Both the position numbers and the translations under genes were made by a program. A model generated the notes under the pieces. The model had not been told where the DNA came from, ran no database searches, and worked only from the letters and a program-made list of their open reading frames with translations. DNA of 32,752 nt from positions 1 through 32,752 of the IMG/VR virus record IMGVR_UViG_3300033064_002965. One strand, given 5' to 3'. Source of the DNA: a virus. Each line of letters opens with the position of its first letter. Positions within the stretch are counted from its first letter, which is position 1. This document shows positions 1 through 32,752 of the stretch, one piece after another.

Positions 1-75
1 CACCTGTAATGGACGTAAGTCCGCCAATTGCAGAATTTGCTGCACCTGTAATGGAAGTAAGTCCGCCAATTGCGG
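1..75 (-). repeat. 42-nt tandem repeat in the hub-like gene
   Basis: Two copies of a 42-base unit start at 1 and 43 on the plus strand, each beginning cacctgtaatgga and continuing gtaagtccgccaattgc with one difference (c or a). On the coding strand this gives GGLTSITG repeated every 14 residues. The array may continue beyond the window. Confidence 0.8.
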
Positions 76-2554
76 ATGTAGCTTGTTGTTGGACTGAATT
101 AATTAATCCTGATGCTTGTAATCTAATACCGGATGCTAGCTGATCAACTCCACCTGGTACTATTCCTCCTAGTGAGGATGCAGCTGATGTTAATTGACTT
201 ATGCCGCCACTTACTGCTCCGCTAACTTGGTTTAGTAAAGAATTAACTGAGCTACCTACCCCGCCAACTGCTGAAGTAAAATTGCTTAATACCCCAGGTA
301 ATCCCGGGCTTACAATGCCTCGCCCGAGTTGTAATAATGCGTTAACACTGGTAGGTCTTGCACTTGGATTAGCTGCAATTGTAGTATCAGGAGATGACTG
401 ATCAGTTGATTTAGCGGATGTAGAAAATTGATCTTGTATCTTACTAACAGGTGATGTATCTCCAATTACTTGCCCTTGCATACGCATCACACTCAATCGT
501 TGCTTAAATTGGCCGTCATTAAATGTGCTAACTGCAGAATTTACCCGATAAACACCGCTGAATGGTACTTTATTAGCATCAAATCTCATCATACCGCCAT
601 TTTCAAAACTGTTGATATCATCAGGATTTCTAAAATTAATAGTAATCATAACATCGCCAGTGTTATATGTTGCTTCACCGTCAACAGTGACACCCCTGCC
701 CGAAGGCTTAGGGTTATAATTTCCGATGCCGCCAGTTACTAAAAAATAAGGATCCCCTATAATTTCTAGTTCTCCTGTAAGCATGCTTGCTTTGGAATCT
801 ATTACAGAGCTATGCATATTTCTAGCAAGAACACTATATGGATCATCTTGACGTTGCCCGCCGGCACCGCCCGCTGCTGGTGAGACATCATTAGCTGATA
901 CATCAGTGCTTACTGGCGATTTTCCAAGAATATCATTTTGCATTACTTTAGTATCGCCTGCTTGCCCTTTTATTTCCACATTATTAGATGCCGCTACTGC
1001 ATTTTTTGACGATACTGAATTATTATTACCCATTGCAGTAGGAGCTGACTCGTAATACAAGGTATTAAAATTTAATTTAAAATTCAAAATATCTATATTT
1101 TTTCCAGTATAGATATAATTATATTCTCGAAGACTAAGTTTTTTTATTTTGCTGATATCAATTTTTTGATCGCCATAATTTGGAACTCGAGTATAATGAA
1201 TCCTGTAAGGGGAGACCACATATGTAAATATCTGAAATGGTTTTCTATAAACTGTATCCGTTGATGCTTGATTAGTAATTTCAAGTTTGATTAAGAAATA
1301 ATCTAGCATACCATAAGAATCTACCTTGGTAGGTAAATTTCTTAAAATATTTCTAATATATGTACTATCGCGAATTACTGCCGCAATACATTCGTGAATA
1401 TTCGCACCTTCTGCAAACTGTACTGTTTGCGATGCACTAATTATATGCTCTTTAGTTTGAACGGCTGTATCATCTTTTTTTCCAGGATCAGGAAATTTAA
1501 ATACAGTGGAGTCCCTAAGTAATTGAGTAACATCTGCATTTCCAATATCGCTTGTTCCATTATCGTTAAATCCATCTGTATCGCTCCAAACAGGAAATTT
1601 TATAACATATTGATCGTTATGTTTATTGTCTTCGGTATTTTTACTTTTTATATTTGATTCGACTATTTGTTTATTAAGATTCGTCATAAAATCTTCTAAT
1701 ATAGATTTTACTTTGCTACCCGCCATATTAATAGGTTGCTTTAATGTGTTTGGTTGACCAAAAGCACGCTGCTCATATGGTACTGCAGAGCAACGATATT
1801 TTGTTCCGCGCTCAGTTACTTCAACTTCTACTTTAGTAAATCCTATTACAAAATATCTAGTCGATAACGGTATAAATTCAGATGAAGAAATATTATCCCC
1901 ATCTGGATATCCTTGAAATTCTAATTTTAAAATAAAACTTGCCTGTACATATGATATATATCCAGCAGCAACAGCAGATACATGTAATGCTTCAATAAAT
2001 CCGTTTATGCTATATGGTTCAATTATATCAAATGATAACTTAGTAGGTTGGGTAGTGCCTCCTTCTCTACTAAATGCCATAATAGTATTAATTTCGACAT
2101 TTTCAATAAACATATCAAATCGGCCAGGACTATTTTTATTAAATCCGCTAATTAAATTGTTTGTATTAACCAATGCATCTATTTTTGTTTTATTATTTTG
2201 TGCAGCATATTTGTCATACACTGGTTCTTCATTCACAGTAAGGTCAGAATGTATACCTAAAGAACCTTTTCCGCCAGATTTTAGTATTACTAAATTTTTA
2301 GCACTATTTTGAAACTTAGCAGTTCGATATATAGTAGGATCTGATAATGCAGATTTATCTAATGCAGCTAAAGTAAAATTATAAGTGTAAGATCTATAGC
2401 TGTTCAATATATTTTGTAAACCTGATTGCTCTATTAATTGTTTAGCAGGAACATTGGGGTTGACATCTACTGTTTTTTTAACAACTATAGATTCTGTTGA
2501 ATTTGCAGAGTCGGCTGCCGGTTGAGTGGCTTTCCAGTCTAAATATTGAGACAT
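1..2554 (-). CDS. Baseplate hub-like structural protein, partial (C-terminus beyond window)
   Basis: An open minus-strand frame runs from the ATG at 2554 to the window edge, about 851 codons without a stop; spot checks near 62-120 and 1322-1378 stay in frame. It starts one base after the stop of the gp53-like gene, so it is probably translationally coupled. The first ~300 residues look like a globular hub domain (for example EALHVSAVAAGY, then KLEFQGYPDGD and RGTKYRCSAVPYEQRAFG). Around residue 640 comes VPFSGVYRVNSAVSTF followed by GQFKQRLSVMRMQGQ, a pattern typical of hub/VgrG-like proteins of contractile tails. The visible C-terminus is low-complexity Gly/Ser/Ala with a 14-residue repeat. 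In T4, gene 53 is followed by gene 5, so this occupies the hub/spike position, but I see no lysozyme domain. The structural role is fairly safe; the exact T4 equivalent is an inference. Confidence 0.6.
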   Translation of the reverse strand, partial: MSQYLDWKATQPAADSANSTESIVVKKTVDVNPNVPAKQLIEQSGLQNILNSYRSYTYNFTLAALDKSALSDPTIYRTAKFQNSAKNLVILKSGGKGSLGIHSDLTVNEEPVYDKYAAQNNKTKIDALVNTNNLISGFNKNSPGRFDMFIENVEINTIMAFSREGGTTQPTKLSFDIIEPYSINGFIEALHVSAVAAGYISYVQASFILKLEFQGYPDGDNISSSEFIPLSTRYFVIGFTKVEVEVTERGTKYRCSAVPYEQRAFGQPNTLKQPINMAGSKVKSILEDFMTNLNKQIVESNIKSKNTEDNKHNDQYVIKFPVWSDTDGFNDNGTSDIGNADVTQLLRDSTVFKFPDPGKKDDTAVQTKEHIISASQTVQFAEGANIHECIAAVIRDSTYIRNILRNLPTKVDSYGMLDYFLIKLEITNQASTDTVYRKPFQIFTYVVSPYRIHYTRVPNYGDQKIDISKIKKLSLREYNYIYTGKNIDILNFKLNFNTLYYESAPTAMGNNNSVSSKNAVAASNNVEIKGQAGDTKVMQNDILGKSPVSTDVSANDVSPAAGGAGGQRQDDPYSVLARNMHSSVIDSKASMLTGELEIIGDPYFLVTGGIGNYNPKPSGRGVTVDGEATYNTGDVMITINFRNPDDINSFENGGMMRFDANKVPFSGVYRVNSAVSTFNDGQFKQRLSVMRMQGQVIGDTSPVSKIQDQFSTSAKSTDQSSPDTTIAANPSARPTSVNALLQLGRGIVSPGLPGVLSNFTSAVGGVGSSVNSLLNQVSGAVSGGISQLTSAASSLGGIVPGGVDQLASGIRLQASGLINSVQQQATSAIGGLTSITGAANSAIGGLTSITG

Positions 2555-2555
2555 A

Positions 2556-2855
2556 TTATAATCCTAACACTGCAGTAAGGGTAGACATTTTAGGCAGATA
2601 AATCTTGACGCCTGCAACTAAATCATATATAGGATCTTTAATCACACTTTTGTTTCTAACTGAAAAGACCCACCATAAATTAACACTGCCGTACAAATCG
2701 TATGCCAATAGATCAGGCCGATGTTCATATGTTTTTGTAACTTCAAATAACACATCATCCACTTGTGACGGAATATCTCTAAATGATATAATATCAAGAT
2801 ACCCATTTGCTTGATTGGTATTGTAGTAAGGACTGCTGGTAGAGTAAGTGGCCAT
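2556..2855 (-). CDS. gp53: gp53-like baseplate wedge protein
   Basis: A protein of 99 residues. Residues ~45-90 carry the signature of the T4 gp53 family: HRPDLLAYDLYGS, then LWWVFSVRNKSVIKDP, then a short strand with VKIYLP. In T4, gp53 joins neighbouring baseplate wedges around the hub. The protein is shorter than T4 gp53 (196 residues), so only the core appears to be kept. It is coupled on both sides: its ATG overlaps the stop of the upstream gene (TAATG at 2857-2853), and its stop lies one base before the ATG of the hub-like gene. The family call rests on the RPD...YG...WWV pattern. Confidence 0.7.
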   Translation of the reverse strand: MATYSTSSPYYNTNQANGYLDIISFRDIPSQVDDVLFEVTKTYEHRPDLLAYDLYGSVNLWWVFSVRNKSVIKDPIYDLVAGVKIYLPKMSTLTAVLGL

Positions 2856-4165
2856 TATAGTAATCCGTATTTTCTAACTTGCGGATTATTAAGCCAATCT
2901 GTGACTGAATAGTCCTGCATTTCTTGTCTGCTGTATACCGGAATACAACTTAGTGTAATAGTAGACATTGTAGGAACAGATGCTTGCCCATATATTGCAG
3001 CAGCCTCTGGACCTAAATTATAATAATCAACATTATCAGCTAATTCTAATCGAAAGCTAGTTATTGCTACAGGCACATTGGCTAGCATTGCATCCCCATA
3101 CGCATCCAATCTGCATACCGGTGGCGGTGCACCACTATCGGTATCTCCTGTTATTCCTCCACTTCTCATTTTAGTTAATGCCCTTAATAAATGCACTGTA
3201 GCAAGGTAAACTCCGGCATCAGAATCATGTTGTACCGTAAATTTTCCAGTAATTGAAATTGCACTGATTGAACTATTTTTGTAGAAATAAACTGAGAAAT
3301 TACTATGAGTGGGGTTGGCAGTGGAATATTCTGCTTTGTGTTCGTAATTTATACTGGGGGTATATGGAAAAATAATACCTCCTAATTTGCTTAATTCTTT
3401 ATTGATACCCGAAGTGCTATTAGTTAGATAGTTTGTCGGTACTCGTATCTTTACTCGCAAATCAACACCCTGTACATTTCCTATTGCATCTTTTAAAACT
3501 ACTTTTGTCCATACTTTTTTTCTAGGCATTGCTGCCGAAGGAGTAACTCTGTTTGCTTCAAATTGTGCATCACTGAATCGAACAACCGGCGGTGCATTAT
3601 ATACCCCAGTTGCTTCATTGCGTGCATCACTGAATGAAGTAGACACTGGCGCAGTTTGTGTTAAATATTTTGCATCAGTTGCTGCTGCAGTTGCATCAGG
3701 ATTGGTAGCATCCGGTGATTTTACTACATCCGTAGGGCTCGGAGTTTTCACTACTACAGGAATCGCACTTGCATTCGCTGCTGCTTCACTCTTCTGCGAT
3801 TCCAAAATTGATATCTCTGTGAACTTGTCGTGATAAGCATCGGCTACCTTATTAGTTGCAATTCCATATTGATCAAATGCCTTACTTGTAATTGTTGCTA
3901 GTTCCGTAGCAGCAATTTTATCTTCATCTGATAATGTTGCCAAAATTGTATTAATAACAATGTTCTGAGCGCGTGTGTCATTAATAGCAGTACCTTCGAT
4001 GTGATTCCGATCAAACGAAAAGTCCCTAAGAAGTCCACTGGCGCCTGGCTGGTTAGGATTGAATGCTTTATATTCTGCCGCAATTTTATCCAGGTTGACT
4101 GTTGCAGTCATCACAGTCTCTATTTGTTTTCGAAGTGCCGATTGTATCTCTTGTAACGTTGCCAT
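2855..4165 (-). CDS. Tail-tube-initiator-like baseplate protein (gp48/gp54-type position)
   Basis: A 436-residue protein in two parts. Residues 1-~150 are helical and Ala/Asp-rich, followed by a linker in which VRFSDAQFEANR echoes the earlier SFSDARNEATG. Residues ~215-436 form a beta-rich domain with PSINYEHKAEYS, THSNFSVYFYKNSS, ITGKFTVQHDSDAGVYLA, HLLRALTKM, APPPVCRLDAYGD and VPTMSTITLSCIPVYSR. This run of motifs recurs in structural proteins of T4-like marine phages that sit at the baseplate/tube junction, and it resembles a tail-tube fold. First gene of the minus-strand baseplate operon. AGGAAA about 8 bases before the ATG can serve as ribosome binding site. A role as tube initiator is inferred from fold pattern and context. 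Confidence 0.5.
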   Translation of the reverse strand: MATLQEIQSALRKQIETVMTATVNLDKIAAEYKAFNPNQPGASGLLRDFSFDRNHIEGTAINDTRAQNIVINTILATLSDEDKIAATELATITSKAFDQYGIATNKVADAYHDKFTEISILESQKSEAAANASAIPVVVKTPSPTDVVKSPDATNPDATAAATDAKYLTQTAPVSTSFSDARNEATGVYNAPPVVRFSDAQFEANRVTPSAAMPRKKVWTKVVLKDAIGNVQGVDLRVKIRVPTNYLTNSTSGINKELSKLGGIIFPYTPSINYEHKAEYSTANPTHSNFSVYFYKNSSISAISITGKFTVQHDSDAGVYLATVHLLRALTKMRSGGITGDTDSGAPPPVCRLDAYGDAMLANVPVAITSFRLELADNVDYYNLGPEAAAIYGQASVPTMSTITLSCIPVYSRQEMQDYSVTDWLNNPQVRKYGLL

Positions 4166-4185
4166 AATTTATTTCCTATATAGCG

Positions 4186-4193
4186 TATTTAAC
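4186..4193 (-). promoter_or_regulatory. Candidate late promoter for the baseplate operon
   Basis: On the minus strand this reads GTTAAATA, a 6/8 match to the T4 late box TATAAATA that keeps the TAAATA core. The expected start, six bases downstream, is near 4180, giving a 15-base leader that contains AGGAAA before the ATG at 4165. Weaker than the other late boxes. Confidence 0.4.
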
Positions 4194-4225
4194 AAATAAA
4201 TAAACTGCATACTTAAAAATTAAGG

Positions 4226-4253
4226 TTGCTTTATCAAAATAGTGTGTTATAAT
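4226..4253 (+). promoter_or_regulatory. Sigma70-like extended -10 promoter of gp55
   Basis: TTGCTT (4226-4231), a 16-base spacer ending in TGT, and a perfect TATAAT (4248-4253). The TGn before the -10 makes it an extended -10 promoter. Predicted start near 4260, just before the gp55 ATG at 4273. Confidence 0.65.
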
Positions 4254-4272
4254 AGTTTAAAGGAAACAATAA

Positions 4273-5187
4273 ATGATCATCCCAACATCTACAAGAAAAG
4301 TAAAATATCTAAACAATCGTGATTTGCTAGCAGAAATTCATCGTAGCAAATGTTCGTATTCCAGTTTTACTGCGCCAGAATACAAGCAACACGATATTAT
4401 TGTATCTGTAATAGCTGATATTAACAATACCACTATCGAAGATGCCAAACGCATTCGAGTCAAGCGACTGGGATTGATTGCATTTAATAGTGCAAGAGCA
4501 TCAGGCGATAAAAAAATCAAGCTAGTTGAATGCACACCCGATGTTAGTACAATTAATAAAACAGATATTATAATTCGCATCATGTCTTTTGATCATATTC
4601 CGCTAGCGCCCGGCAGAAAGAAAACAACTAAGTCAACTGCAGATTCACATGAAAAAGTAAATTTTCCTCCATTCCAGCATTGGAAATTTAATGCAGCAGA
4701 TGAACTGGAATGTATTGGAAAGAGTCATTGGAAAGGCAATTTGACCACTGGCCAATTCAATAAAGAGCATGGCCGTATTACTGAAAATCTGGGCAAGATG
4801 TATATCAAACTAAGCGAACGATATGCACAGCGCAGCAACTGGCGCGGATATACTTATATTGACGAAATGAAAGGTCAAGCTATCCTGCAATTGAGCCAAA
4901 TTGGATTGCAGTTTGATGAATCCAAAAGCGAAAATCCATTCGCATATTATACTGCAGCAGTTACCAATTCATTTACTCGAGTATTGAATATTGAGAAGAA
5001 AAATCAAAGTATTCGGGATGACATGCTAGAAGAAAATGGGCTAGCCCCAAGTCTAACTCGACAAAATGCGCAAGGATATGCTGATGAAGTTGCGCGCCAG
5101 GCTGAGCTATATAAAAATCTGCGTATGCCAAAAAGTGAGGAAACTTCAGTCGAGGAAGAAGAGGAAACACAGGATCCTATTATCTGA
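4273..5187 (+). CDS. gp55: gp55-like late-transcription sigma factor
   Basis: A 304-residue protein. Residues 11-21 (KYLNNRDLLAEI) match the N-terminus of T4 gp55 (YVNNKELLQAI). Residues ~172-245 match its core: GKMYIKLSERYAQR, then WRGYTYIDEMKGQA, then ENPFAYYTAAVTNSFTRVL followed by IEKKNQ, corresponding to T4 KNPHAYITQACFNAFVQ. gp55 binds host core RNA polymerase and recognises TATAAATA boxes, which are abundant in this window. Odd points: T4 gp55 is 185 residues, and here residues ~25-165 are extra and of unknown function; the C-terminus is acidic (VEEEEETQDPII) and lacks an obvious counterpart of T4's SLDFLYE clamp-binding tail. Driven by the sigma70-like promoter at 4226-4253, which fits expression before the late genes. 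Confidence 0.85.
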   Translation: MIIPTSTRKVKYLNNRDLLAEIHRSKCSYSSFTAPEYKQHDIIVSVIADINNTTIEDAKRIRVKRLGLIAFNSARASGDKKIKLVECTPDVSTINKTDIIIRIMSFDHIPLAPGRKKTTKSTADSHEKVNFPPFQHWKFNAADELECIGKSHWKGNLTTGQFNKEHGRITENLGKMYIKLSERYAQRSNWRGYTYIDEMKGQAILQLSQIGLQFDESKSENPFAYYTAAVTNSFTRVLNIEKKNQSIRDDMLEENGLAPSLTRQNAQGYADEVARQAELYKNLRMPKSEETSVEEEEETQDPII

Positions 5188-5198
5188 TTGAAATAATT

Positions 5199-5240
5199 AT
5201 TATCACGCACACAGATTATTAATAGTGTGTGCGTGATAAT
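5199..5240. terminator. Strong hairpin after gp55
   Basis: Perfect 15-bp inverted repeat (5199-5213 with 5226-5240) around a 12-base loop, 11 bases after the gp55 stop. No U-tract follows, so it may be a terminator, a 3' stabilising hairpin or a processing site. Confidence 0.5.
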
Positions 5241-5311
5241 ATGGTATCATGCAATGTCGAATATTTTGCTATTCCTGCATGTTAGACCATGCTACTATAT
5301 TCTACAATGCA

Positions 5312-5340
5312 TTGACATGCCAATTAATATGTGTTAAAAT
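5312..5340 (+). promoter_or_regulatory. Sigma70-like promoter of gp47/gp46
   Basis: TTGACA (5312-5317), 17-base spacer ending in TGT, and TAAAAT (5335-5340): a consensus -35 with an extended -10. Predicted start near 5347, about 59 bases before the gp47 ATG. Confidence 0.7.
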
Positions 5341-5405
5341 AAACTATAAGCAGTCGTATTCTGACTAAACCTTAGTACGTTTGATAAATTTTATAATGGA
5401 AGTGT

Positions 5406-6419
5406 ATGGGATTATTTAAAAAAGTTGCGTGTTTCACAGATATTCATATTGGAGCAAAAAGCAATTCAGTAACACACTTAAAAGATTGCGAAGAATTTGT
5501 AGATTGGTTTATTTTAGAAGCCAAAAAAGAAAACTGCGATACTTGTATATTTCTAGGAGATTGGAATCACAATCGTAATACTCTTAATCTGATCACAATG
5601 GATACAGGCCTTCGCTGTTTGGAAAAACTAGGCGCAGCATTTGATCAATTCTTTTGGTTTCCTGGTAATCATGATTTGTTTTTTAAAGACAAACGTGATA
5701 TTCACAGTTCAGCATTTGGACGACATATTCCCGGCGTAACCATTGTCAACAACATCACCACCATTGATAACGTTACGTTAGTACCTTGGATGGTAGAAGA
5801 TGAATGGAAAAACATGAGCAATCTGTCCAGTCGATATGTGTTTGGACATTTTGAACTACCACTGTTTTACATGAATGCAATGGTACAAATGCCTGATCAT
5901 GGAGAACTGAAATACACTGATTTTGGCAAACCAGAATATGTGTTCAGCGGACACTTTCATAAACGTCAAAACAAAGGCAATGTTCACTACATCGGAAATG
6001 CATTTCCTCATAACTTTTCTGATACATGGGACGATGACAGGGGAATGATGATGATGGAATGGGGCGGTGTTCCTGAATATAGAATTTGGCCAGATGCGCC
6101 AAAGTATCGCACTATCAAACTCAGTGACTTGATTGATAAAACAGCCGAAGTAATGAAAAGCAAAATGTACTTCAAGGTTAATTTAGATATTGATATCAGC
6201 TATGAAGAAGCTACATTTATCAAGGAAACATTTTTTGCTGATTACGACATTAGAGAAATGAGTTTGATTCAAGACAAAGTTAATATGGAAGGCAATATTG
6301 ATGATAATCCTGATGCAAAATTTGAAAGCGTTGATCATATTGTAATTGATCAAATCGTCAACATCGAATCTGAACAGTTTGACCAAGCAACACTATTAGA
6401 AATTTATAGGAATATTTAA
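5406..6419 (+). CDS. gp47: gp47 recombination nuclease subunit (SbcD/Mre11-like)
   Basis: A 337-residue protein, essentially the length of T4 gp47 (339). It carries the metallophosphoesterase motifs in order: D12-x-H14 (FTDIHIG), GDWNH (D52, H55), GNHD (N88, H89, D90), GHFE (H148) and GHFH (H183, H185). With gp46 it forms the Mre11/Rad50-type complex that resects DNA ends for recombination-dependent replication and helps degrade host DNA. Start chosen at 5406, preceded by GGAAG. gp46 begins five bases after its stop, so the two form an operon under the promoter at 5312-5340. Confidence 0.93.
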   Translation: MGLFKKVACFTDIHIGAKSNSVTHLKDCEEFVDWFILEAKKENCDTCIFLGDWNHNRNTLNLITMDTGLRCLEKLGAAFDQFFWFPGNHDLFFKDKRDIHSSAFGRHIPGVTIVNNITTIDNVTLVPWMVEDEWKNMSNLSSRYVFGHFELPLFYMNAMVQMPDHGELKYTDFGKPEYVFSGHFHKRQNKGNVHYIGNAFPHNFSDTWDDDRGMMMMEWGGVPEYRIWPDAPKYRTIKLSDLIDKTAEVMKSKMYFKVNLDIDISYEEATFIKETFFADYDIREMSLIQDKVNMEGNIDDNPDAKFESVDHIVIDQIVNIESEQFDQATLLEIYRNI

Positions 6420-6423
6420 AAAC

Positions 6424-8226
6424 ATGAGTTTCATAATCCGCAATTTAACCGTAAAAAACTTCTTATCTGTGGGAAATCAAACACAGGCTGTAGATTTTGA
6501 CAAAGAGCCACTTACTCTTGTACTTGGTAGTAATTTAGATCTAGGAGGTGATGATACTGGTAGCAGAAATGGTACTGGAAAATCAACACTGATCAATGCA
6601 CTTAGCTATGCACTTTACGGGCAAGCATTAACAAATATTCGAAAAGAAAATTTAATCAATAAAACCAATGGCAAGAACATGTTGGTAACTACTGAATTTG
6701 AAAAAGATAACATTAAGTATCGTATTGAGCGTGGACGCAAGCCCAATCTTCTCAGATTGTTTGTTAATGATAAACAGCTGAAAGATTCCGCAGAATCAGA
6801 AGATGATAGTCAAGGAGACAGCAGGGAGACTCAAAAATCCATTGAACAGATGTTGGAAATGAGTCATACTATGTTCAAGCACTTGGTTGCACTGAATACA
6901 TATACTGAACCGTTTCTTTCTATGAAATCTGCAGAGCAACGAGAAATTATTGAACAACTGTTGGGTATCACTTTACTAAGTGAAAAGGCAGAAACTTTAA
7001 AAATTGCTATTAAAGAATCTAAAGATACTATTACTTCCGAACAATTCAAAATTGAAAGTATTAAAGTTGCAAATGAGAATGTTCAAAAAAGTATTAACAG
7101 TTTAATAATTAAAAGCTCTGCTTGGTCAAATAAAAAAGATCAAGATATTGAAAGTTTAGGCAAGGCTATTATAAAGCTGGAAGGTGTAGATATTACCCGG
7201 GAAATTGAACTACACAATGAACTAAAAGAATGGGATAGTAATAATACTCACTTACGGAACCTTAGTAAACAAAAGGCCACTTTGGAAAGTGCAGTTATTC
7301 AGGCTGAAAAAACAGTATCAAAATATTCACGAGAAATTGAAAAGTTAGCTGATAAATCTTGTCCGGCATGTGAACAAACACTGCACGATCATAAGCATTC
7401 AGAAATGTTAGAAAGCGGCGCTGTGCATCTGGAAGAATCAGTGGAATATTTGAATAAAGTGTCACACGACTTGTCAGTAGCTGATAATGCAATTGCCAAG
7501 ATTGGTATACAGCCTAAAAAGCCAGCGACATTTTATGGTTCTGAATCTGAAGCATTGGGACATAAGAATAATTTTGATAGTTTGGAAAAATCATTAACTA
7601 ACAAAAGTGAAGAATTCAATCCGTATGATGAACAAATTGATGAACTTAAAAAAACTGCTATTCAAGAAATAAAATGGAACACTATAAATGAGTTAACTAA
7701 GTTTAAAGATCATCAAGAGTTCCTGTACAAATTACTGACCAACAAAGATAGTTTTATTCGTAAGAAAATTATTGATCAAAATCTCAGCTATTTGAACAAG
7801 CGGCTTAGTTACTTTATTGATAAATTAGGATTACCGCATAAGGTTGTATTTTTAAATGACTTAACAGTGGAAATCACTCAACTGGGGCAGGACTTAGATT
7901 TTGATAATCTAAGCAGGGGCGAAAGAAACCGATTAATTCTAAGCATGAGTTTTGCATTTCGCGATGTATGGGAAGGCTTATATCAAAGTATTAACTTATT
8001 ATTCATCGATGAACTAGTTGATAGTGGATTAGACACAGCAGGAGTAGAAAATGCGCTAGCTGTTCTAAAAACTATGTCAAGAACAAAGAATAAAAATATA
8101 TTCCTTATTAGTCACAAAGATGAATTAATTGGGAGAGTGGATAATATACTTAAAGTTATCAAATCAAACGGGTTTACGTCGTACGAAAATGCATCGGAAA
8201 ATGTAGCGGAGTCCGTAAGTAGCTGA
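6424..8226 (+). CDS. gp46: gp46 recombination ATPase subunit (SbcC/Rad50-like)
   Basis: A 600-residue SMC-type ATPase (T4 gp46 is 560). The Walker A motif is NGTGKST at 49-55; the usual first Gly is Ser (S47). A Q-loop region lies near residue 155, long charged helices (coiled coil) at ~190-300 and ~325-440, and a zinc hook CPAC (C313, C316) between them. Then come the signature SRGER (from S497), Walker B LLFIDE (D529, E530), and the H-loop SHKDE (H564). It partners the preceding gp47: the zinc hook dimerises and the ATPase heads control the nuclease. The stop codon TGA overlaps a late promoter box for the next genes. Confidence 0.93.
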   Translation: MSFIIRNLTVKNFLSVGNQTQAVDFDKEPLTLVLGSNLDLGGDDTGSRNGTGKSTLINALSYALYGQALTNIRKENLINKTNGKNMLVTTEFEKDNIKYRIERGRKPNLLRLFVNDKQLKDSAESEDDSQGDSRETQKSIEQMLEMSHTMFKHLVALNTYTEPFLSMKSAEQREIIEQLLGITLLSEKAETLKIAIKESKDTITSEQFKIESIKVANENVQKSINSLIIKSSAWSNKKDQDIESLGKAIIKLEGVDITREIELHNELKEWDSNNTHLRNLSKQKATLESAVIQAEKTVSKYSREIEKLADKSCPACEQTLHDHKHSEMLESGAVHLEESVEYLNKVSHDLSVADNAIAKIGIQPKKPATFYGSESEALGHKNNFDSLEKSLTNKSEEFNPYDEQIDELKKTAIQEIKWNTINELTKFKDHQEFLYKLLTNKDSFIRKKIIDQNLSYLNKRLSYFIDKLGLPHKVVFLNDLTVEITQLGQDLDFDNLSRGERNRLILSMSFAFRDVWEGLYQSINLLFIDELVDSGLDTAGVENALAVLKTMSRTKNKNIFLISHKDELIGRVDNILKVIKSNGFTSYENASENVAESVSS

Positions 8227-8232
8227 TAAATA
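8225..8232 (+). promoter_or_regulatory. Late promoter box GATAAATA
   Basis: 7/8 match to the T4 late box. It overlaps the gp46 stop codon (TGATAAATA). Expected start near 8238, 56 bases before the ATG at 8294. Confidence 0.6.
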
Positions 8233-8293
8233 AGTGCATACAGAATGTAGTAGTAACGCATTCTGTAACTCACTATAACTGATAATTTAGCAT

Positions 8294-8593
8294 ATGGCAA
8301 CTGAGGAATTAGACAATTACAAAAAATTACATAATAAATTTATGGTATTATTAATTGAATATCATAATCATCATTGTGACTTTATAAATTCTATTAAACC
8401 TCAAGGCAGAATTGAACTACGCAGAGTTTTAAAAAAATTAAAATTATTAGAGCACGAGATGTCAACTTCTGTTAGAGCTGTATTCAATGAATCACGATCC
8501 AACAAAGCCGAAAAGGTACGGATCAAACAAGATATTAAACTAAGGAAACAAAATGAATCAAACAACAATCGACCAACTAAAAGCAGCATTTGA
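8294..8593 (+). CDS. Small basic helical protein, histone-like pair member 1
   Basis: A 99-residue, Lys/Arg-rich protein predicted to be almost all helix (KLHNKFMVLLIEYHNHHCDF, then GRIELRRVLKKLKLLEHEM, then a basic tail). No catalytic motif is visible. Its layout, a helix, a short glycine-containing turn, then an ELRRVLKKLK helix, parallels the next protein (TRARKALGDLGKA), so the two may be distant paralogues. Downstream of a late promoter box. It overlaps the next gene by 41 bases in another frame, which suggests translational coupling. DNA binding is inferred from charge and resemblance to the neighbour; function unknown. Confidence 0.7.
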   Translation: MATEELDNYKKLHNKFMVLLIEYHNHHCDFINSIKPQGRIELRRVLKKLKLLEHEMSTSVRAVFNESRSNKAEKVRIKQDIKLRKQNESNNNRPTKSSI

Positions 8594-8753
8594 AGAATTT
8601 CTTTTAGAAGATGCAAAATTTGTTGGCGGTAATGCTGCTGCAGGAACTCGCGCTCGCAAAGCACTGGGTGATCTAGGCAAGGCTACAAAAGTTCGGCGCA
8701 ACGAGATCACTGAAGAAAAGAATGCTCGCAAAGAAGCCAAGGCAGCAAAATAA
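8553..8753 (+). CDS. Histone H1-like (Hc1-type) small basic protein
   Basis: A 66-residue protein with a negatively charged first helix (KAAFEEFLLEDAKF), then VGGNAAAGTRARKALGDLGK and a basic Lys/Ala-rich end (KNARKEAKAAK). The GNxAAGxRARKxLxxLxKxxKxxR pattern resembles chlamydial Hc1-type histone H1-like proteins, also seen in aquatic phages. AAGGAA lies ~7 bases before the ATG, inside the upstream gene. A role in DNA condensation or nucleoid binding is inferred from the family; the match is short. Confidence 0.75.
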   Translation: MNQTTIDQLKAAFEEFLLEDAKFVGGNAAAGTRARKALGDLGKATKVRRNEITEEKNARKEAKAAK

Positions 8754-8759
8754 TATATT

Positions 8760-9497
8760 ATGAATTTCGCCGTAATTAAAAAATATCAAAATATTCGTTG
8801 TAAGATTTGCGATGGTGCAACTACTGTACTCGGCGTATGTGATCTTAATAAAAGCGGCGAAGTTACAAATCCCAAAGATCAGTTACCACTAATTGGTCAT
8901 GCTGTGTACTATCATACCTGCAATCACTGCGGATTTATTTTTACTAATGAATTTGATAAGTGGACTATTGATGATTTTGTTGAGCATATTTATAATGATG
9001 AATACAAACTAGTCGATCCTGACTATGTTAGCAAACGGCCACTTACACAAATTGAATGGTTTCTGCCTTTATTAAACAACGACAAGTCTATTACTGTGTT
9101 GGATTACGGTGCCGGCACAGGTATTTTCCACAAAGGATTAACTGCATTGGGTTATACTGCAGAAGGGTGGGATCCTATGTGGCAAACTGAATTTACATTT
9201 GATCAGAATACAAAATTTGATGTTGTTACTGCATTTGAAGTGTTGGAGCATACTCCGTATCCTTACGAAACTATCAAAGAAATGATAAAATTTATTAATC
9301 CAGAATCTGGACAAATAGTTTTTAGCACATTGGTAAATGACATTATAGAAAATCAAGGAGTCAATCATTGGTATATTGTCCCGCGTAACGGCCACGTATG
9401 CATGTATTCTATCAAAAGTTTAGAAATCATGTTTGATAAATTAGGAATGGTGGTACATCATATTGACTCAAGTAATCATATTGCCTCCTGGAAATAA
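8760..9497 (+). CDS. Zinc-finger SAM-dependent methyltransferase
   Basis: A 245-residue protein. The N-terminus has two CxxC pairs, C14/C17 (CKIC) and C54/C57 (CNHC), spaced as in the zinc-binding domain that precedes some C-methyltransferases. Then comes a class I methyltransferase core: VLDYGAGTG at 113-121 (SAM loop I), an acidic residue in EGWDP closing strand 2, and DVVTAFEVLEHT at ~154-165. A conserved tail holds NHWYIVPRNGHVCMYS. The substrate cannot be read from sequence; sugar or small-molecule modification is as likely as nucleic acid. It starts six bases after the preceding stop and is followed two bases later by the next gene, so it lies in one transcription unit. Confidence 0.8.
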   Translation: MNFAVIKKYQNIRCKICDGATTVLGVCDLNKSGEVTNPKDQLPLIGHAVYYHTCNHCGFIFTNEFDKWTIDDFVEHIYNDEYKLVDPDYVSKRPLTQIEWFLPLLNNDKSITVLDYGAGTGIFHKGLTALGYTAEGWDPMWQTEFTFDQNTKFDVVTAFEVLEHTPYPYETIKEMIKFINPESGQIVFSTLVNDIIENQGVNHWYIVPRNGHVCMYSIKSLEIMFDKLGMVVHHIDSSNHIASWK

Positions 9498-9499
9498 TA

Positions 9500-9928
9500 A
9501 TGACATGGTATTATCAAGGAAGTTTAGTAGAATCTCTGCCAGAAGAATGCGTTGGATATGTATACTGTATAGTAAACAATATATCTGGTAGAAAATATAT
9601 TGGAAAAAAACTATCTCAGTTTGCAAAGACATCAATAAAAACAGTAACTTTAAAAAACGGTACTAAAAAGAAAAAAAAGATTCGCAGTAAAGTTGAATCA
9701 GACTGGGCATTGTATTGGTCTAGTTCAGACGAGCTTAAAAAAGATATTGAATTACTCGGCGAACAGAATTTTACAAGAGAGATTTTATTCTATTGTAAAA
9801 GTAAATCCGAATGTACTTATGTAGAGGCCAGAGAACAATTTGCAAGAAAAGTTCTTGAAACAGACGATTATTATAACGGTCAAATAAGTTGCAGAATACA
9901 TCAATCGCATATAAAAGGCAAACTATGA
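9500..9928 (+). CDS. GIY-YIG-type putative nuclease
   Basis: A 142-residue protein with GYVYCIVN at ~19-26 and RKYIGKK at ~31-37, the two strands that name the GIY-YIG nuclease domain (here VYC...YIG). A lysine-rich insertion (KNGTKKKKKIRSK) and a conserved-looking ESDWALYWSSSDELKKDI follow, then REILFYC and a candidate metal-binding Glu in EAREQF. T4-like phages carry similar short stand-alone proteins of unproven function. No DNA-binding repeats are seen, unlike the GIY-YIG gene at 21037. It starts two bases after the methyltransferase stop. Activity is inferred. Confidence 0.65.
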   Translation: MTWYYQGSLVESLPEECVGYVYCIVNNISGRKYIGKKLSQFAKTSIKTVTLKNGTKKKKKIRSKVESDWALYWSSSDELKKDIELLGEQNFTREILFYCKSKSECTYVEAREQFARKVLETDDYYNGQISCRIHQSHIKGKL

Positions 9929-10008
9929 TTAATTGGATAAATCGTAAGTCAGATTTTAACTATCAAAATTCACAGAAATCATATTAAATTCTAAATTCAA
10001 CTTACCCT

Positions 10009-10044
10009 AGTATTAAGTACATAAATATATGTGTACTTAATACT
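10009..10044. terminator. Perfect 13-bp hairpin containing a late-box sequence
   Basis: 10009-10021 pairs perfectly with 10032-10044 around a 10-base loop. No U-tract follows. The octamer CATAAATA (10020-10027) lies across stem and loop, so this could be a terminator-like hairpin, a promoter site, or both. The left arm's AGTATTAAGT recurs at 10081-10090. Confidence 0.45.
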
Positions 10045-10112
10045 CCCATCCCCAGATACCATATCATAATAAACTTATATAGTATTAAGTTCTCCTAAAT
10101 CTTCCAAAACGG

Positions 10113-10141
10113 TTGCGTTGTGTTAAATTATATAGTACAAT
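10113..10141 (+). promoter_or_regulatory. Candidate sigma70-like promoter of the structured RNA
   Basis: TTGCGT (10113-10118), 17-base spacer, TACAAT (10136-10141). Predicted start near 10148, just before the structured, GC-richer segment. Confidence 0.45.
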
Positions 10142-10147
10142 AATTTA

Positions 10148-10690
10148 AAGCATCAAAACATGGCAACGTAACAAAATCAATGTAGTAACGATCATACATG
10201 GCAACGTAGTAACAAGAATTACGCAGAAACAAGCTCGCACCGGCATACATCGGGTGTCTATGAAAACTGGACGAAAGTCGCAGGGACAGCAAATTCTTCC
10301 GCTGCAGGAAGTACTCAATCACCATCCTTCACAGGACGTAGATCGCAATCTGCCGCGATTTGATTGTTTGAAGATAAATTTCATAGAGCTCAAAGAAGGG
10401 AGAAACACCCTACGTTTGTATATATGTTAGCGTATATTATACAAGCCGCCGCCGTTTACGAAAGTAAAAAGACGTAGCTAGAGGTACAGGACGACCGCCT
10501 TGGTAATGCTATAACGCTAATGACTATTTCGAACTCAGATAATGTTTAAAATTTTTCTTTTGCCTGGATAACGGGCAATTATGACTAAGGAATCTAGATA
10601 ATATTATTCAATTGCTTAAATTATTATGTAAAGAAAAAATAATCTGAGCGTTAGCGATAGATTATGTGAGCTGAAGCTCACATTTAAACA
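10148..10690 (+). ncRNA. Candidate large structured phage RNA
   Basis: There is no credible gene between 9929 and 10724. Three 60-base lines within 10201-10500 are 48-53% G+C, clearly above the coding DNA around. Base pairing is dense: a 9-bp helix (10257-10265/10379-10387) encloses a GAAA-loop hairpin (10267-10283, one bulge), a hairpin at 10296-10311 and one at 10342-10359. A 6-bp helix (10410-10415/10472-10477) closes a three-way junction with hairpins 10416-10422/10438-10444 and 10455-10468 (TTTAC-GAAA-GTAAA). Loop bases 10427-10433 can pair with 10514-10520, a pseudoknot. Hairpins follow at 10560-10578, 10639-10665, and an 8-bp TGAA-loop stem (10664-10671/10676-10683) that could end the RNA. 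Size and setting resemble the GOLLD/ROOL class of ornate phage RNAs; identity with a known family cannot be judged by eye. Ends are estimates. Confidence 0.6.
10158..10208 (+). repeat. 13-base direct repeat at the 5' end of the RNA candidate
   Basis: ACATGGCAACGTA occurs at 10158-10170 and 10196-10208, 38 bases apart, each followed within a short distance by GTAAC or AACAA. It may be a duplicated RNA element or protein-binding site. Confidence 0.7.
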
Positions 10691-10696
10691 TAAATA
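10689..10696 (+). promoter_or_regulatory. Late promoter box CATAAATA
   Basis: 7/8 match to the T4 late box, placed right after the hairpin at 10664-10683. Expected start near 10702, 23 bases before the ATG at 10725, leaving AAAGGAA in the leader. Confidence 0.65.
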
Positions 10697-10724
10697 AAAT
10701 CATAAGAATAAAGGAATTATCAAA

Positions 10725-11189
10725 ATGCGAATTGCTGATATCATTAATGAAGAACAAACTTTAGATGAGTTAAGTCTTGCTGGGGTAGGTCAGGGAATTA
10801 AAAAAGCAGCCGGAGTTGTTGGTCGTGGAGCAGTTGCTGGAATTAAAGGAATCAGTAAAGCAGCAGGTTATATACCTGGCGCAATTGCTGGAGTAAAGCA
10901 GCAGTATGCTTCTGGAAAAGCTGCTGGAGCTTCTCAGTTTGGAACAAGTACACCTCCGGCAGCAAGTACACCTCCGGCAGCAAGAAATAACCCATTCAGT
11001 GATCCTGCTAAATTAAAACAATCATTTGACACTATCTCACAAGAATTATCTGGTGGGCAAGCCCAACAGTTAAAGCCTGTGATTAAAAGTATATGGATGC
11101 AGTTAGGCGGAACAAGAATTGAAGGTGCCCAAAATGACAAGGCACCTGTTGTTGAGTTTTATAGTAAATTCTTAGGTGGTAATATTTAA
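10725..11189 (+). CDS. Small virion-associated-like protein, function unknown
   Basis: A 154-residue protein. It starts MRIADIINEE, an N-terminus common to several structural proteins of T4-like aquatic phages, and the INE/LDE triplets fit the (I/L)xE cleavage preference of T4 gp21 protease, so it may be a processed head protein (inference). Residues ~18-65 are Gly/Ala/Lys-rich and helix-like (KKAAGVVGRGAVAGIKGI). A linker with STPPAA twice follows, then a helical C-terminal domain (residues ~90-154). Late promoter and AAGGAATT ribosome binding site upstream. Its stop overlaps, on the other strand, the stop of the gp26 frameshift product. Confidence 0.7.
   Translation: MRIADIINEEQTLDELSLAGVGQGIKKAAGVVGRGAVAGIKGISKAAGYIPGAIAGVKQQYASGKAAGASQFGTSTPPAASTPPAARNNPFSDPAKLKQSFDTISQELSGGQAQQLKPVIKSIWMQLGGTRIEGAQNDKAPVVEFYSKFLGGNI
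10946..10981 (+). repeat. Two perfect 18-base tandem repeats
   Basis: AAGTACACCTCCGGCAGC at 10946-10963 and 10964-10981, giving STPPAA twice in the linker of the preceding gene product. Identity at every base suggests a recent duplication. Confidence 0.9.
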
Positions 11190-12282
11190 AAAAATGGTAG
11201 TCCTGATGACTTGGTAGTTTCTAAGTTGTCAGCTACTATTTCATACATTAATTTTCTGCTATCTGGATCCAATTGGTATGCTTGCTCAATATTTAATGAC
11301 CCTCGCATGAACCAGCACAATTTAAATAAGTCCAATTTTAGATTTTTCGCTGAATTATCAAGGCTCTTAACATACTCTTCTATCTCAGAATTTGATAGAG
11401 TTAAGAGCCTTGACCGAAAAAATCTGAATTGTCTATAGAAAGTGGTAATTCATAAGTAGCAGGCGCTCCCAATGCAATATGCTCTTCACTTGATTCTAAT
11501 AAAAATGGTTTCAATCCGTTGCTTTCTTTCAAAGACGATAAATGCTTTTGAATTTTTTCATAAACTGATTTATCTGAATTCTTCAAAAATTCTCTGATAA
11601 ACTCTTTATTATGTACTACATTATCCGGAGTCTTGATATACTTAATACTGTCTGCAACCAAGTCAATGGTAATATCAGACAGCTTGTTAAAACTTTCATT
11701 GAATATTGTTAATTTTTGCTCATCGGTGAGATTATCGTTGTTTACTGTTTGCATAATACGTTGAGTTTCAAATGTTCTCAAACTGGTCATTGTAATATGA
11801 CGATATGTTAATGGATAAACAAAACAAGTTAATTCTGGGGTAATTTCTACAGTTTCTTTCCAAGTGGTATTTTGGGTAATACGATCTAATACTGTTCTTA
11901 AATCAATTGCATGCTCTACTTCTTCAGTTGTACCTGGAACAGTGTGTTTAATGTCCATCATTTCTCCGTATGTTGCAATACGAATCGAAATTAAAATAGT
12001 GTCTAGATCAACGCTTGGAGTTTTCCATGCATCTTTTACATTGGGCATGCAACTTTGAATAACATCAATAATTGCTTGACCATTCATTAGAGCATCAGGT
12101 GTTTTGAATGCTAATTCATCTTTTGCAGTCATAGAGAACACTGGAAATTCTAAATTTTCCGGTATTAATAAACTTCCTTCTTCCCAATATACTCCCTGAC
12201 TAGGCAAGGATATATAAATTTTTGGCTGACGCATAAAACTAGTTAATGGATTAACGTTCGCCTGTTGTTGAAAATTGTTCAT
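11186..12282 (-). CDS. gp26-like -1 frameshift fusion product (365 residues)
   Basis: If ribosomes slip -1 at T TTT TTC (minus strand, 11422-11416), translation continues from CGG at 11416 through 76 codons to TAA at 11188-11186. The product is 289 zero-frame residues plus a 76-residue extension. The extension looks like a real conserved domain (LFKLCWFMRGSLNIEQAYQL, then DNLETTKSSGLPFF), resembling small proteins next to gp26 in other T4-like phages. In this frame there is no ATG or GTG before the Met of WFMRG and only a TTG at about the 31st codon of the extension, so the domain cannot easily be made independently. The arrangement copies lambda G/GT and its relatives, where a chaperone and its -1 extended form act with the tape measure; a tape-measure-like gene is adjacent here. 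Frameshifting itself is inferred. Confidence 0.7.
11359..11422 (-). promoter_or_regulatory. Programmed -1 frameshift element (slippery site plus hairpin)
   Basis: Minus strand: heptamer TTTTTTC (11422-11416), 3-base spacer, then a perfect 13-bp stem CAAGGCTCTTAAC (11412-11400) with GTTAAGAGCCTTG (11371-11359). Inside the 28-base apical part, GATAG/CTATC (11398-11394 with 11384-11380) can add a second stem. The zero-frame stop TAA (11403-11401) lies within the main stem. Confidence 0.7.
11401..12282 (-). CDS. gp26: gp26-like baseplate/tail assembly protein, zero-frame product
   Basis: A 293-residue protein of the T4 gp26 (T4_baseplate) type: NPLTSFMRQPKIYISLPSQG, then LEFPVFSMTAKDELAFKTPD, ALMNGQAIIDVIQSCMPN, KDAWKTPSVDLDTILISIRI, ATYGEMMDI, PLTYRHITM and, at the end, SDFFGQGS. 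The family is needed for baseplate/tail assembly in T4. Start at 12282 is supported by CGGAGA seven bases upstream and a perfect minus-strand late box at 12322-12315. The last codons contain a slippery T TTT TTC followed by a stable hairpin, described in the fusion entry. It is divergent from the tape-measure-like gene, with overlapping promoters. Confidence 0.85.
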   Translation of the reverse strand: MNNFQQQANVNPLTSFMRQPKIYISLPSQGVYWEEGSLLIPENLEFPVFSMTAKDELAFKTPDALMNGQAIIDVIQSCMPNVKDAWKTPSVDLDTILISIRIATYGEMMDIKHTVPGTTEEVEHAIDLRTVLDRITQNTTWKETVEITPELTCFVYPLTYRHITMTSLRTFETQRIMQTVNNDNLTDEQKLTIFNESFNKLSDITIDLVADSIKYIKTPDNVVHNKEFIREFLKNSDKSVYEKIQKHLSSLKESNGLKPFLLESSEEHIALGAPATYELPLSIDNSDFFGQGS

Positions 12283-12292
12283 GACTGTCTCC

Positions 12293-12300
12293 GATAAATA
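12293..12300 (+). promoter_or_regulatory. Late promoter box GATAAATA for the tape-measure-like gene
   Basis: 7/8 match to the late box; expected start near 12306, a 41-base leader. It overlaps the leader of the divergent gp26-like gene. Confidence 0.65.
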
Positions 12301-12314
12301 ACAATGTACCTGTG

Positions 12315-12322
12315 TATTTATA
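12315..12322 (-). promoter_or_regulatory. Perfect late promoter TATAAATA for the gp26-like gene
   Basis: Plus strand TATTTATA, so the minus strand carries the exact T4 consensus. Expected start near 12309, leader of 27 bases with CGGAGA before the ATG at 12282. Confidence 0.75.
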
Positions 12323-12346
12323 ATAGTACTTAACTACCTTTAAATT

Positions 12347-14557
12347 ATGGCAACCGATCAAATCTTATCAGAAATATTAATTGAACTACAAAAACTAAAC
12401 GCTAGTAATGGCGGGGGTGGCGGAGGTAGTGGCGGGGGAGGTAGTGGCGCTTCAAGTGCAGTCGGTGCATCACTGGCTAAAGTAGCAGGATTAATTGGTA
12501 AGCTAGGCGATAGTGTGATGTCGACTATGTCAACTATTGTTAATTTAGGAAAAACAGCAGCCGACGGAGCATCATCGCTGTCAAGTGTAACAACTGCACT
12601 TTCTGGACTGCCAGGACCGTTGGGTAAACTTGCAAGTGCTGCAACATTTGCAGCGGAGATGCTGGAAAAGAATTTGAAAGTACAGGAGGATTTATCCAAA
12701 TCTGGCGCGACATTTGGCGGAAATTTAGATTTAATGAGACAAAGTGCAGCATCGGCACATTTGGGATTAGACGAATTTGCATCAGCAGTTAAAAAAAATG
12801 CAACAATATTTAGTACAATGGGCGGCAACGTTCAGGACGGACTTAAACAATTTGTCGCAATCCAAAATAATTTAATGGCACCAGGCAGCGATATTCAAAA
12901 AAATCTATCATCTTTAGGTATTAGTGCAGCAGAAGCAGGAGATTTAACTGCAAGCTACATGAGAAGTCAAGGTTCTATGAATAAATCAGGATTACAGGAT
13001 GCTAAAGCAACTGCAGCCGCTGTACAAACTTATGCCCAAGAATTAACAATGCTTAGTAGCATTACTGGTAAAAGTCGTGAAGAAATCCAAAAGAAAATGG
13101 ATGAAGAGAATGCCGAAGCGCAATGGGCATCTTTGTTGGCGAGTATGGGCGCGGATAAAGCTGATAAAATGCGTCAAGGAATTCAAATGGCAATGATGCA
13201 AGGCGGTCAGGGCGCAGTTGATGCATTTAAATCTATGGCCCGGGGATTACCTCCAATGACCGAAGCTGCACAAATGTATACTGCAACTCAACACGCAGGA
13301 GTTGACGCATTAACTCAATATAATCAACGAGCAAATGATGCGGGCGTTAGTGTAAAAGAAAATGCTGATGCGAATAGAAAAACACTTGCTAAACAAATTG
13401 CAGATGGCGGCAAGGATCGTGAATCATTCAATGCCATTTTACAAGCCGATGCAGCAGCAGGCGGAAAACTTGCTGAAAGTTTTAAACAAGGTACTATTAC
13501 GCAAAATAGTTTTATGAAAGAAGGTAAGATGAGGAGTGAAGCAGAAATTCTTGCTTCTCTTGAAGAAGCAGACAAAAAAAGTAAAATAACAGCAAGTCAG
13601 GCCAGCGACGGTGCTACATTAAAATTAGCATTTCAAGAACTCACTAATAATATACTTGCAAAAATGATGCCAGCATTTAATTTTTTACTGGGTGTTGTAT
13701 TAAAAAGTACAGACGCAGTGGCTAAGTTCATAATGCCATTACTTGGTAAACTAGATTTTGCTCCATTAATGTCATTTCTAGATGAAATTTTTCAATCAAT
13801 TGACTGGGAAACACTAGGTGAAACTTTATCAGGAATAATGACTACTGTAATGAGTGTTATTACTTCAGTTGCATCATCATTAGAACCGTTGATGAAACAA
13901 ATTGTCACGGTAGTTAATAACTTAATGCCAAAACTTTTACCAATTTTTGAAAATATTGGTGTTATTATTAACCGTACATTCGAAGTATTATCGCCACTAT
14001 TGACTCCTATCATTAACGGAATTGAGATAGTGCTAGGGGGTCTGTTTACTATGCTAGGCGGTATTATTGATATAATCAAAGGACTAATGACTGGAAATTG
14101 GAAAGAAGTTGGTACAGGGTTATTAGATACAGTTGGCGGATTCATTAAAGGGTTGTATGGTATCATAAAAATAATTAAAGATATACTAGTAGGGGGAGTA
14201 AGGGGAATATGGAATTTCTTTACAGGCAGCACACCTGATAAAGTAGTTGAAGCACCTACAGCAGCACCTGCAACTCCGAAAGCAACTTCGAGGAATACAG
14301 TAGAAAAATCTGCTCCATTAAAAGGAAAACAAATGGCATCTGCATTGCATAAAGCTGATGAAGTGCCAATTACAGGAGAAGATTCTGTACAATCTACTAC
14401 TGTTGCAACTGCTAGTAGTGCAGATACTGTCTCTGCACAACTTTCTTTATTGAATGCATCTGTATTAGAAATGATAAAATATTTAAAAGAAACTGCAGAC
14501 CATACAAGACGCAATGTTGATGCTACTAAAGGGTTGAGCGGCAATTTGTTTGCATAA
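12347..14557 (+). CDS. Tail tape-measure-like protein
   Basis: A 736-residue protein. A short N-terminal helix (ILSEILIELQKLN) is followed by a glycine/serine linker at residues 22-34. Then come long Ala-rich helical stretches to ~residue 430, hydrophobic segments at ~445-475 (MPAFNFLLGVVLKS, AKFIMPLLGKL) and ~540-625 (LLTPIINGIEIVLGGLFTML, then GGIIDIIKGLM), and a polar C-terminus. Long helices plus membrane-like hydrophobic hairpins are the hallmark of tape-measure proteins, which set tail length and help DNA pass the host membrane. T4 gp29 has 590 residues but low similarity would be expected. The adjacent gp26-like gene with a frameshift signal fits a tape-measure/chaperone pair. Late promoter at 12293-12300. 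Confidence 0.7.
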   Translation: MATDQILSEILIELQKLNASNGGGGGGSGGGGSGASSAVGASLAKVAGLIGKLGDSVMSTMSTIVNLGKTAADGASSLSSVTTALSGLPGPLGKLASAATFAAEMLEKNLKVQEDLSKSGATFGGNLDLMRQSAASAHLGLDEFASAVKKNATIFSTMGGNVQDGLKQFVAIQNNLMAPGSDIQKNLSSLGISAAEAGDLTASYMRSQGSMNKSGLQDAKATAAAVQTYAQELTMLSSITGKSREEIQKKMDEENAEAQWASLLASMGADKADKMRQGIQMAMMQGGQGAVDAFKSMARGLPPMTEAAQMYTATQHAGVDALTQYNQRANDAGVSVKENADANRKTLAKQIADGGKDRESFNAILQADAAAGGKLAESFKQGTITQNSFMKEGKMRSEAEILASLEEADKKSKITASQASDGATLKLAFQELTNNILAKMMPAFNFLLGVVLKSTDAVAKFIMPLLGKLDFAPLMSFLDEIFQSIDWETLGETLSGIMTTVMSVITSVASSLEPLMKQIVTVVNNLMPKLLPIFENIGVIINRTFEVLSPLLTPIINGIEIVLGGLFTMLGGIIDIIKGLMTGNWKEVGTGLLDTVGGFIKGLYGIIKIIKDILVGGVRGIWNFFTGSTPDKVVEAPTAAPATPKATSRNTVEKSAPLKGKQMASALHKADEVPITGEDSVQSTTVATASSADTVSAQLSLLNASVLEMIKYLKETADHTRRNVDATKGLSGNLFA

Positions 14558-14562
14558 TCTTA

Positions 14563-14591
14563 TTGACATCTGTTAAATTCCATTATATACT
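14563..14591 (+). promoter_or_regulatory. Strong sigma70-like promoter before the portal gene
   Basis: TTGACA (14563-14568), 17-base spacer, TATACT (14586-14591). A tiny frame ATG...TAA (14601-14630, nine codons) begins at about the expected start; its stop lies in the late box that follows. Confidence 0.65.
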
Positions 14592-14625
14592 ATAATAAGT
14601 ATGAATTTATCTGAATACAGCAGTA

Positions 14626-14633
14626 GATAAATA
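14626..14633 (+). promoter_or_regulatory. Late promoter box GATAAATA of the head operon
   Basis: 7/8 match to the late box, 35 bases downstream of a sigma70-like -10. Expected start near 14639, 26 bases before the portal ATG. Confidence 0.7.
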
Positions 14634-14664
14634 AACTACTAACATAAAGAATGGAGCTCAAAAG

Positions 14665-16389
14665 ATGGCCGGTTGGAAAAAGTATTTCACACCAGTAGAT
14701 AATTCTGGTAATTCAGGACCAATAAGCGGATCGATGGGGTCTAATGCAAATCCTAGTCGTACAAATTATTCAAGTTATTTGCCAGATGTGTATTCAGGAC
14801 ATCCAAATCGTTTGGAAAGATATGGTCAGTACGATACAATGGATGCAGACAGTGAAGTCAATGCTGCCTTAGACATTTTAGCAGAATTCTGTAGTCAAAC
14901 TAATGACGATAACGGTACACCTTTTCATATAGTCTTCAAAGATAGCCAAGCAACAGCTACTGAAATTAAAATTATTAGGAAATATCTGCAACAATGGACA
15001 AAACTTAATAAATTTTATACTCGTATTTTTAAAATTGTGCGTAATGCATTCAAGTATGGTGATAGTTTTTTCGTGCGTGATCCAGAAACTCAAGCATGGA
15101 TGTATGTTGATCCGTCCAAAGTTGATAAAATCATTGTAAATGAAAGCGATGGGAAAAAACCTGAGCAGTATATGATTCGCGATTTCAATCCTAATTTTGA
15201 ATCACTTGCAGCCACAGCAATCCAACCAAGTAATATCACCGGCGGCGGCAGTATGCAGGGTGCTGGGTATGGCGCAAGTCAAGGTGGGCAAGGCGGTAGT
15301 CGTGGTATGGTTGGCGGGTATCCATCAAATATAAATGGCAGTAGATTTACTCAAGGCCAAAATCAATATGCAATTGATGCAAAGCATGTGATTCATATCA
15401 GCATGAGTGAAGGTCTTGATAGTAATTTTCCGTTTGGTAACAGTTTAATGGAAAGTATTTTTAAAGTGTACAAGCAAAAAGAATTATTAGAAGATGCAAT
15501 TATTATCTACCGTGTACAACGTGCACCTGAGCGTCGAGTGTTTTACATTGATGTTGGTAATATGCCCAGTCACTTGGCAATGAGTTTTGTTGAGAGAGTT
15601 AAAAATGAAGTAAATCAACGACGCATTCCAAGTACAACTGGGGGCAGTCAAACGGTAATTGATTCAGGTTATAATCCTCTTAGTACAAATGAAGATTATT
15701 TCTTTCCACAGACCAGTGAAGGTCGTGGTTCAAAAGTTGAGATTTTACCAGGCGGTACCAATTTGGGAGAAATTGATGACCTTAGATATTTTACTAATAA
15801 ACTATTTCGCGCTTTGCGAATTCCGAGTAGTTACTTGCCTACTGGAGCAGATGATGGCGGAAGCAGCTTCAACGATGGACGAGTAGGCACTGCGTACATT
15901 CAAGAATTGCGTTTTAACAAATATTGTGAACGTTTACAAAGTTTGTTAAATGAAGTATTTGATACTGAATTTAAATTATACTTGTACAATAAAGGTATTA
16001 ACATTGATAGCAATATTTTTGATGTTAAATTTAATCCTCCCCAAAACTTTGCTAGTTATCGTCAAGCTGAAATGGACACAGCTCGCGTATCAACATTTGC
16101 GTCTATGTCTGCAGTACCATTTGTAAGCAAGCGATTTGCTTTGAAAAGATTCTTAGGTCTTAGTCAGGACGAGATTGCAGAAAACGAATCAATGTGGAAA
16201 GAAGAAAACATTGATGAGAATCCAGAACTAAGTGCAACATCTTCTCTACGCAGTGTTGGAGTTACAGCTAACAATATGGCAGGTGATATGTCGTCATTAA
16301 GCAGCAGTGCACCAGAACCAGCACCTGATGGAGCAGATGCTGGAAGTGATTCGGGTGCATTTGCAGAACCAGATGCACCTTCTGCCTAA
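14665..16389 (+). CDS. gp20: gp20 portal vertex protein
   Basis: A 574-residue protein (T4 gp20: 524). Recognisable portal stretches include ERYGQYDTMDADSEVNAALD (51-70), NAFKYGDSFFVR, IYRVQRAPERRVFYIDVGNM, RRIPSTTGGSQTVID, FFPQTSEGRGSKVEILPGG and FFNKL-type residues around YFTNKLFRALRIPSSYLP. The dodecameric portal is the docking point for the terminase and the neck, and it initiates head assembly. Residues ~190-235 form a Gly/Ser/Gln-rich insertion (GGGSMQGAGYGASQGGQGG) not expected in T4 gp20. The C-terminus is Ala/Ser/Asp-rich. GGAG eight bases before the ATG supports this start. First gene of the head operon, with two stacked promoters. Confidence 0.95.
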   Translation: MAGWKKYFTPVDNSGNSGPISGSMGSNANPSRTNYSSYLPDVYSGHPNRLERYGQYDTMDADSEVNAALDILAEFCSQTNDDNGTPFHIVFKDSQATATEIKIIRKYLQQWTKLNKFYTRIFKIVRNAFKYGDSFFVRDPETQAWMYVDPSKVDKIIVNESDGKKPEQYMIRDFNPNFESLAATAIQPSNITGGGSMQGAGYGASQGGQGGSRGMVGGYPSNINGSRFTQGQNQYAIDAKHVIHISMSEGLDSNFPFGNSLMESIFKVYKQKELLEDAIIIYRVQRAPERRVFYIDVGNMPSHLAMSFVERVKNEVNQRRIPSTTGGSQTVIDSGYNPLSTNEDYFFPQTSEGRGSKVEILPGGTNLGEIDDLRYFTNKLFRALRIPSSYLPTGADDGGSSFNDGRVGTAYIQELRFNKYCERLQSLLNEVFDTEFKLYLYNKGINIDSNIFDVKFNPPQNFASYRQAEMDTARVSTFASMSAVPFVSKRFALKRFLGLSQDEIAENESMWKEENIDENPELSATSSLRSVGVTANNMAGDMSSLSSSAPEPAPDGADAGSDSGAFAEPDAPSA

Positions 16390-16393
16390 TATG

Positions 16394-16401
16394 TATAAAT
16401 A
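16394..16401 (+). promoter_or_regulatory. Perfect late promoter TATAAATA, predicted leaderless
   Basis: Exact T4 consensus. The expected start, six bases after the last A, is 16407, the A of the next gene's ATG. Confidence 0.75.
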
Positions 16402-16406
16402 GTTTT

Positions 16407-16649
16407 ATGCTATTAAAAGAATTTATAAATGTTGATAAAGACCAAAGTGGTCCGCAAGAAGATAACCGATACTTGTCACAAAATGACACGTCTATTCTTC
16501 GTCGGACCGATGTAAGAAAAACTCGATTAACTTTGCGAATGTTAAATGACCTTCGCAAAGCCAAAGATGCACATGATCAAGAACGTAATGAAGAATTGGG
16601 AGTGATACGTCAAATGTATGCAACTCCTGCCCCTGAGGCATCGGTTTAA
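16407..16649 (+). CDS. Small head-operon protein (gp67/gp68 position)
   Basis: An 80-residue, charged, helical protein (MLLKEFINVDKDQSG at the start; RRTDVRKTRLTLRMLNDLRK in the middle; APEASV at the end). It lies between portal and core protein, where T4 has genes 67 and 68, and it has the same length as T4 gp67, but it is basic rather than acidic and I see no sequence match, so a core role is positional inference only. No Shine-Dalgarno sequence lies before the ATG, which coincides with the predicted transcription start of the perfect late box. Confidence 0.65.
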   Translation: MLLKEFINVDKDQSGPQEDNRYLSQNDTSILRRTDVRKTRLTLRMLNDLRKAKDAHDQERNEELGVIRQMYATPAPEASV

Positions 16650-16691
16650 AATTAACCAATTTCTAAAATCCAACAATATAATTTATTAATG

Positions 16692-16728
16692 ATAGGCCTA
16701 AATCACGATTGAGTCGTTTTAGGCCTAT
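16692..16728. terminator. Hairpin terminator after the small head gene
   Basis: Perfect 11-bp stem (16692-16702/16718-16728) with an inner 4-bp stem ACGA/TCGT (16705-16708/16714-16717). Only a short T-rich tail follows, so termination may be partial. A late box follows 25 bases later. Confidence 0.65.
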
Positions 16729-16752
16729 TATGTATAAGTATTATACAACTAC

Positions 16753-16760
16753 TGTAAATA
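16753..16760 (+). promoter_or_regulatory. Late promoter box TGTAAATA of the core gene
   Basis: 6/8 match keeping TAAATA. A second variant, TATAAGTA, lies at 16733-16740. Expected start near 16766, with CTAAGGAG in the leader of the gene at 16800. Confidence 0.55.
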
Positions 16761-16799
16761 GCAGTATAGAATGATATACCCACTAAGGAGAAAATTGCA

Positions 16800-17810
16800 A
16801 TGTCTACCAAATTTGAACAATTGCTAGATTACCTTGTTAACGAAGAAATGGATAAAGCAAATGAGCTATTCCATAATATCGTTGTTGAGAAATCTAGAGA
16901 AATCTACGAAAATCTAATTTCTGAAGAAGAAGATGAAGAAATGGATGAAGCTGCCGAAGATGAAGAAGATGAAGAAATGGATGAAGCTTCAGAAGAAGAT
17001 GAAGAATCTATGGATGAAGGCTACGAAACAGAAGAATCGTACAGCATGGAAGCGGACGACGAATCAGAAATTGGCGGCGATGCAGCAGATGAATTCATCG
17101 GTGATGTAGAAACTGATGATGATATGGGTGACGAAGAAAGTGAAAAAGGCGAGGACAGCGCAATTTTTGATATCAAGAATGCAATCGCAGAACTGGAAGC
17201 AGCATTTGCTGAATTAGAAGCAGCCCAAGGTAACGAAGAAGAACACGACGAATTCAGCGACGATGAAGACGGTGAAGAAATGGGCGATGATGATATGCAA
17301 ATGGGCGGCAGCGACATGCAAATGGGCGGCGGCGACATGCAAATGGGCAAGCCTGCATTTGAAGGCCGACGTGTAACTCGCGAATATGTAGAAAAAGTCG
17401 GAAACGATTGGGACAAAAATAGTCAAAAAACTCAAGGACAATACGCAGGCGCAGGCACTGGCGAGCGTCAAAGTGCTCCTAAAGAAGGTGCTAGTCCAGT
17501 TAGTTCAGGTAAAGGCAAACCAACTTCTGGTGCCAATGCTAGCAACTTAAATCGCGGCGGCGTTGAAGGTCAGAGTAACACTGGTACAAGCCCAGGCAAA
17601 GTTAATCGCGGTATCACTCCAGAAAAAAGCGAGCAATTTACTGGTAAAGATTGGGAAACAAACAGCAAACCAGGTGGTAAAGCTGGAGTTAAAAATCTAA
17701 CCAAAGTAGCTGCAACAGGAAAGAATCCAGGTCCAGTTGGATCGGGCATGGGAGACAAAGCTGGTCAAACTAGCCAAAGCCATGACAAGCCTTTTCTTAA
17801 AAAACTGTAA
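16800..17810 (+). CDS. Acidic prohead core protein
   Basis: A 336-residue protein. Residues 1-40 hold a conserved-looking helix (FEQLLDYLVNEEMDKANELF, then VVEKSREIYENLI). Residues ~41-185 are extremely acidic, with repeated EEDEEMDEA blocks, interrupted by an Ala/Glu helix (NAIAELEAAFAELEAAQ) and ending in a DMQMGG repeat. Residues ~190-336 are Gly/Ser/Lys-rich and disordered. It sits between portal and protease, where T4-like phages encode small core (gp67/gp68) proteins, and is probably packed inside the prohead and degraded by gp21. Strong Shine-Dalgarno AAGGAG. The charge switch from acidic N-half to basic C-half is unusual. Core role inferred from place and the N-terminal helix. Confidence 0.75.
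   Translation: MSTKFEQLLDYLVNEEMDKANELFHNIVVEKSREIYENLISEEEDEEMDEAAEDEEDEEMDEASEEDEESMDEGYETEESYSMEADDESEIGGDAADEFIGDVETDDDMGDEESEKGEDSAIFDIKNAIAELEAAFAELEAAQGNEEEHDEFSDDEDGEEMGDDDMQMGGSDMQMGGGDMQMGKPAFEGRRVTREYVEKVGNDWDKNSQKTQGQYAGAGTGERQSAPKEGASPVSSGKGKPTSGANASNLNRGGVEGQSNTGTSPGKVNRGITPEKSEQFTGKDWETNSKPGGKAGVKNLTKVAATGKNPGPVGSGMGDKAGQTSQSHDKPFLKKL
17292..17348 (+). repeat. 21-base tandem repeat (2.7 copies) in the core gene
   Basis: Units begin at 17292, 17313 and 17334 (GA[T/C]ATGCAAATGGGCGGC plus three or fewer bases), coding for DMQMGG[S/G] repeats. Near identity at DNA level suggests recent expansion. Confidence 0.9.
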
Positions 17811-17823
17811 TTAGAAATATAAG

Positions 17824-18459
17824 ATGACACACCTATCTTATCTAAGAGAGCATTTGAGTTTTGATCAAGCTCGGGTGGTGTTAGAATCAGAAGGCCAGGA
17901 TGGTAAAAACCTTTACTTAAAAGGTATTGCCATCCAGGGTGGTATACGTAATGCAAATCAACGTATCTATCCGGTCAATGAAATTGAACAAGCTGTAAAA
18001 ACTCTTAATGATCAAATTCAAAACGGTTACTCAGTACTAGGAGAAGTAGATCATCCAGAAGATCTAAAAGTAAACCTAGATCGGGTAAGTCATATGATTA
18101 CCGAAATGTGGATGGAAGGTCCTAACGGATATGGTAAGATGAAAATTCTTCCAACTCCCATGGGCAATTTAGTTCGTACCATGTTGGAAGCTGGCGTAAA
18201 ACTTGGAGTAAGTTCACGAGGTAGCGGAAACGTTAATGAAATGAACGGCCATGTAGCTGACTTTGAAATTATTACTGTTGATATTGTAGCAACTCCTAGT
18301 GCACCTGGAGCTTACCCTACACCAGTATACGAGCATCTTATGAATACACGAGGCGGTTATAAAGCACTACAAGATTCAAAAAATATGAATGTGCATGATA
18401 CTAAGACTCAAAAACATTTAAAAGAATCACTTCTTCAAATTATTAAGGGTTTAAAATAG
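17824..18459 (+). CDS. gp21: gp21 prohead protease
   Basis: A 211-residue protein, the length of T4 gp21 (212). The herpesvirus-assemblin-like serine protease pattern is visible: GEVDHPE (catalytic His, H77), GVSSRGSG (Ser130/131), and VDIVATPSAPGAYP (D153). The N-terminal half has GIRNANQRIYP, typical of the family. It matures the prohead by cutting core proteins, the capsid protein N-terminus and itself, after (I/L)xE. Its C-terminal HLKESLLQIIKGLK is echoed by a 25-codon frame downstream. The start is 13 bases after the core gene stop without a strong Shine-Dalgarno sequence, so it may be coupled. Confidence 0.95.
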   Translation: MTHLSYLREHLSFDQARVVLESEGQDGKNLYLKGIAIQGGIRNANQRIYPVNEIEQAVKTLNDQIQNGYSVLGEVDHPEDLKVNLDRVSHMITEMWMEGPNGYGKMKILPTPMGNLVRTMLEAGVKLGVSSRGSGNVNEMNGHVADFEIITVDIVATPSAPGAYPTPVYEHLMNTRGGYKALQDSKNMNVHDTKTQKHLKESLLQIIKGLK

Positions 18460-18474
18460 CATATTGTGTAATGT

Positions 18475-18482
18475 CATAAATA
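18475..18482 (+). promoter_or_regulatory. Late promoter box CATAAATA before the scaffold gene
   Basis: 7/8 match. Expected start near 18488, 64 bases before the 25-codon frame and 152 bases before the scaffold ATG. Confidence 0.6.
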
Positions 18483-18551
18483 CATACATAACGCAAATAG
18501 CAATAAAATGTATTAAACAGTTTGAAATGAGTTACATTTCTCTTTAATAAA

Positions 18552-18629
18552 ATGAAAAAAGATTTAATTGACCGCAAATATTTGAAGAAAACATTACTTC
18601 TAATTATTAAAAGTCTAAAACAAGCCTAA
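18552..18629 (+). pseudogene. 25-codon frame resembling the gp21 C-terminus
   Basis: Codes for a peptide starting MKKDLIDRK and ending YLKKTLLLIIKSLKQA. This aligns with the last residues of gp21 (HLKESLLQIIKGLK) in both protein and DNA. The frame is closed upstream by TGA at 18528-18530, and no Shine-Dalgarno sequence precedes the ATG. It could be a leftover of a partial duplication of gene 21, or a real small peptide sharing a core-binding tail. Its stop overlaps the AAGGAG of the scaffold gene. Confidence 0.4.
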
Positions 18630-18639
18630 GGAGACCAGG

Positions 18640-19725
18640 ATGTTGGACGCATTCAAACAATTAGTAGAATCAGGAGTGATGTCAGAAGATATTAAAACTG
18701 CCGTCGAGTCTGCCTATACCATTAAAATTCAAGAGAACCGCGACCAAGTCACCGCACAACTTCGTGAAGAGTTTGCCCAGAAATATACCCATGATAAACA
18801 AGTTATGGTTGAGGCACTTGACAAGATGTTAAGCGATAGATTGGCCGTTGAAATGACCGAATTGCATGAAGATAAAAAAGCCCTAGCGGAAGCAACAGTT
18901 TCTTATCAACACCGTGTAACAGAAGATGCTAAGAAATTAGAAGGCTTTGTTATCAAGCAATTAGGAAAAGAATTAGTAGAGTTTCAAGGAGACCGTAAAA
19001 AAGTCTCTGAGAATTTTGAAAAACTAGAGCAATTTATTGTACGCGCTCTAGCAAAAGAAATCAACGAGTTTAGTCAAGACAAACGTGATTTAGCTGAAAC
19101 TAAAGTTAAACTAGTTCGTGAAGCAAAATCTAAATTTGAAGATATTAAAACTAGCTTTATCAAACGTAGCGCCCAAGTAGTTGAAGCAGCAGTTACACGC
19201 AATCTGAAATCTGAAATCAGTCAGCTGAAAGAAGATATTGATGATGCACGTACTAATGATTTTGGTCGTAAGATTTATGAAGCATTTGCACAGGAATATG
19301 CTGGATCGTATCTAAATGAAAAATCAGAAACAAGCAAATTGTTGAAGATTATTTCCAAGAAAGATCACGAACTTTCTGAGTCAAAAAGAATCGTAACAGA
19401 AAAAACACGAATTGTTGAAACTAAAGAACGCGAAATTCGTATTCAGAAAGATTTGATGGAACGTAAGGCTGTTATGGGCGAATTGCTAGGACCATTGGAC
19501 TCTAGTAAACGAGTAATCATGCGAGAGTTACTTGAGAGCGTACAAACTCACAAGCTGGCTGATTCATTTGATAAATATTTGCCAGCGGTGATGGACGGTG
19601 CTAAACGTAGTGTTGCTAAACCTGCACTAACTGAAAGTACTTCTGTAACCGGTAATCGCGAAACAAAGCCTGCAGTAGGCTTAGACAGTATATTAGATAT
19701 CCGCAAATTAGCGGGTCTAAAATAA
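18640..19725 (+). CDS. gp22: gp22 prohead scaffold core protein
   Basis: A 361-residue protein, nearly all charged helix (VTAQLREEFAQKYTHDKQVM, FAQEYAGSYLNEKSETSKLL), as expected of the main scaffold of the T4 prohead, which is removed by gp21. It is longer than T4 gp22 (269). Internal repetition is visible: KKLEGFVIKQLGKELVEFQG followed about 30 residues later by KLEQFIVRALAKEINEFSQD. Strong AAGGAG before the ATG. It ends ILDIRKLAGLK, a basic tail similar in style to that of gp21. Order 21-22-23 is exactly that of T4. Confidence 0.92.
   Translation: MLDAFKQLVESGVMSEDIKTAVESAYTIKIQENRDQVTAQLREEFAQKYTHDKQVMVEALDKMLSDRLAVEMTELHEDKKALAEATVSYQHRVTEDAKKLEGFVIKQLGKELVEFQGDRKKVSENFEKLEQFIVRALAKEINEFSQDKRDLAETKVKLVREAKSKFEDIKTSFIKRSAQVVEAAVTRNLKSEISQLKEDIDDARTNDFGRKIYEAFAQEYAGSYLNEKSETSKLLKIISKKDHELSESKRIVTEKTRIVETKEREIRIQKDLMERKAVMGELLGPLDSSKRVIMRELLESVQTHKLADSFDKYLPAVMDGAKRSVAKPALTESTSVTGNRETKPAVGLDSILDIRKLAGLK
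19570..19577 (+). promoter_or_regulatory. Possible internal late promoter for gene 23
   Basis: GATAAATA lies inside gene 22 (coding for FDKYL), 167 bases before the gene 23 ATG. The box could be chance in AT-rich coding DNA, but it is the only such box just upstream of the most highly needed gene. Confidence 0.35.
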
Positions 19726-19743
19726 TTATTCAAGGAGACATTA

Positions 19744-20925
19744 ATGTCACAACTATTAAACGAAAGATGGTCCGAGACCAAAGACGCGCTGCTTGAAGGC
19801 CTACAAGGCAACCGCCGCTCTTCGATGGCAGTATGCTTAGAAAATACACGTCGTTATCTAGGTGAGAGCGCAACTGCTGGTGCAACATCTGCCGGCAACG
19901 TAGCTACACTAAACCGCGTGATTCTTCCAGTTATCCGTCGTGTTATGCCGACTGTTATTGCGAATGAAATTATTGGTGTTCAGCCAATGACCGGCCCAGT
20001 TGGTCAGATCCATACTCTGCGTGTTCGTTATGCAGACAATGGCGATAACGTAGTATCAGGTGAAGAAGCTCTAAGCCCATTCAAAATTGCTGCAGCGTAT
20101 TCGGGTAATAATCAAGATTCGAATCCAAAAGCTAATTCAACAGCAGCACTAGAAGGTACACCTGGTAAGCGCATGTCAATTCAGATCTTGAAGACACCAG
20201 TAGAAGCAAAGTCACGCAAGCTAAGTGCTCGTTGGACATTTGAAGCTGCTCAAGATGCTCAAGCTCAACAAGGTATTGATATTGAAGCAGAAATCATGGC
20301 TGCACTAGCTCAAGAAATTACTAGTGAAATTGACCAAGAAATTCTAAATTCCCTACGTGCACTAGGTAATGTTGAAGAAACTTTTGACCAATCATTAGTT
20401 TCGGGTACTGCAACTTTCGTTGGTGATGAGCATGCTGCACTAGCAATTCAAATGAATCGTGTTAGTAACCTAATTGCTCAGCGCACACGCCGCGGCGCCG
20501 GTAACTGGGCTGTTATTTCGAACCAGGCTCTAACAATTCTACAATCTGCTACTACTAGTGCTTTTGCTCGTACTACAGAAGGTACATTTGAAGCACCTAC
20601 AAACACCAAGTTTGTTGGTACACTAAATGGCGCAATGCGTATCTACGTTGATGCATACCTAACAGACGCTTCGTCGCAAGACAGCAATCAAGTTCTTATT
20701 GGTTACAAAGGTGCCAGCGAAGCTGATGCTGCTGCGTTTTATTGCCCATACATTCCTCTAATGAGTTCTGGTGTGGTTCTTGATCCAGCTACATTTGAGC
20801 CAGTTGTTGGCTTCTTGACACGCTATGGCTACGTTGAATTGAATAATTCTGCATCGAGTCTGGGGAACGCCGCCGACTATCTAGGAAAAGTGGCCATTAC
20901 TTCAGCAAACGTTTCATTCAAGTAA
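19744..20925 (+). CDS. gp23: gp23 major capsid protein
   Basis: A 393-residue protein (T4 gp23: 521). The diagnostic stretch is at residues ~57-100: RVILPVIRRVMPTVIANEII then GVQPMTGPVGQIHTLRVRY, matching T4 gp23. Later motifs include SRKLSARWTFEAAQDAQAQ, IDIEAEIMAALAQEI, NWAVISNQAL, YVDAYLTDAS and EPVVGFLTRYGYVELN. The shorter length suggests a reduced or absent insertion domain. A likely gp21 cleavage site is YLGE41/S42, fitting (I/L)xE and leaving a 41-residue delta segment (T4: 65). Strong AAGGAGA before the ATG. Codon use is visibly optimised (many CTA, GCA, CGC) and the gene is closed by a classic terminator. Confidence 0.97.
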   Translation: MSQLLNERWSETKDALLEGLQGNRRSSMAVCLENTRRYLGESATAGATSAGNVATLNRVILPVIRRVMPTVIANEIIGVQPMTGPVGQIHTLRVRYADNGDNVVSGEEALSPFKIAAAYSGNNQDSNPKANSTAALEGTPGKRMSIQILKTPVEAKSRKLSARWTFEAAQDAQAQQGIDIEAEIMAALAQEITSEIDQEILNSLRALGNVEETFDQSLVSGTATFVGDEHAALAIQMNRVSNLIAQRTRRGAGNWAVISNQALTILQSATTSAFARTTEGTFEAPTNTKFVGTLNGAMRIYVDAYLTDASSQDSNQVLIGYKGASEADAAAFYCPYIPLMSSGVVLDPATFEPVVGFLTRYGYVELNNSASSLGNAADYLGKVAITSANVSFK

Positions 20926-20950
20926 TACTACTAGCAATTTTAGTAAAACA

Positions 20951-20974
20951 AAAAGCACCTTCGGGTGCTTTTTT
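20951..20974 (+). terminator. Rho-independent terminator of the head operon
   Basis: AAAAGCACC-TTCG-GGTGCTTTT with further Ts: a 9-bp stem (20951-20959/20964-20972) capped by a UUCG tetraloop. Confidence 0.93.
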
Positions 20975-20975
20975 A

Positions 20976-21004
20976 TTGACTGATGATTTTGAGTATGTTA
21001 TACT
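20976..21004 (+). promoter_or_regulatory. Sigma70-like extended -10 promoter of the homing endonuclease
   Basis: TTGACT (20976-20981), 17-base spacer ending TGT, TATACT (20999-21004). It begins two bases after the preceding terminator. Expected start near 21011. Confidence 0.65.
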
Positions 21005-21023
21005 ATGTAATGCTGCAGACTAT

Positions 21024-21031
21024 ACTAAATA
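21024..21031 (+). promoter_or_regulatory. Weak late-box variant ACTAAATA, six bases before an ATG
   Basis: 6/8 match (A and C replace the first T and A). The expected start is 21037, again the A of the ATG. Alone it would be unconvincing; the shared spacing is the reason to list it. Confidence 0.3.
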
Positions 21032-21036
21032 ATCAT

Positions 21037-21828
21037 ATGAAACACTTTATATATAAAACAACTCACATCAATGGCAAATACTACATTGGCAGGCACAGCA
21101 CTGCTAATATGGATGACGGATACATGGGCTCGGGCAAATGGCCGCGCTCTATCAAAGACAGGACTACTCTTACAAGGGAAGTCCTTGAATATGCTACAGA
21201 TCAAACTTCTCTTAAATTATTAGAAGGAAAATATCTAGCAGATCATTATGGAAAAATTAACTGTATGAATCTAACACCTGATCCGGTTGGATTTGATTCT
21301 GATACTAATCCTATGAAGACTGCAGAAGTCGCTGCTAAAATTAGCGGAGATAATCATTGGCTTAGAAAAAATCCAGAGCGTATTGAAAGTATTCGTGCTA
21401 CACAAAACAAATTAGTCGAAGCAGGTACACACACTTTATTAGGAGATTCTAATCCAAATAGAGATGGCGCAGTGTCTCGAAGAACCGCTGAACTGGGAAA
21501 CAATATATTTCAAACCAACAATCCTAGTATTTGGAGAAGTGAACAAGGTATTCATCACTGGCAAAATGGTAATGCACCCAACACCAATGGCGCACTCAAT
21601 AAAGAATTAGTAGCAAAAGGTACGCATAACTTTTTAGGCCCTGATCTAAATAATAAACGTATTGCTGCAGGTACCCATAATTTTACCAGTGCCGATAGTA
21701 ATCTTAAACGATTAGCAGAAGGCAGACATCCATCACAACAAAAATCCACATGCGTACACTGTGATAAAACTATGAGCATAGGAATGCATAAACGATGGCA
21801 CGGCGATAAATGTAAATTGAAACCATAG
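21037..21828 (+). CDS. GIY-YIG homing endonuclease-like protein (Seg type)
   Basis: A 263-residue protein from ATG 21037. MKHFIYKTTHINGKYYIGRH carries the two GIY-YIG strands (FIY, YIG) and the following Arg; ANMDDGYMGSGKWPR and the Glu of LEGKYLADHYGKINCMNLTP complete the catalytic fold. The second half repeats AGTHTLLGDSNPN, KGTHNFLGPDLNNKR, AGTHNFTSADSNLKR and EGRHPSQQK, typical of DNA-binding nuclease-associated modules. A C-terminal CVHCDKTMSIGMHKRWHGDKC suggests a Cys/His zinc finger. T4 carries such seg genes as free-standing mobile genes. Here it sits right after gene 23 with its own promoter. An upstream ATG at 20983 would add 18 residues but lies in the promoter. Possibly leaderless from a weak late box at 21024-21031. 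Confidence 0.85.
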   Translation: MKHFIYKTTHINGKYYIGRHSTANMDDGYMGSGKWPRSIKDRTTLTREVLEYATDQTSLKLLEGKYLADHYGKINCMNLTPDPVGFDSDTNPMKTAEVAAKISGDNHWLRKNPERIESIRATQNKLVEAGTHTLLGDSNPNRDGAVSRRTAELGNNIFQTNNPSIWRSEQGIHHWQNGNAPNTNGALNKELVAKGTHNFLGPDLNNKRIAAGTHNFTSADSNLKRLAEGRHPSQQKSTCVHCDKTMSIGMHKRWHGDKCKLKP

Positions 21829-21855
21829 TTAAGTCAATACTTATCTGTATTCTCT

Positions 21856-21863
21856 AATAAATA
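21856..21863 (+). promoter_or_regulatory. Late promoter box AATAAATA
   Basis: 7/8 match. Expected start near 21869, a 62-base leader ending in AAGGAG before the ATG at 21931. Confidence 0.6.
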
Positions 21864-21930
21864 CATGGTCTAGATAATTATGCAGCACCACTGCGTAGGG
21901 CCTAGAACGCTCATAACTAAGGAGAATCAA

Positions 21931-22353
21931 ATGGGACGTCCGTTAAACAAAAAGTTTTTTGGTATCAACAAAATGGGTACAACTTTCAAGGTGCAATTTT
22001 TCAATGGTACTGCCAGTGTGCCAGGTTTTATTGTTAAGCAGATAGGTAGCAAGCGTTTTAAATGCGAAGATACTTCGGGCAAGACTGCGATTTGCAAGTT
22101 AGTAAACAAAGCAGCAACTGCATTGCTTGCAGGGGAAATGAGCATTACTGCAAAACTTGATGATGGTACTGTGGTGCATGTATTAAAGATTTCAAGCCGT
22201 CTATTTACTGCAGGTGATGGCCGCAGATACCCATGGAGTTTTTCAGCATCGACTACTGATAATGCAGCACAAGTGGAAGAAGCAGGTACTTCACCAATAG
22301 AAATGACACCGTCAACTGGTGCAACTAATCTTGAAGGGGATATTGAAGTTTAA
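21931..22353 (+). CDS. Conserved virion-associated-type protein, function unknown
   Basis: A 140-residue protein starting MGRPLNKKFFGINKMGTTF. It contains GFIVKQIGSKRFKCED, AGEMSITAKLDDGTVVHVLK, RRYPWSFSAST. Its beta-strand-rich pattern and the GRPLNKKFFG start recall small conserved proteins encoded near fibre genes of aquatic T4-like phages; I cannot give a function. The start is fixed by CTAAGGAG (21917-21924); an upstream ATG at 21880 would need a 17-residue extension lacking a ribosome binding site. The unit is closed by the terminator at 22374-22395. Confidence 0.75.
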   Translation: MGRPLNKKFFGINKMGTTFKVQFFNGTASVPGFIVKQIGSKRFKCEDTSGKTAICKLVNKAATALLAGEMSITAKLDDGTVVHVLKISSRLFTAGDGRRYPWSFSASTTDNAAQVEEAGTSPIEMTPSTGATNLEGDIEV

Positions 22354-22373
22354 TTAATTAGCTCAATATTATT

Positions 22374-22395
22374 AAAGGGCTTTTGGCCCTTTTTT
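22374..22395 (+). terminator. Rho-independent terminator
   Basis: AAAGGGC (22374-22380), 5-base loop, GCCCTTT (22386-22392) and three more Ts. Both this and the terminator after gene 23 run into the same TTTTTTATTGACT. Confidence 0.9.
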
Positions 22396-22413
22396 ATTGA
22401 CTATTACTAATAA

Positions 22414-22421
22414 GGTAAATA
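22414..22421 (+). promoter_or_regulatory. Late-box variant GGTAAATA, predicted leaderless
   Basis: 6/8 match keeping TAAATA. The expected start is 22427, the A of the ATG of the next gene. Confidence 0.5.
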
Positions 22422-22426
22422 ATGGT

Positions 22427-22942
22427 ATGACTAATTGGACCAAACCTTCTCATTTTTTTCAATATGCCGAATTAGGCGGCGAATATGTACATATACCGTG
22501 GAACGATGTTAGTAACAATGATAGCTTGGATAGACGTCCTCTGCAAACAAGTAAAGCGTTAGCACATATAGCAAGAAGTCCGCGTACTGATTTGCTTGAC
22601 ACTACTTACTATGTTCGTGCAACTGGATTTAATTTTAATAGTATTCCTGATATTATAACAGGTATTGAATTAAGAATATCTGCACGTAGATGTGGAAGAG
22701 TATCTGACGATACAGTACAACTATGCCTTAATAATGAGTTAATAGGAGAAAATCAAGCAACGATTATAGTTGCTCCCATAACATATTACGGAAATCCAAC
22801 TTCTGTTTGGACAGCCACTGCACTAGTTGCATCAGATTTATTAAACTTGACATTCGGAGTAGATATTCGTTTTAAATCGCATCCGCATTGGCCGCACCGT
22901 GATGCTGCATCTATAGATGCAATTGAAATGCGAATCTATTAA
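22427..22942 (+). CDS. Conserved structural-type protein, function unknown
   Basis: A 171-residue protein (MTNWTKPSHFFQYAELGG at the start). It is beta-rich with PDIITGIELRISARRCGRVS, then DDTVQLCLNNELIGENQATI, then TFGVDIRFKSHPHWPHRD and ends IEMRIY. I recognise the pattern from proteins near virion genes of T4-like aquatic phages but know no function. ATG 22427 is preferred over an in-frame TTG at 22397, which lies in the terminator tail. No Shine-Dalgarno sequence precedes the ATG; see the leaderless finding. Confidence 0.75.
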   Translation: MTNWTKPSHFFQYAELGGEYVHIPWNDVSNNDSLDRRPLQTSKALAHIARSPRTDLLDTTYYVRATGFNFNSIPDIITGIELRISARRCGRVSDDTVQLCLNNELIGENQATIIVAPITYYGNPTSVWTATALVASDLLNLTFGVDIRFKSHPHWPHRDAASIDAIEMRIY

Positions 22943-22945
22943 AAC

Positions 22946-22953
22946 AATAAATA
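22946..22953 (+). promoter_or_regulatory. Late promoter box AATAAATA of the large fibre gene
   Basis: 7/8 match. Expected start near 22959, leaving a 13-base leader with AAGGAA. Confidence 0.65.
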
Positions 22954-22971
22954 CTCTAAAGGAACTAACAA

Positions 22972-25900
22972 ATGGCTACTCCAGTAATACTGTCAAGAAT
23001 ATCAGGTAAAGTAACTACCACTACTGGCGGCGACAATACGTTCTCCGCTCCGTCAGGTAACATTAATCTTGTTTCAACTGTAACCAATATTACTAATTAC
23101 ACAGTGATACAGGGTACTGGAAATGTAGATAATCCTCTTGGATTTAAATACAATCCTGACGATATTTATAGCAGCATAGAACACCGGACTGGTGGTGCAC
23201 TATATGTAGCCGGCGGAGTAGGTATTGAAAAAGATTTAAATGTAGGTGGATTTATTTACGGCAGGATTAGTTTTGCAACCACTTCTTCACAGTTAGTTAT
23301 TAAGTCGACTGATTTGGATGCAGTGTTTTATCCAACCTTTACTGATAACCCTGATGCCGGCGGAATTATTTACGCTGATAAAACAGGGACTGGTGGTGGT
23401 CTAAAATATAATCCTAATAAAGGATTATTAACATTAGAAAAATTATTAGCAATATCCACTGCATCCTCGACTTCTACTACTACAGGAGCCATTGTTGTAT
23501 CAGGCGGAGTAGGAATTGGTGAAAACTTATACGTATCAGGAGCTGTTGTATCATCAAGTCTACAACCTGCAACTGATAATAAATTTGCTATTGGTAGTAC
23601 AAGTACACAATGGGCTGATGCATATATAGAAAATATTTATACTCGCGTTATTTCATCAACAACTGGTACTGTTCAAATTAATCCCGCAGCAGGTGTTACT
23701 GAAATTATTGGAGATATTCGTGTATTGGGTCAAAAGCCAATAGGTACTGCTCCAGTAGTTACTAATATTTTATATGTTACCATGGATGGAAATGATACCA
23801 ACGATGGCCGCGCAATGGATTCGAGTCGTGCGTGCCGAACAGTTACAGGCGCAGTAAATTCAGAATACTACCAGCCAGGTACTCAGATTCGTGTAGCACC
23901 CGGCCGCTATTTAGAAGATAACCCAATTGCATTAAAACCGTATACTAGTATTGTTGGTGCGGATTTACGTACTACTAGTATTGAACCTATTAACAAAACT
24001 CAAGATTTATTTCACTTAAACAGCGGCTGCTATCTTGCACAAATGCAATTCCTGAACGGGCGTAGTGGTTTATTAGAAGGTCCATATGATACTAGATTTA
24101 ATCGTGGAGCATATTGTACATCGTTTCCGCCATTAAAAGGCGATGCTCGAATCAATTTGTTTCATAGTCCGTATATTCAAAACTGTACTAATCTAAGCGG
24201 CCCTTGGTTAAGAGATGGCACTCAGTTTATTCCTAATCAAACAGTACAAATTCCATCAGCAGTGGGCATTGGATCGTGGGACGTTAACACTGCTACCATT
24301 ACATTACAAGTATCATCGGGTGACATTCAAGTAGGCATGAGCGTCAATTCAGGACAGCAGAATCCAGGGTTTTTCAATGCTCGAACATTACTGCTGGCAA
24401 ATAAACAATTTATGCAGGAACAAGTCGTTGCTTATGTAGATGCTTCCCAATTATTTCCAGGAACAATATATTCACGTGAGAAATTTTTTAGGAACATTGG
24501 TATACTAGTTGAAAATATTTCCTACGATGCTGCATTTGGTGGAAATGAAAAAGCAATAGAAAGTGGACTAGCATATTACAAAGGTGTAGTAAGTTTAATT
24601 GCTGGACAGGAATTACAAACTATTGCAGCTATAGAATACTTGGAAGGATTGATGCAGTCCATCATTGTAAATGCAGCATGTACTGATTTATATTCTAACG
24701 GGGCAACATCTAGTGCAATATATCAGCAAGTTATTAATTATGTGCTGATAGGTGGCGAGATTTCAAGTCCGTCATTGAGTAATTTAACTGCCATAATTAT
24801 AAACATTATTAAAAATGGAATAACTGTAGCGCCAACACTTTATAAAAGTGCAGGCCCTGATGCAGCATTTGTAAGCGCTGAAATTTTATTAAATGCAAAT
24901 AGAACATTAATACAGGAAGACACTTCTAATTGGATTACTACTACATTTCCTTTATTTGAATATAATCGTGCTAAATGTTATCGAGATATTGGTTTAATTA
25001 TTGATGCAGTGAGCCAAGATGTATTACTAGGTGGAAATGCTAAATCAATTGAAGCTGGGCTTGCTTATTGGAGCTCCGGATATAATTCTATAACAGGACA
25101 AGAAACTACTACAACACTTGCAATCAGTTATGCAGCAGGATTAGCATTATCAGTAATTGCTAACAGTCCAGCTACATTACAGTTAACTACCACTGCCAAG
25201 CAAATAATTAATCCATTCTTTCAATACGGTGGCGATTATATGCCAAGCCAAGCAGTTGAGCGAAATTTTAATATTATTAAAACTATTATTGAACGAGGAC
25301 CGCTATACGCACCTATTTCATATGTAGGTAGCGGATTATTTGGATTAACAGGTATAAATGGGGCAGATGTTAAGTTGGCTCCAACTGTTATTTCAGTAAC
25401 ACAAGAATCATCAGGCACTACTTATATAGTTACATTAGACATACCAACAGTAGGGTTTGGCAATAATGCTACTTTGTATTTTGGGAGCACTGCAGTTTTT
25501 CCCATGCAAGATGAAGAATTTCGAGCACTAAGTTTGGAATTAACCAATAATGAAACAACCTGGGATCAACGCCGAGTAGATCCAGTTGGTGGTATGGGGG
25601 GTAGCTTGGTAGATGGTGCAGTTATTTCTCCTATTTCTCCTATTCAATCATTTGTATATGATGCATTTACTCAGCTGACTCAAGGCGGTCGAGGGATTCA
25701 TATTACAAATGATGGGTATGCGCAATTAGTGTCTGTATTTACAATTTTTTCTTCTGTTGGGGTACAAACTGATAATGGTGGTATCGCAAGTATTGTTAAC
25801 AGTAATGCTAACTTTGGTGATATTTGTTTATTGGCAAAAGGATACGGACGCCGCAAATTTACTGGTACTATATATAATCCTGCAAATAAAGCATATCCTG

Positions 25901-27279
25901 ATAATATTGAATTAAATGAGTATTATCCACAAGGTTTCTGGCCAAATAACGCAAGAATTGAAGTGTTTTTGCCCGATATTGTTGATAGACCACACATTAG
26001 TTTGATAATGGAAATAGAACCACCTGCTGCTCATATTAACGAGCAAGCATTGCCTGGATTCTTAAACGCAATTCCAAATAAAGCAGTATTAACTGCGGGT
26101 ACTATTGTAATTGAAGACATAGTAACCGACGGTATTGCAGTAGGCAATGTACTGTATATTAGAGATCAATTTGGTAGTACTAAAGGAAATGACGGATTGC
26201 TGTATGCCGATACTAATACAATCGTAACTGATGTTGGTTACAGAAGTGTTACTTTAAGTAATGCGTTAACCAGTGGCGGTGGCGATGCAGAAAATAATAA
26301 CTATTTTAGTCTATATTTCTGCGGTAACAGTTATTATACAGTATTAAGCAGTGAAGTTGCTACTAATCCAAAAGAAGCAGGTATTAATTTATTATCGCCT
26401 GCTGCAACTGGATTAGCAGAAGATCAAGTTCCGGCACATATTGACAGTTTAAATAAATTAAATTCTTTAATTAATAGTATTATTCAAAATGAAGTAATTG
26501 ATAATCAAGTATCCGATGTTTCTAATAAACAAGTTTTTTTACCCACTGTATTTGACGGCGTGTTAGCAACTGGCTTTATTGCAGATAGATTTAATGAAAT
26601 TATTAGTATAATAGGTGCTGTTGATTATACAACTGCTAATTCAATAGTCCCATTAAAATCTCGTAATAAATCAGGGACTCCTTCAGAAGGTGCAGGTAGC
26701 GCAATTACATTAATCACTGCTAATATTAATTTTCTTGCAGCAGAAGTATCTGCATATGTTGCTGCAGCGAATCCTAATTTGGTATTCAGAGATGATAAAT
26801 GTCAACGTGATACTAAAATTATTGTACAGAGATTGCTTTACGATTTAGAAACTGGCGGAAAATATAACTCCGTAATGGTAGGATTGAGCTACTGGTCTCG
26901 TAACGGTACACATCATATTGTGCAATTAGGTGAGAATGTAAGGCGTAATGATTTGTTTCCTGATGGGTCCACTGTGAATTTCTATCAGCGCAGCTACATG
27001 AGTGCAAGTGGATACGTATTTGAATATGTGGGTGCAGGAACCAACTACGGAGCATTACCGCAAGTAGGACGAGCAGATCCAGTACAAGGAAAAGAAACAG
27101 TTCAATTAGACAGCGGTAAAGTATTCTTTACATCAACTGACCAAAATGGCGATTTTAGAATTGGTCCAGGATTGGTGATTAGTCAAGCTACCGGTGTATT
27201 AAGCGGTAGAACATTTACTAAATCATTATTTGCTAATATGACCCCATTCATATTAGCTATCGAAGGCGGCGGAGTTTAA
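22972..27279 (+). CDS. Large virion structural/fibre protein with beta-helix-like region
   Basis: A 1435-residue protein. The N-terminus (to ~250) has two copies of the shared fibre module (GGALYVAGGVGIEKDLNVGG; TGAIVVSGGVGIGENLYVSG). Residues ~264-400 look like a right-handed beta-helix start (VTMDGNDTNDGRAMDSS, AVNSEYYQPGTQIRVAPGRY, PYTSIVGADLRTTSIEP), as in aquatic-phage fibre proteins. Three helical repeats follow, near residues 500, 666 and 1275 (for example RDIGLIIDAVSQDVLLGGN, then AKSIEAGLAYW). The second beta-rich part (~820-1100) holds GGRGIHITNDGYAQLVSVFT and KGYGRRKFTGTIYNP. The C-terminus ends FFTSTDQNGDFRIGPGLVIS. It is probably a tail fibre or baseplate-attached decoration; the receptor target is unknown. 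AAGGAA before the ATG. Confidence 0.8.
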   Translation: MATPVILSRISGKVTTTTGGDNTFSAPSGNINLVSTVTNITNYTVIQGTGNVDNPLGFKYNPDDIYSSIEHRTGGALYVAGGVGIEKDLNVGGFIYGRISFATTSSQLVIKSTDLDAVFYPTFTDNPDAGGIIYADKTGTGGGLKYNPNKGLLTLEKLLAISTASSTSTTTGAIVVSGGVGIGENLYVSGAVVSSSLQPATDNKFAIGSTSTQWADAYIENIYTRVISSTTGTVQINPAAGVTEIIGDIRVLGQKPIGTAPVVTNILYVTMDGNDTNDGRAMDSSRACRTVTGAVNSEYYQPGTQIRVAPGRYLEDNPIALKPYTSIVGADLRTTSIEPINKTQDLFHLNSGCYLAQMQFLNGRSGLLEGPYDTRFNRGAYCTSFPPLKGDARINLFHSPYIQNCTNLSGPWLRDGTQFIPNQTVQIPSAVGIGSWDVNTATITLQVSSGDIQVGMSVNSGQQNPGFFNARTLLLANKQFMQEQVVAYVDASQLFPGTIYSREKFFRNIGILVENISYDAAFGGNEKAIESGLAYYKGVVSLIAGQELQTIAAIEYLEGLMQSIIVNAACTDLYSNGATSSAIYQQVINYVLIGGEISSPSLSNLTAIIINIIKNGITVAPTLYKSAGPDAAFVSAEILLNANRTLIQEDTSNWITTTFPLFEYNRAKCYRDIGLIIDAVSQDVLLGGNAKSIEAGLAYWSSGYNSITGQETTTTLAISYAAGLALSVIANSPATLQLTTTAKQIINPFFQYGGDYMPSQAVERNFNIIKTIIERGPLYAPISYVGSGLFGLTGINGADVKLAPTVISVTQESSGTTYIVTLDIPTVGFGNNATLYFGSTAVFPMQDEEFRALSLELTNNETTWDQRRVDPVGGMGGSLVDGAVISPISPIQSFVYDAFTQLTQGGRGIHITNDGYAQLVSVFTIFSSVGVQTDNGGIASIVNSNANFGDICLLAKGYGRRKFTGTIYNPANKAYPDNIELNEYYPQGFWPNNARIEVFLPDIVDRPHISLIMEIEPPAAHINEQALPGFLNAIPNKAVLTAGTIVIEDIVTDGIAVGNVLYIRDQFGSTKGNDGLLYADTNTIVTDVGYRSVTLSNALTSGGGDAENNNYFSLYFCGNSYYTVLSSEVATNPKEAGINLLSPAATGLAEDQVPAHIDSLNKLNSLINSIIQNEVIDNQVSDVSNKQVFLPTVFDGVLATGFIADRFNEIISIIGAVDYTTANSIVPLKSRNKSGTPSEGAGSAITLITANINFLAAEVSAYVAAANPNLVFRDDKCQRDTKIIVQRLLYDLETGGKYNSVMVGLSYWSRNGTHHIVQLGENVRRNDLFPDGSTVNFYQRSYMSASGYVFEYVGAGTNYGALPQVGRADPVQGKETVQLDSGKVFFTSTDQNGDFRIGPGLVISQATGVLSGRTFTKSLFANMTPFILAIEGGGV

Positions 27280-27291
27280 CAAGGACATATC

Positions 27292-27675
27292 ATGGCATTA
27301 ATACCATTAAATACATTTAAAACTAAAACATCAAAACTAGGAGCAGATACAACAGGCACAGTGTATGTTGCTCCTGTAGGAGTAACTTCCATTATACTAA
27401 TGGCACAGATTGCCAACATTACCAGCGCTACTCAATATGTTAGTGTAATTCATCATAGAAATAGACCAATACTTCAGGATGCACAAGGTAACGGTGCCCA
27501 ATCAAGAGATACTGATTCATTTCTAGTTAAAGATTTTCCAATTCCTGCAAATGATTCAGGCAGTGTATTAACTGGAAAATTAATCATCGAAAGTCTTGAT
27601 AGTGTAAGGGCATATACTGTCACTGGAAATACTTGTCAACTAGTGTTAAGTATTTTAGAAACTGCGAACGAGTAA
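27292..27675 (+). CDS. Small conserved structural-type protein in fibre operon
   Basis: A 127-residue protein, mostly beta: LGADTTGTVYVAPVGVTSII, then LMAQIANITSATQYVSVIHH, then KDFPIPANDSGSVLTGKLII. AAGGA eight bases before the ATG. It lies between two fibre genes, with 12 bases before and five bases after, so it is cotranscribed. The compact beta fold and place suggest a fibre-associated or virion protein; no specific function can be given. Confidence 0.75.
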   Translation: MALIPLNTFKTKTSKLGADTTGTVYVAPVGVTSIILMAQIANITSATQYVSVIHHRNRPILQDAQGNGAQSRDTDSFLVKDFPIPANDSGSVLTGKLIIESLDSVRAYTVTGNTCQLVLSILETANE

Positions 27676-27680
27676 AATAC

Positions 27681-29093
27681 ATGGCTAAATTATTAAGCGG
27701 CAGCATTTTGCGATCAGGCGGAAGTGGAGATTTTATTACTCTCCAAAATGCACAACCGCAATTGCCTGCGACAGATACTACTTCAACAGGCTACACATTA
27801 GTAACAGATTACTTATTGCGAACTACTTACCGTTCCAGTCTTGGTAATTTAGAATTTAATAAAGGAACCATATATAGTAATATCGCTGATGGTAATATAA
27901 CATTATCAGGCACGGGCACAGGAATCGTGCTGGTTTCCGCTACTACTGTTTCAACGGGTACATCAACCGGCGCGCTGGTAGTAAATGGCGGAGTGGGTGT
28001 TGGCGGCACCATATGGGCTGCTAACGATATTGTCGCGAACGGAGTAACTATAGGGCAAGGATACAAAGGTAGTAATAATATTGTATTACGCGGAGACGCA
28101 ACTCCACAGCTAAATGAATTTAATGATGGGCAGCTAAGTGTTGCTATCGGATATGACACATTAACGGGACTTTCATCTTCATATAAAAATATTGCAATTG
28201 GCAGATATGCATTAAGTTCGGGTACTATGGTATCAAATTCAATTGCAATAGGTGACAGTGCATTAAAATCTATAGGTATATTACATAAAACATTTGCCGG
28301 AAATATTGATACCATAACTGCAACATCTCCAGTTATAATTACTACAAACAGCGAACATTTCCTTACCAGTGGCACTAAAATTGCAATTGAAAATGTAATA
28401 AGTCCAATTAATATTAACGGCGAAACTTATTATATTAAAGTAATTGGCATTGCTCAATTTGAAGTGTATACAAATAATATATTATCTATTCCATTAGACG
28501 GTACTTCATATCCTCCATATACGCAAGGTACAGGTATTGTTTCTAAAGTTTTAGTTAGCGACAGTAACATTGCAATTGGAGTGGATGCAGCAACATCGCT
28601 GATTGACGGCGAAAAAAACTTCTTCTTTGGTCATAGTATTGCTAAAAACTTAGTGACAGGTTCATATAATTTTTTGGTGGGACATGAAGTTGCTAATAAC
28701 ATGATTACTGGTAACGCTAATATTTCTATAGGCGGAGATTTATTAGTGGACGGTCAAGATAATCAAATTAGTATTGGCAGTATTTTTTACTATGATGGAA
28801 AAGGGTTCTTGCAGATTAATACAGATACAGGAATCGTTGGGTCAAATTCAACCAGCACTTCATCGGGAGCATTGACTGTATCCGGCGGAGTTGGTATTAG
28901 TGGTAGTGTATACAGTGCAAATGGTAATCCCGATGAGGGTAATTTATTATACACTCCTAAAGTAACTATATCAGTAAATCCGCCAACTAATCCAAGAATT
29001 GGCGATTTTTGGATAGATCCAACTTTAGCAGTTGAATTTCAGTATGTAAAAGATGGCAATAATAAGTTCTGGATTCAATTCGCAGGATTGTAA
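27681..29093 (+). CDS. Fibre protein with head-like YadA/adhesin-type repeats
   Basis: A 470-residue protein. It has two copies of the shared module ([20 protein letters not shown] near residue 105; SSGALTVSGGVGISGSVYSA near 395). Between them are short beta repeats of the type NIAIGRYALSSG, SIAIGDSALKS, NIAIGVDAATSL, NFFFGHSIAKNL, NFLVGHEVANNM, which resemble the left-handed beta-roll repeats of trimeric autotransporter adhesin heads. It ends in a small domain, NPRIGDFWIDPTL...FWIQFAGL. ATG 27681 is preferred; an upstream GTG-type start at 27633 overlaps the previous gene. Likely trimeric fibre; receptor unknown. Confidence 0.75.
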   Translation: MAKLLSGSILRSGGSGDFITLQNAQPQLPATDTTSTGYTLVTDYLLRTTYRSSLGNLEFNKGTIYSNIADGNITLSGTGTGIVLVSATTVSTGTSTGALVVNGGVGVGGTIWAANDIVANGVTIGQGYKGSNNIVLRGDATPQLNEFNDGQLSVAIGYDTLTGLSSSYKNIAIGRYALSSGTMVSNSIAIGDSALKSIGILHKTFAGNIDTITATSPVIITTNSEHFLTSGTKIAIENVISPININGETYYIKVIGIAQFEVYTNNILSIPLDGTSYPPYTQGTGIVSKVLVSDSNIAIGVDAATSLIDGEKNFFFGHSIAKNLVTGSYNFLVGHEVANNMITGNANISIGGDLLVDGQDNQISIGSIFYYDGKGFLQINTDTGIVGSNSTSTSSGALTVSGGVGISGSVYSANGNPDEGNLLYTPKVTISVNPPTNPRIGDFWIDPTLAVEFQYVKDGNNKFWIQFAGL

Positions 29094-29096
29094 ATA
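29089..29096 (+). promoter_or_regulatory. Late-box variant TGTAAATA
   Basis: 6/8 match keeping TAAATA; it overlaps the stop of the upstream gene. Expected start near 29102, 20 bases before the ATG at 29122. Confidence 0.45.
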
Positions 29097-29121
29097 ATAT
29101 CACTAATAAGAGCTAAAAATT

Positions 29122-30003
29122 ATGGCAGATTTAAATTTTCCAAATGATCCAACAGCAGGAAAAGAACATCAAATAGGCAGTACTACGTGGATGTGGACCG
29201 GAAGAGCATGGATTAAATCAATTAGTCCAAATAAAAGAATTAATTCAATAGAAATTACCTCAAAAAATAATGCAACTACTAGTACAAATGGTGTACTAGT
29301 AGTTGCAGGTGGTGCCGGAATTGCCAAGGATTTATGGGTTGGTGGGAATCTACATCTACTGGGAACTTTGTATCAATCCGGTGATAAAGTACTTACCACT
29401 GCAACTTTTTCTGGAGTGACAAAAGCAGGAGATGATATTCAAATTACTACAGATTCTGATACCGGCTCCCTCACTTTTGATAACATATCTACTTTTCAAA
29501 CTGTGACTAATCGAGGTTCTAGTAGCACACAACTTGTTAGTTTTACAAACACTACTACTTCATATAGTTATCTTACTGGTGCAGTAACAGTATCTGGGGG
29601 AGTTGGCATCGGCGGGGACCTGTACGTTCAAGGTAGGGTCAATTCCGAAAGCATTAGAATTACTGACTCAATATTGGATTCCACAGCAGTATCCATAAAT
29701 AACACTGATATCACGATTATTGATAGTTATTCAATTGACCAATTTAGATCTGCAAAATATTTGATTCAAATATCAGAAACATCTGCAGGGAATACTGCTA
29801 AATTTCAAATGATTGAGATACTATTGTTGGTGGATAATATAGGCACTGTGTACGCAACTGAGTACGGCCAAGTTGCTTCAGCAGGGTCGCTTGGTGAATT
29901 TGCTGCAGATATGCAACCTGACAGTATAGTAAGATTGTACTTTACATCTACCAGCGTATCAAACAAAACTATTAAAGTATTACGGACAGCAATGTCAACT
30001 TAA
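29122..30003 (+). CDS. Fibre protein with paralogous C-terminal domain
   Basis: A 293-residue protein. It starts NFPNDPTAGKEHQIGSTTWM with WTGRAWI, a short N-terminal domain common in phage fibre proteins. Two shared modules follow (TNGVLVVAGGAGIAKDLWVG; TGAVTVSGGVGIGGDLYVQG). The C-terminal ~105 residues (YSIDQFRSAKYLIQISETSA ... EYGQVASAGSLGEFAADMQP ... KTIKVLRTAMST) match the end of the next protein. It lies in the fibre operon, and the next gene begins 12 bases later with AAAAGGAAA. Probably a fibre or fibre-tip paralogue. Confidence 0.75.
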   Translation: MADLNFPNDPTAGKEHQIGSTTWMWTGRAWIKSISPNKRINSIEITSKNNATTSTNGVLVVAGGAGIAKDLWVGGNLHLLGTLYQSGDKVLTTATFSGVTKAGDDIQITTDSDTGSLTFDNISTFQTVTNRGSSSTQLVSFTNTTTSYSYLTGAVTVSGGVGIGGDLYVQGRVNSESIRITDSILDSTAVSINNTDITIIDSYSIDQFRSAKYLIQISETSAGNTAKFQMIEILLLVDNIGTVYATEYGQVASAGSLGEFAADMQPDSIVRLYFTSTSVSNKTIKVLRTAMST

Positions 30004-30014
30004 AAGGAAATTAT

Positions 30015-32054
30015 ATGGCATTAACCGCAATTACAAATGATTTTATTACTAAATCAGGTATAGTTATAGAAGGTACTGCAGTAGTTACCAGTTCAACTGG
30101 TCAATCTAGCGCATTGCAAGTCAATGCAGGTGCTGCAATTGCAAAAAATCTTATAGTTGGTACTTCTGCTTTAATTGGTACCACTTTTGCAGTAACAGGC
30201 GCTACCTCACTAACTGGTACATTAACCGCAAACAACACCAGTACATTTAATGCAGCATTAATTGTTAGCGGAACAAATACATTAACAGTAGGTACTGGAC
30301 TGTCAACATTTGCTGGTGCAGTTAGTATAGCCGGCGCATCAACATTATTAGGAACATTAACTGCAAATGGAATTAGTACTCACAATGCAGCATTAATTGT
30401 TAGCGGTACAAACACATTTTCAGTAGGTACCGGAGTTTCATCTTTTGGTGGCATAGTTTCTATATCAAATGTCACACCTGCAACTACTGTAGGTGCTGGC
30501 GCACTTGTTGTAGCAGGCGGAGTATTTGTTGGAAATAATTTAGTTATCGGATCAGCAACTTCTAGCACGGGCATAGTGTCAAACAATGCATTATATATTG
30601 CAGGAGGTGCCGGTATTGCAGGTAGTATGGTAGTCAGTGGTGCTGCAGTATTTAAAGATACTGTTACTTTTAATGGCACTGCTACCTATGTATACAGTAC
30701 TAATACTGTTTATACAGACAATATTTTAGAACTCCATACGCCTCCTGGCGGAATGAATAGTGCATGGACTATCAATGATGCAAAAGATATTGGTATACGC
30801 ATGCATTATTTTGATACGTCTGATAAAAACGCATTCTTTGGGCGTACCGCAGCGTCTGGATACTTTGAATATTTTAGTGCAGGAGTTGAAAATGCTACGT
30901 CATTTGCTGGTGCAACATACGGGGTTATTAAAGCAGGTACATTTATTGCTAATGATACTACTGCAGCCACAAATGCTACATCCGGTGCATTACAAGTATT
31001 GGGCGGAGCAGGGATCGGTGGAGCAATATATGCAGGTGCAAATATAAGCGGTGCAACAGTAACTGCTAGAAATTTAACAGATCAACAAGTAGTGTTTTCT
31101 GATGCTGTTGGATTATTGTCAGGGCACGCAGGTATTACTTATAATCAATCAACTGGTATTTTAACAACTACTGTAACATCTGCTATCACCAGTACCAATT
31201 TAACCAGCGGTGCTGCAGGTAGCTTACCATATCAGTTAGCAGCAGGGTCGACTTCGTTTTTACCAATTGGTAATAATGGATATGTGTTAACTTCTTCAGG
31301 ATCTGCGCCAGCTTGGACACCAGTTACTGGATTGTCTGCAGGTAATGCAACTACTGCAACTAATATTGCAGGCGGCTTAGCATACCAAATTCCATATCAA
31401 TCAGCACCTGGATCAACTGTATTTTCAGGCAGTTTGACTTATACACCAGTAACTTCCACTTTGTCTGTGCCAATTATTTCAGTGTCTGCAGTAACTGGAT
31501 CAACATCTGTATCAACTGGTGCATTAGTTGTGGCAGGCGGAGTTGGTATTGCTGGTACTATAAATGTTGGCGGAAAACTAGTAATTAATGATTCCACTGA
31601 TGCAACTTCCATTTCAACTGGTGCTATTATTGCAACAGGCGGAGTTGGAATTTCTAAAAATCTTGTAGTTGGTGGTGCAGTTAGTATAGGCACTCCTGTA
31701 GCTAGTACAGTTATTCCATCAATAATTAGCAACAATATGCAGCTTGCTAGTTTTACAAAAACTGGTATTATTGGTTCTGCTCCCACAACATTAGATACAT
31801 ATGATGCAACTGTTTATAGAAGTGCAAGATATACTATTCAAATTGTGGATTCAGGAAAAGTGCATGTTACTGAAATTACATTACTGCATAATGGTATTGA
31901 TGTATATATTAATGAATATGGTATTTCAACCAGTGCAGGGGAGTTGGGAGCATTTAATGCATCGTTTGCTACAAATACTGTAACACTATTGTTTACTCCA
32001 TCAACTGCAACTTCGATGACAATTAAAGTAGTAAGAATGTGTATTACTCTTTAA
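30015..32054 (+). CDS. Repeat-rich fibre protein
   Basis: A 679-residue protein. At least six copies of the shared module are seen (for example GAGALVVAGGVFVGNNLVIG, NNALYIAGGAGIAGSMVVSG, TSGALQVLGGAGIGGAIYAG, STGALVVAGGVGIAGTINVG, STGAIIATGGVGISKNLVVG). A 45-residue tandem repeat lies at ~66-155. A globular insert at ~235-300 (LELHTPPGGMNSAWTINDAK, then DIGIRMHYFDTSDKNAFFGR) resembles domains of other phage fibres. The last ~100 residues (YRSARYTIQIVDSGKVHVTE ... EYGISTSAGELGAF ... TIKVVRMCITL) are paralogous to the end of the preceding protein. Very low Cys content and beta repeats suggest a long trimeric fibre. It is followed by a strong terminator. Confidence 0.8.
   Translation: MALTAITNDFITKSGIVIEGTAVVTSSTGQSSALQVNAGAAIAKNLIVGTSALIGTTFAVTGATSLTGTLTANNTSTFNAALIVSGTNTLTVGTGLSTFAGAVSIAGASTLLGTLTANGISTHNAALIVSGTNTFSVGTGVSSFGGIVSISNVTPATTVGAGALVVAGGVFVGNNLVIGSATSSTGIVSNNALYIAGGAGIAGSMVVSGAAVFKDTVTFNGTATYVYSTNTVYTDNILELHTPPGGMNSAWTINDAKDIGIRMHYFDTSDKNAFFGRTAASGYFEYFSAGVENATSFAGATYGVIKAGTFIANDTTAATNATSGALQVLGGAGIGGAIYAGANISGATVTARNLTDQQVVFSDAVGLLSGHAGITYNQSTGILTTTVTSAITSTNLTSGAAGSLPYQLAAGSTSFLPIGNNGYVLTSSGSAPAWTPVTGLSAGNATTATNIAGGLAYQIPYQSAPGSTVFSGSLTYTPVTSTLSVPIISVSAVTGSTSVSTGALVVAGGVGIAGTINVGGKLVINDSTDATSISTGAIIATGGVGISKNLVVGGAVSIGTPVASTVIPSIISNNMQLASFTKTGIIGSAPTTLDTYDATVYRSARYTIQIVDSGKVHVTEITLLHNGIDVYINEYGISTSAGELGAFNASFATNTVTLLFTPSTATSMTIKVVRMCITL
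30210..30479 (+). repeat. 135-base tandem duplication in the fibre gene
   Basis: Two 45-codon units begin at 30210 and 30345, each containing GTLTAN, STxNAALIVSGTNT and VGTG. The core segment aatgcagcattaattgttag is identical in both. Confidence 0.85.
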
Positions 32055-32075
32055 TAATTTAAAAAAATAGCATAT

Positions 32076-32107
32076 AAAATAGAGCATCAGTTGCTCTATT
32101 TTTTTTT
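32076..32107 (+). terminator. Rho-independent terminator of the fibre operon
   Basis: Perfect 11-bp stem AAAATAGAGCA/TGCTCTATTTT (32076-32086/32092-32102), 5-base loop, then five more Ts. Confidence 0.93.
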
Positions 32108-32123
32108 ATTATGATATAAGAGT

Positions 32124-32131
32124 AATAAATA
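32124..32131 (+). promoter_or_regulatory. Late promoter box AATAAATA of the collagen-like gene
   Basis: 7/8 match, following the terminator. Expected start near 32137; GGAAAGGGAAA precedes the ATG at 32176. Confidence 0.65.
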
Positions 32132-32175
32132 AATGAATATAATGTAACTAGCCGTTACGCGGAAAGGGAAACTTA

Positions 32176-32752
32176 ATGGCACAAAATAATGATTTTATAG
32201 TTAAGAATGGTATAGTAGTTAAGTCTACTGCTACTATTTTTTCAGTAGTACAATCAATAAGCACTTCATCTGGAGCGCTAGTTGTTAACGGCGGTGCAGG
32301 CATCGCCGGAAATTTATATATAGGGGGAAGCTTATATGTAAATGGTGTACTATCAGCACAGCCAGTAATTCAAAATTTTATTGCAACAGCAGGTCAAATC
32401 ACTTATACACTATCTAACGGATATTCAGTAGGAACTGTATTAGTTTATGTAAATGGTATTCTAGCTGCTCCCTCTGACTACAATGCAACTAATGGATCAT
32501 CAATAATACTTTCTACTCCGAGAAATGCAGGAGATAATATTGCTGTAATTAGTTCGTTAGTAAATTCAGGTATACAAGGGCCATCAGGCGCTACGGGACC
32601 ACAAGGACCTACTGGTTCAACTGGTTCTCAGGGAGCAACAGGATCTACTGGGCCAACTGGATCAACTGGATCAACTGGACCACAAGGATCTACTGGGCCA
32701 ACTGGATCAACTGGACCACAAGGACCAACTGGAGCAACAGGATCTACTGGTC
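32176..32752 (+). CDS. Collagen-like fibre protein, partial (runs off window end)
   Basis: 192 codons are visible. It starts [19 protein letters not shown], like the start of the 679-residue fibre protein (TNDFITKSGIVIEGTA). One shared module follows ([20 protein letters not shown]), then a beta domain (~60-130: [35 protein letters not shown]) found in phage fibres. From residue 132 on there is an uninterrupted Gly-X-Y collagen-like helix, 20 triplets to the window edge, rich in GPT, GST, GPQ and GAT. Collagen-like stretches form trimeric rods in phage fibres. The C-terminus is not seen. Confidence 0.85.
32569..32752 (+). repeat. Collagen-type Gly-X-Y repeat array
   Basis: Twenty consecutive GXY triplets with near-identical 9- and 18-base DNA units (ggaccaactggatcaact and variants), continuing past the window. 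Confidence 0.95.

Follow-up and report, generated by a model that had tools for sequence, protein, structure and literature searches.

A conserved, pseudoknotted non-coding RNA of T4-like phages contains the Polynucleobacter-1 motif and two matched 7-mers

Introduction

What occupies the long stretch without genes that follows a nuclease-like gene in a T4-like phage genome, and if it is an RNA, to which class does it belong? The window analyzed here is the IMG/VR record IMGVR_UViG_3300033064_002965 in its full length of 32,752 bases, in which a sequence-only reading had marked positions 10148-10690 as a large, intricately folded RNA, either a member or a new relative of the class of GOLLD and ROOL. 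We collected relatives of this region, scored covariation among them, compared them with Rfam 15 and followed the locus into named phages.

A non-coding RNA in a T4-like phage window

The T4-like genes of the window encode homologues of SbcD/gp47 and SbcC/gp46, a GIY-YIG protein and a portal protein, as well as a minus-strand baseplate hub and a structural or tape-measure-like protein. As first noticed, the region is free of long genes from the end of the GIY-YIG ORF at 9928 to an ORF starting at 10725. The RNA and its upstream neighbor are placed as follows, with family A denoting the form of the RNA found in the window.

9500-9928, + strand: GIY-YIG nuclease-like gene (phrog_447, 6e-37), the constant upstream neighbor of family A, outside the RNA
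10221-10682, + strand: whole conserved RNA of family A, ~460 nt (conservation profile, nhmmer and covariation)

Relatives were gathered by pattern scans of viral contigs, and at least 263 of 407 loci matched the profile of the region in nhmmer. Conservation in a profile of 82 regions spans ~10205 to 10680 and peaks at 10481-10500, outside the span of the Rfam model described below. At least 215 full-length copies were aligned and reduced to 179 non-redundant sequences. A conserved reading frame, which would speak for a protein instead, was not found in these sequences: the median longest stop-free run was 69 codons versus 70 codons after shuffling. Together with the covarying, pseudoknotted fold, this bears out the proposal of a large, ornate phage RNA, and 10221-10682 on the + strand is a conserved, pseudoknotted, non-coding RNA.

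The evidence for a structured RNA rests on covariation, not on stability, as the folding energy was unremarkable (z = -1.61; 7 of 100 shuffles folded equally well). The region is richer in G+C than its surroundings, but the maximum in a 150-nt window was 48.7%, and the 53% claimed earlier was not reached at that size. The sigma70-like promoter that had been proposed was not recovered, since no + strand match of at least 9/12 lies just upstream of the RNA. Two repeats were seen on this side: a near-perfect inverted repeat, AGTATTAAGTACAT..ATGTGTACTTAATACT, at 10009-10044 between the GIY-YIG gene and the RNA, and a direct repeat, ACATGGCAACGTA, at 10158-10170 and 10196-10208, just upstream of the RNA.

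Covariation reveals three pseudoknots

Covariation was scored with our own code, not R-scape, using a G-test with average-product correction. The R-scape-like null consisted of 40 alignments in which substitutions were re-placed along the FastTree tree, and the threshold was E≤0.05. Among the 179 relatives, 46 column pairs passed this tree-based null, 31 of which form standard pairs in at least 85% of the sequences; of these compensatory pairs, 12 are internal to the Rfam span, and the other 19 lie beyond it or cross its border. The elements of the fold are listed below.

10223-10225, + strand: 5′ strand of pseudoknot PK1, pairing with 10303-10305, outside the Rfam model (10223/10305 and 10225/10303 covary)
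10303-10305, + strand: 3′ strand of PK1, in the loop of hairpin 10293-10299/10307-10312 (covariation, pairing)
10428-10433, + strand: loop strand of PK2 (95-100% paired per position, with double changes)
10514-10519, + strand: partner strand of PK2 (10431/10516 and 10432/10515 covary at E≤0.05)
10452-10455, + strand: 5′ strand of PK3, a motif common to families A, B and D (98% paired; 10453/10493 covaries, TA128 CG51)
10491-10494, + strand: 3′ strand of PK3, in the loop of hairpin 10482-10484/10498-10500 (covariation, pairing)
10475-10478 with 10508-10511, + strand: helix (97% paired; 10475/10511 is the strongest covariation of the alignment)
10560-10578, + strand: hairpin TTGCC..GGCAA between R1 and R2 (10561/10576 covary; pairing in the window read by eye)
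10665-10682, + strand: terminator-like 3′-terminal hairpin (10665-10670/10677-10682 covary above all null scores)

PK1 is paired in 91% (10223/10305), 87% (10225/10303) and 85% (10224/10304) of the sequences. PK2 corresponds to the kissing loop predicted between 10427-10433 and 10514-10520, which was paired in 94% with double changes in six of seven pairs, versus 22-55% for slid controls; the terminal hairpin of the sequence-only reading was likewise upheld by the strong covariation of 10665-10670/10677-10682. Further hairpins emerged at 10399-10410 and 10423-10436. Other predicted helices did not survive the comparison. The 9-bp long-range helix 10257-10265/10379-10387 was paired in 47% and, slid by 1, in 53%; the junction-closing helix 10410-10415/10472-10477 was paired in 50%, and 10475-10478 pair with 10508-10511 instead. 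Of the two GAAA hairpins, the one at 10267-10283 was retained (10267-69/10281-83 paired in 94-97%; 10272/10277 covaries), but that at 10455-10468 is largely an insertion specific to the window, where few other sequences have letters. By covariation, the RNA consists of a 5′ domain, made up of the Polynucleobacter-1 motif and the new pseudoknot PK1, and a 3′ core with two more pseudoknots, the terminal hairpin and the matched 7-mers R1 and R2 around a hairpin.

The 5′ domain matches Polynucleobacter-1

The Rfam search, suggested in advance as a check, did return a family for the 5′ part of the RNA, but this family is Polynucleobacter-1 and neither GOLLD nor ROOL. It was the sole match in the window at the curated cut-offs.

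10232-10369, + strand: 5′ domain, matching Rfam RF01718 (Polynucleobacter-1) over the full model 1-141 (91.1 bits; gathering cut-off 37)

The 141-nt model spans the 5′ domain only, that is, 138 of the ~460 conserved bases. The RNA is therefore not wholly unknown: its first part was already catalogued, and its second part had gone unnoticed. The match to all 141 positions and the fresh-water origin agree with Polynucleobacter-1, whereas the total length of ~460 nt, the extra pseudoknot 5′ of the model and the added 3′ core depart from it. We take the columns of the Polynucleobacter-1 line in its original table to stand for RNA, cis-regulatory and switch. This line reads 'y, y, ?' and assigns the motif to Burkholderiales from fresh water or estuary (Weinberg et al., 2010; PMC2864571). 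Beyond the 2010 table, we found no mention of Polynucleobacter-1 in the portions of the literature that our searches covered. Unlike the motif as published, the RNA here occurs in phage contigs, and cis-regulation alone is unlikely to be its role at this locus. An orphan Rfam entry of 141 nt is thereby recast as one module, at the 5′ end, of a far larger RNA.

Membership in GOLLD or ROOL was contradicted by the absence of an Rfam 15 match to either, at the curated cut-offs across the whole window or at E≤5 within 9900-10800, and neither family matched any of 17 distinct related loci. Group I and group II introns were also missing among the matches up to E=5 in 9900-10800. The weaker proposal of a new relative stands as an analogy, in that the RNA is large, pseudoknotted and phage-borne with a conserved 3′ and a variable 5′ part, but not as membership. 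According to the parts of PMC12286853 that deal with GOLLD, this RNA has a conserved 3′ region and a less conserved 5′ region, similar to what families A and B show here; unlike GOLLD, which is often >800 nt, the present RNA is ~460 nt and lacks an Rfam match to it in the window and the tested loci. The R1/R2 pair is a feature of this RNA that does not appear in the GOLLD passages of the same paper. GOLLD is often, though not universally, located near tRNA genes, whereas ARAGORN found 0 tRNAs in the 32.7-kb window. The RNA resembles ROOL, as far as described in PMC12286853, in its similar size (a ROOL example is 659 nt), pseudoknots and phage-borne nature, but differs in having no Rfam match to it and a different gene neighborhood.

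A fixed locus with a replaceable 5′ domain

A GIY-YIG homologue is encoded upstream of the RNA in 241 of 261 loci and SbcC/gp46 in 192 of 261, while in 173 of 261 a baseplate-hub homologue is encoded by the opposite strand downstream, more than 600 nt of downstream sequence being available in only 201. The locus order is fixed: gp46, GIY-YIG or EndoVII, the RNA, and the convergent baseplate hub. In family A, the GIY-YIG gene overlaps the RNA by a median of 10 nt, which usually leaves no room for a promoter after this gene, so that the family A RNA may be a processed 3′UTR and not a unit of its own. The interval between the RNA and the hub contains variable + strand ORFs of at least 60 aa in 108 of the 173 hub-linked loci of family A and is possibly an insertion hot spot. 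In the window, an ORF follows the RNA at 10725-11189 (+), and a homologue is found at this position in only 8 of 261 loci; we take its start, MRIADIINEEQTLDEL, to be reminiscent of a T4 capsid-targeting leader.

Through relatives of the GIY-YIG protein we reached loci that match the 3′ half only and have a different 5′ domain (family B). The 3′ domain is common to families A and B, the 5′ domain is not, and family C is a single locus (L424) with ACATGAA as R1 and R2. The 5′ domain is thus replaceable among families A, B and C. Among 617 sequences, at least 296 A and at least 140 B loci scored above 100 bits, some contigs being counted more than once. Nuclease and RNA are separated by ~1 kb in some B loci. 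The large A or B records scanned have one copy each. None of the GenBank phages matched the A, B or C queries in blastn. Exact patterns searched in bacterial chromosomes gave 0 and then 5 matches, none of which fitted the RNA profile; Polynucleobacter may nevertheless carry copies.

Multicopy relatives in named giant phages

Homologues of the hub protein are encoded by 61 GenBank phages, the best of which are giant. Of the five records examined first, four leave ~0.65-1 kb close to the hub gene without annotation, and the fifth, Agrobacterium phage Atu_ph07, shows nothing comparable next to this gene; in most of the giant-phage records examined, the place between gp46 and hub is a gap with little or no annotation. 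The stretch of Salmonella phage Munch matches 31 GenBank records at several places in each. Genome scans with hand-grouping yielded five copies each in Munch, XbC2, CBB, GAP32, SNUABM_44, Hallingskeid and Kaldavass and four in Escherichia phage Sharanji, the recorded host of which is E. coli K-12 MG1655. In the records read, this RNA (family D) is not annotated as such, and two records have short hypothetical genes across the stretch.

The 39 family D copies show strong standard-pair covariation, scored here without the tree-based null. An extended -10 promoter-like element, TG-N1-4-TATAAT, was found upstream of 39 of 39 copies versus 6.5% of random windows; the -35 type, TGAAACG, has been reported for phage CBB as a second class of promoter (PMC5259590). 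These giant-phage RNAs are multicopy, and each has a promoter-like element. No description of them was found in the portions of the published literature that we searched.

Family D occupies the same gp46-hub place as the RNA of the window, with EndoVII on the opposite strand as its neighbor. The core common to A-B and D comprises PK3, in which the family D pair 354/381 (TA20 CG19, n=39) corresponds to 10453/10493, and a hairpin between matched R1 and R2. When the A-B core model was run on 28 loci, its six best matches all fell on family D RNAs with E of 0.065-1.2, and seven of the eight matches listed were on these RNAs. Synteny, the shared motifs and the model scores (best E 0.065) support kinship of family A with family D, weakly so by score. 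Families B, C and D have no Rfam match at the gathering threshold in the loci tested. Polynucleobacter-1 thus gains an owner in the giant T4-like phages, a fixed locus and, if the kinship holds, relatives in named, laboratory-tractable phages such as Sharanji. What large phage RNAs do is a standing question, and a multicopy family with promoter-like elements in phages that infect laboratory strains makes it testable.

Two further elements were noted in this survey. Pseudomonas phages of the PA5oct type (L642, L643 and L644) have another element without annotation, which occurs three times per genome, once at the gp46-hub place, and is present in 11 GenBank records; having no clear R1/R2 and no model match, it was left outside the family. 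Sinorhizobium phage Phosso has ~1 kb of unannotated sequence near the hub gene (L617:6254-7267), which gave no model match.

R1 and R2 change together

Among the strongest covariations were columns that never form standard pairs, and these belong to two 7-mers on either side of the hairpin 10560-10578.

10537-10543, + strand: R1, AGATAAT, preceded by ACTC and followed by G (identical to R2 across the alignment)
10596-10602, + strand: R2, AGATAAT, preceded by ATCT and followed by A, 59 nt past R1 (identical to R1)

The columns vary by identity: 10537/10596 is AA92 GG86, 10541/10600 is AA91 GG87, and 10543/10602 is TT123 AA46 GG9. R1 equals R2 in 178 of 178 parsed RNAs and also in L352 when read by eye, i.e. 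179 of 179. The 12 versions of R1/R2 require at least 57 changes on a tree from which these columns were left out, and the adjacent bases differ constantly between the copies (CTC/TCT in 178 or 179 of 179). A position-based parser applied to all loci, leaving out 43 A and 20 B unparsable loci and 94 duplicates, found R1=R2 in 190 of 197 A loci and in 75 of 82 B loci. Inspected by eye, 13 of the 14 exceptions turned out to be mis-anchored, which leaves L453 (GGATGAT/AGATGAT) as the one genuine exception among 279 loci. In family D, both positions read YC-N-CGTCAR, the first base being TT25 CC14 and the last GG28 AA9 GA2; two of the 39 copies deviate from R1=R2 in the last base, and the base preceding CGTCA often deviates as well. 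R varies among the paralogues of a genome, yet R1 and R2 mostly agree inside each RNA, and the rule is most simply explained in cis.

Several readings of the 7-mers were discarded. Many variants are of the type codon-TRA and prompted a stop-codon or ribosome-hop reading, which was rejected, as was a tmRNA-like tag, because the distance from the ACGCT landmark, read by eye, is not divisible by three and because one variant, in L414, is AGACGAA. A late promoter found no support, as the own variant of each locus was not enriched in the flanks. In one paralogue type (L630 and L631; XbC2 and Munch), R1 itself supplies the 5′ side of a hairpin that resembles a terminator and has a T run, and this RNA might end after R1 and before R2.

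The agreement between the two 7-mers amounts to a sharp and so far unexplained constraint. We tentatively suggest a self-matching code, somewhat more doubtful than the RNA function proposed below, in which two seven-base words may take many sequences provided that they remain equal inside the same molecule; this would be a new constraint, of identity and not of complementarity. Behind such a code may stand, for example, two strands that take turns on a single docking surface, or an exchange of DNA strands in the gene itself. If true, a whole family of large giant-phage RNAs would use it.

Possible functions of the RNA

Our preferred reading, which has a little less than an even chance of being right, is that of a stand-alone non-coding RNA of ~460 nt in giant T4-like phages, which would act in trans during infection as a folded RNA particle. 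By analogy with GOLLD or ROOL, it may work as a scaffold with a constant 3′ core and a varying 5′ module, and the role of R1 and R2 would be a cis one, confined to their own molecule, where they would form pseudo-symmetric contacts or else serve a single docking site as strands that can replace each other. A trans-acting RNA is favored by the lack of a leader role in at least 65 of 173 loci, the lack of a tie to GIY-YIG in family D, and a conserved fold with a replaceable 5′ part.

A motif that recurs unchanged is commonly the sign of a duplicated binding site, and R1 and R2 could be duplicate seeds for, or sites bound by, one common trans partner, be it a phage or host RNA or a protein. We consider such a partner unlikely. 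The reverse complement of R was not enriched near the RNA (10 of 178 versus 9.2 expected), nor was the own 7-mer in 1.86 Mb of flanks or, relative to a Markov expectation, in ten large records. The best of 75 orthologue groups tried as partners contained the own 7-mer in 5 of 6 members, but at unrelated positions without a common site. That R differs among paralogues of one genome also argues against one common partner.

A cis-regulatory leader or riboswitch controlling a co-directional downstream gene is distinctly unlikely, although the ORF at 10725 begins 43 nt past the terminal hairpin and genes follow the paralogues in Munch. Of the 173 hub-linked loci, 65 lack any + strand ORF of at least 60 aa in the interval from the RNA to the convergent hub, and the RNA is not a leader there; the downstream protein of the window is found in only 8 of 261 loci. 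No known leader equals this RNA in size and pseudoknots, which we also count against such a role. For it speaks the 'y' that Polynucleobacter-1 received in the 2010 table in what we take to be the cis-regulation column (PMC2864571).

Alternatively, R1, the hairpin and R2 might be a DNA element inside the RNA gene, such as a recombination core or a slippage or replication site, in which strand exchange demands identity. An arbitrary sequence with exact identity of two direct copies is what strand exchange needs, and the recombination nucleases gp46/47 and EndoVII adjoin the locus. We regard this as quite improbable, because repeated gene conversion should erase the fixed CTC/TCT difference in the flanks and because the three elements are embedded in a covarying RNA fold.

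That the RNA is merely another copy of Polynucleobacter-1, as 91.1 bits to RF01718 might imply, is very improbable, given that Rfam covers 138 of ~460 conserved bases, that of the 31 supported pairs 19 fall beyond its span or reach across its border and that the B, C and D forms tested match no Rfam family at the gathering threshold.

The TnpB omega RNA acts together with a nuclease, and the overlap of the family A RNA with the 3′ end of the nuclease gene, directly upstream in 241 of 261 loci, resembles it, but GIY-YIG is not the TnpB fold and the RNA has no guide-like 3′ end. An element in which the GIY-YIG nuclease and the RNA act jointly is barely credible, as the fixed location gives no sign of mobility, ~1 kb separates the two in some B loci, family D is uncoupled with EndoVII on the other strand as neighbor, the nuclease is located elsewhere in five GenBank phage loci, and, where relatives of the nuclease were inspected at 11 loci that lack a complete RNA match, 10 have other, protein-like sequence in its place.

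Follow-up and report, generated by a model that had tools for sequence, protein, structure and literature searches.

A gp26-like gene of a T4-type virus that very probably yields a tail-assembly chaperone pair by -1 frameshifting

On the minus strand of an uncultured virus, a gene of the gp26 family ends a few codons past a run of six T residues, and another frame continues open beyond its stop. Is the small domain encoded there a gene in its own right, or an extension of the gp26-like protein made by ribosomes slipping back one base? The window, i.e. the whole stretch of DNA analysed, is an IMG/VR virus record of 32,752 bases, and the genes surrounding the locus are of T4 type (late sigma factor, SbcC/SbcD resembling gp46/47, portal). 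The locus includes the following features.

12282 to 11401, minus strand: gp26-like gene (TAC-N), zero-frame product of 293 residues (PF12322, E = 5.7e-12; phrog_150, baseplate hub, E = 8.8e-14; AlphaFold2 mean pLDDT 91.7)
11422 to 11416, minus strand: slippery heptamer T_TTT_TTC, in phase with gp26 (sequence; conserved in relatives)
11413 to 11400, minus strand: 5' arm of a probable stimulatory stem of 14 Watson-Crick pairs, position 11414 adding a G-U pair (RNA folding, stem search)
11403 to 11401, minus strand: zero-frame stop TAA, within the 5' arm (sequence)
11399 to 11379, minus strand: inner hairpin of 6 bp, stacked on the main stem (RNA folding)
11371 to 11358, minus strand: 3' arm of the probable stimulatory stem, position 11357 adding the G-U pair (RNA folding, stem search)
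11416 to 11189, minus strand: -1 frame extension of 76 codons (RSRLL...WFMRG...GLPFF), the predicted TAC-C domain (aligned with 36 relatives; AlphaFold2 mean pLDDT 91.0, all helical)
11188 to 11186, minus strand: TAA, stop of the -1 frame (sequence)
12347 to 14557, plus strand: divergent neighbour, probable tape-measure protein (profile and BLASTP matches)

A convergent plus-strand ORF of 154 residues (10725 to 11189), for which no convincing family match was found, has an end that overlaps the -1 frame's stop by 4 bases, and a unit of about 18 bases is duplicated on the strand opposite to it near 10940-10985 (ctgccggaggtgtacttg). Elsewhere in the window, positions 22972-27279 encode a tail-fibre-like protein of 1435 residues, separate stretches of which match several PHROG tail fibre families.

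The slippery heptamer and the frame beyond it

The minus strand reads ...GAT TTT TTC GGT CAA GGC TCT TAA at the 3' end of the gp26-like gene. The heptamer thus falls in the phase X_XXY_YYZ relative to gp26 (GAT TTT TTC), and the -1 frame, beginning at CGG 11416, is open for 76 codons. Site, phase, open frame and the location of the zero-frame stop within the stem's 5' arm are all as described in the initial annotation.

Relatives were collected by searching IMG/VR with a profile of the -1 domain. The search returned at least 598 matching stretches, and the best 80 of these, together with loci retrieved earlier, form a set of 98 relatives in which the W[FYHW]MRG domain is present and the site is in view; locus L014, which ends before the slippery site, was left out. 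Having been picked by the -1 domain, the relatives are no random sample, and the heptamer itself was absent from the query. TTTTTTC is found in phase in 98 of the 98. The distance from the heptamer to the W codon of the motif is 101 nt in 97 of them and 104 nt in Phosso, and the zero-frame stop comes 1 or 4 codons past the FF dipeptide. In the 86 unique gap-free sequences the seven columns of the heptamer and the following G are invariant, while adjacent columns vary.

The site extends to cultured phages. Among 15 isolated jumbo phages that have an annotated gp26, 14 carry T_TTT_TTC at the FF dipeptide near the end of gp26, and the remaining one, XacN1, has T_TTT_TTT. T_TTT_TTC is also found at the gp26 end in cyanophages ACG-2014g, S-PM2, S-WAM2 and P-SSM4 and in Vibrio phage ValKK3, and T_TTT_TTG takes its place in rhizobial phages RHph_I9 and phiM9. 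In phage CM1, too, FF lies near the gp26 end, and another frame, bearing a YFRG motif, is open. Altogether, about 120 related phage sequences were examined, and the slippery site is kept in all of them.

Not one of the 86 unique sequences has a stop codon in the -1 frame, versus 491 and 426 stops in the other two frames, each of which is interrupted in every sequence. Variability at the three codon positions (1.18, 0.76 and 1.61 bits in the -1 phase) is that of a frame under selection at the protein level. Because heptamer, phase, spacing and -1 frame are conserved jointly in very divergent phages, there is strong support for the proposal of the initial annotation, that a programmed -1 frameshift extends a gp26-type protein as in lambda G/GT. 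The gp26-like gene very probably yields, on this sequence evidence, both TAC-N and the frameshifted product TAC-NC, which would form a tail-assembly chaperone pair.

It is highly unlikely that the small domain is instead an independent gene, on which ribosomes re-initiate by coupling once they reach the gp26 stop, with the heptamer incidental. Databases do list it as a separate gene, an ATG overlaps or adjoins the gp26 stop in some relatives (Phosso, Atu_ph07, 121Q), and an ATG falls within the first four -1 codons in 10 of the 98. However, no start codon is found in these four codons in the window and in 82 of the 98 relatives, and none anywhere before the W in 13; a separate start was rejected on these grounds. 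As initially annotated, neither ATG nor GTG precedes WFMRG in the window, where just two late TTG codons occur. In the alignment with 36 relatives, moreover, protein conservation starts precisely at the slip site (FFR.RLL), and the heptamer is invariant. Both frameshifting and re-initiation could operate in those few lineages where an ATG is present.

Transcriptional slippage on the T run, by which frame-shifted mRNAs would encode the long form, is extremely improbable. Six T residues do stand just before the shift in every sequence, but a run of six is short for polymerase slippage, and the alternative was rejected on this account; longer runs appear only in outliers such as XacN1, and ribosomal slippage accounts better for the downstream stem and for the C and G that invariantly follow the run. 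Chance occurrence of the heptamer is ruled out by its presence in phase in all 98 relatives, given that T_TTT_TTC encodes only 13 of 100 FF dipeptides elsewhere in the long ORFs of the fetched loci.

According to the frameshift model, most ribosomes would terminate at the zero-frame TAA and release the short gp26-like TAC-N of 293 residues. A minority would pause at the stem just 3' of T_TTT_TTC, slip back by one base and terminate after 76 further codons; the product would be TAC-N joined to the small helical C-terminal domain, i.e. a TAC-NC of about 365 residues. By analogy with lambda gpG/gpGT, both forms may hold the tape-measure protein and help to start assembly of the tail tube and hub.

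A stem with changing partners

A 13-bp stem at a 3-base spacer had been initially annotated. The strong stem stands, whereas its length was underestimated: 14 Watson-Crick pairs form at a spacer of 2 bases, 15 if the outer G-U pair is included, and the spacer is 3 when 13 bp are counted. The RNA 3' of the heptamer has a minimum free energy of -27.4 kcal/mol, versus -12.4 +/- 2.6 for shuffled sequences (z = -5.7).

Of the 86 unique sequences, 60 have a stem of 8 bp or more that begins no farther than 10 nt from the heptamer, versus 3-22 at six upstream control offsets; for stems of 10 bp or more the figures are 47 and 0-5. The 5' arm is fixed, while the distance to the 3' arm takes four main values (partner index about 33, 51/52, 71 and 85), and within each register matching changes occur in both arms (IMG/VR loci L001-L117). 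About 26 of the 86 lack any simple stem within reach, and the stem is therefore not universal. Folding in these sequences shows no excess (mean z -0.2, versus -3.8 for those with a stem).

The stem may tentatively be regarded as the moving part of the system, a reading somewhat short of even chances: a fixed 5' arm would have taken 3' partners in at least four registers across lineages, and one group would have dropped the stem while keeping the heptamer. If this is true, the efficiency of frameshifting would be tuned through the choice of the 3' partner. As part of the same tentative picture, the origin of the C-terminal domain may differ between jumbo phages and cyanophages.

Relation to T4 and to known chaperone systems

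Membership of the gp26-like protein in the gp26 family is established directly, the PF12322 (T4_baseplate) profile scoring 46.2 bits, above the curated cut-off of 24.5. The protein matches 62 phage records by tblastn; in essence these are jumbo phages that carry T4-like genes, among them RaK2, 121Q, GAP32, CBB, PA5oct/MIJ3, Atu_ph07 and Phosso. Foldseek searches of the PDB with the models of the gp26 part and of the C-terminal domain gave no significant match; the hits in a viral library were uncharacterised small phage proteins and, weakly and without significance, the 'tape measure chaperone' of phage Moogle.

The neighbour at 12347 to 14557 is a probable tape-measure protein, as initially suggested, judging from weak profile matches (phrog_14121, 'virion structural protein', 7e-10; phrog_6090, 'tail length tape measure', 7.6e-5) and from BLASTP matches to RaK2 ORF088 (1e-10), annotated as 'similar to a tape measure', and to 121Q gp597 (2e-8). 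It adjoins the gp26-like gene, but is divergent rather than downstream.

The predicted pair has its parallel in lambda gpG/gpGT and P2 E/E+E', each a short protein and a -1 frameshifted long protein encoded near the tape-measure gene. The lambda slip site is a heptamer different from T_TTT_TTC. Vladimirov and co-workers reportedly found frameshifting conserved in several T4-like groups, the T4 group using genes 26 and 51.

In T4 itself the short and long forms seem to be encoded by two separate genes, since gp51 matches both PF12322 (residues 1-201, 3.9e-52) and phrog_634 (residues 147-246, 1.2e-23), and the FF of gene 26 is encoded by the non-slippery TTC TTT. The window gene shares the PF12322 family with T4 gene 26, and gp51 corresponds to a gp26-like part plus a C-terminal phrog_634 part; the T4 genes, in contrast, lie on opposite strands. 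The cyanophage -1 ORF belongs to the family annotated as gp51 or hub assembly catalyst (phrog_634, 7.9e-31), a family that the -1 domain of the window did not match. Comparison of the window's domain with its counterparts in cyanophages or T4 gp51 gave no significant sequence match (hhalign E about 0.05; a single gp51 sequence in one comparison). The marine and jumbo versions of the domain match each other at E = 4e-14, versus E = 0.002 at 12% probability for the jumbo and cyanophage domains, and 0.05 for the marine and cyanophage domains.

The remark of the initial annotation, that it knew of no established case in T4-like phages, is not supported: the strategy was reported by Vladimirov, Gautam & Davidson (2022, Virology 566:9-15). 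As cited in PMC10885494 (PRFect), that work describes T4-like phages with short and fused long copies and no frameshifting; as cited in PMC12846349 (phage Adele), it describes T4-like phages whose TAC-N genes contain slippery poly-T sequences. As far as these citing papers convey it, the system resembles the present one in that a gp26-family short form ends at a poly-T site, the long form carries a small domain at its C-terminus, encoded in the -1 frame, and a tape-measure gene, here a probable one, is nearby. The present lineage differs in being uncultured or jumbo, in having the gene divergent to the probable tape-measure gene, in a C-terminal domain far in sequence from that of cyanophages, and in the strong downstream stem. 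The TAC genes of Vandenendeviridae and Andersonviridae also shift to -1 at a poly-T site ending TAC-N, and there too the open -1 frame is usually annotated as a separate ORF; they differ by an invariant GTTTTT motif and belong to other phage families (PMC12846349).

Significance for jumbo and uncultured phages

Two points seem additional here: the stem with its shifting registers, and the reach into lineages of jumbo and of uncultured phages. In the literature searched, the 2022 study being known through citing papers, no paper naming the jumbo-phage case was found. The jumbo-phage records examined truncate, split or omit the long form. In GenBank the -1 domain of Atu_ph07, Munch, XaC1, CBB, GAP32 and Hallingskeid is annotated as a truncated separate ORF with an internal start, and in the RaK2 and MIJ3 records it is unannotated (loci L017, L019, L020, L023, L025, L028, L029, L032).

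The locus offers a clear target for proteomics, and the natural series of stems lends itself to tests of frameshift efficiency. The wide range of phages in which the arrangement occurs supports the view that lambda G and GT have their equivalents in gp26 and gp51 of T4-like phages.
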